Assembly (NCBI GenBank): GCA_028821125.1
Contig: JAPPHD010000193.1
Coordinates: 19,418 to 83,417 of the forward strand
Length of the DNA stretch: 64,000 bases
DNA from: Gammaproteobacteria bacterium
Lineage (GTDB): Bacteria > Pseudomonadota > Gammaproteobacteria > Pseudomonadales > Azotimanducaceae
Reading direction: 5' to 3'
How positions within the stretch are numbered: the first letter of the stretch is position 1; every line of letters begins with the position of its first letter. Shown here piece after piece: positions 1 to 64,000 of this stretch. The position numbers and the translations under genes were made by a program. Below the pieces are notes generated by a model. It saw only the letters and a program-made list of their open reading frames with translations. It had not been told where the DNA came from and made no database searches.

Positions 1-2
1 GC

Positions 3-743
3 GGCGACTTCAGGTACATGTTCGCGGAACTGTTCGGCAAGGCGACCGGGTACTGCAAGGGCAAGGGCGGCAGCATGCACGTCTCCAACCTGGAAATCGG
101 CATGCTCGGCGCAAACGGCATCGTCGGGGCAGGCACCACCATCGCCATGGGCGCCGCCTTTTCCTCCAAGTTCAGGAAAGCCGACAACGTGACGGTCTGC
201 TTCTTCGGCGACGGCGCCAGCAACGAAGGGGCGTTCCACGAGTCCGCGAACATGGCCGGCCTCTACAAGCTGCCCTGCGTCTACGTGTGCGAGAACAACG
301 GTTACGGCGAGTACACGCCCCAGGCCAATCACCAGGCCATCGTCGATATCGCCGACCGGGCGCCGGGCTACGGCATGCCGGGCGTGGTGGTGGACGGCAT
401 GGACGCGGTGGCGGTCTATGAAGCGGCCGGCGAAGCCATCGACCGTGCGCGTCGCGGCGAAGGGCCCACCCTCCTCGAGTGCAAGACCTATCGTTACTAC
501 GACCACGTCGGCGTACGCGGTATGGGGCTAAGTTACCGGACCGATGAAGAGGTCGAGCAGTGGCGCAAGAAAGACCCCATCGACACCTTCGAGGCCCGGC
601 TTGCCGAACAGGGGGTGCTCTCGGCGCAAGCGGCCAAGGCCGTTCACGATGAGATCCGGGCCGAGGTCGATGCAGCCGTGGACTACGCCGACGAGAGCCC
701 CTTCCCCGATCCCGCGACCATTCTCGAAGACGTTTACGCTTAA
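3..743 (+). CDS. acoA: Thiamine-PP-dependent dehydrogenase E1 component alpha subunit (acetoin/pyruvate dehydrogenase type), 5' truncated by window start
   Basis: Open from base 3 (GDFRYMFAELFGKATGYCKGKGGSMHV); TPP-binding motif GDGASNEGAFHESANMAGLYKLPCVYVCENNGYGEYT; followed by E1 beta and E2 genes. Confidence 0.9.
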   Translation, partial: GDFRYMFAELFGKATGYCKGKGGSMHVSNLEIGMLGANGIVGAGTTIAMGAAFSSKFRKADNVTVCFFGDGASNEGAFHESANMAGLYKLPCVYVCENNGYGEYTPQANHQAIVDIADRAPGYGMPGVVVDGMDAVAVYEAAGEAIDRARRGEGPTLLECKTYRYYDHVGVRGMGLSYRTDEEVEQWRKKDPIDTFEARLAEQGVLSAQAAKAVHDEIRAEVDAAVDYADESPFPDPATILEDVYA

Positions 744-761
744 GTTTTGAAGGAGCCGGAC

Positions 762-1760
762 ATGGCCGAAGCACAGGAGAAACTCCGGGAAATCCCATAC
801 GTCGCGGCAATCGCCGACGGTATCCGGTGTGTGCTGCAGGAACAGCCGGATGCGTTTGTCGCCGGCGAAGACGTCGGCCAGGCCGGCGGCGTGTACGGGT
901 ATTTCCACGGGCTGCAGAAGGAATTCGGGGCAGATCGGGTGGTCGATACACCCATCTCCGAAGAAGGCATCGTGGGCCTCGGCGTCGGCGCTGCGGCCAC
1001 CGGCTGCCGGCCCGTCATCGACGTGATGTTCATGGACTTCATGGGCGAGTGCATGGACGAGATCGCCAACCAGCTCGCCAAGATGCGCTACATGTTCGGG
1101 GGCCGCGCCACCCTGCCGGTGACGGTATTGACCATGGCCGGTGCCGGCGCCAGTCTGGCCGCCCAGCACAGCCAGAGCCTGGAGGCCTGGATCTGCCACG
1201 TTCCGGGCCTGAAGGTGACGATGGCGTCCACGCCGTATGACGCCAAGGGCCTGATCATCAGCGCCGCCCGGGACGACAACCCGGTATTCGTCATCCTGAA
1301 CAAGATGTCGCTGGCCATGAAGGGGCACGTGCCGGAAGAGCCCTACACCATTCCCCTCGGCGAGGCGAACATCGTCCGCGAGGGTTCCAACTACACCATC
1401 ATCGCCACGGGCCGCATGGTGCACGAAGCGCTTGCCGCCGCCGAGCAACTCACCGAGGTCGGCATCGATGCGGAAGTGATCGACCCGCGCACGCTGCAGC
1501 CGTTCGACACCGATACGGCGGTGGCGTCCCTGAAGAAAACCCACCGGGCGATGATCGTGCACGAAGCCGTGCGTTTCGGCGGAATCGGCGGCGAGATCGC
1601 CGCCCAGCTTCAGGAACTGGCGTTCGACTGGCTCGACGCACCCGTCGCCCGGGTCGGCGCCCCCTTCTCGCCGGTGCCGTTCAGCCCGGCGCTGGAGCCG
1701 CACTACGTGCCGAATGCGGAGCGCATCGTGGCGGAGGCGCGAACGCAGCTCGGGATCTAG
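762..1760 (+). CDS. acoB: Dehydrogenase E1 component beta subunit (acetoin/pyruvate dehydrogenase type)
   Basis: Transketolase-like beta subunit: GEDVGQAGGVYGYFHGLQKEFGADRVVDTPISEEGIVGLGVGAA; start at ATGGCCGAAG inside track ORF 747..1760. Confidence 0.9.
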   Translation: MAEAQEKLREIPYVAAIADGIRCVLQEQPDAFVAGEDVGQAGGVYGYFHGLQKEFGADRVVDTPISEEGIVGLGVGAAATGCRPVIDVMFMDFMGECMDEIANQLAKMRYMFGGRATLPVTVLTMAGAGASLAAQHSQSLEAWICHVPGLKVTMASTPYDAKGLIISAARDDNPVFVILNKMSLAMKGHVPEEPYTIPLGEANIVREGSNYTIIATGRMVHEALAAAEQLTEVGIDAEVIDPRTLQPFDTDTAVASLKKTHRAMIVHEAVRFGGIGGEIAAQLQELAFDWLDAPVARVGAPFSPVPFSPALEPHYVPNAERIVAEARTQLGI

Positions 1761-1893
1761 CCCGTGAAAGGAGTCCGCCCACGTTCGATCGCGGACGCAT
1801 CCCACCTGCCGGCGTTGCCCGGTGCTCTCGGTGCGACGCCGGGCTTCCGCCACGGGCCGGCTGCTGGGCTGCGCTCCACAAGGTAACTGTTCC

Positions 1894-2910
1894 GTGGGCG
1901 TCATCGGCATTGTCGCCAACCCGGCGTCCGGCAAGGACGTGCGCCGCCTGGTCGCCCGAGCCTCGGTGTTCGACAACCAGGAAAAGCAGGCTATCGTCAG
2001 CCGTGCATTGGTCGGCGCTCACGCCGCCGGGGCACGCAAGGTCGCCTGGCTCGACGATGCGCACGGCATCGTTGCAGGGGCGGTGAAGGACCATGACGAC
2101 CTCGAGTGCACAGCGCTGGATGCAACCCGCACCGCCACCCCGCTCGACACGATTACCGCCGCCCGGGCACTCAAGGACATCGACTGCGCCGTGGTCATCA
2201 CCCTGGGGGGCGACGGCACCAACCGCGCCTTCGCCATCGGCTGGCACGACGCGCCGCTGATCGCCCTGTCGACAGGCACCAACAACGTGTTCCCCTGCCT
2301 GCTCGAAGGCACGGTCGCCGGGGCGGCGGCCGGGCTGATCGCCGCCGGGCGCATCCGTCTCGACGAGGTGGCCCGGCAACAGAAACTAATACGTGTGGAG
2401 GTCGAAGGAGAGCGCGGCGATCTCGCTCTCATCGATGCCGTCCTCAGCCGGGAACGTTTCATCGGCGCCCGGGCGCTGCTCGCGCCGGAATTGCTCGACT
2501 CCGCCCTTCTGACCTGTGCCGATCCGGCCGCGGTGGGGGTGACTTCAATCGGCGGGCTCCTGCACAGCGTCAGCCGCGATGACGATTGCGGCCTGCGCTT
2601 GGTTTTCGGGCCCGGAGGCCACACCGTCCAGGCGCCCATCGCACCCGGGCTCTATCGCCAGGTTGCCGTCTCCGACCATGGGACCGTTCCATTCGGCGAG
2701 CGGGTCGAGATCGCCGGGCAGGGAGTACTGGCATTTGACGGCGAGCGGGACCGGACCCTGAAGGCGGGCCAGAAAGCCAGGATGTTTGTCGAATGCAGCG
2801 GCCCGCACGTGGTCGACGTGTGGAAAACACTCGAGTTGGCGGCCGAGAGAGGATTGTTTAGCATGGCGCGCGAATCGCAGACGGCCGAAGCGCCGCACGA
2901 TGCGGGCTGA
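1894..2910 (+). CDS. acoX: AcoX-like ATP-NAD kinase family protein
   Basis: IGIVANPASGKDVRRLVARAS and VVITLGGDGTNRAFA motifs of NAD kinase-like folds; position between E1 beta and E2 as in aco operons; GTG start at 1894 proposed. Confidence 0.8.
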   Translation: MGVIGIVANPASGKDVRRLVARASVFDNQEKQAIVSRALVGAHAAGARKVAWLDDAHGIVAGAVKDHDDLECTALDATRTATPLDTITAARALKDIDCAVVITLGGDGTNRAFAIGWHDAPLIALSTGTNNVFPCLLEGTVAGAAAGLIAAGRIRLDEVARQQKLIRVEVEGERGDLALIDAVLSRERFIGARALLAPELLDSALLTCADPAAVGVTSIGGLLHSVSRDDDCGLRLVFGPGGHTVQAPIAPGLYRQVAVSDHGTVPFGERVEIAGQGVLAFDGERDRTLKAGQKARMFVECSGPHVVDVWKTLELAAERGLFSMARESQTAEAPHDAG

Positions 2911-3017
2911 AAAACAAAGAGTACGCGGGACGGGCAGCAGAATACCGCCGGCGCACGCGATGGTGAGTCAATCGCCAGGAAATGCCTGCCTATTCGTGAC
3001 CACCGGAGGAATTTGAA

Positions 3018-4355
3018 TTGCCCCAGGAAATCTACCTCGTAAAGGTCGGCATGAACATGACCGAAGGGATCGTCGAGGAGTGGTGCATCGCCGACGGCGA
3101 GCGCGTTGAAAAAGGCGACCTCCTCTATCGCCTGGAGACCGAGAAGGTCAATCTCGATGTGGATGCCGAGGCGACCGGAATCGTCAGGCACATCGTCGCC
3201 GAAGGCGTCACCATGAAGCCCGGCGACGTGGTCGGCTACATCTACGAACCCGGGGAAGCGATACCGGACATCCTGCCCAAAGCCGGCGGCGCCGCTGCCG
3301 CGGTCGAAACGCCTTCGGCCGATGCAGGTGCCGCGGCCGCTGCAGCCACCGTGCCGATGTCAAAGAACGGAAGGCAGTTCTCCTCTCCCGCGGCCCGGCG
3401 GCTGGCCCGCGAACTGAATGTCGAGATCGCCACCGTGAACGGAACCGGGCCGGGAGGCCGTGTCGTCGAAGCCGACGTGCAGGCAGCGTCGGCGGCCAGG
3501 CCGGAACCGGCCAAACCGCCGGCCTCCTCGCCCATGGCCCGCAAGCTGGCACGCGAACTGGGCGTGGATCTGGCGGGCATTCAGGGCACGGGCCCGGGCG
3601 GCCGCATTACCAAGGAAGACGTGGAACAGGCGGCCAGTGCCCCCGCCGCACCCGAATTCGCTCCCGCCGAGGACCGCACCGTGCCGGTCCGGGCCATGCG
3701 CAGGACAATTGCCACGCGCATGCACGACAGCCTGCAGACATCCGCGCAGTTGACCATGGACATGGATGTCAACATGGACGACGCGGTCAAGCTTCGCACC
3801 CAGCTCATCGATGAATGGAAGGACGAGGGGCTGCGGCCGACCTATACCGACCTGGTGATCCGCGCCTGTGCCAAGGCGCTGGCGAAGCACCCCAACATGA
3901 ACAGTGTTTACGGTGAAACGGAAATTACCCTGCGGGGCGACATCAACGTGGGGATGGCGGTGGCCCTGGAAGAGGGGCTCATCGTCCCGGTCATACGGCA
4001 CGCCGACCGGCTCACGATGAAGCAACTCGTCCAGCAGAGCGCGCGCCTGGCCGGCGCGGCCCGGGACGGCACCCTGACACCCGACGACCTGCACGACGGC
4101 ACCTTCACCGTCTCGGCGCTCGGAATGTTCGGCGTGGACTCGTTCACGCCAATCATCAACGCGCCGCAAGCGGGCATTCTGGGCGTCAACCGGATTCGCG
4201 ATGGGGTCGCGTGGGAAGGCGCGACGCCCCGCAAGACCCAGGAGATGCGCCTGTCACTCACCTGGGACCACCGCGTGCTCGACGGCGCCCCTGCCGCGCT
4301 GTTCCTGGGCGCTGTCCGCGATCTGCTGGAGGCTCCGTACCGCTTGCTGGTCTGA
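3018..4355 (+). CDS. acoC: Dihydrolipoamide acyltransferase E2 with one lipoyl domain and two peripheral subunit-binding domains
   Basis: Lipoyl ETEKVNLDVDAEATG; two E3/E1-binding modules; catalytic LTWDHRVLDGAPAA. Confidence 0.9.
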   Translation: MPQEIYLVKVGMNMTEGIVEEWCIADGERVEKGDLLYRLETEKVNLDVDAEATGIVRHIVAEGVTMKPGDVVGYIYEPGEAIPDILPKAGGAAAAVETPSADAGAAAAAATVPMSKNGRQFSSPAARRLARELNVEIATVNGTGPGGRVVEADVQAASAARPEPAKPPASSPMARKLARELGVDLAGIQGTGPGGRITKEDVEQAASAPAAPEFAPAEDRTVPVRAMRRTIATRMHDSLQTSAQLTMDMDVNMDDAVKLRTQLIDEWKDEGLRPTYTDLVIRACAKALAKHPNMNSVYGETEITLRGDINVGMAVALEEGLIVPVIRHADRLTMKQLVQQSARLAGAARDGTLTPDDLHDGTFTVSALGMFGVDSFTPIINAPQAGILGVNRIRDGVAWEGATPRKTQEMRLSLTWDHRVLDGAPAALFLGAVRDLLEAPYRLLV

Positions 4356-4386
4356 CGGGCCAGTTCGCGTCATTCAGGCGATCGGT

Positions 4387-4830
4387 TCAACCTCGCTCTG
4401 CGGTTGCTGCCGTGGCGCCCGAAACTGAATCCGCCGCGGGTGCGTTGCGGCTCACGTCCACACCCATGTGGGCAACCGCCAGGCTGATCACGTCCATCTT
4501 TGCGCCGAGGGCCCTGATTTCACCTCGCAGTTCGCGAATTTCACCTCGCAGTTCGCGAGTTTCACCTCGCAGTTCGCGACGGAGGTCCTCGACATCCTCG
4601 CGCCTTTCCCGCCGCAGAGTCTGATCCGCTTCGTTCATGTCGCGACGCAATTCAGCCATGGAGTCGCGCAATGCAGCGGATTCGTCGCCAATCTTGCCGT
4701 TCAGGCTACTCCATCCCGCCAAGAAACTCAGGAGCACCGTCACTCCGATCGCCAGAATCGCCAGCGTCTCCTGAGACAGGTTCCCGGCAACGCCACGAAT
4801 GCCGCAGACGGTCTTTGCAATCTCTGTCAT
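4387..4830 (-). CDS. Small membrane-anchored coiled-coil protein with RELRGEI heptad repeats
   Basis: ORF 4387..4896 with internal start at 4830 (MTEIAKTVCG); one hydrophobic segment LAILAIGVTVLLSFLAGW then charged coiled coil. Confidence 0.6.
   Translation of the reverse strand: MTEIAKTVCGIRGVAGNLSQETLAILAIGVTVLLSFLAGWSSLNGKIGDESAALRDSMAELRRDMNEADQTLRRERREDVEDLRRELRGETRELRGEIRELRGEIRALGAKMDVISLAVAHMGVDVSRNAPAADSVSGATAATAERG
4518..4580. repeat. 21-bp tandem repeat, three units (TTTCACCTCGCAGTTCGCGA+1)
   Basis: Three consecutive units at 4518-4538, 4539-4559, 4560-4580 differing only in the last base; encodes RELRGE(I/T) heptads on the minus strand. Confidence 0.9.
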
Positions 4831-5068
4831 ACCCAATCTCCCGCGCGTGACGAACGGGGCCAGCACCAAGCAATGACACTTGGGAAATACTAACACCGAC
4901 GACTCTGCTTAACAGGCGTGATTGCCCGCATTTGCGTGCGCGCCAGGCCAGTTCAAGGGTAAGAAACGGGGTAAGTGACAACCAACACGCGGCAGCCCGC
5001 ATATCGGTCCAAGGGCCGAGATGGTCGATACACCTCCAGCCACGCAAGCCTGAAACACCGCATCCCCT

Positions 5069-6103
5069 TCAATCTGGTGCAATCGTCCAGTCGGATTGCG
5101 GATGCGCCTCAAGAAACGCCAAAAGGTTCTTCGGCCGATAACTCGGCATGTTGAGAAAGCGTTCGCGTACGGAATCGTGAACGGTCTCCAACCCCGGCAG
5201 CAACTTGCCGATGGGCCGCACATGACGGCCCTTGACCCGGTACATGCCCGTCCAGGATCGATGCAGCTTGCCCAGGGGGTCGGGTCGCACCTTCGCGTTC
5301 CGATAGCCATCGTCGAACGCGAGACCATGCGCCGCCGCCCGGGACCACATCCATTGCAGCGCCACGTGGGCCAGGCCGGGATCGGCGTTGCCGCCGCCCA
5401 CGTCGCCGTGCACGCCGGCAAACCATTGCTGTTCGATGGTCTGGCCGTCTTTCGGCAACCGTTTCCAGAGCGTCGGCTCGAAATCGATGCGCTTCTCGTC
5501 GATCGCGACGGCGTGGCAGGCGTTCTCGATGATCCCGCTCAGCGACGTATCGTGGAATGCGTACTTGCGGTTGCCCCCCATCGCCTCGAAGATCTGGCTC
5601 GGAACCCCCAGGGCGCCGACCGTATCCCAGACACCGACGAACCGGATGCGCACTTCTTGGGAGTATTCGCGCCGGAACTCGAGCGCCGTCGGCACGTCAG
5701 GCCCTGCTCGGCGCCGGTACATTCTGTAGGCGGCGGGAATCCGGTCAGCGTGGACTTTCTTCAGCACCCCGGCATTGCGAATCAGGCCGGCAAGGCTACG
5801 CGCAGTATAGGCGCCACGGCTGAAACCGAAGAAAAAGATCTCATCGCCGCGCGAGTAGTTATGCACCAGGAAGCGGTAGGCATCCTGAATGTTCTTGTCG
5901 ATGCCGGCACCGAGCATGCCGCCCCGGATCTTGTCGCCGTAGGAGCCGATCCCCCAGTCGTAGAAGACGACCTGGGGGACGCACTGGTCGTCGACAGGCC
6001 GCAGTGCGCGGGCTGTGCGAACCACGTTGGTTACGTGATGCTGCTCCGGGCTGTTCCAGGTGCCGTCGCAGCAGACCACCAAGCGTTTCTTCGTTTCGGG
6101 CAT
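5069..6103 (-). CDS. DUF2235 domain-containing protein (alpha/beta hydrolase-like, Tle1/phospholipase-related)
   Basis: KKRLVVCCDGTWNSPEQ...TNVVRTARAL and FFFGFSRGAYTARSLAGLIRNAGVL typical of DUF2235. Confidence 0.85.
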   Translation of the reverse strand: MPETKKRLVVCCDGTWNSPEQHHVTNVVRTARALRPVDDQCVPQVVFYDWGIGSYGDKIRGGMLGAGIDKNIQDAYRFLVHNYSRGDEIFFFGFSRGAYTARSLAGLIRNAGVLKKVHADRIPAAYRMYRRRAGPDVPTALEFRREYSQEVRIRFVGVWDTVGALGVPSQIFEAMGGNRKYAFHDTSLSGIIENACHAVAIDEKRIDFEPTLWKRLPKDGQTIEQQWFAGVHGDVGGGNADPGLAHVALQWMWSRAAAHGLAFDDGYRNAKVRPDPLGKLHRSWTGMYRVKGRHVRPIGKLLPGLETVHDSVRERFLNMPSYRPKNLLAFLEAHPQSDWTIAPD

Positions 6104-6307
6104 GGCGTATTTCCTTGACTACTCGCCGGTGCGAAACCCGGAAAATTGTAATCGAATACAACGAGTCTCACATCAAGTCAGGAGCAATTGAACTGCGTAA
6201 CGCAGCGGATTCGCCGCCCTCCTTCCTGGCTGGCCCACAAACAAAACGGCCCGGAACGATGTGCCCGGGCCTTATGGCAAGATTCTCTTCGACCGATTCG
6301 CGGCTTG

Positions 6308-8803
6308 TTACAGATCCATCGAAACTTCGAGACCCCAGGACGAACCTTGAGTGACCGTGCTGGATGCAAAAAGTGTGGCGATGGTAGCTGGCGTCTCGAA
6401 TACTTCATCGGTCAGATTGCGGCCATAGACCGTAACCGCCAAGTTGTTCCAGCGATACGTCGCAGCCGCGCTCAGATTTTCGCGAGAAGCCACTTCGTTA
6501 AACCTGGTATTGAGCAAAACCGTCTGAATAGTATCGATCCAGTCATACTTGGCGTAGATCTCTATTTCGCCAGGTCCCACCGGCCATGTCGCCGTACCGC
6601 CAACGCCCATTGTAAATTCAGGCGCATTCCTCGGAATCAGGTGTGTTGCGTCCTCAATTATCGTTAGGTTATCCGTTGGGTCAATATCAGTTTCGAACTC
6701 TTTGTACTTGGCATCGAGCCAGCCAAACGAGGCAAAAAAGCTCATATATTGGTTTGCGACAAACTGAAGCTCAGCCTCGATGCCTTTGTACTGCGCATCA
6801 GCCACATTGTCGAAAACAGTTGCAACGGTATCCGTAGTGGCGTCGAACTGCACAGATGCTTCTTGCTTGTCCTTGAAATCATTCAGGAAGAAAACTGCAT
6901 TGAATTGAACCCGATTGTCCAGGAATTGACTCTTTACGCCAGCTTCCCACGAATTGGCGAATTCAGGATCGTACTGGTCTCGCTCAAAGTCCGAGACATT
7001 CTGGTTGACGCCAAAAAACCCACCAGAGTGAAATCCTTCGGAATAGGATGCATACAAGAGAACGTCGTCTGAAAATCGATAGGAAAGACCAAACTTCGGC
7101 GAGATCTCATCCCACTTGTTGTCCAGGTCGGCAAAGTTTGGAAAATTTTTGATTCGCTGCCTGGCGACAGAACCGAGATAGGCTTGGCCAGCCTCAAAAT
7201 CCTTCTCTTCCTGCGTCCAGCGCAATCCAGCGGTGAGAGTCCAATCCGGCACAAATTCCCAATCCACTTGCGCATAGAACGCAATCGATTCCGTAACTTG
7301 ATGCTCGAACAACCTTTGGGTGTAGGCATCACCGAGCCCGCTCAGAGACGCACCGGTGTCACACCATACTTGCCCAAAGAACAGAGCACGGTCGGGACTC
7401 CAACACATTTCCAATGGCGTCGGATAACGCGCAATGGTCTCTGCCAATCCAGGAACGAGTCCAAGCAACGGTCCCGGCGCACCCCAGGTATTGTTGCGCA
7501 AATCGTAGCCATGAAAAGGATTCAGTTGGCTTACGAAATACCAGAATTCTCCGCCGGTGACCCAATCCTGCTCGAACTCACTTTCCCAATAATATCCTCC
7601 AACAACGAAGTCGACGTTATTCCACGAACCTTCCAAGCGAAGTTCTTCGCTAAACTGATCGTAGTCGTTCAGCCGCTCAATGGTGATGTGGTTGCGAAAT
7701 GTTCCGTCGAAATCGAACTTTCGATCCTCGATCATGTCCCTATAGCCCGTCACTGAAACAAGCCTTAAGTTGTCCGTGATGTCGAAGGACAGATTCAATG
7801 TATACGCATCCACCGCCGTCTTGGCCGGGTTGTTGATATCAATTTCGGTCGTCGACGGAATGTCCAGATTCGTCCGACAGGGTACTCCGGCACCGAATAA
7901 AGGCGCCAGGGTGCAAGCCAGGAATCCATTGCTGAAGTTTGGTTCTTTCGGATCCGTCGGCGGGGAGGCTACGCCCGGCGCCAAGTTCCAGTTATGCATC
8001 GTGGAACCGATTTCGCTGTTGTCATCGAACTTCTCGACTGTCAGCATGGCTTCAAAACGATCATTGGGCGTGGCGAGCAACGTAACGCCATAGTTCTGGT
8101 AGTCGGTCTCCGGCATCCTCTTTTCGAGATAGGTATTCCGTATGTAGCCGTCGTTTTGAATGGAAGTGAAAAACACCTTGGCTGCAAGCTGATCTTCGAT
8201 TACCGGCGTGTTCAACACCGCTCTGATTTCTTTCTGGTCCCACTTGCCGATAGTGGCTTTGAACCGAGCGCCCAACTCGCCGGTTGGTCTGCTCCGAATC
8301 ACGTGGACCAATCCCCCGACCGTGTTCTTTCCAAACAAGGTACCTTGAGGCCCGCGGAGTATTTCGACTCGTTCAATGTCGAAATTCTCGAGCACCTGGC
8401 CGCCTAGCGAACCCAAGTAAATGCCATCGATCATTACCCCAATCGGGGAATCGAAAGAGTTGTCATCCGTGCGGACCGGACTGATGCCCCGAATGATGAT
8501 CGATGACCCATTGTTACGACCCGGATTGTCATCGATTCGTACGTTCGGCGCGAAGCCATTCAAATCCGCGAGGTTACGTATGTTGGACTTGGTCAACTCC
8601 TGAGACAATGCAGTGATGGCCACAGGCACCTCTTGGGCCGATTCCTCCCGCTTCCGAGCGGTAACGATGATTTCCTCGAGCACCGCATCGGAGGACGCGC
8701 CCTGCCCGGACTCTGCGAACGCCGTTGTGGATGCTCCAAGCCCAATAACCACGAATGCTGCAACTGACGCAGGCAAAATCAACGACTTGCTCACTTTCAA
8801 CAT
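6308..8803 (-). CDS. TonB-dependent receptor
   Basis: Signal peptide; plug EIIVTARKREESAQEVPVAITALS; EVLRGPQGTLFGKNTVGG; C-terminal beta-barrel. Confidence 0.92.
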   Translation of the reverse strand: MLKVSKSLILPASVAAFVVIGLGASTTAFAESGQGASSDAVLEEIIVTARKREESAQEVPVAITALSQELTKSNIRNLADLNGFAPNVRIDDNPGRNNGSSIIIRGISPVRTDDNSFDSPIGVMIDGIYLGSLGGQVLENFDIERVEILRGPQGTLFGKNTVGGLVHVIRSRPTGELGARFKATIGKWDQKEIRAVLNTPVIEDQLAAKVFFTSIQNDGYIRNTYLEKRMPETDYQNYGVTLLATPNDRFEAMLTVEKFDDNSEIGSTMHNWNLAPGVASPPTDPKEPNFSNGFLACTLAPLFGAGVPCRTNLDIPSTTEIDINNPAKTAVDAYTLNLSFDITDNLRLVSVTGYRDMIEDRKFDFDGTFRNHITIERLNDYDQFSEELRLEGSWNNVDFVVGGYYWESEFEQDWVTGGEFWYFVSQLNPFHGYDLRNNTWGAPGPLLGLVPGLAETIARYPTPLEMCWSPDRALFFGQVWCDTGASLSGLGDAYTQRLFEHQVTESIAFYAQVDWEFVPDWTLTAGLRWTQEEKDFEAGQAYLGSVARQRIKNFPNFADLDNKWDEISPKFGLSYRFSDDVLLYASYSEGFHSGGFFGVNQNVSDFERDQYDPEFANSWEAGVKSQFLDNRVQFNAVFFLNDFKDKQEASVQFDATTDTVATVFDNVADAQYKGIEAELQFVANQYMSFFASFGWLDAKYKEFETDIDPTDNLTIIEDATHLIPRNAPEFTMGVGGTATWPVGPGEIEIYAKYDWIDTIQTVLLNTRFNEVASRENLSAAATYRWNNLAVTVYGRNLTDEVFETPATIATLFASSTVTQGSSWGLEVSMDL

Positions 8804-8942
8804 AGATGAATCTCCCTCTGTGTGCGCAAGCTCCCCGGAGGAGAGCCCACCAACTCTATCTGGCGGCGCAGATAATATAACGTGTTTACCCTTCGTTCCA
8901 GTGCAGGTCTCAGGGAATCCCCGCGTGACTTCGCTGCGGTCC

Positions 8943-9200
8943 TGCCGTTACCACGACGCCGAGATCCCCTACGGATTCGAAACCCACGACCGCTGGCTTC
9001 TCACCAGTGCGGCCGATGCGGCGCTTACCCGGCAGATGATGAACTACTGGCTGAACTTCGCGGCCACCGGCGACCCGAACCACGACGGGGCCCCGGTCTG
9101 GCCCCGCTGGACACCCGGTGGCAAGGCCCTGATACTGGATGCGGAGGTACATGCCGCCCCGCTCGACACCCGGCTTTGTTCGCTGCTGGACGACGGGTGA
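8943..9200 (+). pseudogene. C-terminal remnant of a type-B carboxylesterase
   Basis: CRYHDAEIPYGFET...LTRQMMNYWLNFAATGDPNHDGAPVWPRWTPGGKALILD matches the C-terminal region of carboxylesterase type B; no catalytic N-terminal part upstream. Confidence 0.65.
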
Positions 9201-9215
9201 CGGCCCTACGAGGCC

Positions 9216-10754
9216 ATGCAATCCCAACCGCAAGTCGACAACATCATCTTCGGCGCCAGCGCCGGGCTCATCGCCGCCGCCTGCATTCCCATCGTCCTGG
9301 CGCCCGAGCAGGCCTCCGCCGCGGTGTCCGATACCTACGATTTCATCGCCGGCAACTTCGGCCTTCTCTACCAGTGGATGACGCTGGGCGCGGCAGTGAT
9401 CCTTGGCGTTCTGGCGCTCGGCAAGTACGGCAACAGGCGGCTTGGCGGGCCCGATGCCCGCCCCGCCTACTCGAACATTTCCTGGATGGGCATGCTGTTC
9501 TGCGCGGGCATCGGCGGTGGCCTGCTTTACTGGTCGCCCATCGAATGGGCGTACTACCTGGATTCTCCGCCGTTCGGCCTGGATTCCGGGTCCGCCGAAG
9601 CGCGGGAATGGGCCGCGACCTATGGCATCTTCCACTGGGGCTTCTCCGCCTGGTGCATCTACTGCCTGCCGACCGTGGCGATCGCGTATCCCTACTACCA
9701 GCGCAGGATTCCGCAACTGCGCCTGTCAACGTCCCTGGCCGGGCTGGCCGGGAACGACGTCGCCCAGCGCCCGCTCGGCCGTGCCGTGGACTTCGTGTTC
9801 GTCATCGCCCTGGTCGGTGGCGCCGGTACCTCTCTGGGTCTTGCGACGCCGATGATCGGGGCCTGCATCAGCGCGCTTTTCGGCGTAGCGGAATCCGGCG
9901 TCATGGACGTATCCGTCGCCCTCATCGCGGTGGCAATGTTCGCGTTCAGCGTCTACATGGGCCTCGACAAGGGCATCAAGCGGTTCAGTGACGTCAATGT
10001 CGGCATTGCCGGCGCCTTTGCCGCGTTCGTGCTGCTGGCCGGCCCGACGCTGTTTTCGCTGAAGCTGGGCACCAACAGCCTGGGGCTGATGACGCAGGAC
10101 TTCATCCGTCTCAACACCTGGACAGACCCCGTCCTGGAAACGGGTTTCGTCGAGGACTGGAGCATCTTCTACTGGGCCTGGTGGCTGGCCTACGGCCCCT
10201 ACGTGGGTATTTTCGTGACCCGCATCTCCCGGGGCCGCACGCTCAGGCAACTGATCTTCGGCATGGTGGGGTTCGGCACCCTGGGCTGCGCCCTGTTCTA
10301 CGTCGCGCTCGGCAACACCGCCATGTGGATGGACATGGAGGGGCTGGTGCCGGTACAGGAACTGGTCAATGCAGGCCAGGCCGACACCGCCATCGCTGCC
10401 ATCGTACAGGCGTTGCCGCTGCAGCCCCTGCCCCTGTTCGCTTTCGTGATCATGGCCTTCATATTCGTCGCCACCACCTACGACTCCGCCTCCTATTCCA
10501 TCGCCGCCGCCGCCACCCGGCGCCTGCCCGCGGGAGCCAACCCGGCGCGCTGGCACCGGGTCTTCTGGGCCTTCGCCCTGATGGTGCTGCCCCTGGCGCT
10601 GATGCTTCTCGGCGGCCTGCGCGCCGTGCAGTCCGCGGTGCTGGTGGTTTCACTGCCGGTGCTCGCAATCACCGTGGCGATGACCGTCGCCCTGTTCGTC
10701 GCGCTTCGGGACGATTCAGCGGCGCCCGGGGCTCCCGGCATTGCCGCCGGCTGA
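9216..10754 (+). CDS. BCCT family (betaine/carnitine/choline) transporter
   Basis: Twelve-TM-like protein with MGMLFCAGIGGGLLYWSPIEWAYY, FHWGFSAWCIYCLPTVAIAY and YYWAWWLAYGPYVGIFVTRISRGRTLRQL-like segments typical of BCCT. Confidence 0.9.
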   Translation: MQSQPQVDNIIFGASAGLIAAACIPIVLAPEQASAAVSDTYDFIAGNFGLLYQWMTLGAAVILGVLALGKYGNRRLGGPDARPAYSNISWMGMLFCAGIGGGLLYWSPIEWAYYLDSPPFGLDSGSAEAREWAATYGIFHWGFSAWCIYCLPTVAIAYPYYQRRIPQLRLSTSLAGLAGNDVAQRPLGRAVDFVFVIALVGGAGTSLGLATPMIGACISALFGVAESGVMDVSVALIAVAMFAFSVYMGLDKGIKRFSDVNVGIAGAFAAFVLLAGPTLFSLKLGTNSLGLMTQDFIRLNTWTDPVLETGFVEDWSIFYWAWWLAYGPYVGIFVTRISRGRTLRQLIFGMVGFGTLGCALFYVALGNTAMWMDMEGLVPVQELVNAGQADTAIAAIVQALPLQPLPLFAFVIMAFIFVATTYDSASYSIAAAATRRLPAGANPARWHRVFWAFALMVLPLALMLLGGLRAVQSAVLVVSLPVLAITVAMTVALFVALRDDSAAPGAPGIAAG

Positions 10755-10875
10755 CACTTGACCCCGCTTCCGTCGGGGATGCAACATCCTGCAACGCCTC
10801 GCGCCGGGGTCCACCGAACCCGCGTGAACTCACGCGTGCGAGCGACGAACCCCGCAACATTGCCGGAAAACGCGA

Positions 10876-11457
10876 ATGGATCTTCAGGAAGTCTGCGACG
10901 GTGTCATCAAGGAAACCGAGGCGGTCCTGAACTGCCTGGTTTTCGACCTCGACGGTGACCGCACCCTGGCCTCGGCCAGCCGCCCCGACTCCGCCCTTCA
11001 GGAAGCCGAAATAGGCGCCGCGCTCAATACCGGCAAGGAACTCTTTCGGGGCAAGTACGTCGAACAGTTCGTTCAATCCCTGGCAACGGGCCTGATCGCG
11101 ACACGTGGTTTCGTGCGTGAGGTGCAGATCACCAACGCTCACAACTACCAGTTCATGGCTGCCGTTCCGGGCCGCGACGATGCCGTGCTGGTGGTGTTCA
11201 CCGAGAAAACCCTGACCCTGGGCCTGGGCTGGATGGCCGTTCACCAGACCCAGGACCTGCTCGCGGAGTCACTCGGGGTCGAACCCCGCGTGCACGAAGG
11301 GCAGACCGGTTCCGGTCAGGCGCCTGCCGCGCCGGAGCCGCCCACCGAAGCGGCGGTGGACCCCAAACCGGTGCCGCCGCCGAGCGAAGAGGCTGAGCCG
11401 GAACCCCTGCCCAATCCGCTGGCGAAGCGATGGACAGCCAGGAACAGGAAGGATTGA
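10876..11457 (+). CDS. Roadblock/LC7-like domain protein with proline/glutamate-rich C-terminal tail
   Basis: Compact alpha/beta module (CLVFDLDGDRTLASASRP...NYQFMAAVPGRDDAVLVVFTEKTLTLGLGWMAVHQTQDLL); similar to the convergent ORF 11507..11950. Confidence 0.6.
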   Translation: MDLQEVCDGVIKETEAVLNCLVFDLDGDRTLASASRPDSALQEAEIGAALNTGKELFRGKYVEQFVQSLATGLIATRGFVREVQITNAHNYQFMAAVPGRDDAVLVVFTEKTLTLGLGWMAVHQTQDLLAESLGVEPRVHEGQTGSGQAPAAPEPPTEAAVDPKPVPPPSEEAEPEPLPNPLAKRWTARNRKD

Positions 11458-11506
11458 CAGCCGCGCGCAACCGATACTGAACGCCGAAGCGGAAAGCCGC
11501 GCTTTG

Positions 11507-11950
11507 CTATTCGGGCCGGTCGGCGGCGCGTTCGTCGTGCAGGTTGCCGAGGTGATCCAGGGCCTGGCGCATGGCCATCCACCCCAATCCGAGATTCGAG
11601 TCCCCGCGGTTGGTGACAAGCACGAGCAGGACCCTGTCGTCGCCCGGCACCAGCGACATGAAGTTGTAGGTGAGTTCGGTGGTGACCTGAATCTGCCGCG
11701 GGCCCGAATCCCCGCCCGTGCCGGCTTCATCCCCTGACGCCGGTTCCGGCCGGCCCCCGGCACCGCCACTGAAACACGCCACCGCAGCCGCGGAAATCAT
11801 CTCCAGCGCCGTGTTGGTTACCAGCGAATCGGACCGGGCGCAAAGGGCGAGCGGCAGCCCCGTCGCGAGGTCGACCAGCGCACAACCGAGGGCGCCGTCC
11901 ATGCGCTCGACAATCTGGTCGCAGACGTCGCTGGATTCAAACCGCCACAT
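11507..11950 (-). CDS. Roadblock/LC7-like domain protein
   Basis: ALGCALVDLATGLPLALCARSD...TYNFMSLVPGDDRVLLVLVTNRGDSNLGLGWMAMRQALDHL; paralogue-like to 10876..11457. Confidence 0.6.
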   Translation of the reverse strand: MWRFESSDVCDQIVERMDGALGCALVDLATGLPLALCARSDSLVTNTALEMISAAAVACFSGGAGGRPEPASGDEAGTGGDSGPRQIQVTTELTYNFMSLVPGDDRVLLVLVTNRGDSNLGLGWMAMRQALDHLGNLHDERAADRPE

Positions 11951-11962
11951 TCGTCTTGCCTG

Positions 11963-13516
11963 TCAAAGGGACGCCCCCTGGCCCTCCCAGAACGGCGCCC
12001 GCAATTCCCGCTTCAGGATCTTGCCGGAACCGGTCTTGGGAATCTCGCCGGTAAAAGTCACGGACCGGGGAATCTTGTATCCCGCCAGGTGATCCCGAGC
12101 GAACGACTGGACGGCGGCGGTGTCGACACCCGCCCCTTCCCGGCCGACCACCACGGCATGCACGCTCTCTCCCCACTCCTCGCTCGGGATGCCGAACACG
12201 GCTGCCTCCAGAATATCGGGATGCAGTTCGAGGGCGTGCTCCACCTCGGCGGGATAGATGTTCACCCCGCCGGAAATGATCATGTCCTTCTTGCGGTCGC
12301 AGATGTAGTAGAAGCCGTCCTCGTCGAAATAGGCCACATCGCCCACGGTGTGCCAGTCATCCCGCCTGTCCTCCATGAACTTGTCGTGGGCCTTGTGATA
12401 GGTGGTGAACTGCCCCTCGGTCCTGACGTACAGCTCGCCCGGCTCGCGCACCGCCTCGACCATGCTGCCGTCGTCCCGGAATAACCGGATCTCGACGCCG
12501 GGCGCCGGCCGCCCGCACGACCCCGGCTTGCTGCGCTGAAACTCCGGGGTCATGATCGTGTTGACGCCCAGTTCCGTGGAGCCGTACACCTCGAACAGGG
12601 ATTCCTCCGGAAAGCGCTCCAGATAAGCCAGTTTCAGGGCATAGGACCAGGGCGCCGCGTTGGCGATCATGATGCGCAGCCGGTCGCGCCGGTATCGCCC
12701 GATGACATCGTCGGGAAGCTGGCAGATGCGCCTGATCGGTGTCGGCGCCGAGAATGTGCAGGTCACCTCGTAGGTGTCGAGCAGCCTCAGCCAGTCTTCG
12801 GCATCGAAGCGGCGCTGCACCACCGCCGTGTTGCCGAGCAGGTGCGCCAGCGCCAGGAAACCGCCCGGCCCCGAGTGGTACAGGGGGCCCGTGGTGAGAT
12901 AGACATCGTCCGGCCGCCAGCGGTACAGCTTCATCATCGCTTCCAGAAGCGCCGGGTCGCCGGCGCCGCCGGCGCGCACCGCACCCTTGGGTTTCCCCGT
13001 GGTGCCGGAGGTATAGATCATCGTGCCTGCCGCGGACGGGTCTGCGCCCACTTCCACCGGCCCCGCGCCGGCTCCTGCGAGCAGGGGCGCCGCGTCAAGC
13101 TGACCTGGTTCCGCCGCCCCGTCGTAGACGATCACCTGCGCGACGTTCGGCGTCTCCGGGCGGATTTTCGCGAACAGCGGTGCGAATTCCGCATCCACCA
13201 GCACAACCTTAGCATCGGAGTTGTGCACGACGTAGGCCGCCTCCTCCGCGGTGAGCCGATAGTTCAGCGGCACCGAAATGGCCCCCACCTTGCGCGCCGC
13301 ATGGCCGCACGCCACCGGCCAGTGGGAGTTGCGCCCGCACCACATGACCCTGTCTCCAGGGTCGACGCCGTTTTCGAGGAAGACGTTCGCCAGGCGATTG
13401 GCGTTGGCTGCCAGTTCGGCGAAGCTCCAGCGGATCAAATTCCCGCCGGGCCGGTCCTCGATCAGCGCCGGTTTGTCGCCAAGGCGGCTCGCCAGATCGG
13501 TCAGCATGTCCGCCAT
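11963..13516 (-). CDS. AMP-dependent acyl-CoA synthetase/ligase
   Basis: TMIYTSGTTGKPKGAV; YGSTELG; DWHTVGDVAYFDEDGFYYICDRKKDMIISGGVNIYPAEVE. Confidence 0.92.
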   Translation of the reverse strand: MADMLTDLASRLGDKPALIEDRPGGNLIRWSFAELAANANRLANVFLENGVDPGDRVMWCGRNSHWPVACGHAARKVGAISVPLNYRLTAEEAAYVVHNSDAKVVLVDAEFAPLFAKIRPETPNVAQVIVYDGAAEPGQLDAAPLLAGAGAGPVEVGADPSAAGTMIYTSGTTGKPKGAVRAGGAGDPALLEAMMKLYRWRPDDVYLTTGPLYHSGPGGFLALAHLLGNTAVVQRRFDAEDWLRLLDTYEVTCTFSAPTPIRRICQLPDDVIGRYRRDRLRIMIANAAPWSYALKLAYLERFPEESLFEVYGSTELGVNTIMTPEFQRSKPGSCGRPAPGVEIRLFRDDGSMVEAVREPGELYVRTEGQFTTYHKAHDKFMEDRRDDWHTVGDVAYFDEDGFYYICDRKKDMIISGGVNIYPAEVEHALELHPDILEAAVFGIPSEEWGESVHAVVVGREGAGVDTAAVQSFARDHLAGYKIPRSVTFTGEIPKTGSGKILKRELRAPFWEGQGASL

Positions 13517-13597
13517 TTTTCCAGTCCCTCCGTGTCAACACCCCGAGACGGCCGCCAGAATCCGGCCTGTGCGCCGTCGCGTCAAGGTGCCGTTTAA

Positions 13598-14356
13598 TCA
13601 GATCGCAGTCATTCCCGCATCGACCGTGAATTCGGCGCCGGTGACGTAGTTCGACTCGTCGGACGCCAGGTACAGAATGCAGTTGGCGATGTCCCGGGGT
13701 TCGCCCATGCGGCCGAGGGGAACCTGTTCCCGCGGCAGCTCCCCGGGGCCGGTGGCTGCGCCGGCCTGGGCCTGCATGTTGGTCCAGATGAAACCCGGGT
13801 GCACCGAATTGCAGCGGATATTGTCCGGCGCGCCCTCCACCGCCAGCGTCTTCGACATGATGCGCACCCCGCCCTTGGCCGCCCCGTAGGCGGAACAGGT
13901 GGCGAGCCCCACCAGCCCCGCCACGGAGGAGAGGTTGACGATGGAGCCGCCGCCCGATTCGCGCATGGCCGCCATTCCGTACTTGCTGCCCAGGAAAACG
14001 CTGGTCAGGTTCACGTCGATCTGCCGGTTCCAGTCGGCCAGCGTCATCTCGGCAATGGGCATCAGCACGGCGATGCCGGCGTTGTTGACCAGGATATCGA
14101 GACGGCCGAATTCATCCAGGGTGCGGGCGATGACGGCTTGCCACTGCGCTTCGCTGGTCACGTCCTGGTGCAGCGCCAGCGCTTCGCCTCCGGCGTCCCG
14201 GATCGCTGCCGCACAACGTTCCGCGCCGGGCTCATCGATGTCAGTGACCACCACTGTGGCGCCTTCGGCGCCGAGCGTGAGCGCCGTCGTGTACCCAAGA
14301 CCCGGATCCGACGCCCCTCCTGTCACAAGGGCGATCTTGTCCTGTACTCTTCCCAT
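13598..14356 (-). CDS. Short-chain dehydrogenase/reductase (SDR)
   Basis: KIALVTGGASDPGLGYTTA Rossmann motif; LVNNAGIAV; YGAAKGG catalytic motif. Confidence 0.92.
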   Translation of the reverse strand: MGRVQDKIALVTGGASDPGLGYTTALTLGAEGATVVVTDIDEPGAERCAAAIRDAGGEALALHQDVTSEAQWQAVIARTLDEFGRLDILVNNAGIAVLMPIAEMTLADWNRQIDVNLTSVFLGSKYGMAAMRESGGGSIVNLSSVAGLVGLATCSAYGAAKGGVRIMSKTLAVEGAPDNIRCNSVHPGFIWTNMQAQAGAATGPGELPREQVPLGRMGEPRDIANCILYLASDESNYVTGAEFTVDAGMTAI

Positions 14357-14380
14357 TTTGCCTCCAGCGATTGGCTAATC

Positions 14381-14392
14381 GATTCGAATCGG
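14381..14392. promoter_or_regulatory. Perfect 12-bp palindrome CGATTCGAATCG (extended TAAT-CGATTCGAATCG-GTTA) in divergent promoter region; candidate operator
   Basis: Direct reading of intergenic region between SDR (minus) and DUF35 gene (plus). Confidence 0.4.
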
Positions 14393-14436
14393 TTAAAACA
14401 GTCATTTTAGACGGTAACCAGCGGACGGGGGGACCC

Positions 14437-14877
14437 ATGCCGAGCATCGCCGACCAGGTGCCCATCGCCGAGGGCCTGTTCACCTGGCCTTCCAACGACC
14501 CGCGGCTTCTCGGCAGCAAATGCCGCGATTGCGGCGTGGTCACCTTCCCCGCCCAGTCGGGCTGTCCGGCCTGCTGTGGCCAGGACACCGAGACCCTGGA
14601 ACTCGAGCGCCAGGGCAAGCTCTGGACCTGGACGATTCAGGGCTTCCTGCCCAACCGCCCCCCCTACGAAGGGCCCGAAACACCGGAAACGTTCCGGCCT
14701 TTCGGCGTGGGTTACGTCGAGTTGCCGGGCCAGGTGCGCGTGGAAGCGCGCCTGCAGACCGAAGACCTGTCCAAACTCCGCATCGGCATGGACATGGACC
14801 TGGTGGTCGAGAAATACATTGAACGGGACGGCAAGGACATCATTGCCTTCTTCTTCCGTCCCTCAGACGAATCCTGA
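14437..14877 (+). CDS. DUF35/Zn-ribbon OB-fold acyl-CoA-associated protein
   Basis: CRDCGVVTFPAQSGCPACCGQDTETLEL zinc ribbon; FRPFGVGYVELPGQVRVEARL OB-fold; start ATGCCGAGCATC. Confidence 0.85.
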   Translation: MPSIADQVPIAEGLFTWPSNDPRLLGSKCRDCGVVTFPAQSGCPACCGQDTETLELERQGKLWTWTIQGFLPNRPPYEGPETPETFRPFGVGYVELPGQVRVEARLQTEDLSKLRIGMDMDLVVEKYIERDGKDIIAFFFRPSDES

Positions 14878-14911
14878 TCGAACGCAACCAGACAGCTTAA
14901 GGAGCCAGCGC

Positions 14912-16054
14912 GTGGACGTAGCAATCATCGGAATCGGCATTCATCCCTTCGGCCGCACCGAAGGCGTCACCGGCCTGGAACAGGGCACCCACGCCGCGCG
15001 CCAGGCACTGGCGGACACGGGGCTCGACTGGAGCGACATGCAGTTCGCCTACGGCGGCTCGTCGGCCGCGGGCGCCGCCGACACCATGGTCTCCAAGCTC
15101 GGGCTGACGGGCCTGCAGTTCATCAACGTCTCCAACGGCTGCGCCACCGGGGGCAGCGCCCTGCAGTCGGCCTACATGGCCATACAGTCCGGTATGTTCG
15201 ACATCGGCATGGCGGTGGGTTTCGACAAGCACCCGCGGGGGGCGTTCACCATCAACCCCGAGGGCAGCGGCCTCGGCAAGTGGTACGGCGATATCGGCAT
15301 GGCGCTCACCCCGCAGTTCTTCGGCATGAAGATCCAGCGCTACATGCACGACTACGACATCACCGAGGACGCGCTGGTGCGGGTCGCCGTCAAGAATTAC
15401 AGGAACGGCTCGAAAAACCCCAACGCGTGGCGGCGCAAGCCATTCAGCTACGAAGACGTGGCGGAATCCATGATGGTCTGTCATCCGCTGCGCAAGTACA
15501 TGTTCTGCTCCCCCGCCGAGGGCGCCTGCGCCATGATCCTGTGCCGCGCCGACAAGGCCCGCAAGTACACCGCCAAGCCGGTTTTCCTGAAGGCCGTGGC
15601 CGTCAAGACCCGGCAGTTCGGCTCGTTCGAGGTGTTCTCCCAGTCCCAGGCCCTCGACCGCGCCCCGGCGCCCACCGTCCAGGCTTCCAGGGCGGCCTTC
15701 GAGATGGCCGGCGTCGGCCCGGAAGATATCGATGTGGCGCAACTCCAGGACACGGAATCCGGCGCCGAGATCATGCACATGGCGGAGAACGGCTTTTGCG
15801 CCGACGGCGACCAGGAGAAGTGGCTGCAGGAAGGCTACACCGAGATCGACGGCAAGCTGCCCGTGAACACCGACGGCGGCTGCATGGCCAACGGCGAGCC
15901 CGTGGGCGCCTCAGGCCTGCGCCAGGTTTACGAGATTTGCCTGCAGCTCCGCGGCGAGGCGGGCGAACGGCAGGTCCCGGACAACCCGAGCACCGGCTAC
16001 ACCCATGTCTATGGCGCACCGGGGCTGAGCGGGGTGACCGTACTGACGACCTGA
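14912..16054 (+). CDS. Thiolase-like / SCP-x-like lipid-transfer protein
   Basis: VAIIGIGIHPFGRTEG; NVSNGCATGGSALQSAYMAIQSG; ends AHVYGAPGLSG-type (YTHVYGAPGLSGVTVL); GTG start at 14912. Confidence 0.85.
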   Translation: MDVAIIGIGIHPFGRTEGVTGLEQGTHAARQALADTGLDWSDMQFAYGGSSAAGAADTMVSKLGLTGLQFINVSNGCATGGSALQSAYMAIQSGMFDIGMAVGFDKHPRGAFTINPEGSGLGKWYGDIGMALTPQFFGMKIQRYMHDYDITEDALVRVAVKNYRNGSKNPNAWRRKPFSYEDVAESMMVCHPLRKYMFCSPAEGACAMILCRADKARKYTAKPVFLKAVAVKTRQFGSFEVFSQSQALDRAPAPTVQASRAAFEMAGVGPEDIDVAQLQDTESGAEIMHMAENGFCADGDQEKWLQEGYTEIDGKLPVNTDGGCMANGEPVGASGLRQVYEICLQLRGEAGERQVPDNPSTGYTHVYGAPGLSGVTVLTT

Positions 16055-16089
16055 GGCTCTGTGGTCGACGGGCGCCGGGCGAGGCGGTC

Positions 16090-18387
16090 TCACAGTTCCC
16101 AGGTCAGTTCGGCGCCCCAGGTTCGCGGCGGGGTGAGATAGTACCAGCGGTGCCCGAGCGCGGACGCCCCGAGGTGGAAATAGACCTCGTCGGTCAGGTT
16201 GCGCCCGAACAGCGCCAGCTTCCAGCGTCCCGGTGCGTCCATGAACGTCACGCTCGCATCCACCAGCGAATACGCCTTCGCCTCGGTGGTGTTCCGGTCG
16301 TCTGTCCAGACCTCGGACACGTACGACCAGGAGGCGCGCCAGATGAGCGCATTCCCGCCGGGCAGGTGCATGTCGTACGTTGCGGACAGGTTCGCGGTGA
16401 CGTCCGGCGCCATCGTGAATCCGAGGCTGCCGGCGGGCTTGCCGGTCGTCCGGGTGACGGCTTCGAACTCGTCGTAACGGGCGTCCAGCAATCCGGCTGA
16501 GACCTCGAACACCCAGCGCTCGTCCGGGGCCAGCATCGCCTCGATTTCCAGCCCCCGTATGGTCGCCTGGGCCGCGTTGAGAATCTCCTGCACGCCGGCT
16601 TCGTCGACGATGGTTCGCTGCAGGTCGTCGTAGTCGTTGTGGAACAGTGAAACGTTCAAGCGCGCACGCCCGTCGAGCAGCGTGGACTTCAGGCCGATCT
16701 CGAAGGCGTCCACCACTTCTTCGTCGTAGGGACCGGGAGCCGACAGCGGCGTGGCGGTGACGTAGCTCAGATCCGTAAAGCGCACGTTGTAGCCGCCGCT
16801 GCGGAACCCGCGGCTGTAGCTGGCGAACGCCAGCACATCGTCGCTCCAGTCCCAGGCGAGGCCGACCCGGGGCGAGAAGTTGCTCCAGTCCTCGCCATCC
16901 GCCAGCACAGTCCGGCAGTCGCGGAGCTGCGGCCTGCCGGTCTCGAAGGGAGCGCCCCGGGTCGCACAGTCGCCGGTCGCGGCGGGGTCACCGATCAGGC
17001 CGATTTCGGCGTCCTTGTCCTCCCAGGTGTAGCGCCCGCCCAGGGTCAGCGTCAGGCGCTCGACGAGACCGATGTCGGCCTGGGCGAAGACTCCCTGGGT
17101 AGCGTGCTTCACGCTCGAAACGCCGCGCCGGTCGGTGACGTTGAGCAGAATGCGGCGTTCCGCGTAGGTATAGTCCTGTTCGAACAGGTACAGCCCCGCG
17201 GTCAGGCTGATACCCCAGAACGGATTGCCGCCCCACCGGAGTTCGGCACTGACCTGGTCCGACACCAGCCGCGACCCGTCCGCGAACAGGCCCCAGTTCT
17301 CCAGATATCCGGTCAGGTCGGCGGAAAAGCGCTGTTCCAGGTCCCGGAATCCGAACACCGCCGTCAGCTCTCCCTTCCAGAGTTCCCAGTTGGCTTCCAG
17401 CCCGGCATTCACCCACGCCAGATCGTTGTCGCCCTTGTCGTGCTGAGCGGTGGTTCGGGAAGCGTAGGGATCCACGAGCGGCTCGCCCGCAAATTCGAAG
17501 GCCCGCACGCCAGCGCCGTCGCCCTGCGTCTTTCCGTACTCGACGATCAGGGCGGCGTCGAAGAGGCCCCGGCGCCAGGTCAGCGCGGGCCGTACCAGGA
17601 GAGACCTCGCGCTCCCCTGCCTGCCGGCGAACTTGCGGTTCTTCCAGTAGCCGTCGTGCTCTTCGTGTAGAACGGCCAGCTTGCCTCCCCAGTCGTCGCC
17701 CAGCGGACCGCCGAAGGTGGCGGCCAGGCCGCGGCTGCCGTGGGAGCCCCCGGTGGCCCGCAGCTTTCCCTCGAACGACTCTCCCGGCCTTCTGGAGCGC
17801 ATCGAAATGACTCCGGCCGTCGCGTTGCGCCCGAACAGGGTGCCCTGCGGCCCGCGCAGGACTTCGATGGCTTCCAGGTCGAACAGGTCGGTAATCACGC
17901 CGAAGATCGTGCCGTAGGAGATGCCGTCCATGACCACGCCGACGGCCGGATCCGCGGAGGGAATGCTCTGGCCGACGGTTCCCATCCCGCGAATGACGAA
18001 ATTGGCGACGCCTTTTATGGACGACACGGGCGCCAGATTGGCGTTGGGAACGTGCCGGCCGATGTCCGTCAGGTCGACCGCGAACATGGCGTCGACCTTG
18101 TCCCCGGAAAAGGCAGAGACGGACACGGGCACGTCCTGCACCGCCTCGGCGGTCGACTTCTTGCGAGCCGTGACCCTGATCTCCTCGATCAGCCCGCTCA
18201 GGTGGTCCGAGCGGGCGTGGCGCTGGCCCTCGTGACCCGGGCGCTCATGGGACGCGGAATGTCCCTCGTCGCCATGCGGCCCCTCGCTCTCCGCGCCCAC
18301 AGGCACTGCGAGCACCAGCGAGAGAGCCGTCAGCACCCAGCAACCGCAGGCGATCCGCGCGAACGCGCGCCCGGCCATTCGTTTCAT
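16090..18387 (-). CDS. TonB-dependent receptor with His-rich N-terminal segment
   Basis: Signal peptide MKRMAGRAFARIACGCWVLTALSLVLAVPVGA; IEEIRVTARKKSTAEAVQDVPVSVSAFSG; EVLRGPQGTLFGRNATAG; C-terminal barrel. Confidence 0.9.
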   Translation of the reverse strand: MKRMAGRAFARIACGCWVLTALSLVLAVPVGAESEGPHGDEGHSASHERPGHEGQRHARSDHLSGLIEEIRVTARKKSTAEAVQDVPVSVSAFSGDKVDAMFAVDLTDIGRHVPNANLAPVSSIKGVANFVIRGMGTVGQSIPSADPAVGVVMDGISYGTIFGVITDLFDLEAIEVLRGPQGTLFGRNATAGVISMRSRRPGESFEGKLRATGGSHGSRGLAATFGGPLGDDWGGKLAVLHEEHDGYWKNRKFAGRQGSARSLLVRPALTWRRGLFDAALIVEYGKTQGDGAGVRAFEFAGEPLVDPYASRTTAQHDKGDNDLAWVNAGLEANWELWKGELTAVFGFRDLEQRFSADLTGYLENWGLFADGSRLVSDQVSAELRWGGNPFWGISLTAGLYLFEQDYTYAERRILLNVTDRRGVSSVKHATQGVFAQADIGLVERLTLTLGGRYTWEDKDAEIGLIGDPAATGDCATRGAPFETGRPQLRDCRTVLADGEDWSNFSPRVGLAWDWSDDVLAFASYSRGFRSGGYNVRFTDLSYVTATPLSAPGPYDEEVVDAFEIGLKSTLLDGRARLNVSLFHNDYDDLQRTIVDEAGVQEILNAAQATIRGLEIEAMLAPDERWVFEVSAGLLDARYDEFEAVTRTTGKPAGSLGFTMAPDVTANLSATYDMHLPGGNALIWRASWSYVSEVWTDDRNTTEAKAYSLVDASVTFMDAPGRWKLALFGRNLTDEVYFHLGASALGHRWYYLTPPRTWGAELTWEL

Positions 18388-18415
18388 TTCAGGCTCCGGC
18401 AGGGGGCAATCACGC

Positions 18416-19219
18416 CTACAACCTTCCGCGGTCAAGCAACCGATGGATGGCATGGGCGACGCCCGCATCGGTGTTTGCCTTGCTGACGTATGTGGCTTCC
18501 GACTTTGTGGCGGCATCTGCCTGTCCCATGGCCACGGAAGCGCCGGCAATCCTGAACATGTCCACGTCGTTCTCGGCATCGCCGAAGGCAACGACGGCCG
18601 CGGGGTCGAGGCCCATGTGCCCGCAGGCCGCGGCGAGCGCCGCTCCCTTGGTGGCGTCCCTGGCCGTGAGGGTGAGAATGATCTTGCCGGTGGGGCCGAT
18701 CGAATCCAGGACGGCGACCGTATCAAGGAATGGCTCCTTCAGTTCCCGGCGTATGCGATCGCCGCAACGGCTGCCCTGAATCGCCGCAATTCTGGGGACG
18801 TTGCCGTTCATCAGCCGCAACCGGTCCGTCCAGCGCATCTCCGGTGTGAGGAACCGTTGCTCGGGCCGCCCGTCCATCTTGATTTCCACATCGTCATTGA
18901 GCGTCACCGTGGCAATGCACCGTTCTTCGTTGCAGATCGCATAGAGCGCTTCGACGAACTCGCCGGGCAGCCGCCGGTCGAATACATCGCCGGGCAGCGC
19001 CGGGTCGAAGACCTGGGCGCCGGAACAGGCGATCACCGGCCCGTCGATGCCGAGCCGCTTGCCGAGCTCGAGCGCGTAATGCGACCAGCGGGCGGTCGCG
19101 ATGATGACCTCAAGGCCCGCATCGAGCGCCGCTCGCACGGCATTCACGTTGGCCTCGGGGATTTCGTCCCCCACCAGCAGGGTGCCGTCCAGATCGATGG
19201 CCAGTGCCGAATACCGCAT
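18416..19219 (-). CDS. Cof-type HAD-superfamily hydrolase
   Basis: MRYSALAIDLDGTLLVGDEIP motif I; VVAFGDAENDVDMFRIAG motif IV. Confidence 0.88.
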   Translation of the reverse strand: MRYSALAIDLDGTLLVGDEIPEANVNAVRAALDAGLEVIIATARWSHYALELGKRLGIDGPVIACSGAQVFDPALPGDVFDRRLPGEFVEALYAICNEERCIATVTLNDDVEIKMDGRPEQRFLTPEMRWTDRLRLMNGNVPRIAAIQGSRCGDRIRRELKEPFLDTVAVLDSIGPTGKIILTLTARDATKGAALAAACGHMGLDPAAVVAFGDAENDVDMFRIAGASVAMGQADAATKSEATYVSKANTDAGVAHAIHRLLDRGRL

Positions 19220-19296
19220 GTTTGGTACGCCTGTTGAGTGAAAAGAGGTATCGCCCCACGCGGGGACGGGGTTCGAATCAAAGAGAACGCATCCGG

Positions 19297-19770
19297 CTAT
19301 CGGGTCTTGTCGCCGCCGGCGCCCGGCTCGTCGACTTCCTCGGCCGAGGGCTCCCGGCGCGCCTGAGGCGGCGCTGGGGGCCAGCGCGGCTCGAACGCCT
19401 GGCGCATCAGGTTGAGCGGGTTCATCTCGTTGAGTTGCCGGAGATGGGTGCGCCACTGGTCCTGGTGATCCAGGAAAGCCACGATGCTCTGCTCGATATA
19501 GCGCCCCACCACGCCGCCCATGCGGTCTCCGTAGAACCGGATGAGGTTTTCAATCACCCGGTTCGTCAGCACGCTCTCGTGCCCCTCCGACTCCTGCTCG
19601 GCCAGGATCTGCAGCAGCACCGAGCGGGTGATGTCCCCGCCGTCTTTTCCGTCGACCACATGGATGCTTTCCCCGGCGACGATCAGCTTGCGCACGTCGT
19701 CGATGGTGACGTAGCGGCTCTCCGTGGTGTTGTAGAGGCGCCGGTTGGGGTATTTCTTGAGCTCGTGCAT
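19297..19770 (-). CDS. phaR: Polyhydroxyalkanoate synthesis repressor PhaR
   Basis: MHELKKYPNRRLYNTTESRYVTIDDVRKLI is the PHB/PHA accumulation regulator DNA-binding domain; adjacent to phaC. Confidence 0.9.
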   Translation of the reverse strand: MHELKKYPNRRLYNTTESRYVTIDDVRKLIVAGESIHVVDGKDGGDITRSVLLQILAEQESEGHESVLTNRVIENLIRFYGDRMGGVVGRYIEQSIVAFLDHQDQWRTHLRQLNEMNPLNLMRQAFEPRWPPAPPQARREPSAEEVDEPGAGGDKTR

Positions 19771-19771
19771 G

Positions 19772-21448
19772 TTACTTTTCCCGGACGTACAACCCAGGGG
19801 CGTCTTCCAGCGGCGGGTAGGTGCGGCTGCCCAGGGTATCCGGCGCATCCTTCTCTTCCGAGTGGCCCTTGAGCCAGGAAACCCAGTGCTCGCGCCAGTT
19901 TCCGGCCGTCTCCTCGCTCGCCCGCCACCATTCGTCCGGGTCCGCCGGCAGCGTCTCGCCCTGCCAGTAGCGCAGGTGACGGTTGTCGGGCCGCGCGCTG
20001 ATGGTCTGCGTGTGATTCTGGCTGGTCAGGATGAACTCCACGCCCTCGCCGAACAGGTGCGCGCTGCGGTAGCAGGCCTTCCACGGCGTGATGTGGTCCG
20101 TGGAGCCGGCCATGATGTATACAGGGTAGCCGATGGAGGATAGGTCCACCCGGTGCCCGAGCAGTTCGAGCGTACCCGCGGCCAGTGAGTTCTTGTGCCC
20201 AAGGTCGATCAGGTCGCACTGCAGTTCCGCCGGCACCCGGGTGTAGTCCATCGACCAGAACAGCAGCGGGTGGGCGAGCGGGTCTTCGCCCCGGAAATAG
20301 TTGCTGCGCATGAAGCTGAAGACGCTCTCGTCGAGCCGCAGCATGGCGAACATCTCCAGGATGTCCCGCTCGGTCATGCCGCCCTGGGCGCGCACGCGCT
20401 GTTTCTGGGCGACGACCGACTCATCGGTAACGAAGAGTGTGAAACCGCTGTCGCCGGGCTCGTTGTCGAGAATCGACACGAACAGCGACAGCGAGTTGAC
20501 CCAGTCGTCGCCCCGGGCCCGCAGCACGCCCGCCGCCGCCGCCGCGACGATGCCGCCCGCGCAGAGGCCGATCAGGTCGAGCCTGCGCTGGCGGGTGATG
20601 CTCCTGGTGATGCGAACCGCCTCGATCACCCCCTCGGTATAGGTGGCCAGCGACCAGTGGGCGTCCTCCCGAGAGGGATTCTTCCAGCTCATGGCGAAAA
20701 CCTGAATGCCGCTTTCCACCAACTGCCTGAACAGGCTGCGGCCCGGCGTGAGGTCGCCGAGATAGAAGCGGTTCACCTGGCTGAACACGTAGAGCAGCGG
20801 CTTCCTGTGCACCTTCGGCGTGGTGGGCCCGTACTGGATCAGCTCGAACAGCTCATTCCTGAAAACCACCTTTCCGGGTGTCGCCGCAACGTCCTTGCCC
20901 AGCTCGAAGGCATTGCGGTCCGCCACGGCGGGATAACCGTGGTTGTGCTGAAGGTCGTCGAAGAACTGCTGGATGCCCTTGACCACGCTGGCGCCGTTGG
21001 TCTCCACTGCCTTCTTGATGGCTTCCGGGGTGAAGGGGTTGTTGACGGGCGCGTAGATGTCCTTGGCCGCGTCCATGAGAAACTCGGCCCGCTGCCGGTC
21101 TATGCCTTCCAGGCCCGACTTCTCAAGCCATTCGTCCAGCGTGCGGGTCCAGGCCACGTACGACTGCCGTACCCGCTTGAAGACCGGGTTGTCTTCCCAG
21201 GCCGGGTCCGCGAAGCGCGCGTCGGCGGGCATTTCCATCGACCGGTTGCCGAACCAGATATCGGCAAGCTCCGCCTGGTAGCGCATCTGGGTTTCCAGCG
21301 CCAGGGCCGGATGGGCGCCCAGGTCCCTGGAAAACCGCTGCCAGGCCTCTGCGATGCTCTGGCGGTCGGCGCCCCACATGCTGCCGAGCGAGAGGCCTTC
21401 CATGGCCTCGCCGCCCTTCTCCGCATCGTTCCCGGCTGTATCCGCCAT
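19772..21448 (-). CDS. phaC: Class I poly(3-hydroxyalkanoate) synthase
   Basis: TPKVHRKPLLYVFSQVNRFYLGDLTPGRS; lipase-like box LIGLCAGGIVAA; downstream phaR. Confidence 0.9.
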   Translation of the reverse strand: MADTAGNDAEKGGEAMEGLSLGSMWGADRQSIAEAWQRFSRDLGAHPALALETQMRYQAELADIWFGNRSMEMPADARFADPAWEDNPVFKRVRQSYVAWTRTLDEWLEKSGLEGIDRQRAEFLMDAAKDIYAPVNNPFTPEAIKKAVETNGASVVKGIQQFFDDLQHNHGYPAVADRNAFELGKDVAATPGKVVFRNELFELIQYGPTTPKVHRKPLLYVFSQVNRFYLGDLTPGRSLFRQLVESGIQVFAMSWKNPSREDAHWSLATYTEGVIEAVRITRSITRQRRLDLIGLCAGGIVAAAAAGVLRARGDDWVNSLSLFVSILDNEPGDSGFTLFVTDESVVAQKQRVRAQGGMTERDILEMFAMLRLDESVFSFMRSNYFRGEDPLAHPLLFWSMDYTRVPAELQCDLIDLGHKNSLAAGTLELLGHRVDLSSIGYPVYIMAGSTDHITPWKACYRSAHLFGEGVEFILTSQNHTQTISARPDNRHLRYWQGETLPADPDEWWRASEETAGNWREHWVSWLKGHSEEKDAPDTLGSRTYPPLEDAPGLYVREK

Positions 21449-21727
21449 GGCAAACTCCTGACTCGTTCCGGCGCGTCGATGTTTGTAGTGTTAGCAGGCC
21501 CTAATGTAAACTCCGCGCCGCTCACGGCTCCGGGCCATTGTATATCGGGGCAAGCGGGCTCTTGATTTGCCCGCCTGCACCGGTTGAGCGGGATGCCTTG
21601 CCGGCGCCCGCCGCCGGGCAAGAAAACGCCGCCGGTTGCAACAGGTTGGCCGGACGCCGCCGGGCACCATGATACTGTATCTGCCACCGGAATTTGCCGG
21701 CACAGCCGGCAAGGCGATGACATTGCC

Positions 21728-21970
21728 ATGAAAATCAATGTGGAAGTGGACCTCACGCCCGAAGAACTGCGCCGCTTCATGGGCCTGCCGGATGTCGGCG
21801 CGGTGCAGAAGGAACTGCTGGAACAGTTCACCCAGCGTGTTTCCGCTTCGAACGAGCAGCGGGACGAGTTTCTGCGCAACCTGTTGACCGGCGCCGTGGC
21901 GCCCTGGCAGAGCTTTTTCAACATGGTTTCGGGAACCGGCGCGCAAACGGGCGACCCGCGCGACAAGTAA
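21728..21970 (+). CDS. Short DUF6489-like protein (80 aa)
   Basis: MKINVEVDLTPEELRRFMGLPDVGAVQKELLEQF; commonly linked to PHA loci. Confidence 0.6.
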   Translation: MKINVEVDLTPEELRRFMGLPDVGAVQKELLEQFTQRVSASNEQRDEFLRNLLTGAVAPWQSFFNMVSGTGAQTGDPRDK

Positions 21971-22097
21971 GGGCCGCCGCAAACGGGACAAGATCAGCGA
22001 ACCGGCGCCGCCCGCCAGCGGCGTCCGCAACGGAAATGACTCTGGAAAACACCGACAACCCGCCGGGCGAAACCATCCGGGGTTCCGGGGAACCAAC

Positions 22098-23543
22098 ATG
22101 CGGCTGAGCACACAAGACGCATCGTTTCTGTATTCGGAGACGGCCAGCGGCCCCATGAACGGTGCCGGGCTCGCCATTATCGAGGGCGAACTGCCGTTCG
22201 AGACGGTTTATCGTCACATCGAATCGCGCCTGCACCTGGTGCCGCGCTACCGCCAGCGCCTGGCAATCGTGCCGTTCAATCTCGCCCACCCCAAATGGGT
22301 GGACGACCCGGATTTCGACCTCGCCAATCACGTCAGGCGCCACCGGCTGCCGGAAGGCTCTACCCTCGACGACGCCATCCGCGCCGCGCTCGACCTGAAC
22401 GAGCCGCTGCTGCCGCGCGACAAGCCGCTGTGGCGGATGACCGTCATCGAGGGCGTCAAGAACCGCACCATACTCGCCCAGACCGGCCACCACGCCATGG
22501 TCGACGGCGCCTCCGGCGTCGACATCACGCTGGCGTTGTTCGACCTGCAGAAAGACGCGCCAAAGCCGGAACCGCAAGCCTGGCATCCCAAGCCCCTGCC
22601 CTCCCCGGTGGAACTCGCCACCGAAGCGGCGCTGGAGACGGTGCACACCCTGTCCGGGGAGAACCCGTTCAAGGCCGTGAACTTCACGTCCGAGCGCGCT
22701 GAAATGCTGCGGCGCGCCACCGAGTCGATGACGCGGTTCCTGGCGGAGCCGGTACTGACCGCACCCTGGAACGCAGCGCCCGTCGGGCCGAAGCGTCATT
22801 TCCTGTGGCGCAAGTACCCGTTCGGGGATTTCCGCCGCATTCGTTCCACACTAGGCGGCACCATCAACGACGTGGTGCTCGCAGCGGTGACCGAAGCCGC
22901 CGCCCGCTACCTGCAGGCCCACGGCGAACGCACGTCGGGCCAGCACCTGCGCATCATGTGCCCCGTGAACGTACGCACCGAAGACGAGCGCGGCGCGCTC
23001 GGCAACCGCGTCTCCGCCATTTTCCCGATGTTCGACGCCGAACCCACGGGCATGGCGGAGCGGCTGCACAAGGTGCGCTGGGAAACCGAGCAGATCAAGA
23101 ACAACCGCGAAGCACAGGCCATGCAGTTGATGATGGAGTCCGCGCCGGCCATGCCGCCGGTGGCGATGGCGCCGGCCCTCCTGGTGGGAACCCCGTGGGA
23201 CCCGACCGCAATCAGCGCCAACTTCCCCCTTCCGGTTCCGCCCGCGTTCGGTCCGCGCCCCCCCATGTTCGGCTTCAACTTCACCTGCACGAACGTCCCC
23301 GGCGTACAGACCGCGCAGTACCTGGCCGGCCACCGCATACTCGACAACCTGGCTTTCCTGATGCTGGGCGGCACCCTGGGCTATGGGATCGTGATTACAA
23401 GCTACAACCAGAACATCTATTTCAATTTCATCTGCGACCGCCGCCTGATGCCCGACCTGGAACTCATGGCGAACGGCGTCGACGATGCTTTCGAAGAACT
23501 ACTGGCCGCAGCGGAGCAGGCGAAATCCGCAGCGGCGAACTGA
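22098..23543 (+). CDS. Wax ester synthase / acyl-CoA:diacylglycerol acyltransferase (WS/DGAT)
   Basis: N-terminal MRLSTQDASFLYSET; active-site motif HHAMVDGAS; C-terminal DUF1298-like NVPG segment. Confidence 0.92.
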   Translation: MRLSTQDASFLYSETASGPMNGAGLAIIEGELPFETVYRHIESRLHLVPRYRQRLAIVPFNLAHPKWVDDPDFDLANHVRRHRLPEGSTLDDAIRAALDLNEPLLPRDKPLWRMTVIEGVKNRTILAQTGHHAMVDGASGVDITLALFDLQKDAPKPEPQAWHPKPLPSPVELATEAALETVHTLSGENPFKAVNFTSERAEMLRRATESMTRFLAEPVLTAPWNAAPVGPKRHFLWRKYPFGDFRRIRSTLGGTINDVVLAAVTEAAARYLQAHGERTSGQHLRIMCPVNVRTEDERGALGNRVSAIFPMFDAEPTGMAERLHKVRWETEQIKNNREAQAMQLMMESAPAMPPVAMAPALLVGTPWDPTAISANFPLPVPPAFGPRPPMFGFNFTCTNVPGVQTAQYLAGHRILDNLAFLMLGGTLGYGIVITSYNQNIYFNFICDRRLMPDLELMANGVDDAFEELLAAAEQAKSAAAN

Positions 23544-23560
23544 CCGGCCACGGAGGATTC

Positions 23561-24163
23561 ATGTCCGCCACACCAAGCATTGAAAGCAACCTCGAGAAGT
23601 ATCCTCAGGAGGTCACGCTCACCGACGGGCGCAGGCTGGAACTGCGCGTGGTCGGCGCTGTCGACCGAAACGCCATCCTCGCATTCGCCCGCGGCCTCCC
23701 CGAGCAGGACCTTTTGTTCCTGCGCGTGGACATCACCAGGCCGGAGGCTGTCGACCGCTGGCTGGCCAACGTCGCCGAGGGCACCACGCTGTCACTCATC
23801 GCCTACGACGGCGACGCGATGGCCGGCTATGCAACGGTCGACCGCACCCCCGCCCGCTGGACGCGGCGCGTGGGCGAACTGCGGCTCACGGTGGGGCAGG
23901 GCTATCGCGGCCAGGGCCTCGGCCGCCACCTGAGCGCCAGGATCTTCGACATCGCCAAGAGCCTCGGCCTGAAGAAGCTGACGGCCAACATGACGCCCGA
24001 CCAGCGCGGTGCCCAGGCCGCCTTCCAGCGCCTGGGGTTCGTCGCCGAAGCCCTCCTCACCGATTTCGTGGAAGACCGCGACGGCGGCCTGCACGACCTG
24101 GTCATGATGACTTTCGATGTGGACGGCCTCACCGACCACGCCGACCACTCGCTGCAGCTCTAG
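23561..24163 (+). CDS. GNAT family N-acetyltransferase
   Basis: GELRLTVGQGYRGQGLGRHLSARIFDIAK acetyl-CoA binding motif; ATG at 23561 in track ORF 22805..24163. Confidence 0.85.
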   Translation: MSATPSIESNLEKYPQEVTLTDGRRLELRVVGAVDRNAILAFARGLPEQDLLFLRVDITRPEAVDRWLANVAEGTTLSLIAYDGDAMAGYATVDRTPARWTRRVGELRLTVGQGYRGQGLGRHLSARIFDIAKSLGLKKLTANMTPDQRGAQAAFQRLGFVAEALLTDFVEDRDGGLHDLVMMTFDVDGLTDHADHSLQL

Positions 24164-24200
24164 CCAGCGGCAAAAGTCCCGTGTGGCAATATGCGGTTTT

Positions 24201-24300
24201 TGCTGCATTGCATTAGCCGCCAACAACCACCAAAAAAAGGGTTGCATCAAAAAATGCTGTGGTGCACAATAAGCATGTTTGTGCGATGCAGCATATTCGC
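24201..24300. promoter_or_regulatory. Candidate phasin promoter with TGC/GCA-rich PhaR-like operator sites
   Basis: TGCTGCATTGCA, TGCTGTGGTGCA, GCATGTTTGTGC and TGCGATGCAGCA within 100 bp upstream of the phasin gene; TTGCAT-N17-CACAAT sigma70-like boxes from 24242. Confidence 0.45.
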
Positions 24301-24334
24301 TGACTCGATCGTTGAAACCAATTGGAGGTAGTCG

Positions 24335-24700
24335 ATGAACCCGTTCGAACAACAGATGAAGCTTGGCCGCGACCTGATGGAACTCAACTCCGAATGGTTC
24401 AGGAAGCTCGCCGAGCTCGATTCCAGGAATTTCAGCGACTACGTTCAGTTCAATCAGGATTTCGCCGGCAGGCTGCCGGAGGTGAAGGACATCCAGAGTT
24501 TCGTCGACCTGCAGCGCGAGTACGGCGAGCAGCTCTGGAACGGCGCCCAGGAAGCCCTGAAAACCCGCGGCGAGATGCTGCGTGACGCGTTCAACGCCAA
24601 CAACGAAACGATTCGCAGGGCGTTCAGCCCCGAAGCCGAAGAGAAGCCGCAGGCGAAGCGCAGCTCCACGAAGAGCGGCGCCACCAAAGCGGCCGCCTGA
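24335..24700 (+). CDS. Phasin family protein
   Basis: Amphipathic helical protein FEQQMKLGRDLMELNSEWFRKLAELDSRNFSDYVQFNQDFAGRLPEVKDIQSFVDLQREYGEQLW; PHA locus context. Confidence 0.85.
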   Translation: MNPFEQQMKLGRDLMELNSEWFRKLAELDSRNFSDYVQFNQDFAGRLPEVKDIQSFVDLQREYGEQLWNGAQEALKTRGEMLRDAFNANNETIRRAFSPEAEEKPQAKRSSTKSGATKAAA

Positions 24701-24731
24701 GCGGTAACGAATACCGCTTTCCTCCCCCTGC

Positions 24732-24780
24732 ACACCCCCGGTAACCGGAGACTTTCTCCAGTTACCGGGGGTTGTGCTTT
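24732..24780 (+). terminator. Strong rho-independent-like terminator downstream of phasin
   Basis: ACACCCCCGGTAACCGGAGA...TCTCCAGTTACCGGGGGTTGTG long stem, followed by CTTTT. Confidence 0.75.
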
Positions 24781-24808
24781 TCTGGTGCCTGAGAGTTGGG
24801 GCGGCGTC

Positions 24809-25795
24809 CTATAAGCTCTGCTGCGAGAGAATCCGCTCGTGAAAGTCGCGCATGGTTGAATACAGGCGTTCGGTGGCTTCCGGTACCGTCGTATTCGCCT
24901 CGAACCGGATGGGGTCGAGCACGTGTGCCGCGACCGGGCCCGGCCGGGCCTCCCGCGTACCCGGCGGCCGGATCTGCTTGAGGCCTTCCAGATAGACCGG
25001 CACCACCGGCACCTTCGCTTCCAACGCCAGGATGGAGACGCCGTGCTTGAAGTGCGACAGGTGGCGGCCCCGTGCGCGCGTTCCCTCCGGGAACAGCATC
25101 AGGTTGGCTCCGTGCTTCAACAGCCATTTCGGATACTCCAGGGTGCGCGACCCGCCGCCCCGCTGGATCGGATACAGACCCGTAACCAGCGACTGGTACC
25201 ACGGCTGAAGCGTGACCTCCTTGCGCCCCTTCAGGAACCAGCGGTCGGCCGCCGCCCCGAAGAAGAGATTCGTACGGACCCGTAGCGGAATCGCCTTCAT
25301 CAGGCAGTACTGGTCGAAGTGGCTCTGGTGATTGGCGACAACGATGCACGGCCCCCGGACCGAGGCGAACTTCCTCTTGCCGTAGACCCGGTGTTCCGTG
25401 AAGAAGCGCCAGGCCCAGCGCTGATAGACGTAGGGATACATCAGGAAACGCACGAAGCGCGCCCACCACCGAACCTGCCAGCGATGCGGCCCTGCCGTCT
25501 GCGCCGACTGGCTCAACAGGCGCTGGAAGAGCGGCAGATCGATTGCGGGCAGAATCTCCGTATCCGCCGTGGTACTCATTTCCTGAGCGAGAGTGGCCCG
25601 ATACGCCTTGAAGTTGTCCGGCGCGTCGACAATGAAGCACTGGTCCCACTCGCCGAGCAGGCGATACCCCAACAGGATCTTCGCTTCCCAGCGCTCCAGG
25701 GCCTCGCAAACGCGCTCGACGGCACTCGGGCCTTCCGACTTCATGGCCTTCAGGCCCTCGGAGTGGTCCCGCATGAGAAGAACGTAGACGCCCAA
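24809..25795 (-). CDS. GYD-like N-terminal domain fused to 1-acylglycerol-3-phosphate O-acyltransferase (PlsC)
   Basis: N-terminal ~95 aa resembles the neighbouring GYD protein; then PlsC motifs NHQSHFD, FPEGTRARGR. Confidence 0.85.
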   Translation of the reverse strand: MGVYVLLMRDHSEGLKAMKSEGPSAVERVCEALERWEAKILLGYRLLGEWDQCFIVDAPDNFKAYRATLAQEMSTTADTEILPAIDLPLFQRLLSQSAQTAGPHRWQVRWWARFVRFLMYPYVYQRWAWRFFTEHRVYGKRKFASVRGPCIVVANHQSHFDQYCLMKAIPLRVRTNLFFGAAADRWFLKGRKEVTLQPWYQSLVTGLYPIQRGGGSRTLEYPKWLLKHGANLMLFPEGTRARGRHLSHFKHGVSILALEAKVPVVPVYLEGLKQIRPPGTREARPGPVAAHVLDPIRFEANTTVPEATERLYSTMRDFHERILSQQSL

Positions 25796-25798
25796 GGT

Positions 25799-26107
25799 TC
25801 AGCCCGCGCTTTCCGGGGCGGCACTTTTCATCATGTTGATGTATCTCTCGATGGCAATGGCCGGAAACGTCGTGATCTTGATGGTTCCCCGGGAGCCGAG
25901 TTCCATGGAAAGGCGCGCCATGATCTCGTTCGAGGGCGCCTCGATCACGTTGACGAAGTCGTAGCCGCCGAGCACGGCGTACTGGGCGACCACCCGTGCC
26001 CCCATGCTCTCGACTTCCTTGTTGACCTCGCCCAGGCGCTCCGGGCGTTCCTTGAGCGTCTTGCGCCCTTCGTCGGTGAGCGTGCTGAGCATGATGTATG
26101 TCGCCAT
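25799..26107 (-). CDS. GYD domain-containing protein
   Basis: MATYIMLSTLTDEGRKTLKERPERL...AQYAVLGGYDFVNVIEAPSNE, contains GGYD. Confidence 0.85.
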   Translation of the reverse strand: MATYIMLSTLTDEGRKTLKERPERLGEVNKEVESMGARVVAQYAVLGGYDFVNVIEAPSNEIMARLSMELGSRGTIKITTFPAIAIERYINMMKSAAPESAG

Positions 26108-26342
26108 CGATTGCCTCCTTGTCCATTTTCCCCGGTTGATCCGGCAAGGCCGTCGCGGATCGGCGCAGGTCACTGCCGGCCCGTGAATCTGCGCTCGCGC
26201 GGCTCGGACCGACGCAATCACGCGCCGGCAGTTTGCTCCGCGCACACTCGGGGCGCAACCGATCCCCGGGAAGGGGACCGATTGTTGACCCTGAAAAAAC
26301 ACTGCGCCACACTTCGTGACGAAACGATGACGGGAGTTCAGG

Positions 26343-27152
26343 TTGTCACTGTCCATCGATCCGGCACCGCGGCAACGCCCCGGGCCATCGAGAGCGAACT
26401 TCGCCTGGGAGTTGCCACGCCTCTTCTTTGAGGTCGGCCGTCTCGGGTTGTCCTGGCCGCTCCTGCTCCAGCAGGCGGCGCGCGGCGACGGGCATCCGGT
26501 CATGGTGCTTCCCGGCTTCCTCGGGGGCGATGATTCCACCCTCATCCTGCGCAGGTTTCTCACGCAACTCGGATACGTCTCCCTCCCCTGGCTGCACGGC
26601 CGCAACACCGGCAACCCGGCCCAGCTCGACGGGGCAATACTGCGTTTCTACCGGGCCCATCACGCCAGCGGTGAGAAGATCTCCCTGATCGGGCAGAGCC
26701 TTGGCGGCATCTATGCACGGGAGATCGCCCGCAAGTTTCCCGATGCGGTGCGCAGCGTCATCACCCTGGGCAGCCCGTTCGCGGCCCGGGACGACGCCCA
26801 CACCGCGAATCCGCTGGTAACCCGGCTGTTCGAGTCGCTGTCCGGCCACACGGCGGAGGAGATGCGCCGGCGCATGGGCAACCGCGACGACCCCAGGGCG
26901 CCCCTGGGCATTCCAAGCACCTCGGTCTACAGCAGGAGCGACGGCGTGGCGTACTGGAAGGCCTGCGTAGACCGGGAGAGCGAACTGTCGGAAAACGTCG
27001 AGGTACGGGCCAGCCACACCGGCATGGCCATGAACCCGGATGTGCTGTACGTGATCGCCGACCGCCTGGCGCAGGACGCGCAAGCCTGGCAACCGTTCGA
27101 CCGCACCCGGGGTTGCCGGCCCTGGGCCTATCCGGAGCCTTTCAGCGCCTAG
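26343..27152 (+). CDS. Alpha/beta hydrolase (lipase/PGAP1-like)
   Basis: VMVLPGFLGGDDST; nucleophile elbow LIGQSLGGIYAREIARKFPDAVRSVITLGSPF; non-ATG (TTG) start in ORF track. Confidence 0.8.
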   Translation: MSLSIDPAPRQRPGPSRANFAWELPRLFFEVGRLGLSWPLLLQQAARGDGHPVMVLPGFLGGDDSTLILRRFLTQLGYVSLPWLHGRNTGNPAQLDGAILRFYRAHHASGEKISLIGQSLGGIYAREIARKFPDAVRSVITLGSPFAARDDAHTANPLVTRLFESLSGHTAEEMRRRMGNRDDPRAPLGIPSTSVYSRSDGVAYWKACVDRESELSENVEVRASHTGMAMNPDVLYVIADRLAQDAQAWQPFDRTRGCRPWAYPEPFSA

Positions 27153-27193
27153 TCCGCGTTCGCCACCAACTTCCTGCTGCGGACGCGGACTAG
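27149..27193. repeat. 45-bp palindromic element (11-bp perfect stem CTAGTCCGCGT / ACGCGGACTAG) between convergent genes
   Basis: Perfect inverted repeat read directly; loop shares CACCAACTTCCTGCTGCGGACGC with 59499 onward. Confidence 0.8.
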
Positions 27194-28377
27194 TCGCTGT
27201 TCGCGCGGCTGGCCGCGATCTCCCGGTCGATTTCCGCCCTGGTTCTCAGGAAATCCAGCCCGCGCGACTCGGCGATACGCCGTACGTCGTCGAACTCGGA
27301 TTTCCAGCGCACCAGCCCGTCCGGCTGGGTGATGACCTTGATGCGCACGGGCCCGAAGCTGGTGTCTACGGTTTCGTTCTCCCGAGGCAGCGCGTGCTTG
27401 ACGAACGGCAGCACGCGCAACCCGATCGTCGTGGAACGGTTCAGCACCGCATCGATGAGAGCTTCCTGCAAGTCCAGGCGGCAAAGTACCGACAGGCAGG
27501 TGCCCGGGCGTGACTTCTTCATGACAACGGGCGTCAGGTAGACATCGTCGGCGCCGAGTTCGAGCAGATGGTCGAGTAGCGGTTCGAAGGCTTCCGGGCT
27601 CATGTCGTCAATGTTCGCCTCGATCTTCAAGTGCCGCGCACGCTCGAGGGCGCCGGTTTCCAGTTCCCCGGCCAGCACGCGCAGCACGTTCGGCACGGCG
27701 AAGTCCCGTGTGCCGATGCCGTAGCCGAGCGCCGTGGCGGTGAAGTTTGCCGGCGCCTCGAAACGGTCGACGCTTGCCTTGAGGATGGCGGCGCCGGTGG
27801 GCGTCGTGCTCTCGCCGTCCACGCCGCCGTATGAGCACGGCACGCCCTTGAGAATCTCCTGGGTTGCCGGCACCGGCACCGGCAGGCGGCCGTGGGCGCA
27901 ATCGACGTAGCCGCCCCCCACTTCCACCGTGCCGCACAATACCCTGTCCACATCGAGGTAGTTCAGGCAGATTGCCGCCCCGACCACGTCGACGATCGAG
28001 TCCACCGCGCCCACCTCGTGAAAGTGAACCCGCTCCACCGGAACGTCGTGAATCTTCGCTTCCGCGATCGCGATCGCATCGAAGATGCCAAGCGCCCGGT
28101 CCGAAACATCCTGGGGCAAGTCCGCCTTTCGAATGAGGGCCTGTATGTCGCTGTAATGCCGGTGATCCGGCTGCTTGACGCATTGGCGTACCTGGGCCCG
28201 AATGCCCGATATGCCCTGCTTGCTGTCCGGGCGAAAGGTCACCTCGAACTCTTCCGTGCAGGGTAGGCGGTTCAGGCTGTCGAGGATATGGTCCTCGGGC
28301 ACGCCGAGATCCGCCATGGCGCCGAGGTGCATGTCGCCGCTGATTCCGGCCTGACACTGATAGTAGAGAGCTTTCAT
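27190..28377 (-). CDS. larC: LarC-like nickel-pincer cofactor biosynthesis protein (nickel insertion)
   Basis: MKALYYQCQAGISGDMHLGAMADLGV; VHFHEVGAVDSIVDVVGAAICL; single uninterrupted ORF. Confidence 0.85.
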   Translation of the reverse strand: MKALYYQCQAGISGDMHLGAMADLGVPEDHILDSLNRLPCTEEFEVTFRPDSKQGISGIRAQVRQCVKQPDHRHYSDIQALIRKADLPQDVSDRALGIFDAIAIAEAKIHDVPVERVHFHEVGAVDSIVDVVGAAICLNYLDVDRVLCGTVEVGGGYVDCAHGRLPVPVPATQEILKGVPCSYGGVDGESTTPTGAAILKASVDRFEAPANFTATALGYGIGTRDFAVPNVLRVLAGELETGALERARHLKIEANIDDMSPEAFEPLLDHLLELGADDVYLTPVVMKKSRPGTCLSVLCRLDLQEALIDAVLNRSTTIGLRVLPFVKHALPRENETVDTSFGPVRIKVITQPDGLVRWKSEFDDVRRIAESRGLDFLRTRAEIDREIAASRANSD

Positions 28378-28462
28378 CTCCCGCTGCCCCGGTTGCGGGG
28401 CGCAAGGGTGTTCGCAAGACGTACCCCGATTCCCGGACCCGTCGGCAGGCCAGGGACCCGGT

Positions 28463-29653
28463 TCAATACGAAATCGACTGTTCGAGAACCACCCACCGGC
28501 CGTTCCGAACCTGAGACAGGGCGCTCTCGGTCGCGCCCTTGTGATTCTCGGCGGAAAACGCGACCTTGTAGCCGAAAATGTCGGTGTAGTCCGCAATCGC
28601 CTCGACACCGCCGAGCAGCGACTCGACGGTCAGGTCGGGGCCGGCATTTTTCAAAGCCTCCACAACGAGGTCCGCGCCCCGGTAGCCCTCCATTGCCGGC
28701 AGGCCCGGTTCCACGTCGTACAGGGCCATGTAGCGGTCCCACCAGGCCTGTACCTCCGGCGATTTCTCGTCGTCGGGATAGAGCCTGGCCATGTGCACGA
28801 AGGCGTAGTAACCCTCGCCGCTCTCCTGGTCGGCGATCACCTGCCCGTAGGCGGCGTTGTTGCCCACCCAGGCGACACCGGTCCAGCCCATCTTGCGGGC
28901 CGTGTCGAGCACGAGGATGGTGTCCCGGTGCACCGTGCCCATCAGCACCAGGTCGCAACCGGCGTTCCGGAGCCTGAGCACCGCCCCGGTGAACTCGCTT
29001 TCCGTGGGCTTGTGCGCCGCCTCGGCGGCGACTTCCAGCCCCATTTCCCGGACCTGGTCTTCAACGGCATCCCGTATCTCGAGCCCGTAGTCGGTATCGT
29101 GATAGATGGCGCACACCGCAGACCTGCCCTCGCGTTCCACGAAGTACTTCACGGCCGCCCGCACCTCGTCGTAGTAGATGCCGTGCTGCGAGAACTTCAT
29201 CGGGTGGAAGGGCTCGACCATCGCCCGGGCGCCGGAGACCGGGAACAGGTTGGGCACGCCCTGCTCGAACTGCTGGGGCATGACCGCGTTGTTGGTTGGC
29301 GTACCGACCGACAGGATCATGGCCAGGATGTTGTCGCGGTTGATGAGCTTGTTGGCCGCCTGGATGGCTCGCGGCACCTGGTAGGAGGTGTCTTCCACCA
29401 CGAAGCGGATCCGCCGCCCGTAGACGCCGCCCGCTTCGTTGGCCTCGTCGAATCGCATGCGCGCCCCGTTGACCACGCCCACGCCCCAAATGGCGATCGG
29501 GCCCGACACATCAGTATAGGTACCGAGCACGATCTCGTCGTCGGTTACCCCGCGGGTCGCAACGGCGGCATCGTCTTCCGGTTCGCCGCCCGGACACCCG
29601 GCCAGCAGCAGCGGCAATGCCAACAACAGGCTCTTCGCGACAACTGCTCTCAT
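28463..29653 (-). CDS. Branched-chain amino-acid-type ABC transporter substrate-binding lipoprotein (LivK-like)
   Basis: Lipobox LLLALPLLLAGC; DDEIVLGTYTDVSGPIAIWGVGVVNGARMRFDEANEAGGVYGR. Confidence 0.88.
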   Translation of the reverse strand: MRAVVAKSLLLALPLLLAGCPGGEPEDDAAVATRGVTDDEIVLGTYTDVSGPIAIWGVGVVNGARMRFDEANEAGGVYGRRIRFVVEDTSYQVPRAIQAANKLINRDNILAMILSVGTPTNNAVMPQQFEQGVPNLFPVSGARAMVEPFHPMKFSQHGIYYDEVRAAVKYFVEREGRSAVCAIYHDTDYGLEIRDAVEDQVREMGLEVAAEAAHKPTESEFTGAVLRLRNAGCDLVLMGTVHRDTILVLDTARKMGWTGVAWVGNNAAYGQVIADQESGEGYYAFVHMARLYPDDEKSPEVQAWWDRYMALYDVEPGLPAMEGYRGADLVVEALKNAGPDLTVESLLGGVEAIADYTDIFGYKVAFSAENHKGATESALSQVRNGRWVVLEQSISY

Positions 29654-29723
29654 TCGCTAAAGATTCAATCCAGCACGCTGCCCGATTTTACTGCGTCCGG
29701 CTCCCCGAGACGAGGCACGAGGG

Positions 29724-31556
29724 CTAGTACATCTCCCCGATCAGATCAGCGTATTTCTCGTGAACGACCTTGCGCTTCAGCTTCTGGGTGGGAGTCAGCT
29801 CGTCGTCCTCGGGGTCGAGAAGCTGGTCGATCAGGCGGAACTTCTTGATGGTCTCCACGCGCGCGAACTTCGCGTTGACCCTTTCGACCTCTTCGCCGAT
29901 CAGGTCCTGCACCTCGGTGGTGTGGCAGAGGCTCGTGTAGTTGGTGAACGGCACGTCGTTGTCCTGGGCGAACTTGGTGACGTTCTCGTGGTCGATCATG
30001 ACCAGGCAGGTCAGGAAGGGGCGCCGGTCGCCGACGACCACCGCATCGGTGATGAAGGGCGAGAACTTGAGCTGGTTCTCGATCTCGCTCGGCGTGACGT
30101 TCTTGCCGCCCGCGGTGATGATGATGTCCTTCATGCGGTCGACGATGTAGACGTAGCCGTCCTCGTCGATACGGCCCACGTCCCCCGTATGCAGCCAGTC
30201 CTGCCGGATGGTCTCCGCCGTCTTCTCCGGCTTGTTCCAGTAGCCCTCGATGACGCCGGCGCTCCTGATGAGGATTTCGTTTTCTTCCGAGAGCGTCACC
30301 TCCACCTCGCGGTTGGATCTGCCGACACTGCCGATGCGGGACTGCCCGGGCAGGTTGGCGGTTGCGAGGCCGCTGCACTCCGTCTGCCCGTAGACCTCGT
30401 ACATGGGCTTGTTCAGGGCCCAGAACCAGTCGATGAGTTCCGGAGCGATGGGCGCGGCGCCCGTCGACAGCCACCGGCAGCGGTCGATGCCGAGGAATAT
30501 CCGGATGTTCTTGAACACCAGGAAGTCCAGGACCGGGTACGCCAGGGCCAGCGCCCAGGGCACGGGCTCCGCCGCCTTGAGATGTTGCGCGCGCCTGAGC
30601 CCGAGCTTGAGGGCCAGGTCGTAAGCAAGACGCCCGAGCGCCGTTCCGTCCTTCAGCTTGATGACGATCGTCGAGTGTTGCTTCTCCCATACCCTGGGCA
30701 CGGCGAACGCCACCGTCGGCGCCACCTCCTGCTGGTCGTGCACGAAGGTTTCGGGTTCCTCCACCAGGTTGACCACACAGCCGGACGCGATGGCGCTGGA
30801 AATGTAGAACATGCGTCCGGCGATGTGGGCGAGCGGCAGGAAACCGAGCTGCTCGTCGGTATCGCGGAATCCGTAGATCTGCTGCATGTTGCGCATCATG
30901 AAGAGCATGTTGCGCTGGCTGATCATGGCGCCCTTGGGCGGGCCGGTGGTGCCGGAGGTGTAGGTAAGCACCATGAGATCCTTCGGGCGGGCGGCATCGA
31001 TCTCCCGGTTCCATACATCCGGGTGTTCCTCACCATAGGCGCGTCCGAGCGCCAACAGGTCTTCATAGCTCAGGCACGCCCCGTCACGAAAGTTGCGCAG
31101 CCCCTCCATGTCGAAGATGACGATCTTCTCCAGTGTCGGCGTACGCTCGCGCACCTCGAGGATCTTGTCGAGCTGCTCCTCGTCCTCGGCAAAATAGAAG
31201 CGGGTGAAACTGTCGTTGACCAGGTACTCCACCTGTACCGGCGCATCCGTGGGATAGACGCCGTTGGTGACGCCGCCGATGCAGTTGATGCCGAGGTCGG
31301 TGAACACCCATTCCCGGCAGACCTCGGCGGCGACCGAGCAGACATCGCCGCGTTTCAGCCCCAGCGCCTTCAGCCCGAGCCCGACCAGGCGCGCCTGTTC
31401 GCCGTAGTCGGCCCAGGTGTATTCGTTCCAGATGCCGAAGTCCTTTTCCCTGAGCGCGACCGTCTCCGACCATTCGGCGACCCGCTTGCGGAATAACCGG
31501 GGCAGCGTATCGCAGCCATCGACGGTCTGTTCATTCATCGACTCGTTCTCCTTCAA
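29724..31556 (-). CDS. Long-chain fatty acid--CoA ligase (AMP-binding)
   Basis: LTYTSGTTGPPKGAMISQRN; YGQTECSG; WLHTGDVGRIDEDGYVYIVDRMKDIIITAGGKNVTPSEIE. Confidence 0.92.
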   Translation of the reverse strand: MKENESMNEQTVDGCDTLPRLFRKRVAEWSETVALREKDFGIWNEYTWADYGEQARLVGLGLKALGLKRGDVCSVAAEVCREWVFTDLGINCIGGVTNGVYPTDAPVQVEYLVNDSFTRFYFAEDEEQLDKILEVRERTPTLEKIVIFDMEGLRNFRDGACLSYEDLLALGRAYGEEHPDVWNREIDAARPKDLMVLTYTSGTTGPPKGAMISQRNMLFMMRNMQQIYGFRDTDEQLGFLPLAHIAGRMFYISSAIASGCVVNLVEEPETFVHDQQEVAPTVAFAVPRVWEKQHSTIVIKLKDGTALGRLAYDLALKLGLRRAQHLKAAEPVPWALALAYPVLDFLVFKNIRIFLGIDRCRWLSTGAAPIAPELIDWFWALNKPMYEVYGQTECSGLATANLPGQSRIGSVGRSNREVEVTLSEENEILIRSAGVIEGYWNKPEKTAETIRQDWLHTGDVGRIDEDGYVYIVDRMKDIIITAGGKNVTPSEIENQLKFSPFITDAVVVGDRRPFLTCLVMIDHENVTKFAQDNDVPFTNYTSLCHTTEVQDLIGEEVERVNAKFARVETIKKFRLIDQLLDPEDDELTPTQKLKRKVVHEKYADLIGEMY

Positions 31557-31559
31557 GCA

Positions 31560-32327
31560 TCAGCGCCAGGTCTTGCGCTGTTTCCACCGGCGCCGGCCCC
31601 GCACTCCCTGGTCTTTCATCCCGAGGTAGAACTCCTGGATATCCGTTGCGTTCTTCAGCCGCTCGCAGGAATCCTCCATGACGATGCGGCCGAGTTCCAT
31701 GACGTAACCGTAGTCGGCGACATCCAGCGCCATTTTCGCGTTCTGTTCGACAAGCAGCACCGTTACCCGCTGCTCGGCGTTCAGTCGCGTGACGATCTCC
31801 GCGATCTCGTGCACCAGCTTCGGGGCCAGCCCCAGGGATGGCTCATCGAGCAGCATGAGCCGGGGCCGCAGCATCAGGGCACGGCCGATAGCCAGCATCT
31901 GCTGCTGGCCGCCGGACAGCACCTGGGCGGGCTGCCTGACGAAACCCTTCAGGACCGGGAAATAGTCGTAGACCAGCTCCACATCCTCATCGACTTCCCG
32001 GTCCCTGCGCGAATACGCGCCCATGCGCAGGTTTTCCTCGACGGTGAGGAACGGAAACACCTCGCGCCCCTCCGGGACGTGGCCGATGCCGAGCCGCGCC
32101 ACCCAGTCCGGGTCCCGCGCCTGAATGGGACGGCCATCGAAAAGCACGCTGCCTTTCTGCGGGTCCATGGCGCCGCTTACGGTCTTCAGCACCGTGGTCT
32201 TGCCCGCGCCGTTGGCCCCGAGCACGGTGACGATGCTCCCCTCCGGCACGCGCATGCTGATGCCGTGGATGGCGAGGATCGGCCCGTAGTAGGTCTCAAC
32301 GTTGCGCAGTTCGAGCAGGTCCGCCAT
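31560..32327 (-). CDS. ABC transporter ATP-binding protein (LivF-like)
   Basis: MADLLELRNVETYYGPILAIHGISM; Walker A GANGAGKTT; LSGGQQQMLAIGRALM. Confidence 0.9.
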   Translation of the reverse strand: MADLLELRNVETYYGPILAIHGISMRVPEGSIVTVLGANGAGKTTVLKTVSGAMDPQKGSVLFDGRPIQARDPDWVARLGIGHVPEGREVFPFLTVEENLRMGAYSRRDREVDEDVELVYDYFPVLKGFVRQPAQVLSGGQQQMLAIGRALMLRPRLMLLDEPSLGLAPKLVHEIAEIVTRLNAEQRVTVLLVEQNAKMALDVADYGYVMELGRIVMEDSCERLKNATDIQEFYLGMKDQGVRGRRRWKQRKTWR

Positions 32328-32329
32328 CG

Positions 32330-33088
32330 TCAGTCTCCGAGATAGGCACGCAGCACTTCCGGGTGGTTCTGAACGGCGCCGGGCTCGCCGATGGTGATCG
32401 TCTGCCCGTCCGCCATGGCCAGTACCCGATCCGATGCGCTGGTTACCAGGTTCATGTCGTGCTCGACCATGATCACGGTGATGCCGAGTTCTTCGTTGAT
32501 GTCCTCGAGCCAGAACGACAGGTCCTCGGTCTCCTCCGGATTGAGCCCGGAGGAAGGCTCGTCGAGCAGCAGGAGCTTCGGCTTCAGGCACAGGGCGCGT
32601 GCGATCTCCACCATCTTGCGCACACCGTAGGGCAGCTCGCCGATCACCTTGTGCCGGTGGCTGCGCAGGTCGAGCAGATCGATGACATCCTCGACCGCGT
32701 CGCGCAACTTCAGCTCCTGGCGCCGCACCGACGGCAGAAACAGCAGTTCGGAGAACAGGTTGCTGCGCCGGTGGATGTGGCAGCCGATCAGCAGGTTCTT
32801 GAGCACCGTTTCCTGCTCGAACAGTTCCGTGTTCTGGAAGGTGCGGGCAATGCCGAGTTCCGCGATCGCATGGGCGGGAACCCCGGTGATGTCGCGCCCG
32901 TCGAAGACGATCGAGCCGTGGTCCACATCGTGGATGCGGCTGACGAGATTGAAGATGGTGGTCTTGCCCGCGCCGTTGGGCCCGACGATGCTGAACACCT
33001 GCCCCGGTTCAACGGCGAACGAGACTTCCTGCACCGCCTTGACGCCGCCGAAACTCACCGAGATGCCGTTGGCGGCCAGCAGTGTCAC
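32330..33088 (-). CDS. ABC transporter ATP-binding protein (LivG-like)
   Basis: GPNGAGKTT; LPYGVRKMVEIARALCLKPKLLLLDEPSSGLNPEET; GTG start at 33088. Confidence 0.88.
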   Translation of the reverse strand: MTLLAANGISVSFGGVKAVQEVSFAVEPGQVFSIVGPNGAGKTTIFNLVSRIHDVDHGSIVFDGRDITGVPAHAIAELGIARTFQNTELFEQETVLKNLLIGCHIHRRSNLFSELLFLPSVRRQELKLRDAVEDVIDLLDLRSHRHKVIGELPYGVRKMVEIARALCLKPKLLLLDEPSSGLNPEETEDLSFWLEDINEELGITVIMVEHDMNLVTSASDRVLAMADGQTITIGEPGAVQNHPEVLRAYLGD

Positions 33089-34158
33089 TTCAGCCGCTCC
33101 GTGCGCAGATAGCTCTTCTGCCGCTTGTAGGTTGCGCGGCGGTACAGCGGGAACTGCTCGAAATAGAGGCGGATCTTCCGCCAGCGCCCGTAGAGCCCAA
33201 GCGGCTCGTAGATCAGGAACAGGATCAGGATCAACCCGAAGATGCCCGGCTCCAGGCCCGGGATGTGCCCTATTTCGGGCGGAACGGCATCCCTGAACAT
33301 CGCGATTCCCTGGGGCAACAGGCCGATGAACATGGCGCCGAATATGACCCCGTGCATGGACCCGAGGCCACCGACCACAACCATCAGCAGCAGTTGAATC
33401 GACATGATGATGGTGAACGCATCCGGCGCGAGGTAGCTGATCTTGTGGGCGAACAACCCGCCCGCGAGCCCGGTGAACCCGGCCGAAATCGCAAAGGCGA
33501 GGCTCTTGGTGTAGGCGAGATGGATGCCCATGCTCTCCGCCGAGGTCTCCGAGTCCCGCACCGCCACCATGGCCCGCCCGGTGGGGCTGCGCAGCCAGTT
33601 GAGCGCCGCGATCAGGCAGAAAAAGAGCACCGCGAGACACAGGTAATAGAAAGCAGTGGGGGTCGACAGGTCGATGAGAAACTCGGCCTTGGGCACGGCC
33701 AGGCCCCGGTAACCGCCGGTCACCGACTCCCAGTGCCCCAGCACCTGCTCGACGATCATGGCGAACGCCAGGGTGGCGACCGCCAGATAGATCCCGGTCA
33801 TGCGCAGCGCCGGAATGCCGACGATGCCGCCCACCACCGCCGTCAGCCCGGTCGCCGCGGCCAGGGCCAGCGGCAGCGGCCAGCCATGGGAGAGAAGCCA
33901 GGCATGGGCATAGGCGCCGATGGCCAGAAAGGCCGCGTGGCCCAGGCTCACCTGGCCCGTGTAGCCCACCAGCAGCATCAGCCCGATGCCGGCTATGGCG
34001 TAGATGTACACCAGGGCCAACTCGCCGAGGTAGAACCGGCCCAGCACCAGGGGAGCGAGCAGCACGGCAAGCGCCAGCAGCCCGTACCACAACCACTGCC
34101 CCCGGTGCTCGAAGAGGTCGATGTCCTGGCCGTAGTGGACTTTGCGAATGAAACGCAC
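33085..34158 (-). CDS. Branched-chain amino-acid-type ABC transporter permease (LivM-like)
   Basis: Multi-TM; GYTGQVSLGHAAFLAIGAYAHAWL motif of LivM; 4-bp overlap with LivG. Confidence 0.9.
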   Translation of the reverse strand: MRFIRKVHYGQDIDLFEHRGQWLWYGLLALAVLLAPLVLGRFYLGELALVYIYAIAGIGLMLLVGYTGQVSLGHAAFLAIGAYAHAWLLSHGWPLPLALAAATGLTAVVGGIVGIPALRMTGIYLAVATLAFAMIVEQVLGHWESVTGGYRGLAVPKAEFLIDLSTPTAFYYLCLAVLFFCLIAALNWLRSPTGRAMVAVRDSETSAESMGIHLAYTKSLAFAISAGFTGLAGGLFAHKISYLAPDAFTIIMSIQLLLMVVVGGLGSMHGVIFGAMFIGLLPQGIAMFRDAVPPEIGHIPGLEPGIFGLILILFLIYEPLGLYGRWRKIRLYFEQFPLYRRATYKRQKSYLRTERLK

Positions 34159-34164
34159 GTCGCC

Positions 34165-35034
34165 TCAAACCTTCTTTTGCTGCATCGTGGCGAACAGGCC
34201 TTCCGGCCGCACGATGAGCATGACCAGCAGCAGCACGTAAGCGCTCAGCTCCGAGAACCCCGGCCACAGGTAGCGCCCCGCAAACTGCTCGACCAGCCCG
34301 ATGAGCAGCCCGCCGATCAGCGCGCCCGGCAGGTTGCCGAAACCGCCGACGATGGCCGCGGCGAAGGCCTTGATGCCGATGAAGCCCATCAGGGGGTCGA
34401 TCAGCGAGACCGGAGCCATCAGCACGCCGGCAAAGGCCGAGATGACCGCCGAGAGCGCCCAAACCAGGGAGAAGACGCGCTTGACCGGAATGCCCACATA
34501 GAACGCCGCCAACTGGTTCTGGGACGCCGCCTGCATGGCGATGCCGAGGCGTGTGAACCGGAAAAACAGGTAGAGCAGCCCGCACAGCACCAGGGTGCCG
34601 CCCATGATGACCACGTTCTCCGCACCGATCACAAGATTGTCCCATTGCCAGACGATGCCCACGTACGGCAGGTCGAGCGCCCGGGGCTCGTTGCCCCAGA
34701 TGGCGCCCGCCACCGCACGCAGCGCGAATCCGAGTCCGATGGTGAGCATCAGCACCGCGAAGTGCGGTTCGCCGATCATGGGCCGCAGCAGAACCCGTTC
34801 GAGCAGGGCTCCCACGACAGCCATGACACCTATCGCGGCGAGCAGGCCCAGCGCAAAGGGCCAGTCAAGGAGGTTGATGAACACGACCGCCATGAAGGCG
34901 CCGATCATCATGATGTCGCCCTGGGCGAAGTTGACCATCTCGGTGGCCTTGTAGATGAGCACGAAACCGAGCGCGATCAGGCCGTAGACACACCCTTGCG
35001 AAACGCCGCTGATCAGAAGCTGGACGACCTCCAC
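34165..35034 (-). CDS. Branched-chain amino-acid-type ABC transporter permease (LivH-like)
   Basis: LLISGVSQGCVYGLIALGFVLIYKATEMVNFAQGDIMMIGAF characteristic LivH N-terminus. Confidence 0.92.
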   Translation of the reverse strand: MEVVQLLISGVSQGCVYGLIALGFVLIYKATEMVNFAQGDIMMIGAFMAVVFINLLDWPFALGLLAAIGVMAVVGALLERVLLRPMIGEPHFAVLMLTIGLGFALRAVAGAIWGNEPRALDLPYVGIVWQWDNLVIGAENVVIMGGTLVLCGLLYLFFRFTRLGIAMQAASQNQLAAFYVGIPVKRVFSLVWALSAVISAFAGVLMAPVSLIDPLMGFIGIKAFAAAIVGGFGNLPGALIGGLLIGLVEQFAGRYLWPGFSELSAYVLLLVMLIVRPEGLFATMQQKKV

Positions 35035-35046
35035 TGGCAGACCTTA

Positions 35047-35150
35047 CCCCGGCCGGGGCGCCTGGCCGTAATTGCCGCCCACGTTGCGCAACGTTCTTCC
35101 CTGTCCCAGGACAAGCGGGGGAGTATCACATTTATCACCAAAGGGTGGTA
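35047..35150. promoter_or_regulatory. Divergent promoter region with perfect palindromes CCCCGGCCGGGG and ACGTTGCGCAACGT
   Basis: 12-bp palindrome near 35047-35058 and 14-bp palindrome 35081-35094; near-palindrome TATCACC-AAAG-GGTGGTA at 35133-35150. Confidence 0.35.
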
Positions 35151-35182
35151 GATTTGCGCCCTCCAACGACATTGGGACGATC

Positions 35183-35842
35183 ATGACGCTTCGCATCAAT
35201 TCCACAGCGCCCGATTTCACCGCCGAGACCACCCAGGGAACCATCAGCTTCCACGACTGGATCGGCGACGGCTGGGCCATCCTGTTCTCGCATCCCAAGG
35301 ATTTCACCCCGGTCTGCACCACCGAGCTCGGCTACATGGCCGGCCTCGCACCGGAATTCGCCAGCCGCAACTGCAAGGTGATCGGCCTGAGCGTCGACCC
35401 GGTTACCAACCACGCCGAGTGGTCGAAGGACATCGAGGAAACCCAGGGCCACGCGGTCAACTATCCGCTGATCGGCGATCCGGAACTCAACGTGGCCAAG
35501 CTCTACGACATGCTGCCGGCGGATGCGGGCGACACTTCCGAAGGCAGGACCCCGGTCGACAACGCCACGGTGCGTTCAGTGTTCGTGATCGGCCCGGACA
35601 AGACCGTCAAGGCCATGCTCACCTACCCCATGAGCACCGGCCGCAACTTCGACGAGGTGCTGCGGCTGCTCGATTCCTGCCAGCTCACCGCCAGGCACCA
35701 GGTGGCAACACCGGTGAACTGGCAGCACGGCGAAGATGTCATTATTGTGCCCGCGGTATCCGACGAGGCGGCCCGGGAGAAGTTCCCGGACGGCTGGCGG
35801 GCGCCGAAACCCTACCTGAGAATCGTGCCGCAGCCCGAATAG
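35183..35842 (+). CDS. Peroxiredoxin (1-Cys Prx6-like)
   Basis: LFSHPKDFTPVCTTELGYMA active site; C-terminal TPVNWQHGEDVIIVP. Confidence 0.92.
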   Translation: MTLRINSTAPDFTAETTQGTISFHDWIGDGWAILFSHPKDFTPVCTTELGYMAGLAPEFASRNCKVIGLSVDPVTNHAEWSKDIEETQGHAVNYPLIGDPELNVAKLYDMLPADAGDTSEGRTPVDNATVRSVFVIGPDKTVKAMLTYPMSTGRNFDEVLRLLDSCQLTARHQVATPVNWQHGEDVIIVPAVSDEAAREKFPDGWRAPKPYLRIVPQPE

Positions 35843-35871
35843 GTTCCCCATTGCTCCGGCCGCGGTAGTTC

Positions 35872-37149
35872 ATGCATGAACAGGTGCGGCCACACGGCAT
35901 GAACGGGCCTGGAGCAGGCTCCGGGCGCCTTGCCGCGCTCGGGCCGGGCATCCTCTACGCCGCGGCCGCCATCGGCGTTTCCCACGTGGTTCAGTCCACC
36001 CGGGCCGGCGCCATCTACGGGCTGGCCATGATCGCGCTGATCGCGGTGGTGGGCATCGTCAAGTACCCCGCGATCCGGTTCGGCAGCCAGTACACCGCCG
36101 CCACCGGCAGGAGCCTGCCCGAAAACTACGTCGACCAGGGCTGGTGGGCGGTATCCCTGTACCTCATCACGCAGCTTGTGTCCGTCTGGTTCGTGCTGGC
36201 CGCCATCGCCGTCACGACCGCCGGGCTGGTGCTGACCGTTTTCGACCTGACGATGAGTGCCGTCGCGATGACCGGCTGGCTCATGGCCGGCACGGCGCTC
36301 CTGCTTACTGTCGGCCATTATCGGTGGCTCGAGCGCGTCGGCATGGCGCTGGTCTTCGTCCTGGTGATCATGGTCGTGGTTGCGGCGGGCGCCTCCATTG
36401 CGCTGATCGACTGGAAACCCTCCGAGTTCGCGGTCGGGCGCCTGGACATCCCCCTGTTGATGTTCGTGGTCGCCATGGCCGGCTGGCTGCCGACGCCGGT
36501 GGACGCCTCCATTCTCAATTCCGTGTGGACAAGCGCCAAGCTGAAGGCCTCGGGCCAGCGGATCTCGAACACGGCCGCCCGTTTCGACTTCAACCTGGGC
36601 TACGTGACCGCGATGGTGCTTGCCGTCGGTTTCCTGCTGCTCGGCGTCGCCGTCATGCACGGGCCCGGTATCGCTCCGAAGGACTCGCCCCCGGAATTCG
36701 CCGCCCAGGTCATCGCGCTCTTTACCGAAACCATCGGCGGCTGGAGTTTCTACCTGATCGGTGCTGCCGCCGTCGCGGCGATGTTCTCCACCCTGCTCGC
36801 CGCCATGGACGGCTACCCGCGCCAGTTCGCCTATGCGTTCTCACGGCTGAGTGGAACCGACATCCCTGCCTGGTTCGTCCCGGTACTCGTCTGGGCCTGC
36901 GGCCTGGGCTCATTCGCGTTGCTGGCGACGCTGCTGACCTCGTTCACCCGCTTCATCGACCTGGTCACGACCCTGGGGTTCGTCATGGCGCCCATATACG
37001 CCTTTCTCAATCACCGCGCCATGGCCGGCGCGGAAGTGCCGGAGGCTTACCGGCCATCGCGCGGGCTCAGGCTCTGGAGCCTCGGGAGCCTCGTCATTCT
37101 CACCGCGGCCAGCATCGTTTATCTGGTCGTCCGTTTCGCCCGGGGTTGA
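35872..37149 (+). CDS. Divergent Nramp-family-like divalent metal transporter
   Basis: Multi-TM with GPGILYAAAAIGVSHVVQSTRAGAIYGLAMIALIAVVGIVKYPAIRFGSQY Nramp-like TM1-TM2; canonical DPGN absent. Confidence 0.75.
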   Translation: MHEQVRPHGMNGPGAGSGRLAALGPGILYAAAAIGVSHVVQSTRAGAIYGLAMIALIAVVGIVKYPAIRFGSQYTAATGRSLPENYVDQGWWAVSLYLITQLVSVWFVLAAIAVTTAGLVLTVFDLTMSAVAMTGWLMAGTALLLTVGHYRWLERVGMALVFVLVIMVVVAAGASIALIDWKPSEFAVGRLDIPLLMFVVAMAGWLPTPVDASILNSVWTSAKLKASGQRISNTAARFDFNLGYVTAMVLAVGFLLLGVAVMHGPGIAPKDSPPEFAAQVIALFTETIGGWSFYLIGAAAVAAMFSTLLAAMDGYPRQFAYAFSRLSGTDIPAWFVPVLVWACGLGSFALLATLLTSFTRFIDLVTTLGFVMAPIYAFLNHRAMAGAEVPEAYRPSRGLRLWSLGSLVILTAASIVYLVVRFARG

Positions 37150-37281
37150 TATCGCCTGCCGGGCATCGCGCCGCGTTTCCATTCCATTTTCATTCCACAT
37201 TTGCTGTGAACTGACTACAGCATTGCCCCTTAGCATTGAACTCAACCGATTACAGGCGCACCTGTTGCCAAGGTGGATGAC

Positions 37282-37413
37282 GTGAACGGAATCAACATGA
37301 ACGGAATCGACATGAACGAGAGTGACGCGCCCCTGACGGCGAACGAAACCGCGCTACTCCTCGGCGCTTTCGCCACGCTGGCAGTGAGCATGCTCTCGTT
37401 TCTCGCCCTGTAA
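37282..37413 (+). CDS. Putative small single-TM protein
   Basis: GTG at 37282 / ATG at 37297: MNGIDMNESDAPLTANETALLLGAFATLAVSMLSFLAL-stop; followed by terminator. Confidence 0.35.
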   Translation: MNGINMNGIDMNESDAPLTANETALLLGAFATLAVSMLSFLAL

Positions 37414-37462
37414 CCGGTCAATCCCAACTCTCCGTAGAGACCTTGTGATGACCTATCTGGCC

Positions 37463-37488
37463 AACCCCGCGTAAGCGGGGTTTTTTTT
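37463..37488 (+). terminator. Rho-independent terminator
   Basis: AACCCCGC-GTAA-GCGGGGTTTTTTTT. Confidence 0.9.
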
Positions 37489-37635
37489 GGCCTGCACCCG
37501 CGCCCGGAACGGAAGGCAACCGGGCGACTTCCCATAGACCCCTGCCCGCCCTTGCAGTGGCCGGCATCCGGTAGGACACTTGCGTTGCAACCCGCAAACG
37601 CCTGCACGGCCAAAGCCTGATGGGAGGTTACCCAC

Positions 37636-38055
37636 ATGAAATACCTGCACACCATGGTTCGCGTCACCGATATCGACGAATCCCTGGACTTCTACTGCAA
37701 CAAGCTCGGGCTCGAAGAACTGGACCGGTACGTCAATGAGGGCGGCCGCTTCACGCTGGTCTTTCTGGCCGCACCGGGCAACGAGTCCGCACAGGTCGAA
37801 CTCACCTGGAACTGGGACCCTGAGGAATTGTCCGGCGGGCGCAATTTCGGGCATCTCGCCTACGAGGTGGACGACATCTACGCGAAGTGCCGGCACCTCA
37901 TGGACTCGGGTGTGACCATCAACCGCCCGCCACGCGACGGACGCATGGCATTCGTCCGTTCGCCGGACGGTGTGTCCGTGGAACTCCTGCAGCGCGGCGA
38001 GGCGCTGCCGCCCGCGGATCCCTGGAAAGACATGGGAAACACCGGCGTCTGGTAG
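37636..38055 (+). CDS. gloA: Glyoxalase I / VOC family protein
   Basis: MKYLHTMVRVTDIDESLDFYCNKLGLEELDR; VELTWNWDPE; VELLQRGEALPP. Confidence 0.88.
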   Translation: MKYLHTMVRVTDIDESLDFYCNKLGLEELDRYVNEGGRFTLVFLAAPGNESAQVELTWNWDPEELSGGRNFGHLAYEVDDIYAKCRHLMDSGVTINRPPRDGRMAFVRSPDGVSVELLQRGEALPPADPWKDMGNTGVW

Positions 38056-38340
38056 CGTCTTCGCGTGCCGTTCAGAGTACCGAACGCCCACGCCCCATAC
38101 CCATCCCCGGAGCCGGAACGAGGCAACTGTTCCGCCGTACGGTGGCTCTGCCCGCCACGATGTGTTACTTTTCGTAGCACTTGCTTCATTTTCACCCCGA
38201 CTGGCGGGTCGCCCGAAATGCCTGTAAACGGCCGGCCCGCGAAACCAGAACCCCCGATGCGCGGAATAGGTTGTCAATTGAGTAAAGTTCACACCCGTTC
38301 GCCGCAATCTCCCCAGGGCGGGGCATCGCCCCGGTAGGCC

Positions 38341-39519
38341 ATGCGCCGAACGTACATAACCGCGTTGGCCATCGCCTTCGCTATCGGCATCTGGCTGCTT
38401 TCCGGGCAGATCGGCTCCGAGGATCCGCCGCCCAAGCCTACTCCCGCCGAACTGGCAAAACAGCGGGCTGCCATGTCCCAGGACCGTCCCGCGACCCGCG
38501 TACGCGCCCGGGTCATTCACGCCACACCGCAGTTTCGGCAACTGCGGGTACGGGGCAAGACGGAAAACAAGCGAACGGTGCAGGTGCGCGCCGAATTGAC
38601 CGGGACCATCGTGCAGCGGCCGGTGGAGCGCGGCTCGCGGGTAACGGTCGGCGACCTGCTCTGCCGCATCTCCATCGAAGACCGGGAGGCAGGCCTAAAG
38701 CAGGCGACCGAGGCGCTCAACCAGGCGCGCCTCGAATACGACGGCAGTCTCGAACTGCGGGAGCGGGGGCTGCTGTCCGAGACTGCCATTGCCCAGGCCA
38801 GCGCCTGGCTGGCCACCGCGGAAGCGGAACTGAAGCGCAGCGAACTGGACTTCGCCAGAACGCACATCGAGGCACCGTTCAACGGCATCGTCGAAGACGT
38901 CCATCTGGAAGTCGGCGACTATGTGAATCCCGGTTCCCCCTGCGCCACCATCGTCGATCTCGACCCGATGCTGCTCGTCGGCCGCATCTCCGAATCCGAC
39001 GTCCAGCGCGTGACCGTCGGGCAGCAGGCCCGGGGGACGCTGAGCGACGGGCGGCAGGTTGCGGGGGCGATCAGCTTCGTGGGCCAGCAGAGCGACCCGG
39101 ACACCCGAACCTATCGAATCGAAATACCCATTCCCAATCCCGCCTACGACTTGCGCAGCGGCATCACCACCGAGATTTCGGTTCCCGTCGCAGAGATTCA
39201 GGCGCAACACATAAGCCCGGCCCTGTTTGCGCTGGACGACGCGGGGGTCATCGGCGTTCGCACGATCGGGGACGATGGCCGCGTCCGGTTTTATCCGGTG
39301 GACATCGTCCGGGAAGACGCTGCCGGGGTCTGGGTGTCCGGCCTGCCTCCCGTGGCGACGCTGATCACCGTCGGGCAGGAACTGGTTGTCCCCGGAGAAT
39401 ACGTCGAGGTCGACTTCGAGCATGCCTTGGAGATGCCCGCCGCGGCGCCGACCTCCACGACCCCCGGCAGCGAACCTGAATCCTCCCATACCCCCGCGCA
39501 TCAGCCCGCCAGCGCATGA
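38341..39519 (+). CDS. RND efflux periplasmic adaptor subunit (HlyD/MFP)
   Basis: VRGKTENKRTVQVRAELTGTIVQRPVERGSRVTVGDLLCRI; IEAPFNGIVEDVHLEVGDYVNPG; followed by RND permease. Confidence 0.92.
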   Translation: MRRTYITALAIAFAIGIWLLSGQIGSEDPPPKPTPAELAKQRAAMSQDRPATRVRARVIHATPQFRQLRVRGKTENKRTVQVRAELTGTIVQRPVERGSRVTVGDLLCRISIEDREAGLKQATEALNQARLEYDGSLELRERGLLSETAIAQASAWLATAEAELKRSELDFARTHIEAPFNGIVEDVHLEVGDYVNPGSPCATIVDLDPMLLVGRISESDVQRVTVGQQARGTLSDGRQVAGAISFVGQQSDPDTRTYRIEIPIPNPAYDLRSGITTEISVPVAEIQAQHISPALFALDDAGVIGVRTIGDDGRVRFYPVDIVREDAAGVWVSGLPPVATLITVGQELVVPGEYVEVDFEHALEMPAAAPTSTTPGSEPESSHTPAHQPASA

Positions 39520-42500
39520 ACGCGATCATCGACGCGGCCATAAACCGCTACAAGACCACCCTCATGGTCATGTTCATGGTGGTGGTGGCTGGCCTGCTGG
39601 CCCGCAACGCCATTCCCGTCGCCAACGAGCCGGACATCCAGGTTCCCTTCTACGTCGTAACCGTCATACACGAAGGAATCACGCCGGAGGATGCCGAACG
39701 GTTGCTGGTCATGCCCCTGGAGGTCGAGCTGCGCAACGTCGAGGGCATCGATGAGCTGACGTCGTTTGCATCGGAAGGGGCGGCAACGGTGATGATCGAG
39801 TTCGATGCCGAGTACGACCTCGATCGCGCGCTCCAGGACGTCCGGGAAGCCGTGGACAGCGCCAGGCCCGAGATGCCGGGCACCATCGAGGAACCCATCA
39901 TCCGCGAGACGAGCACCGACGATTTCCCGATTCTCCAGGTCAATATCGTGGGCGAAGACGTACCTGAACGGGTGCTCTACGACCTTGCGATCGAACTCAA
40001 GGACCGTATAGAGATCATTCCCGAAGTGCTCGACGCCGAGATGCAGGGTCACCGCGAGGAAGTGCTCGAAGCGGTCATCGACCCCAACGCCCTGGAAGCC
40101 TACCGGATCGCCAACGACGAACTGATCAACACCATCGTGCGCAACAACCGGCTGATTCCCGCGGGCAGCCTGGACACGGGCCAGGGGCGGTTCTCCGTCA
40201 AGGTACCGAGCGTGATCGAGGAAGCCCGCGACGTGTTCGACCTGCCGGTGCGGGTGAAGGACGATACCGTGATCACCCTCGGCGACGTAGCAACCGTGCG
40301 CCGCACCTTCAAGGACCGGACCTGCTATGCCCGCGTGAACGGCGAGGCAGCCATCTCCCTGAACATCGTCAAGCGCGCCAACGCCAACATCGTCGACACG
40401 ATCGATTCCGTGAAGCGCACGGTCGACCGCTTCCGGCCCAGCCTGCCCGGCAGGGTGACCATCTTCTATTCGCAGGACCAGGCGCCCTGGGCACTGCAGC
40501 AGGTAACCGAACTGCAGGGAAACATCTTCACGGCGCTGGCTCTGGTGATGATCGTCGTGGTGGCGGCCATGGGGTTCCGTAGCGGCGCTATCGTCGGGCT
40601 CGGCATTCCCGTCTCCTTCCTGTTCTCGATGATCCTGCTCTACCTGCTCGGGTACACGTTCAACTTCATGGTCATGTTCGGCATGCTGCTCGGGCTCGGC
40701 ATGCTGATCGACGGGGCCATCGTCGTCACCGAGTACGCCGACCGCAAGATGGTCGAGGGCTTCGACCGGCGCAGCGCCTATGCGCTGGCCGCCAAACGCA
40801 TGCTCTGGCCGGTGACCGCCTCGACCGCGACCACGCTCGCCGCATTCACCCCGCTCATGTTCTGGCCCGGCGTGCCCGGACAGTTCATGCGCTACCTGCC
40901 GGTGACCGTTTTTACCGTCCTGACCGGGTCGCTGCTGTACGCGCTGGTGTTCGGGCCGGTACTGGGGGCCCTGTTCGACCGTCCGGGCGCCAGGGACGCG
41001 CGCTCGGTGGAAACGCTGAAGCAACTGGAGGAAGGCGACCCCACCAGCATGCGCTCGATCACCGGGCTGTATGCCCGGATTCTCGCCGTGGCGGCCCGGC
41101 ACGCATGGCTTACCCTTTCCCTGGCCCTGGCCATCGTCTCCGGCACTTTCTGGGCATACGGCGAGTTCGGCAAGGGGCTCACCTTCTTCTCCGATACGGA
41201 GGGCAAGTGGGCCATCGTCACCGTACGGGCGCGGGGCAACCTGGCCGCCGAAGAGATCAACACCCTGGTCACCGAGGTGGAAGAGCAGATCCTGCAGATT
41301 CGCGGCATCCTCGATGTCAATACCCAGACATCGTTCACCAGCACCGCCTCGCCCTTCGGCGGCGGCGGGTCCGACATCGTCGGCCGGCACTTCATCGAAC
41401 TGCACGACGAGAACGAAAGGGACAAGAAGTCCACGGAAATCCTGGAGGAAATCCGCACGCGCACCGAGGGCCTCTCGGGCATCGCCGTGGAAGCCCGGCA
41501 GATGGAACAGGGCCCGCCCCAGGGCAAGCCGATCGAGATTGAATTCGCCTCCCACGACAAGTCGCTGCTCGAACCCGCGGTCGAAGCGGTACTGGACCAC
41601 ATGGAACGGCACGTGGAGGGGCTGCGCGATATCGAAGACACGCGCTTCCTGCCCGGAATCGAGTGGAAACTCATCGTCGACAGGGCGCAGGCCGCCCTCT
41701 ACGGCGCCGATGTTTCCCAGGTCGGCGTGGCCGTTCAACTGGTCACCAACGGGGTGAAGGTCGGGGAGTACCGGCCCGACAAATCCGACGACGCGGTGGA
41801 TATCCGGGTGCGCTACCCGCTGGAGGCCCGGGGCCTGAGCATGCTGGACGAGTTGAAGGTCAGTACCGTCGAGGGCCTGGTGCCCATATCCAACTTCGTG
41901 CGGCGGGAGGCCGTGCCGAATGTGGATACCATCCAGCGCTCCAACGGCGTACCGGTGAAATACATTCGCGCCGATGTCGCACCCGGCGTGCTGGCGGACA
42001 ACAAGGTAAAGGAAATCGAATCGTGGCTGGCGAGCGAAACCTTCGACCCGCGGCTCAGGATCCAGTTCCGCGGCACCAACGAGGATCAGCAGGACTCCAT
42101 CGACTTCATATCGGTGGCTTTCAGCCTGTCGCTCCTGCTCATGTTCGTGCTGCTGGTCACGCAGTTCAACAGCTTCTACCAGTCCCTGCTCATCCTGTTT
42201 GCCGTGGTCCTCTCCACCGCCGGCGTCCTGCTCGGTTTGCTGGTGTTGTCCCAGCCGTTCAGCGCGGTGCTGACCGGAATCGGTGTGGTGGCGCTGGCCG
42301 GCATCGTCGTGAACAACAACATCGTGCTGATCGACACCTACAACCATCTGCGTCGGGAACATCCCGAACTCGACTACATTGCCGTAATCGTGCGCACGGG
42401 CGCGCAGCGCCTGCGCCCGGTCACCCTGACCACGCTTACCACCGTCTTCGGCCTGCTGCCCCTGGCAAGCAACTTCAGCATCGACCTGGTGAATCGGACG

Positions 42501-42686
42501 ATCATCTACGGAGGCATGCTGTCTGCGTTCTGGGTGCCGCTGGCCCAGGCCATCGTGTCCGGGCTGACGTTCGCGACCCTGCTGACCCTGGTGGTGACCC
42601 CCGCCATGCTGGCGGTGCCGCACAAGTTCGCGGCCGGCATCCATCGATTGAAGTCACGGATTCGCCGCCGCCTTGCACCGGCATAG
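39516..42686 (+). CDS. RND efflux transporter permease (AcrB/MexB-like family)
   Basis: 1056 aa; two TM blocks; GLGMLIDGAIVVTEYADRKM and GVVALAGIVVNNNIVLIDTYNHLRRE. Confidence 0.95.
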   Translation: MNAIIDAAINRYKTTLMVMFMVVVAGLLARNAIPVANEPDIQVPFYVVTVIHEGITPEDAERLLVMPLEVELRNVEGIDELTSFASEGAATVMIEFDAEYDLDRALQDVREAVDSARPEMPGTIEEPIIRETSTDDFPILQVNIVGEDVPERVLYDLAIELKDRIEIIPEVLDAEMQGHREEVLEAVIDPNALEAYRIANDELINTIVRNNRLIPAGSLDTGQGRFSVKVPSVIEEARDVFDLPVRVKDDTVITLGDVATVRRTFKDRTCYARVNGEAAISLNIVKRANANIVDTIDSVKRTVDRFRPSLPGRVTIFYSQDQAPWALQQVTELQGNIFTALALVMIVVVAAMGFRSGAIVGLGIPVSFLFSMILLYLLGYTFNFMVMFGMLLGLGMLIDGAIVVTEYADRKMVEGFDRRSAYALAAKRMLWPVTASTATTLAAFTPLMFWPGVPGQFMRYLPVTVFTVLTGSLLYALVFGPVLGALFDRPGARDARSVETLKQLEEGDPTSMRSITGLYARILAVAARHAWLTLSLALAIVSGTFWAYGEFGKGLTFFSDTEGKWAIVTVRARGNLAAEEINTLVTEVEEQILQIRGILDVNTQTSFTSTASPFGGGGSDIVGRHFIELHDENERDKKSTEILEEIRTRTEGLSGIAVEARQMEQGPPQGKPIEIEFASHDKSLLEPAVEAVLDHMERHVEGLRDIEDTRFLPGIEWKLIVDRAQAALYGADVSQVGVAVQLVTNGVKVGEYRPDKSDDAVDIRVRYPLEARGLSMLDELKVSTVEGLVPISNFVRREAVPNVDTIQRSNGVPVKYIRADVAPGVLADNKVKEIESWLASETFDPRLRIQFRGTNEDQQDSIDFISVAFSLSLLLMFVLLVTQFNSFYQSLLILFAVVLSTAGVLLGLLVLSQPFSAVLTGIGVVALAGIVVNNNIVLIDTYNHLRREHPELDYIAVIVRTGAQRLRPVTLTTLTTVFGLLPLASNFSIDLVNRTIIYGGMLSAFWVPLAQAIVSGLTFATLLTLVVTPAMLAVPHKFAAGIHRLKSRIRRRLAPA

Positions 42687-42720
42687 CCAGCCCTTTCGGA
42701 AACCGGGTAGGAAAAAGACA

Positions 42721-42808
42721 CCCCGGCGACAAGGACTCGGGGAGGAAGGGATCTGAGCGTCGCCGGGGCGGTTCCCAAAGGAACGAGCAGGGGTAATTCT
42801 GCTCGTTC
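42721..42808. repeat. Two consecutive perfect hairpins
   Basis: CCCCGGCGAC (42721-42730)/GTCGCCGGGG (42759-42768) and GAACGAGCAG-GGGTAATT-CTGCTCGTTC (42781-42808). Confidence 0.75.
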
Positions 42809-42929
42809 GGCTCCGGAATCAATATGGGATATGTCTCTAACTCGTGTAGGAAATTCGCCATTCCGGCTGCCCGAAATCACTGAACCAGGCATCGGGTCGA
42901 CGCCCCGCAACCGCTGAGGGAACGGAATC

Positions 42930-43013
42930 CCAGCCCGCATCCGTCGCCAACTCCCTGCTGCAATCGCCGGACCACGCGCGACGAAATCCGGTGACGGACG
43001 CGGGCCAGGCTGG
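42930..43013. repeat. Imperfect inverted-repeat element, diverged copy of the 27149/59485 palindrome family
   Basis: CCAGCCCGCATCCGTCGCC ... GGTGACGGACGCGGGCCAGGCTGG; internal CCAACTCCCTGCTGC at the same spacing as other copies. Confidence 0.6.
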
Positions 43014-43079
43014 ATTTCGGTTTCGATTGCTTGCAAGCTTCCCCTTCCGTCCACCACCGCCAATCGGGAAGTTGATGTC

Positions 43080-44021
43080 GTGAGCCTGTCTCTCGGAGTG
43101 CATATCGGCCAGCAGAACATGTCCATGGACGGCCTGCGCGCCCTTTGGCGCAAGCTCGACGGGGCCGGCGTCGACTGGCTCTCGGCCTGGGATCATTTCT
43201 ACGAGGCGCCGCCCAAGAACGGAACCGAGCCCCACTTCGAGGCCCTGGCGACGCTCGGGGCGCTGGCCGCGGAAACCCGTCACGCGCGTATCGGCTGCCT
43301 GGTGTTCTACATCGGCTACCGCAATCCCGCCCTTCTGGCCAAGGCCGCGACAACGCTCGACCACATCAGTGGCGGCCGTTTCGAACTGGGGCTCGGCGCC
43401 GGCTGGCACATCTGGGAGGCTACCGCCTACGGCTACCCGTTTCCGGACATCGGTACCCGGCTCGACATGCTGGAAGAGGGCGTACAGATCATCAGGCAGA
43501 TGCTCCTTGAGGAGCGCACCGACTTCAACGGCAGGCATTTCCAGGTGGTGGACGCGAGTTGCCTGCCAAGGCCCGTTCAGCGCCGGTTGCCCATCTGGAT
43601 CGGCGGAACCGGCGAAAAGCGCACGCTCAGGATCGCCGCCGCCCATGCGGACGGCTGGAATGCCGCCTACCTGTCCCCCGGCGAGTTCAGCCGCCTGAAC
43701 CAGGTGCTCGACCACTGGTGTGAGGAGGAACGACGCGACCCCGGTGACATCAAGCGTGCCATCAACCTGATGTTCAATCTCGGTGTCGACCGCGCGGACG
43801 TGGAGCGGCAGCGGCTGCGCATCGCCGAAGACTGGCGGGTGCTGCGCGGTCGCATCCCGGAGGGTGCGCTTCTTTGCACGCCGGACCGTGCCGTCGAGCG
43901 CCTGGGCGAATACGTAGCCGCCGGCGCCCGGGAAATCAATATCGCACTGCGCGCTCCCTGGAATGAGGAAGCGCTGGATGCGTATCTGACGGAAGTGATG
44001 CCCCGGGTTCGGGCCTTGTAG
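43080..44021 (+). CDS. LLM class (luciferase-like) flavin/F420-dependent oxidoreductase
   Basis: TLDHISGGRFELGLGAGWHIWEATAYGYPFPDIGTRLDMLEEGVQIIRQM. Confidence 0.9.
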   Translation: MSLSLGVHIGQQNMSMDGLRALWRKLDGAGVDWLSAWDHFYEAPPKNGTEPHFEALATLGALAAETRHARIGCLVFYIGYRNPALLAKAATTLDHISGGRFELGLGAGWHIWEATAYGYPFPDIGTRLDMLEEGVQIIRQMLLEERTDFNGRHFQVVDASCLPRPVQRRLPIWIGGTGEKRTLRIAAAHADGWNAAYLSPGEFSRLNQVLDHWCEEERRDPGDIKRAINLMFNLGVDRADVERQRLRIAEDWRVLRGRIPEGALLCTPDRAVERLGEYVAAGAREINIALRAPWNEEALDAYLTEVMPRVRAL

Positions 44022-44051
44022 ATCCGATCGGGCCGCGACCCGCGGCGGCAC

Positions 44052-44465
44052 TCAGGCCCGCAGTTGCCTGCCGATTTTCCGGGGTACGGAAAAGAAACCG
44101 ATGCGATGCCGCTCGCCGGCTTCAATGCAGTCCGCCTTCAGGCGGCAACTGTATTCCGCGAGCACGGGAATCATGGCGAACGCACCGAGCAGTTGGCCGA
44201 GCGCCTTGGTGTGCACCGCGTACCAGCCGTTGCCGAGGTGGGGCGCCATCTGGAAGAAGCCGATGAAGTAGAAGAAGGTGGCTGCGGTGGTGACCAGGGC
44301 CAGCACGCGCGCCACGTTGAGCGGAAGCCTTCTGACCAGGGTGACGAAAGCCAGGGCAGAGCCGAAAAGGTACGCGCCGATCAGGAATGAGGCATCGGGA
44401 ACCCCAAGGTGAAGAAGCGCCAGCAGGATGAAACCGAAACCGATGAATCCGTTGAGGTAACTCAT
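44052..44465 (-). CDS. Small integral membrane protein, unknown function
   Basis: About four hydrophobic segments (MSYLNGFIGFGFILLALLHLGVPDASFLIGAYLFGSALAFVTLVRRL...). Confidence 0.65.
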   Translation of the reverse strand: MSYLNGFIGFGFILLALLHLGVPDASFLIGAYLFGSALAFVTLVRRLPLNVARVLALVTTAATFFYFIGFFQMAPHLGNGWYAVHTKALGQLLGAFAMIPVLAEYSCRLKADCIEAGERHRIGFFSVPRKIGRQLRA

Positions 44466-44852
44466 GCCGGCCCCGATCTCACTCGCCGTCGGTAAACGGC
44501 GGGTGAGGCGCCGGGGACGGTGGCGATACCGGCGTACAGGACCATACCGGCAGCGAACGGGTGGCGGTGATTCGCTCCGCCAACACCTCCTGCCAGAACT
44601 GTTTTCGCCTCATACGCGGCCCGCGATGCCCCTCGGCATGAATAACGTAATGGCGAATACTCGTAAAACGGGCCGTTGCCGTCAACCGTTTCGTTACATT
44701 TGGTGACACTTTTTTAGGTGTCGGGCGTGCGATTTTGGTTTTTCGAATATTAAATTCATTAGTAATAACTTGAGGGAATAAAAACCGCTACACTCCCGAC
44801 GGCCGTTGTGGACCGCCGACGATGCCCGGCGGCAGCCGGACCCGGCATTTCG

Positions 44853-46082
44853 CTACATGCGCTCCAGTATGGTGGCGGTGCCCATTCCTCCACCCGTGCA
44901 CATCGCCACCAGCGATGTTTCCGCATCGAGGCGGTGCAACTGCTCCAGGGCGGTGCCGATCAACATGCCGCCGGTCGCCCCGATGGGGTGGCCGAGGGCG
45001 ATGGCGCCGCCATCCACGTTGACGATGTCATGGTCGACATCGAGTTCCTTCATGAATTTCAACACCACCGAAGCAAAGGCCTCGTTGATTTCGAACAGGT
45101 CGATGTCGTCTTTTGTCATGCCTGCCTTTTCCAGGCACCTCGCTGCCGCCGGCGCCGGCGCGGTGAGCATGATCAGCGGCTCCGTGCCCGCTGTCGCCGT
45201 CATGCGAATGCGCGCTTTCGGCTTCAGCCCGTGGGCCCTGGCGTAGTCGGGGCTGGTGACCAGCACGGTGCTGGCCCCGTCCACAACGCCCGACGAATTG
45301 CCCGCGTGATGCACGTGCTCAATGGCGTCCACCTCCGGGTAGACCTGGTGCACCAGATCCTTGAACGGCCGGTCGAAACCCTCGGGTTGCAATCCGGTCA
45401 TGGCCGCAAACGACGGCTTGAGGCCCTCCAGGCTTTCCATGGTCGTGCCTGGGCGGGGATGTTCGTCCCGATTCAGCGCCAGGCTGCCGTCGTCGTTGTA
45501 TATCGGCACCAGCGCGTCCTTGAATCGTCCTTCCTCGATCGACCGCGCCGTGCGCGTCTGGCTTTCAACGGCGTAGGCGTCAACATCGTCCCTGGAGAAA
45601 CCTTCAAGGGTCGCGATCAGGTCCGCGGAAATGCCCTGGGGTACCTGCGGGTGCATCCGGTGCAGGTGTTCGTTGTTGGCATGAAAGCCGTTCGCATGGA
45701 CCGGTGCGTACCGGGACATGAATTCCACGCCGCCGCCGATGACGGCTTCCTGGTGCCCCGACATCACGCCCATGGCGGCGAACGAGACCGCCTGCTGGCC
45801 GCTGCCGCAAAACCGGTGCAGCGTGACCCCGGTGACCGAGAGCGGCCAGCCGGCGTCAAGTACCGACATGCGCGCGATATCGTGGGCATGGTCGCCGCTG
45901 CCGGAACCGCAGCCCGCCACCACGTCCTCGATGTCGGCGGGGTCGAATCCCACCCGTTCCTGCAGGCCTCGCAACACCTGCGCCAGGCATCGCTGCGGAT
46001 GCAGGTGGCTCAGGGAACCGACACCGGGCTTGCCCCGCCCCCGGGGGGACCGGGCGTGATCGACGATCCAGGCTTCGCGCAT
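44853..46082 (-). CDS. Acetyl-CoA C-acetyltransferase (thiolase)
   Basis: VTLHRFCGSGQQAVSFAAMGVMSG; NVDGGAIALGHPIGATGG; ALEQLHR...LVAMCTGGGMGTATILER. Confidence 0.92.
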   Translation of the reverse strand: MREAWIVDHARSPRGRGKPGVGSLSHLHPQRCLAQVLRGLQERVGFDPADIEDVVAGCGSGSGDHAHDIARMSVLDAGWPLSVTGVTLHRFCGSGQQAVSFAAMGVMSGHQEAVIGGGVEFMSRYAPVHANGFHANNEHLHRMHPQVPQGISADLIATLEGFSRDDVDAYAVESQTRTARSIEEGRFKDALVPIYNDDGSLALNRDEHPRPGTTMESLEGLKPSFAAMTGLQPEGFDRPFKDLVHQVYPEVDAIEHVHHAGNSSGVVDGASTVLVTSPDYARAHGLKPKARIRMTATAGTEPLIMLTAPAPAAARCLEKAGMTKDDIDLFEINEAFASVVLKFMKELDVDHDIVNVDGGAIALGHPIGATGGMLIGTALEQLHRLDAETSLVAMCTGGGMGTATILERM

Positions 46083-46192
46083 GTCAATATCTCCTCAAGT
46101 CGGCGAATATAGCAAAAAACCGTCAAGTTCGACGGTCAAGCTGAACCGGTCAAACCGCGTGATACCATCGCGCGCTTTCACGGAGGACCAGC

Positions 46193-47287
46193 ATGCACCC
46201 GACCATCGTTGCTCGAATCGCCATTGCGCTGTCCGGCGCGCTGGCCGCGCTGGGAGCCGCCTTCTCGGCGGCTGAATCGCTCACCGTGGTGTCCTGGGGC
46301 GGTTCTTACGCCAGGGCCTGCGAGGAAGCCTATCTGAAGCCCTTTGCGGCGGAGACGGGCATCCGGGTGCGCCTCGAAGACTACAACGGCGGCCTTTCCC
46401 AGGTGCGCGCCCAGGTGGAAGCGGGCAACGTGCACTGGGACATCATCGATCTGGAGTATGCCGACCTGGTCAGGGGTTGCGACGAAGGGCTGTTCGAGAT
46501 TCTCGACACCTCCATGCTGCCCGAGGGAGCCGACGGTTCCTCGCCTGAAGACGACTACTACCCGGACATGATCAGCGAGTGCGGTGCCGGCAAGCTGTTC
46601 TATTCAACCGTATACGCCTACAACCATGAACGGACCACCGGCAAAGTACCCGCCACGATCCAGGATTTTTTCGACCTGAAACGCTTCCCCGGCCGCCGGG
46701 GCATGCGTCGTTCGCCGCTCGCCAATCTCGAATTCGCGCTGATGGCCGACGGCGTTCCGGCCGACGAAGTCTACGCCGTTCTCGATACCCCGGCTGGCGT
46801 CGACCGTGCGTTCAGGAAGCTCGACTCCATCAAGGACCGCGTGGTGTGGTGGGAAGCCGGGGCACAGCCGCCGCAGATGCTCGCCGATGGCGAAGTGGTC
46901 ATGACAACCGCCTACAACGGCCGCGTCTTCAATGCCCAGGTACTTGAGAACCAGCCCTTCACCATCGTCTGGCACGGCCAGGTGCTCGATACCGGGCATC
47001 TCGCCATCGTAGCCGGGTCCAGGAACATCGACGCGGCGCGCCGGCTCGTCACCTATGCCTCCAGGCCCGCATCCCTGGCCGCAATCACCCGCTACATCGC
47101 CTACAGCCCCGCGCGCCGGTCCGCGGAAGCGCTGGTCTCCACACACGCCGAAACCGGGGTCGCAATGGCGCCCCACATGCCGAACGCACCGGAAAACACC
47201 AGGCTCGCCGTGAGGAGCGACTGGTTGTGGTGGGCCGACAACGGCGAGGACATGAACGAACGGTTCAGCGCCTGGCTGCTGCGGTAA
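46193..47287 (+). CDS. ABC transporter extracellular substrate-binding protein (PotD/spermidine-putrescine-like)
   Basis: Signal peptide; SLTVVSWGGSYARACEEAYLKPFAAETGIRVRLEDYNGGLSQVRAQVEAGNVHWDIIDLEYAD. Confidence 0.88.
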   Translation: MHPTIVARIAIALSGALAALGAAFSAAESLTVVSWGGSYARACEEAYLKPFAAETGIRVRLEDYNGGLSQVRAQVEAGNVHWDIIDLEYADLVRGCDEGLFEILDTSMLPEGADGSSPEDDYYPDMISECGAGKLFYSTVYAYNHERTTGKVPATIQDFFDLKRFPGRRGMRRSPLANLEFALMADGVPADEVYAVLDTPAGVDRAFRKLDSIKDRVVWWEAGAQPPQMLADGEVVMTTAYNGRVFNAQVLENQPFTIVWHGQVLDTGHLAIVAGSRNIDAARRLVTYASRPASLAAITRYIAYSPARRSAEALVSTHAETGVAMAPHMPNAPENTRLAVRSDWLWWADNGEDMNERFSAWLLR

Positions 47288-47434
47288 GGCAACGATCTCC
47301 GGCAACTCGCGCCGCTGACGATTGCCGGCCGACACCCCAACCGGACGGAATCGAAGCCGCGAGGCCGCTTTCGGAGCTTGTCCCCGGGCCGTGACTTCGC
47401 CCCGGGAGCGACTTCCGTGCCGCAAGATCCCGAA

Positions 47435-48655
47435 TCAAGCGCTCAGGTTCGTTCCGCTTCGAAACGTGGCCTCGTATCCCTGTTCGCCGAGGGCGGCAAG
47501 CACCTGCTCCACCTGTTCCTCGCCACGCATCTGCAGCACCAACTCCACCACGGTCGCCCGCACCGACGAGCCCCCGAAGGTGCGCTGGTGCACGATGTCG
47601 ACGATGTTGCTGTCCAGCCGGCCGAGCACCGCCGTCAACTCCGCCAGCGCGCCCGGCACGTCGGGAATCTCAACATCCAGCCGCGCCAGCCGATGGCTGC
47701 GCACCAGGCCCCGTTGCAGCACCGATGAGAGGATCATCATGTCCACGTTGCCGCCGGACAGCACCAGCACCACCTTCCTGCCGCGATACCGTTCGGCATT
47801 GGCGGTCAGCGCCGCCAGCGCCGCCGCCCCGGCGCCCTCCGCCACGGTTTTTTCGATCTCGAGCAAGGTGAAGATGGCCTGTTCGACCTCGGTCTCGCCA
47901 ACGACGAACAGATTGTCGGCATGGGCCTCGATCAACGGCCAGGTTTTCCGGCCCGGAGACTTGACGGCGATACCCTCCGCAACGGTTGCGGACGGGCCGG
48001 GCTCGCTGCCGCGCCCGTGGAAGCGGTCGTGGGCGGCGGAGAACCGCTCTACCTGAACGCCCGACACTTCCACGGCAGGCGCCGTCGATTTCACCGCCAG
48101 CGCCACGCCGCCGATCAGCCCCCCTCCGCCCACGGGAACGATGATCGCGTCCACGTCCGGCGCCTGCTCCAGGATCTCCAGGCCCACGGTACCCTGACCC
48201 GCAATCACCCGTTCGTCGTCGAACGGATGCACCAGCGTCAACCCCCGGGCCCGCGCCAGATCCTCGGTATAGGCCAGGGTCTCTTCGAAGGTGGTTCCCT
48301 CGAGATGCACCTCGGCGCCGAATACCCGGGTCTGCTGCACCTTGACGTTGGGCGTCGATCGGGGCATCACGATGCAGGCGGGCACGCCGAGCCGGGACCC
48401 ATGGCAGGCCAGGGCCTGGGCATGGTTGCCCGCCGACATGGCGATGACCCCGCGCCGCCTTTCCTCGCCCGTCAGCATGAGCAGGCAGTTCAGCGCGCCG
48501 CGCTCCTTGAACGAGGCCGTGAACTGGTGGTTCTCGAACTTGAGATACACCTGTGCACCGACGATGGCCGAGAGCGTGGTCGAACGGGCGCACGGCGTAC
48601 GCTCGACCCGGCCCGCGATCCTGTCCCGGGCGGCGTGAATGTCGGACAGCTTCAT
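47435..48655 (-). CDS. ilvA: Threonine ammonia-lyase (dehydratase) with C-terminal ACT-like domain
   Basis: KFENHQFTASFKERGALNCL PLP lysine; SAGNHAQALA; PVGGGGLIGG; C-terminal DVEIPDVPGALAELTAVLGRLDSNIVDIVHQRTF. Confidence 0.9.
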   Translation of the reverse strand: MKLSDIHAARDRIAGRVERTPCARSTTLSAIVGAQVYLKFENHQFTASFKERGALNCLLMLTGEERRRGVIAMSAGNHAQALACHGSRLGVPACIVMPRSTPNVKVQQTRVFGAEVHLEGTTFEETLAYTEDLARARGLTLVHPFDDERVIAGQGTVGLEILEQAPDVDAIIVPVGGGGLIGGVALAVKSTAPAVEVSGVQVERFSAAHDRFHGRGSEPGPSATVAEGIAVKSPGRKTWPLIEAHADNLFVVGETEVEQAIFTLLEIEKTVAEGAGAAALAALTANAERYRGRKVVLVLSGGNVDMMILSSVLQRGLVRSHRLARLDVEIPDVPGALAELTAVLGRLDSNIVDIVHQRTFGGSSVRATVVELVLQMRGEEQVEQVLAALGEQGYEATFRSGTNLSA

Positions 48656-48727
48656 CGCGCCAGTATACTTGGCGCCGGGCCGGCGGCGCTCGACGCCGCA
48701 GGTGCGCGAAACTGTCGGGTCAAACCC

Positions 48728-49189
48728 GTGAAACACCTGCTGATCGTCTACCACTCTCAATCGGAAAGCACCGGGCGCATGGCGGAAGCGGCCTACCGGG
48801 GCGCCTGCCACGAAGACGTCTCCGGCGTGCAGGTGAAACGGCTGCTGTGCCGCGATGCGGGCGCCGAAGACCTGCTGTGGGCCCATGGCCTGCTGCTCGG
48901 CACGCCGGAGAATTTCGGCTACATGTCGGGGGCCATGAAAGACTTTTTCGACCGCACCTTCTATGCCGTGGAAGGGAAGATAGCTCCCCTGCCCTACTCG
49001 GTATTCATCAGCGCCGGCAACGACGGCACCGGTGCGCTCACCGCCATCCGGCGCATCGCCAAGGGCTATCCGTTCATCGAGGTGCAGGAGCCCGTGATCG
49101 CACGGGGAGAACTGACCGCCGCTCACCTCCAGCAATGCCGCGACCTCGGCACGGCGCTCGCCCTCGGCCTTGAGATGAGCCTCTTTTAG
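48728..49189 (+). CDS. Flavodoxin-like / NAD(P)H-dependent FMN reductase
   Basis: KHLLIVYHSQSESTGRMAEAAYRGA; GLLLGTPENFGYMSGAMKDFFDR; GTG start at 48728. Confidence 0.8.
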   Translation: MKHLLIVYHSQSESTGRMAEAAYRGACHEDVSGVQVKRLLCRDAGAEDLLWAHGLLLGTPENFGYMSGAMKDFFDRTFYAVEGKIAPLPYSVFISAGNDGTGALTAIRRIAKGYPFIEVQEPVIARGELTAAHLQQCRDLGTALALGLEMSLF

Positions 49190-49273
49190 AAGCCACCCTC
49201 CGCACCGGATGCAATTCCGCGCGCCAGTGTCTATGCTTCCCCCACAGTCTCACAATCGAACGCATCAGGCGAC

Positions 49274-49495
49274 ATGGAAATCTCGATCAAATATTGCGTG
49301 CAGTGAAACTACGAACCGCAGGCGGTCAGTCTGGCTGCCAGGTTCCAGGAAGCATTCGGCGCCGATACCCACCTCATCGAAGGGGGCGGCGGCATCTTCG
49401 ATGTCAGGGTCAACGGCGAACTGGTCTATTCCAAACACCAGACAGGCAGCTTTCCCGACGAAGGCGCCTTGGTGCAGCAACTGAACGGGCGATAG
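49274..49495 (+). CDS. Rdx/SelW-like selenoprotein, 73 aa, Sec (U) at codon 11 encoded by in-frame TGA (49304-49306)
   Basis: Reading through TGA gives MEISIKYCVQUNYEPQAVSLAARFQEAFGADTHLIEGGGGIFDVRVNGELVYSKHQTGSFPDEGALVQQLNGR; CxxU redox motif near N-terminus and conserved G-x-F-x-V ... SK ... F-P pattern of the Rdx family; TAG stop at 49493; not in ORF track. Confidence 0.85.
49313..49345 (+). promoter_or_regulatory. Candidate bacterial SECIS (bSECIS) stem-loop
   Basis: GAACC-GCAG-[GCGGTCAGTCTGG]-CTGC-CA-GGTTC: 5 bp + 4 bp stem with a 2-nt bulge; apical loop begins with G 16 nt after the TGA. Confidence 0.6.
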
Positions 49496-49552
49496 AAATA
49501 CTTGACCCGGTATCCGGTACGCTAACGCGCAAGGAACAGACGACCGCTAGGA

Positions 49553-49667
49553 GAGAGTAGGTGTGCGGTACGGGTATCCGGCACCTTTAAAGCACCCCTG
49601 CGCACTCGAACTCCACGAAAACGCGTCCGCTTGGCGTGCCGGATACCCGTACCGCATACCTGCTCTC
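49553..49667. repeat. 115-bp element with 32-bp near-perfect terminal inverted repeats
   Basis: GAGAGTAGGTGTGCGGTACGGGTATCCGGCAC (49553-49584) vs reverse complement of 49636-49667, 30/32 identical. Confidence 0.85.
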
Positions 49668-49757
49668 GGTGCCTGATCGAAGCAATCTTTTGCCACGCTT
49701 ATTCCAAAAATGATATTTAATTCAATCGCTTGAGAAACTGTTCCATGCAAGTCCGCT

Positions 49758-50921
49758 TCACTCTCCGCGTAGCGCCGTGGTAATCGGCAGCCGCGCAGCG
49801 CGCACCGCCGGAAACAGGCCGCCGAACAGCCCAAGCGTGACGGCCCAGCTCAGCCCCGACAACAGCAAATCCGGGGTGACCGCAAAGTCGAAGGCAACCT
49901 GTGAAAACGAGCCCTGGTTCAGCGTCGAGACCGTGAACCCGTTGAACCCGAAGTAGGCTACCGCACCGCCGAGAAGGCCGCCCAGCACGCCCAGCGCGAG
50001 CGCCTCGATGATCACCGACACCACCACAGGCCCGCCGCCGAAGCCCAGTGCCCGCAGGGTCGCAATCTCCACGGTACGCGCGGATACGGCGGTGTACATG
50101 GCATTCAACGCGGCAAACACCGCTCCAACCGCCATGATCAGGGCCACCGTATAGCCGAATCCCCGGATCAGGCCGCTCATCGCGTCCGACTGGCCCCGGA
50201 AGAACTCCTCCTCGCCGATTACCTCCAGGTCGAGGCGCGGGTCGTCCCGCACCCGTTGCGCCAGGGCCGGGATGTCGCGCGGCGATTCCACCCGTATGCG
50301 CATGGACTGGGTGGCGCCGCCACGGCGGAACGCCGACTGGGCGACGGGCAGGTCGGCCCACATCTCGCTTTCGTAAGCCGAGGCGTTGGCTTCGAACAGC
50401 CCCGTGATGGCCCACTCGCCGTCACGCAGTTCGACCGTCGCTCCGAGGTCGATGCCCCGGAACTCCGCCGAGGCTTTCCGGCCCGCGATCATTTCCCGTG
50501 TTCCCGGGTTGAAGTGGCGACCGGCGACGATCCTGACTTCCGGGCGAATCTCGAACCCGCTACGTTCCACGCCGCGAATCACGAGGTTGGCAACCTGCCC
50601 CCCGGACCGCTTGGGTACATCGACCACGAGATAGAGTTCGGCGCTCGAGGCGTCGACCTCTTCCATGGAAGAGACAATGTTCACCGCATCCTGACCGACG
50701 TTACTGGCCATCTCGCTGTCCGAGCCGCTTCTCAGGACGATGGCCCGGTCCGGCGCGCCGCCGCGCTCCAGTGCCGCCTCGAATCCGCCAGCCATGGCGA
50801 GCAACGCAACGAGTACCCCGACCACCCCGGCAATGCCGACCACGATCACCGAGGAACTGCCGACCCGCGACGGCAGGTTGCTCAGGTTCATGGCCGTGAT
50901 TTCGATTACCTGTCGAAGCAT
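49758..50921 (-). CDS. ABC transporter permease (FtsX/MacB-like)
   Basis: MLRQVIEITAMNLSNLPSRVGSSSVIVVGIAGVVGVLVALLAMAGGF; C-terminal FtsX TM block. Confidence 0.88.
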   Translation of the reverse strand: MLRQVIEITAMNLSNLPSRVGSSSVIVVGIAGVVGVLVALLAMAGGFEAALERGGAPDRAIVLRSGSDSEMASNVGQDAVNIVSSMEEVDASSAELYLVVDVPKRSGGQVANLVIRGVERSGFEIRPEVRIVAGRHFNPGTREMIAGRKASAEFRGIDLGATVELRDGEWAITGLFEANASAYESEMWADLPVAQSAFRRGGATQSMRIRVESPRDIPALAQRVRDDPRLDLEVIGEEEFFRGQSDAMSGLIRGFGYTVALIMAVGAVFAALNAMYTAVSARTVEIATLRALGFGGGPVVVSVIIEALALGVLGGLLGGAVAYFGFNGFTVSTLNQGSFSQVAFDFAVTPDLLLSGLSWAVTLGLFGGLFPAVRAARLPITTALRGE

Positions 50922-50935
50922 GGTCCCTGTTTTTT

Positions 50936-52102
50936 CTAGTTGCGGTGCGAACGCAGGGCGTCGACGATCGACAGGCGCCTTGCCGAAACCGACGGCACAG
51001 CTCCCACCGCAAGGCCGAGTACGAGGGAGATCCCGAACGCCGCCGCCATGACCGACCAGGAAACCTTGAACTCGCCGAAAAAATCCTCGAGCTGTGGCCC
51101 GACCGCGAACGCCACCCCAACCGCCGCCAGGATTCCCAGAATCGCGCCCAGCCCGCACAGGAGCAGAGCCTCGCCGAGCATCAGCCAGGCCACCGCCGCG
51201 TCGGTGAAGCCCACGGTTTTCAACACCGCCAGTTCGGGCACCCGCTCGCGCAATCCCTGGGCCATCGTGTTGCCTGTGAGCAGCAGGATCGTGAAGAAGA
51301 CGGCGCCCAGTATCCCCGTCATCATCAACTCGATGTCGCCGACCTGCTCGATGAACTGCCGGCTGTACTCGGCCTCGGTGGCCGTCCGGGTGGGGTTCAG
51401 GGAATTCTCGAACAGCGCGTCGATCGCGCTCGCAATTTCGGGCGCCCGCTCCGTGTCGGTGATGCGGACGACGAACCAGCCTACGTTCCCCTCCCCGAAT
51501 TCATTGGCTTCGCTGAAAAAGTCGTAGTGAAACAGGAACTCGCCGGGTTGGGGTTCGTTTTCCGGACCCCGGTAAGTGCCGACGAGATCGAACTCCCAGA
51601 GCCGGCTGCCGTCCCGCATGGCGTAAATCTGGCCCTGGAACGGAAGCTTGTCGCCGACCTGCCAACCGTATTTCTCCGCCAGGCCAACCGGCGCCACCGC
51701 TCCGCTGCGGGTGCGCGCAAAGGCGTCGAGCTCGTCCGGATCGATGACGAACTCCGGGTGCAGATCGAACCAGTCCAGCGGCTGCACGGGGAATTGCGGG
51801 AAGAAATTGCGCGGATCCTGGTACACGCCACCGAACCAGTCGGCGTGTGCTGCATTGTCGACGCCCGGGACCGACTCGATCTGCCGGAGATAGGATACCG
51901 GCAACGGCTCGATGATGGAGTACTTCGGCGCCACCACGAGCCGGTCGATGCCGGGCTGGCTGAAGCCTCCCCCGCCGAACGCATCCGTTGCGGTTCTGAG
52001 CAGCGTGAACAGCAGGAAAGCCACCAGCACCGAAAAGAGCGTGAGCACCGTGCGCAGCTTCCGGCGAAACAGGTTCGACCATATGAGGCCGGCCGTGCTC
52101 AT
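50936..52102 (-). CDS. ABC transporter permease (FtsX/MacB-like)
   Basis: LIWSNLFRRKLRTVLTLFSVLVAFLLFTLLRT; GLRERVPELAVLKTVGFTDAAVAWLMLGEALLL. Confidence 0.88.
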   Translation of the reverse strand: MSTAGLIWSNLFRRKLRTVLTLFSVLVAFLLFTLLRTATDAFGGGGFSQPGIDRLVVAPKYSIIEPLPVSYLRQIESVPGVDNAAHADWFGGVYQDPRNFFPQFPVQPLDWFDLHPEFVIDPDELDAFARTRSGAVAPVGLAEKYGWQVGDKLPFQGQIYAMRDGSRLWEFDLVGTYRGPENEPQPGEFLFHYDFFSEANEFGEGNVGWFVVRITDTERAPEIASAIDALFENSLNPTRTATEAEYSRQFIEQVGDIELMMTGILGAVFFTILLLTGNTMAQGLRERVPELAVLKTVGFTDAAVAWLMLGEALLLCGLGAILGILAAVGVAFAVGPQLEDFFGEFKVSWSVMAAAFGISLVLGLAVGAVPSVSARRLSIVDALRSHRN

Positions 52103-52779
52103 GCCGCCTGCCCCGTCAGCTTGCCCTTGTCCATGTACAGCGTATGGGTCGCGTGTTCCGCGGCCTTAGGGTCGTGGGTGACGACCACGACGGTCTTGCC
52201 GTGGGCCCGGTTCAGCGTTTCCAGCAATTCGAGAATCTGGTCGGCGGTGTCGCGGTCGAGGTCGCCGGTGGGCTCGTCGCACAAAAGCAACGTCGGGTCC
52301 GCAACGATGGCCCGGGCGATGGCGACCCGCTGTTGCTGACCGCCGGACAGTTCCCCCGGCTTGTGCCCGGCCCGGTCGGATAGCCCGACGATCTCCAGGG
52401 CCGTGGCGGCGTTGCGGCGCCGCTGTTTGGCGGACAGCCGGGTCAGCAGCAGGGGCAGTTCCACGTTGCGCTGGGCGCTCAACACGGGCAGCAGGTTATA
52501 GAACTGGAAAATGAACCCGACGTTCTCGGAACGCCATCGCGCAAGCTGCCGGCCACTCATGCCGTTGAGCGCCATGCCGCCCACTTCCACCGCCCCGGCC
52601 GTCGGTTGGTCCAGCCCGCCGATCAGGTTCAGAAGCGTGGTCTTGCCCGACCCCGACGGGCCCATGAGGGCCAGGAAATCGCCCTCTTTGATATCCAGGT
52701 CGATCCCGGTCAGCACCTCGACCGTCTCCCTGCCCTTGACAAAGCTCTTCTCGAGCGCGCGGCAGTTCACCAAACCCAT
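52099..52779 (-). CDS. ABC transporter ATP-binding protein (LolD/MacB-like)
   Basis: LMGPSGSGKTTLLNLIGGLDQPTAG; LSGGQQQRVAIARAIVADPTLLLCDEPTGDLD. Confidence 0.93.
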   Translation of the reverse strand: MGLVNCRALEKSFVKGRETVEVLTGIDLDIKEGDFLALMGPSGSGKTTLLNLIGGLDQPTAGAVEVGGMALNGMSGRQLARWRSENVGFIFQFYNLLPVLSAQRNVELPLLLTRLSAKQRRRNAATALEIVGLSDRAGHKPGELSGGQQQRVAIARAIVADPTLLLCDEPTGDLDRDTADQILELLETLNRAHGKTVVVVTHDPKAAEHATHTLYMDKGKLTGQAA

Positions 52780-52833
52780 GACGCGACCCCTGCTCTTCTC
52801 GACTGCATCCTCATCGACCCGCCCGGATTCCGA

Positions 52834-54093
52834 TCACGGCTCGAATGAAACCCGCGCACCGTCTGCCAGACCCGCCAGCACCGCTTCCGCCAGGTCTGCG
52901 ACCACCCGCTCCCCGGACTCGAGGCCCGAAACGATGCGCACTCGTCCACCCTGCGTATCGCCCGGAATCACCAGCCGCCGCTCGACCCGGTCGCCCGCCA
53001 CCACCATCACATAAGCGCCCTCGCCGTCTTCCGCGACGGATGCCCCGGGCACCAGCACGCCGCCGGGCTTCTTCACCGGCCTCACCGTCGCCCGGTCCTC
53101 CAGAAACGCCACCCGCACACCCATGTCCGGCAATACCCGCCCGTCGCGCTCCACGAATCCTATGCGCACGCGGACTGTCGCCTTGTTGCGGTCAGCCGCC
53201 GGAATGATCGCGATGACTTCCGCTGCATAGTCGTCTTCCGGCCAGGCGTTCAGGGCCACCTGCACGGGCTGCCCGCTGTACACCCGGTTGATGTAGGCCT
53301 CGTTGACATCCACTTCCACTTCCAGGGAATCCATGTCGACGATGGTGCAGATGCCGGTGCGGGTAAAGCCGCCGCCGGCGGATACCGGCGAGATCATCTC
53401 GCCCGGCTGGGCGGCCTTGGCGACCACGATGCCGGCGAAGGGTGCGCGAATCCGCATGTCCTCGACGATCCGGCGCTGGACGGCGGCACTGCGTTGTGCC
53501 ACCACGATGTCCTGGCCGGCGCTTTCCAGACGCGCGAGCAGGCCCTCCACCGACAGTTGATTCCTGTCCAGGTCCGCCTGGCTCGCGAGCTGCCGTCCGG
53601 CCAGTTCCTCGGTGCGTTCGAGATCGAGGCGGGCCTGCCTGAGCTGAACGTCAAGCTCGCGCAGGTAACGCCGGGCGGCCTCGAGCTGCGACTGCGCCAG
53701 TTCGAGCTGTGCCCGAGGAATACTGTCGTCCAGACGGGCAAGCAGTTGGCCTTCCTCGACCACCACCCCCTCCTCGATCAACACCTCCACGACCTTGCCC
53801 GTCGCCTTGCTGCTCACCGTCGCCTGGCGGCGCGCCACCACATAACCCGTCGCATCAAGTACGCTCGGCCCGGTGGAACTGACCGGCGCCGCCTGCGCCA
53901 CCGCCGTACCGACCGCAGGCAGCCCGTCATTTCCGGGGAACTCGAAGAACCACAGGACAAACCCGGCACCACCCACCAGCGCGATCAGCAGGAACCACTT
54001 GAGCGGCCGCCCGCCCGGGGCCGGCGCCTCGGAACGGTCGATGCGAAGCTGATCGAGAAGGGCTTTCTTGTCGGTTTGCGAAGCTCCGGGCAT
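52834..54093 (-). CDS. Efflux periplasmic adaptor subunit (MacA/HlyD-like)
   Basis: VLDATGYVVARRQATVSSKATGKVVEVLIEEGVVVEEGQLLARLDDS; IRAPFAGIVVAKAAQPGEMISP. Confidence 0.9.
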   Translation of the reverse strand: MPGASQTDKKALLDQLRIDRSEAPAPGGRPLKWFLLIALVGGAGFVLWFFEFPGNDGLPAVGTAVAQAAPVSSTGPSVLDATGYVVARRQATVSSKATGKVVEVLIEEGVVVEEGQLLARLDDSIPRAQLELAQSQLEAARRYLRELDVQLRQARLDLERTEELAGRQLASQADLDRNQLSVEGLLARLESAGQDIVVAQRSAAVQRRIVEDMRIRAPFAGIVVAKAAQPGEMISPVSAGGGFTRTGICTIVDMDSLEVEVDVNEAYINRVYSGQPVQVALNAWPEDDYAAEVIAIIPAADRNKATVRVRIGFVERDGRVLPDMGVRVAFLEDRATVRPVKKPGGVLVPGASVAEDGEGAYVMVVAGDRVERRLVIPGDTQGGRVRIVSGLESGERVVADLAEAVLAGLADGARVSFEP

Positions 54094-54222
54094 TGCAGCG
54101 AGTCCCTGAGTTCAAGCGGCGCAGTCTAGCAGCCCGGGAGATTCAAGGGCACGAGAGCCGCAACAGCTTGACGTTGCGCCGCTTGAAGCATGGCGGGCCG
54201 CCCGTGTTAGGGTAATTTCATC

Positions 54223-55404
54223 ATGGTGGCACGATCGGCGCGCATCCTGCACGGCATCGACGAGATCGATGCTGAAACCTGGGACCGTTGCGCAAATCCC
54301 CCCGGCGAGCCCTTCAATCCATTCATCACCTACGGTTTCCTGCACGCCCTGGAAGCCAGCGGCAGCACCACGGCGCGTACCGGATGGCAACCCTTCCACC
54401 TGGCCCTCGAAGAGAGCGGCGCCGTGCTCGGCGTGGTGCCGATGTACGTGAAGGGGCACTCCCAGGGAGAGTACGTCTTCGACTACGCCTGGGCGGATGC
54501 CTGGCACCGGGCCGGCGGCAAGTACTATCCCAAGTTGCAGGGGAGCGTGCCGTTCACCCCGGCCACCGGCCGCCGCCTGCTCGCGCCGGACAGCGATGAG
54601 GAAACCGAACGGTCCCTGCTCGGAGCCTGTGCGCAGGTCGCCGAAAAGATCGGGGTGTCGTCGCTGCACTTCACCTTCATGCCCGAGCGGCAGTGGCGGC
54701 TGGCCGGCGAATCGGGATATCTCCGGCGCATGGACCAGCAGTTCCACTGGCACAATCCGGGTTACGACACCTTCGACGCCTTCCTGGCCGACCTTTCCTC
54801 CAGGAAACGCAAGAATCTCCGCCGCGAGCGCCGCGACGCGCTGGCCGCCGGGGTCACGGTGGAATGGGTCACCGGAGCCGACCTCACCGAAGCGCATTGG
54901 GACGACTTCTACCGCTTCTACATGGACACCGGGTCCCGCAAGTGGGGCTCGCCTTACCTCACCCGCGAGTTCTTCAGCCGCATCAACGAATCCATGGCCG
55001 AGCACACGCTGCTGGTGATGTGCTCCCGCGGCGGGCGCCACATCGCCGGGGCGCTGAACTTCATTGGCGGGGACGCGCTCTACGGCCGCAACTGGGGTTG
55101 CATCGAGGATCACCGGTTCCTGCACTTCGAGGCCTGTTACTACCAGGCCATCGACTTTGCCATCGCACGCAAGCTCGCACGGGTCGAGGCGGGCGCCCAG
55201 GGGCCCCACAAGGTGGCCCGGGGCTATCTCCCCCAGGCGACTTACAGCGCCCACTGGATCCAGGACCCGGGGCTGCGTGCGGCCGTGGCCCGGTTCCTCG
55301 GCGAGGAACGCCATCACGTGCAGCAGGACATCGACTGGATCGAGCGGCACAGCCCGTTCAAGTCCGGCATCGAGCTGGATACCATCCGGGGAATCGGCGA
55401 CTGA
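54223..55404 (+). CDS. COG3146-type GNAT/FemAB-like N-acyltransferase
   Basis: NPFITYGFLHALEASGST...FLADLSSRKRKNLRRERRDALAAG...EAGAQGPHKVARGYLPQATYSAHWI. Confidence 0.82.
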   Translation: MVARSARILHGIDEIDAETWDRCANPPGEPFNPFITYGFLHALEASGSTTARTGWQPFHLALEESGAVLGVVPMYVKGHSQGEYVFDYAWADAWHRAGGKYYPKLQGSVPFTPATGRRLLAPDSDEETERSLLGACAQVAEKIGVSSLHFTFMPERQWRLAGESGYLRRMDQQFHWHNPGYDTFDAFLADLSSRKRKNLRRERRDALAAGVTVEWVTGADLTEAHWDDFYRFYMDTGSRKWGSPYLTREFFSRINESMAEHTLLVMCSRGGRHIAGALNFIGGDALYGRNWGCIEDHRFLHFEACYYQAIDFAIARKLARVEAGAQGPHKVARGYLPQATYSAHWIQDPGLRAAVARFLGEERHHVQQDIDWIERHSPFKSGIELDTIRGIGD

Positions 55405-55406
55405 GT

Positions 55407-55434
55407 GTCCTCGTCCCGCCGTCCTCGTCCCGCC
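55407..55434. repeat. 14-bp perfect tandem duplication GTCCTCGTCCCGCC x2
   Basis: Direct reading just after the stop codon of 54223..55404. Confidence 0.85.
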
Positions 55435-55444
55435 GCCAAAACTG

Positions 55445-55822
55445 CTAGCCGTCGTCGGGTTTGTGCTCTCCGGCTGGCTCCTCGGGGGGATCTTCCGCCA
55501 ATTCGGGTTCTTCCATCCACGGATTGTCGCCCACCTTCTCTTCCGGCCAATCGTCGAACGGAAAGGGCTGAGACTCCGTGTTGAACGTCTGGTACCGAAA
55601 CACCCGCCAGACGTAGGCGCTCAGGTTGTTCCCGAATTGCAGGAGTTTCTCGTTGGCGCGGCCGGTGAACAGCACGATGAAGAACTGGACGACCACCACT
55701 GCCCAGACCACCAGTTCGGCGACCGCGTATGCGATCGCGAAAAACACCATGAAAAGCGCCCGTACCCACACTGCACGCCGGGTGAGCCGTTCCTTGATCC
55801 GATCGTCCATGATCTGCCTCAT
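55445..55822 (-). CDS. DUF4389-like membrane protein
   Basis: RLTRRAVWVRALFMVFFAIAYAVAELVVWAVVVVQFFIVLFTGRANEKLLQFGNNLSAYVWRVFRYQTF. Confidence 0.8.
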   Translation of the reverse strand: MRQIMDDRIKERLTRRAVWVRALFMVFFAIAYAVAELVVWAVVVVQFFIVLFTGRANEKLLQFGNNLSAYVWRVFRYQTFNTESQPFPFDDWPEEKVGDNPWMEEPELAEDPPEEPAGEHKPDDG

Positions 55823-56080
55823 TGCAACTTAAACTTGATTTGGATGCAGCAAGATCGGTGCCAACCGGTTTTCCTGCCAGTTGCACCCTGGATTTGGCTG
55901 AACCTGCACATCGCGCTGGTCGATCCCGCCAGATTGCGGGCAAATCGCCCAATATCCCGCAGTGAACATTCCGCTTCCACCTGACCCATCCTGCACGTTT
56001 CGGCAACCGTCCGTCGACAAGCCTTCGGGACGCGCAATCCATTATCATGCGAAGCCCGTTCGCACGCCAACCGAACCAAG

Positions 56081-57460
56081 ATGACGCCACATTCGATACG
56101 GGCCATCCTGCGCCATGAAGTTCCTCCCGGCACCCGGGTCTGCATCGAGGGCTGGGTACGTTCGAGACGCAGTTCCAAGGGCGGGTTTTCGTTCGTCCAG
56201 GTGCACGACGGCTCCTGCTTCGACGGGTTGCAGGCAGTGGTCGACGACGCCCTGCCCAACTACGCCTCCGAAGTGGAGGCCCTCGGCGCCGGGTGTGCCG
56301 TGCGCATCACCGGGCGACTCGTCGAATCGAAGGGCAGGCATCAGGACCGGGAAATCCAGGCCAGCGCCGTCGAGGTGCTCGGCTGGGTGGACGACCCGGA
56401 AACCTATCCCATCGCCAAGAAACGGCATACCTTCGAATACCTGCGCACCGTCGCCCACCTGCGCCCGCGCACCAATACCTTCGGCGCCATCGCGCGCGTG
56501 CGCAACGGCATCGCCCAGGCCGTGCACGGCTACCTGCAGCGGCGTGGTTTCCTCTGGGTCAACACGCCGCTCATTACGGCGAACGACTGCGAGGGGGCCG
56601 GCAAACTGTTCCGGGTATCGACGCTGGATGCCGTCAACCGCAATACCGATTTCGGCGACGACTTTTTCGGCAAGCAGACCTGGCTGGCCGTTTCCGGACA
56701 GTTGAACGCGGAGAGCTACGCCTGCTCGCTGTCGAAGGTATACACCTTCGGCCCGACCTTCCGCGCCGAGAATTCCCATACCACCCGCCACCTGGCGGAG
56801 TTCTGGATGATCGAGCCCGAGGTCGCCTTCGCGGATCTCGACGACATCGCCGACCTCGCCGAGGACTTCCTGAAGACCGTGAGCCGCGAGGTGCTCGACG
56901 CCCATTCCGACGACCTGCATTTCTTTGCGGAGCGGATCGATCCCTCGACGATCGATCGCCTGCGGCAGGTCGTCGAATCGAAATTCGCGCGCATCGACTA
57001 CGGCGAAGCGGTCGAGGCATTGCAGGGCTCCGGGCAATCCTTCGAGTACCCCGTGGAGTGGGGCCTTGACCTTAAGACCGAGCACGAGCGCTGGCTCACC
57101 GAAAAGCACGCCAACGGCCCGGTGGTGGTGACCAACTACCCCAAGGACATCAAGGCGTTCTACATGCGCCGCAACGACGACGGCAGGACAGTGGCCGCCC
57201 TCGATGTGCTGGTGCCGGGTGTCGGCGAGATCATCGGCGGCAGCCAGCGGGAGGAACGCCTGGAGGTGCTCGACGCCAGCCTGGACGAGCACGGGTTGAC
57301 CACGGACCTCTGGTGGTACCGGGACCTGCGCCGCTACGGCACGGTGCCCCATTCCGGTTTCGGGCTCGGGCTTGAGCGGCTCGTTCTCTACATGACGGGC
57401 ATGGACAACATCCGCGATGCCATCCCCTTTCCCCGCACGCCCGGGAATGCTGCCTTCTGA
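56081..57460 (+). CDS. asnS: Asparagine--tRNA ligase
   Basis: Class II synthetase: [78 protein letters not shown]. Confidence 0.95.
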
Positions 57461-57461
57461 T

Positions 57462-57794
57462 TCAGAGGGTTTGCGTCTCGTCGGATGGCTCGCCCTCAAC
57501 GAGGGGCCGCCTACCGAGGACGTGGCTTTCTACCACGGCCAGGCGCTTGTCTATCCTGGCGATCTTGGCGTCGAGCTTGGCGACCTTGGCATCTAGCGAC
57601 CTGATCTCGCCGCTCAACCTGGTTTCCAGACCGTCTACCCGGGCATTTACCGAGCGGATGTCTTCGCGGAGCCAACCCGCTATCGTGAGAACCAGTGCGG
57701 CAATGCCGAGGAACGCCATCAGGAGCGTGACGGCCGATCCGACAATTGCCCAGAATTCCGGGCTAAGCCTGCGTACTGCGATTTCGCCAGCCAT
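57462..57794 (-). CDS. Small membrane-anchored coiled-coil protein
   Basis: One TM (AIVGSAVTLLMAFLGIAALVLTIAGW) plus VNARVDGLETRLSGEIRSLDAKVAKLDAKIARIDKRL coiled coil. Confidence 0.6.
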   Translation of the reverse strand: MAGEIAVRRLSPEFWAIVGSAVTLLMAFLGIAALVLTIAGWLREDIRSVNARVDGLETRLSGEIRSLDAKVAKLDAKIARIDKRLAVVESHVLGRRPLVEGEPSDETQTL

Positions 57795-57913
57795 ACCGGA
57801 ATCATAACGATTCGGCCGACCCGCAGCTATTCCGTCGCTGTACGAAAACACCGCGGCAACTGTGAGAAAACTCCTATGAAAAATCTACAACCCTATGATT
57901 TTCCATGATTTAG

Positions 57914-59422
57914 TCAAAACTCCGCGCCGTCACTCACCGCGGGTGCGGTGGAAAGATTGGTCAGATGGCCGCTCGGGCTTTTGAGAAGGCTCATGACCAT
58001 GAGGGACTGATCGGACCGTACGATCAAGCGCCATTTGCCCACGCCTGCTCCCAGTTCACCCTCAAGGACGCCCCGATCACCCGCCAGCTCCAGGTCGTCC
58101 CGGTATTCGTCAGATTCCAGGGATGCTGACGAAACCGTACCTGCCCCACCCGGGGGTAATGTCAGCCGCACCGTGTCAGATGAGTTCCCCGCATCATCGA
58201 TACCCTCGATGGTGATGGCGGCTTCCTCGGTTCCGGGATTGATCAGGCGCAGCAGGCTCTTCTGGTTCTTGTTCCTCCCCGGGTTGAATGTGGCTACCCG
58301 ATGAACGTCTCCCTCGCCCGGGACGGTATCGTGCATTGCGGTCAAGAAGCCATCCGAGTGGCGGATGTAGGCGAGAACCTCGACGTCCAATGGCGTGGTC
58401 ATTTCCAGGCGCGAATCACCCGGGCCGGCACCCACCGCCACGGACAGGCCCTTCTCCTCATTGCCCATTTCCACGTCGTCGGAATTGAAATGCGCGGTTT
58501 CTCCGGCGCCGATGGACAGCGAAAGGGGATCAGAGCGCAATCCCATGTCATTGACGGCAACCACCTGCACCTCACCGCCTTCATCGGAGCGATTGATCAC
58601 CCGCACGAATCCCTGTCGGCCATAGGAGTCGCTTGAGGAAGGCATGAGCGGGACATTCCAGACTACCGGATCCGGTGGCCGCAGCGCTGTACAGCCACTC
58701 AGGCACTCGAAACCCAGCCTCGCCATCGGCGCATCGCTGAATCTGCCCATTCCCCTGATGCTCGTGATGACTCCCTGCGGCACCGTGGCGGGATTACTGA
58801 GCGAGAACCCTTCCCCATCCTCGGTACCGGCATCGTAGGGATACAGGTCGACCTCCACGTTCGTTCGCCACTGCCCCCCATCGTCCAGCATCGGCAATCC
58901 GGAAACGCCCACGAACCAGTCCGGGCTCGGTGCAATCATGGTGATCAGGGTTACCAGGGGATACTCCTGATTCACCTCGAAATCGATATGCGCCCGCGGC
59001 GTTCCGCCACCCGGCAAGGACTTCTCCAGAATGGCGAGGGCATGGCCGCTGCCGTCGATCTCGCGCCTGAACGTACCGGTAACACCGAGTTCCGCGACCC
59101 GCTCCACGCCCTGACTGGCCATCTCCCCAACTTCCCAGAACGTCACTTCACCGTTGTGCACCGCGCCGATGAGCGGCGAGAAATGTGCCCCGCCGGGCAA
59201 CCCGCCAGGCGTGGCCTGCGTGGTCCAGGTGCCCTCAAAAGTCACCCGGTAACTCGCCGGTGACGACGTATCCTGCGCCAGCGCGGACAGCGGTGAACAC
59301 CAGGCAGCCATCAACAGAAACGCCGCGAAAACACGGCCGCGTCCATCACCGACGATTGGCAGGTCGTGAAACGGACGCGCAGTGAACAACCGCCATACGC
59401 ACACTCCCACCAGTCGTCCCAT
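57914..59422 (-). CDS. Secreted protein of unknown function with two tandem C-terminal ~100-aa repeats
   Basis: Signal peptide RVFAAFLLMAAWCSPLSALAQ; repeats beginning QGFVRVINRSDEGGEVQVVAVNDMG and KSLLRLINPGTEEAAITIEGIDDAG. Confidence 0.65.
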   Translation of the reverse strand: MGRLVGVCVWRLFTARPFHDLPIVGDGRGRVFAAFLLMAAWCSPLSALAQDTSSPASYRVTFEGTWTTQATPGGLPGGAHFSPLIGAVHNGEVTFWEVGEMASQGVERVAELGVTGTFRREIDGSGHALAILEKSLPGGGTPRAHIDFEVNQEYPLVTLITMIAPSPDWFVGVSGLPMLDDGGQWRTNVEVDLYPYDAGTEDGEGFSLSNPATVPQGVITSIRGMGRFSDAPMARLGFECLSGCTALRPPDPVVWNVPLMPSSSDSYGRQGFVRVINRSDEGGEVQVVAVNDMGLRSDPLSLSIGAGETAHFNSDDVEMGNEEKGLSVAVGAGPGDSRLEMTTPLDVEVLAYIRHSDGFLTAMHDTVPGEGDVHRVATFNPGRNKNQKSLLRLINPGTEEAAITIEGIDDAGNSSDTVRLTLPPGGAGTVSSASLESDEYRDDLELAGDRGVLEGELGAGVGKWRLIVRSDQSLMVMSLLKSPSGHLTNLSTAPAVSDGAEF

Positions 59423-59484
59423 TGGCGGGCACAACTTCACTGAAAAACCGTTCACTTTGTTCGAATCCGCCAAGGGTCCGGTCC

Positions 59485-59667
59485 TAGCCCGCAAATCTCA
59501 CCAACTTCCTGCTGCGGACGCCGATGCACTCGCCCTGCGCGGCCGTGCTCCCTCCAGCCGGTTTGACATACTGTCGAGTATGCCTGCACCGGCTTCCGGT
59601 CCGCGCGGCCACGCAGGACGGCGCCTCGACGCCCTCGCGACGAAAGTTGGTGAGATTTGCGGGCTAG
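59485..59667. repeat. 183-bp palindromic (MITE-like) element with perfect 24-bp terminal inverted repeats ending in CTAG
   Basis: CTAGCCCGCAAATCTCACCAACTT (59485-59508) and AAGTTGGTGAGATTTGCGGGCTAG (59644-59667); internal nested AGCCGGT..CATACT-GTCG-AGTATG..ACCGGCT. Confidence 0.88.
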
Positions 59668-59832
59668 TGAGGTCATCGCAGATTTCGTCATCTTCCGGTG
59701 CCGGCGCGGTTCGTATTCAATGTACCCGATCGGACTCCTGACGTCGCTGCAGGTTCCGCCCGACGCGGTGGTTCGACACTGGTTATAATCCCCGGCCGCA
59801 GTGCCGCGCCTTCGAACCCCCACAACCGTCCC

Positions 59833-61617
59833 ATGCTGAACTCGCTGCTTCGCCTGAAGCCGTTTGTGCGCCCCTACCGGCTGCGACTCGCAAGTGGCAT
59901 CGCAAGCTTCGGCTTCGCACGGGTATTCGAAGCCCTGGTGCCCTTCTTTCTGGCCACCGGTATCGACAAGGTGGCCGGTGGCGACGGTGACGTCACCAAC
60001 CAGGTTTTCGGCATCGTGGCAGCGGTTGCGGGGCGCTATGTCTTCGTCACGTACGCGCGCTATTCCGTGCGCAGCGTCGGCATGCGCGTCGCTTTCGACC
60101 TGCGCGGGGCACTGTACGACGCCCTGCAAAAGCAGGGCTCCGGATTCTTCTCCACGCACACCATCGGCGACATGATGACCCGGGCGGTGGCAGACATCAG
60201 CCTGGTGCAGCGCCTGATCTCCATGGGCAGCATCCTGCTCATCATCCTGGTCTACGCCTCCATCGTCGGGTTCGGCTTCATGCTCTACTACTCGCCGGCC
60301 CTCACGCTGCTGCTGCTGCCGCCCCTGCCTGTCGTCTACTACTACGCCAGGCACGCATCGCGCCAGATGGGCGTGGCGTCAAAGGACATGCAGGACCGCC
60401 TTTCCGATCTCGGCGCGCAGGTGCAGGAGAACCTGTCCGGCATCCGCACCATCCAGGCCATGGCCCAGGAAGACAATGAAATCGCCCGCTTCGCCCGGAC
60501 CAGCCAGGCCTACGCGGACGCCTTCTACCGTCAGGCCCGCATCAATTCCCTGATGATGGCCTGGATGCCGAGCCTGGCCGCGCTGTGCTCCATCACCATC
60601 GTCGGGTTCGGCGGTTACCTCGTGTTGAGCGGCGAGATGTCGCCGGGCGCGCTGGTCGCCTTCCTGATGTACGTGAACATGGTTGTGCAGCCGTTTCGCG
60701 TCGCCGGCTTCATGGTCAACCTGTTTCAGCGGGCGGCGGTGGCCAGCGACCGCCTGTTCGAGGTGCTGAGCCTGGAACCCGAAATCGAGGACCTTCCCGG
60801 GGCGGATGCTCCGGCCCGGGTCCGGGGCGTCCTCGAGACCAGAAACCTGAGCTTCCGCTATGGCGACGGCCTGCCCCTGGCGCTCGACGGCATCAGCCTG
60901 TCCATCGGCCGCGGCGAGTCCATCGCCGTCATGGGCCGGGTGGGCTCCGGCAAGACAACGCTCCTGCGGCAGTTCGTGCGCCTGCTCGACCCCCCGCCGG
61001 GGCAGGTCTTCCTGGATGGGCAGGACATCCGCGACTATCCCCTCGCGCAACTGCGGGCACAGACGGCGCTGGTGCCCCAGGTCACGTTCCTGTTCAGCGA
61101 GACACTGCGCGACAACCTCACCTACGACGACCCGGGCCGCGAGATCGATTCGATCTGGGCCGCGGCGGAAGCCGCCGACCTGAAGGAGACCATCGAAGGA
61201 TTTCCCGACGGCATGGACACCGTGGTCGGCGAACGCGGCGTCACCCTCTCCGGCGGCCAGGTGCAGCGCGCCACCCTGGCACGGGGGCTGATTCGCGACG
61301 CGCCGGTGCTGCTGCTCGACGACTGTTTCTCCAGCGTCGATACCGAAACCGAGGAGCGCATTCTCAAGGACCTGCGCCGGCTGCGGCGGGGCAAGACCAC
61401 CGTGGTCGTTTCCCATCGCGTATCCACGGCCCGGCACTGCGACCGGATCCTGGTGCTCGACGCCGGCCGGATCATCGAGTCCGGCACCCACGAGGAACTG
61501 ATCCGGCAAGACGGGCTGTATGTCGAGTTCGAACGCATCCAGCGGGAAGGCGCCGGCGAGTCGGACTATCGGGGCGCGGCGTCGCCCTTGGCGTTCGCCG
61601 AAAGGGCTGTCGAATGA
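59833..61617 (+). CDS. ABC transporter, fused permease/ATP-binding half-transporter
   Basis: VMGRVGSGKTTLLRQFVRLLDPP; LSGGQVQRATLARGLIRDAPVLLLDDCFSSVDTETE; N-terminal TM domain. Confidence 0.92.
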   Translation: MLNSLLRLKPFVRPYRLRLASGIASFGFARVFEALVPFFLATGIDKVAGGDGDVTNQVFGIVAAVAGRYVFVTYARYSVRSVGMRVAFDLRGALYDALQKQGSGFFSTHTIGDMMTRAVADISLVQRLISMGSILLIILVYASIVGFGFMLYYSPALTLLLLPPLPVVYYYARHASRQMGVASKDMQDRLSDLGAQVQENLSGIRTIQAMAQEDNEIARFARTSQAYADAFYRQARINSLMMAWMPSLAALCSITIVGFGGYLVLSGEMSPGALVAFLMYVNMVVQPFRVAGFMVNLFQRAAVASDRLFEVLSLEPEIEDLPGADAPARVRGVLETRNLSFRYGDGLPLALDGISLSIGRGESIAVMGRVGSGKTTLLRQFVRLLDPPPGQVFLDGQDIRDYPLAQLRAQTALVPQVTFLFSETLRDNLTYDDPGREIDSIWAAAEAADLKETIEGFPDGMDTVVGERGVTLSGGQVQRATLARGLIRDAPVLLLDDCFSSVDTETEERILKDLRRLRRGKTTVVVSHRVSTARHCDRILVLDAGRIIESGTHEELIRQDGLYVEFERIQREGAGESDYRGAASPLAFAERAVE

Positions 61618-61760
61618 AACAGCTCGGCACCCGTTCAAATCTCGCAGCTCGCACCGGGGCATCACCCAGGCCAAGCGGCAAGCAGGTGGGGCCTGCCAAA
61701 AACGCGAGCCACGATTCGGCGCCACCCACGCCCGGCGGCAAGCAGGCGGTGGATTGATCG

Positions 61761-63653
61761 ATGGCGGAAGCTGCCCAGGCGCCGCCCCGGCGCGACCACT
61801 CCCTGTTCGATGCCGAACTGTCCGGCGCGGTGCTCAACACGCGCCTGCTCCGGCGCCTGTTCCGGTGGATGAAGCCCTACCGGCTGACCTTTGCCGCAAG
61901 CGGCCTTCTGGTGCTGGCAGCCTCGACCTTCCAGGTGCTGCTGCCGGTCATCGTCTCGCTGGTGGTTATCGACCACGTCATTCGCGGCGAGACGGAGCAT
62001 GCGCCACCGGATTTCGGCATGGTCGACCTCACGGCAGGGCTGTCCGCGGTGCTGCACATCCATCCCCTGGCCGCCGCCTGCCTGCTCTACGCCGCCGCCC
62101 ACCTCTGCTGGGCCGCAGCCGCCCACGCCCACCGGCTGACGCTGACCAGTTCCGTCATCAACGGCCTGCGCGACCTGCGCCTCGACCTGTTCAGCCACCT
62201 GGAAAGGCGGCCGTCGTCTTTCTACGACAAGGTTGCGGTGGGCCGGGTCATGACCAGGGTGACCAACGACATCGAAGCGCTCTACGAACTGTTGCGCGGC
62301 ATCGGCACGCTCATCGGCGAGTTCGTGCCCTTCCTGGTGGCGCTCACCATCATGCTGACCATCGATGCCGAGCTGACGCTGATCCTGCTCTTGACCCTGC
62401 CGGTCATGGGCGCGGTCACCTGGTGGTTCCGCCGCACCACACGCGAGCTGTTCCGGCTGGTGCGGGCTTCCGTCTCCGCGCTCAACCAGAACATGCAGGA
62501 AAACCTGGCCGGCCTGCAGGTGGTGCAGCTCTCCGGCCGCGAGGCACACAACCTGGAGCGCTACACGGAGATCAACCGCCGGAACCGGCACAACGAATTG
62601 CGCTCCGCCCGCTGGGAAACCCTGTACGGCGCGCTCAACGACACCATGGCGCACGTCGCCATCGGCATCGTCCTCTACTACGGCGCCGGCGAAGTGATCC
62701 AGGATCGCATGTCGCTCGGCAGCGTCATCCTGTTCACCCGCTTCATCGACATGCTGTTCCACCCCATCGTCGCGCTCGGCGAGCAGACCAACATCCTGTT
62801 CCGGGCCATGGCCAGTGGCGAGCGCATCTTCCAGGCGCTCGACTGGGACGAGCGCGTGCGCGAACCGGACCGTCCCGTGGCATTGCCAGGCCGGCTTGCG
62901 GGTGAAATCGAATTCCGGCGGGTCGACTTTGCCTACGAACCGGACGTGCCGGTGCTGAACGACGTATCGTTCACCATCCGTCCCGGAGAAAAGCTGGCCA
63001 TCGTCGGCCCGACCGGCTCCGGGAAAAGCACCCTGATCCGCCTGCTCGGCCGCTTCTACGACTTCGACGACGGAAACATCTTCCTCGACGGCATCGATCT
63101 CAACCGCATTCACACCCGCGACCTGCGCCGGCGCATCGGCGTCGTGCTGCAGGACTTCCACATCTTCTCCGGGTCCATCGCCGACAACATCGCCCTCGGC
63201 GACCCCGCCATCACGCGCGAAGCCGTGATGCGCGCGGCGAGTAGGGTGAACGCGCACGGGTTCATTTCGGCCCTGCCCCAAGGCTACGACACGGAACTGG
63301 CCGAGCGCGGCCAGAACCTTTCCCAGGGCCAGCGGCAGCTCCTGGCTTTCGCACGGGTTCTGGCCGCCGACCCCGAAATCCTCGTGCTCGACGAGGCCAC
63401 CGCCTCCATCGACACGGAAACCGAGCTCCTGATCCAGGATGCGCTCGCGAAGCTGACCGCGGGACGCACCTCGATCCTGATCGCCCATCGCCTGCAGACG
63501 ATCCAGCACGCCGGCCGCATCCTGGTGATGAACGGCGGACGGATTGAAGAACTCGGTTCGCACCGGGAGTTGCTGGAGCAAGGCGGGTTGTATTCCCGGC
63601 TGCACGCCCTGCAGTTTCAGGACAACGCCGAAACGGGCTTGCCGGTCCGATGA
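61761..63653 (+). CDS. ABC transporter, fused permease/ATP-binding half-transporter
   Basis: IVGPTGSGKSTLIRLLGRFYDFDDGNIFLDGIDL; LSQGQRQLLAFARVLAADPEILVLDEATASID. Confidence 0.93.
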   Translation: MAEAAQAPPRRDHSLFDAELSGAVLNTRLLRRLFRWMKPYRLTFAASGLLVLAASTFQVLLPVIVSLVVIDHVIRGETEHAPPDFGMVDLTAGLSAVLHIHPLAAACLLYAAAHLCWAAAAHAHRLTLTSSVINGLRDLRLDLFSHLERRPSSFYDKVAVGRVMTRVTNDIEALYELLRGIGTLIGEFVPFLVALTIMLTIDAELTLILLLTLPVMGAVTWWFRRTTRELFRLVRASVSALNQNMQENLAGLQVVQLSGREAHNLERYTEINRRNRHNELRSARWETLYGALNDTMAHVAIGIVLYYGAGEVIQDRMSLGSVILFTRFIDMLFHPIVALGEQTNILFRAMASGERIFQALDWDERVREPDRPVALPGRLAGEIEFRRVDFAYEPDVPVLNDVSFTIRPGEKLAIVGPTGSGKSTLIRLLGRFYDFDDGNIFLDGIDLNRIHTRDLRRRIGVVLQDFHIFSGSIADNIALGDPAITREAVMRAASRVNAHGFISALPQGYDTELAERGQNLSQGQRQLLAFARVLAADPEILVLDEATASIDTETELLIQDALAKLTAGRTSILIAHRLQTIQHAGRILVMNGGRIEELGSHRELLEQGGLYSRLHALQFQDNAETGLPVR

Positions 63654-63706
63654 ACTGCTAACATCGCCCGCCATGAGTGGATCAGCGGAAGCTTGAGGAG
63701 GTCGGC

Positions 63707-63905
63707 ATGGCCGGTGTAAGCAGGAGATCGGTGTTGGGAATCGGAGCAGCGGCGCTTGCGCTCCCGTCACTACGCGGACTCTGGGCCGCCGAGCCCGCCT
63801 TCCCAAACACCCTGGCGCCCGTTGCCGACGCCACCACGGGCCTGCCGCTCCTGAGGCTCGGCGAGGGCTTCTCATATCGCTCTTTCTCCTGGACCGGCGA
63901 CGCCA
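63707..63905 (+). CDS. PhoX/DUF839-family Tat-exported phosphatase-like protein, N-terminal fragment (3' end lost)
   Basis: MAGVSRRSVLGIGAAALALPSLRGLWA signal-like segment, then ADATTGLPLLRLGEGFSYRSFSWTGDAM; continues into unreliable sequence. Confidence 0.6.
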
Positions 63906-64000
63906 TGGCGGGCGGCGGGGGGGGGGGGGGGAAGGGCCCCCCCCCCCGGGGGGGGGGGGGGGCGGGCGGGGGGGGGCCGGCGGGCGGGGAACCCCCAGGG
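63906..64000. other. Low-complexity poly-G/poly-C tail, probable sequencing or assembly artefact
   Basis: Long homopolymer G and C runs (GGGGGGGGGGGGGG, CCCCCCCCCCC) replacing the expected coding sequence. Confidence 0.85.

Follow-up and report, generated by a model that had tools for sequence, protein, structure and literature searches.

The window analysed here, a 64,000-nt stretch of DNA, contains a 184-bp palindrome. To its left lies the gene of a Spondin_N-domain protein (minus strand) and to its right an ABC transporter gene (plus strand, ATG at 59833), which is the divergent intergenic placement described by the original prediction, which had been made from sequence alone. Perfect 24-nt inverted repeats at 59484-59507 and 59644-59667 delimit the palindrome; the earlier length of 183 bp, counted from 59485, had omitted the first C, the true start being 59484. 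The 24-nt arms are indeed perfect as proposed, but their terminal CTAG is a target-site duplication rather than inverted repeat, leaving a MITE proper of 176 bp (59488-59663) with perfect 20-bp ends (CCCGCAAATCTCACCAACTT). The locus comprises the following parts:

59484..59487, no strand: left target-site duplication CTAG; other copies in this genome have CTAA/CTAA, TTAG/TTAG and TTAA/TTAA as direct repeats
59488..59663, plus strand (window orientation): the 176-bp MITE proper, delimited by the target-site duplications of 11 two-ended elements and a paralogous empty site
59488..59507, plus strand: left terminal inverted repeat CCCGCAAATCTCACCAACTT; the same end type bounds IS1380 elements
59511..59525, plus strand: left subterminal motif CTGCGGACGCSGAT, kept in three genera in the alignment
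59567..59582, plus strand: central hairpin CATACT-GTCG-AGTATG, retained in relative G068 with a compensatory pair
59627..59643, plus strand: right subterminal motif ACGCCCTCGCKWCG, likewise kept in three genera in the alignment
59644..59663, minus strand: right terminal inverted repeat, a perfect complement of the left one
59664..59667, no strand: right target-site duplication CTAG, from comparison of the duplications among copies

Within the window, the 24-mer arm occurs at these two sites only, where shuffled sequences lead one to expect 0.00 occurrences even when three mismatches are allowed. The focal fold reaches a minimum free energy of -109.4 kcal/mol, as compared to -67.5 ± 4.2 kcal/mol for dinucleotide shuffles (z = -10; 0 of 200 shuffles as low), bearing out the pairing of the nested-palindromic interior. 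A chance palindrome is ruled out by this fold energy, by the absence of the arm from shuffles and by the further copies reported below. The window also holds a second palindromic repeat (49553-49667; arms of 32 nt around a 51-nt spacer), present in at least 40 genome copies: 40 of 146 candidates were scored, all of them strong matches. It looks like a REPIN-type high-copy family.

Searching the element's own assembly (193 contigs, 5.28 Mb) returned 50 matches. These include seven full copies of the 176-bp form, the focal one among them (C156, C123, C138, C112, C85, C158 and C28), and three full copies of a ~221-bp form with ~45 bp extra internally (C41, C115 and C58); the C178 copy is near-full but degenerate, and many fragments exist besides. 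A related 242-bp element (C33; L083:387-636), with TTAA on both sides and ends CCCGCATATTTCACCAAG, apparently represents a second family of IS1380-type MITEs. When this genome was searched with a degenerate form of the end sequence, 60 ends were recovered, against 0 with a reversed-pattern control. Copies or fragments were found in six other sampled relatives, one being 91% identical; the plasmid collection gave no match to the element, and the focal end had no exact match in viral contigs. A structure confined to this locus, the outcome that the original prediction had named as speaking against a mobile element, is thus not what the genome and its relatives present.

Comparison of the copies defined the target-site duplication as 4 bp with the consensus YTAR (CTAG, CTAA, TTAG, TTAA). 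Exact direct duplications flank seven of the 11 two-ended elements: CTAG/CTAG, CTAA/CTAA twice, TTAG/TTAG twice, TTAA/TTAA and, counted with them, the TTAA/TTAA of the 242-bp C33 element. The remaining four differ by one base between their sides (CTAG/CTTG, CTAA/CTGA, CTAA/TTAA and TTGA/TTAA). Because the non-palindromic pairs CTAA/CTAA and TTAG/TTAG are direct and not inverted, YTAR is the target duplication and the inverted repeat begins at CCCG, which rules out that CTAG lies within the inverted repeat; at the focal site, CTAG resembled a part of the ends because this particular duplication is palindromic. On either side of the C158 copy (L006) stand GGGAAAGAGTTCGTATGCGGGGCTTCCCTTTCGGCGCG-TTAA and TTAA-GCTCGTCCGAAAGCCTTG; but for one base, the same sequence is found in L004 unbroken around a single TTAA, representing an empty site. 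Since the C158 flank belongs to another high-copy repeat, this empty site is paralogous; for the focal copy, the flanks of the orthologous site in same-genus genomes are too diverged to reveal one. The repeat in question (L004:1735-1847, G000:C112) is itself palindromic, with 31-nt arms and at least 40 copies among 152 candidates, and one copy of this type hosts the MITE insertion from which the empty site was derived. The element is therefore short, devoid of a transposase gene, bounded by terminal inverted repeats, associated with target-site duplications and an empty site, and dispersed in multiple copies, and the non-autonomous mobile palindromic element originally proposed can be upheld as a MITE.

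The YTAR consensus contains TAA or TAG, so that insertion can restore a stop codon through the duplication, as in two cases (C112, L004; C33, L083) where the neighbouring gene ends on a stop codon supplied by the duplicated target; this can lessen the harm to the host gene. The element had been said to contain no ORF, and no recognisable gene was found in it; stop-free frames nevertheless cross it, and at C123 (L002:1487-2296) the frame of a host gene continues at its 3′ end through the MITE copy and is lengthened by ~65 codons. The gene contexts of the copies are mixed, ranging from divergent, convergent and tandem placements to one within a coding frame; the copies other than those just named are intergenic in varying orientations, and no uniform regulatory placement was seen. 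In a separate arrangement (L078:1969-3176; G000:C158), MITE-like arms lie 1.2 kb apart around a PALP-family (threonine-dehydratase-like) gene, the outer bases being CTAG at one arm and CTGG at the second. This unit is possibly a gene-carrying cassette; a search for a second copy found none.

We considered whether the palindrome might be maintained for a function of its hairpin in the cell, as a structured RNA, an attenuator or terminator, or a cruciform, in which case compensated changes would reflect selection for the fold. Besides the fold energy (z = -10), the alignment of 12 copies lends this some support: 95.7% of its cells are paired in a 66-pair structure, nine pairs carry double changes, and the covariation score of 0.123 exceeds those of shuffles (0.063) and slid controls (0.011-0.043), although related copies may exceed such shuffles without structural selection. 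Moreover, CTGCGGACGCSGAT, ACGCCCTCGCKWCG and the central hairpin persist in three genera (the own genus, G068, and G082/G042), with differing ends. However, four of the nine double-changed pairs lie together as a single block in the ends, which changes jointly on both sides (AAATCT, ATCCGT, ATCGGT), and such matched changes would be explained by arm-to-arm template switching (PMC8794818, PMC8604942) or, alternatively, by selection through a transposase needing to bind both ends. The internal changes include column 58 with 176, double-changed in three copies, and, in C58, a replacement of several bases that is matched between the arms (GTAAGC with GCTTGC). The gathering of most double changes in that end block, the mixed gene contexts of the copies, and the lack of an Rfam match at gathering threshold and of promoter or terminator patterns in the focal region make a cellular hairpin function unlikely. 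That the subterminal motifs are kept across three genera as the ends switch in step is unusual. Tentatively, the MITE lineage may keep its body across genera and swap its ends by palindrome template switching, thereby changing its transposase partner with the symmetry retained; we consider this a possibility worth stating rather than the expected outcome.

As to the enzyme that might move the MITE, transposase genes bounded by the same type of end were found in relatives. One IS1380 transposase (L102) lies between CTAG-CCCGGAAAACTCACC and CCCGCTTAGCTCACC-CTAG, a second (L103) has TTAA-CCCGGAAATTTCACCAA on both sides, and a PF13701-family transposase (L107) is bounded by TTAA-CCCGGATATTGCACGA and TTAA. 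L102, L103 and L104 are IS1380 equivalogs (NF033539 above cut-off); for the IS1380 transposases, E values for this model range from 1e-62 to 1e-121, with PF13701 matches as well. A Bryobacterales MAG contains a 1,518-bp element with a broken-frame transposase. One end of this element, CCCGCATCCGTCACCAACTT, adjoins CTAG and matches the second subtype in the present genome (C85, C158) without a difference over 20 bp; the other end reads GGTGAGATACCCGGG-CTAG. Its main ORF matches PF13701 (1.4e-76) and, above cut-off, NF033539 'IS1380 family transposase'. Thus the family, which had gone unrecognised in the original prediction, can be named from ends and duplications, and both match IS1380-family insertion sequences and not a RAYT/REP system.

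Four-bp YTAR duplications do not by themselves discriminate between IS1380 and the IS5 group of the IS5 family, so another DDE family of this kind could in principle have mobilised the MITE. All readable autonomous elements with these ends are, however, of IS1380 type (L077, L102 and L103, and L107 by the Pfam model), making an IS5-type mover very improbable. Even less credible is a REP/REPIN-type palindrome moved by a RAYT (TnpA-REP, an HUH Y1 enzyme): the element is palindromic, intergenic and multicopy, but the precise 4-bp duplications and the empty site are unexpected for Y1 enzymes, the ends match IS1380, and the presence of target-site duplications rules out a REPIN/RAYT origin, for which none are expected.

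The focal element is hence very probably an IS1380-family MITE, and an IS1380-family enzyme is strongly supported as its putative mobiliser by the shared ends. We infer the acting transposase, since an intact IS1380 element with precisely such ends did not turn up in the own assembly, which yielded only fragments or relics and partial PF13701 matches. At least 18 contig ends of this assembly break within an element of this end type: 11 break 50-55 nt inside CTAGCCCGAAAATCTCACCAA (also written CTAGCCCGAAAATCTCACCAAAAAATTGG; nine of them read at single-base level) and seven break 50-55 nt inside CTAGCCCGCATCGCTCACCAACTC (also written CTAGCCCGCATCGCTCACCAACTCGATGG). Such breaks look like those of a multi-copy element that has collapsed and is missing from the bin. 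In relative G065 (L122), a PF13701 N-terminus adjoins an end closely resembling CTAGCCCGAAAATCTCACCAA. Judged from these sequences, the element at the contig breaks is probably the genome's own autonomous IS1380 partner, its interior lying outside the assembly; set against the focal ends, this candidate shows 3-4 differences in 20 bases at the right end and one in 17 at the left end. Mobilisation would then proceed in trans, with a cellular IS1380 DDE transposase binding the ends, excising or copying the element and inserting it by a 4-bp staggered joining at a YTAR target. Fold-back ancestry, together with recurrent correction of one arm by the other, would probably account for the long internal palindrome, and not a host function.

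A search of the literature on IS1380 and MITEs, partial in its coverage, returned no obvious earlier description, and we make no claim to a first one; what is added is a well-bounded IS1380-associated MITE family with its ends, duplications and empty site. With IS1380-family insertion sequences (NF033539/PF13701), as checked in the elements of the relatives, it shares ends of the form CCCG(C/G)-N5-TCACC and short target duplications, from which it departs in lacking a transposase gene and in its size (176 bp versus about 1.5-1.75 kb). The duplication is 4 bp here, whereas the entry for IS1247 gives 5 bp (PMC3281130). Prokaryotic MITEs are likewise short, non-autonomous, multicopy and mostly intergenic, with terminal inverted repeats and target duplications (PMC10969869, the main text of which does not mention IS1380), but the present element is wholly one nested palindrome. 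Rickettsia palindromic elements are also palindromes (about 150 bp) that a host gene can read in frame, reminiscent in this respect of C123; in-frame fusion here is a single case at a 3′ gene end. Finally, template switching at quasipalindromes (PMC8794818, PMC8604942) supplies a mutational reason for the matched block changes in the two arms, which for this element we put forward as a proposal; with its palindromic body and matched end switches, the element makes it possible to test how the two ends of fold-back elements stay alike.
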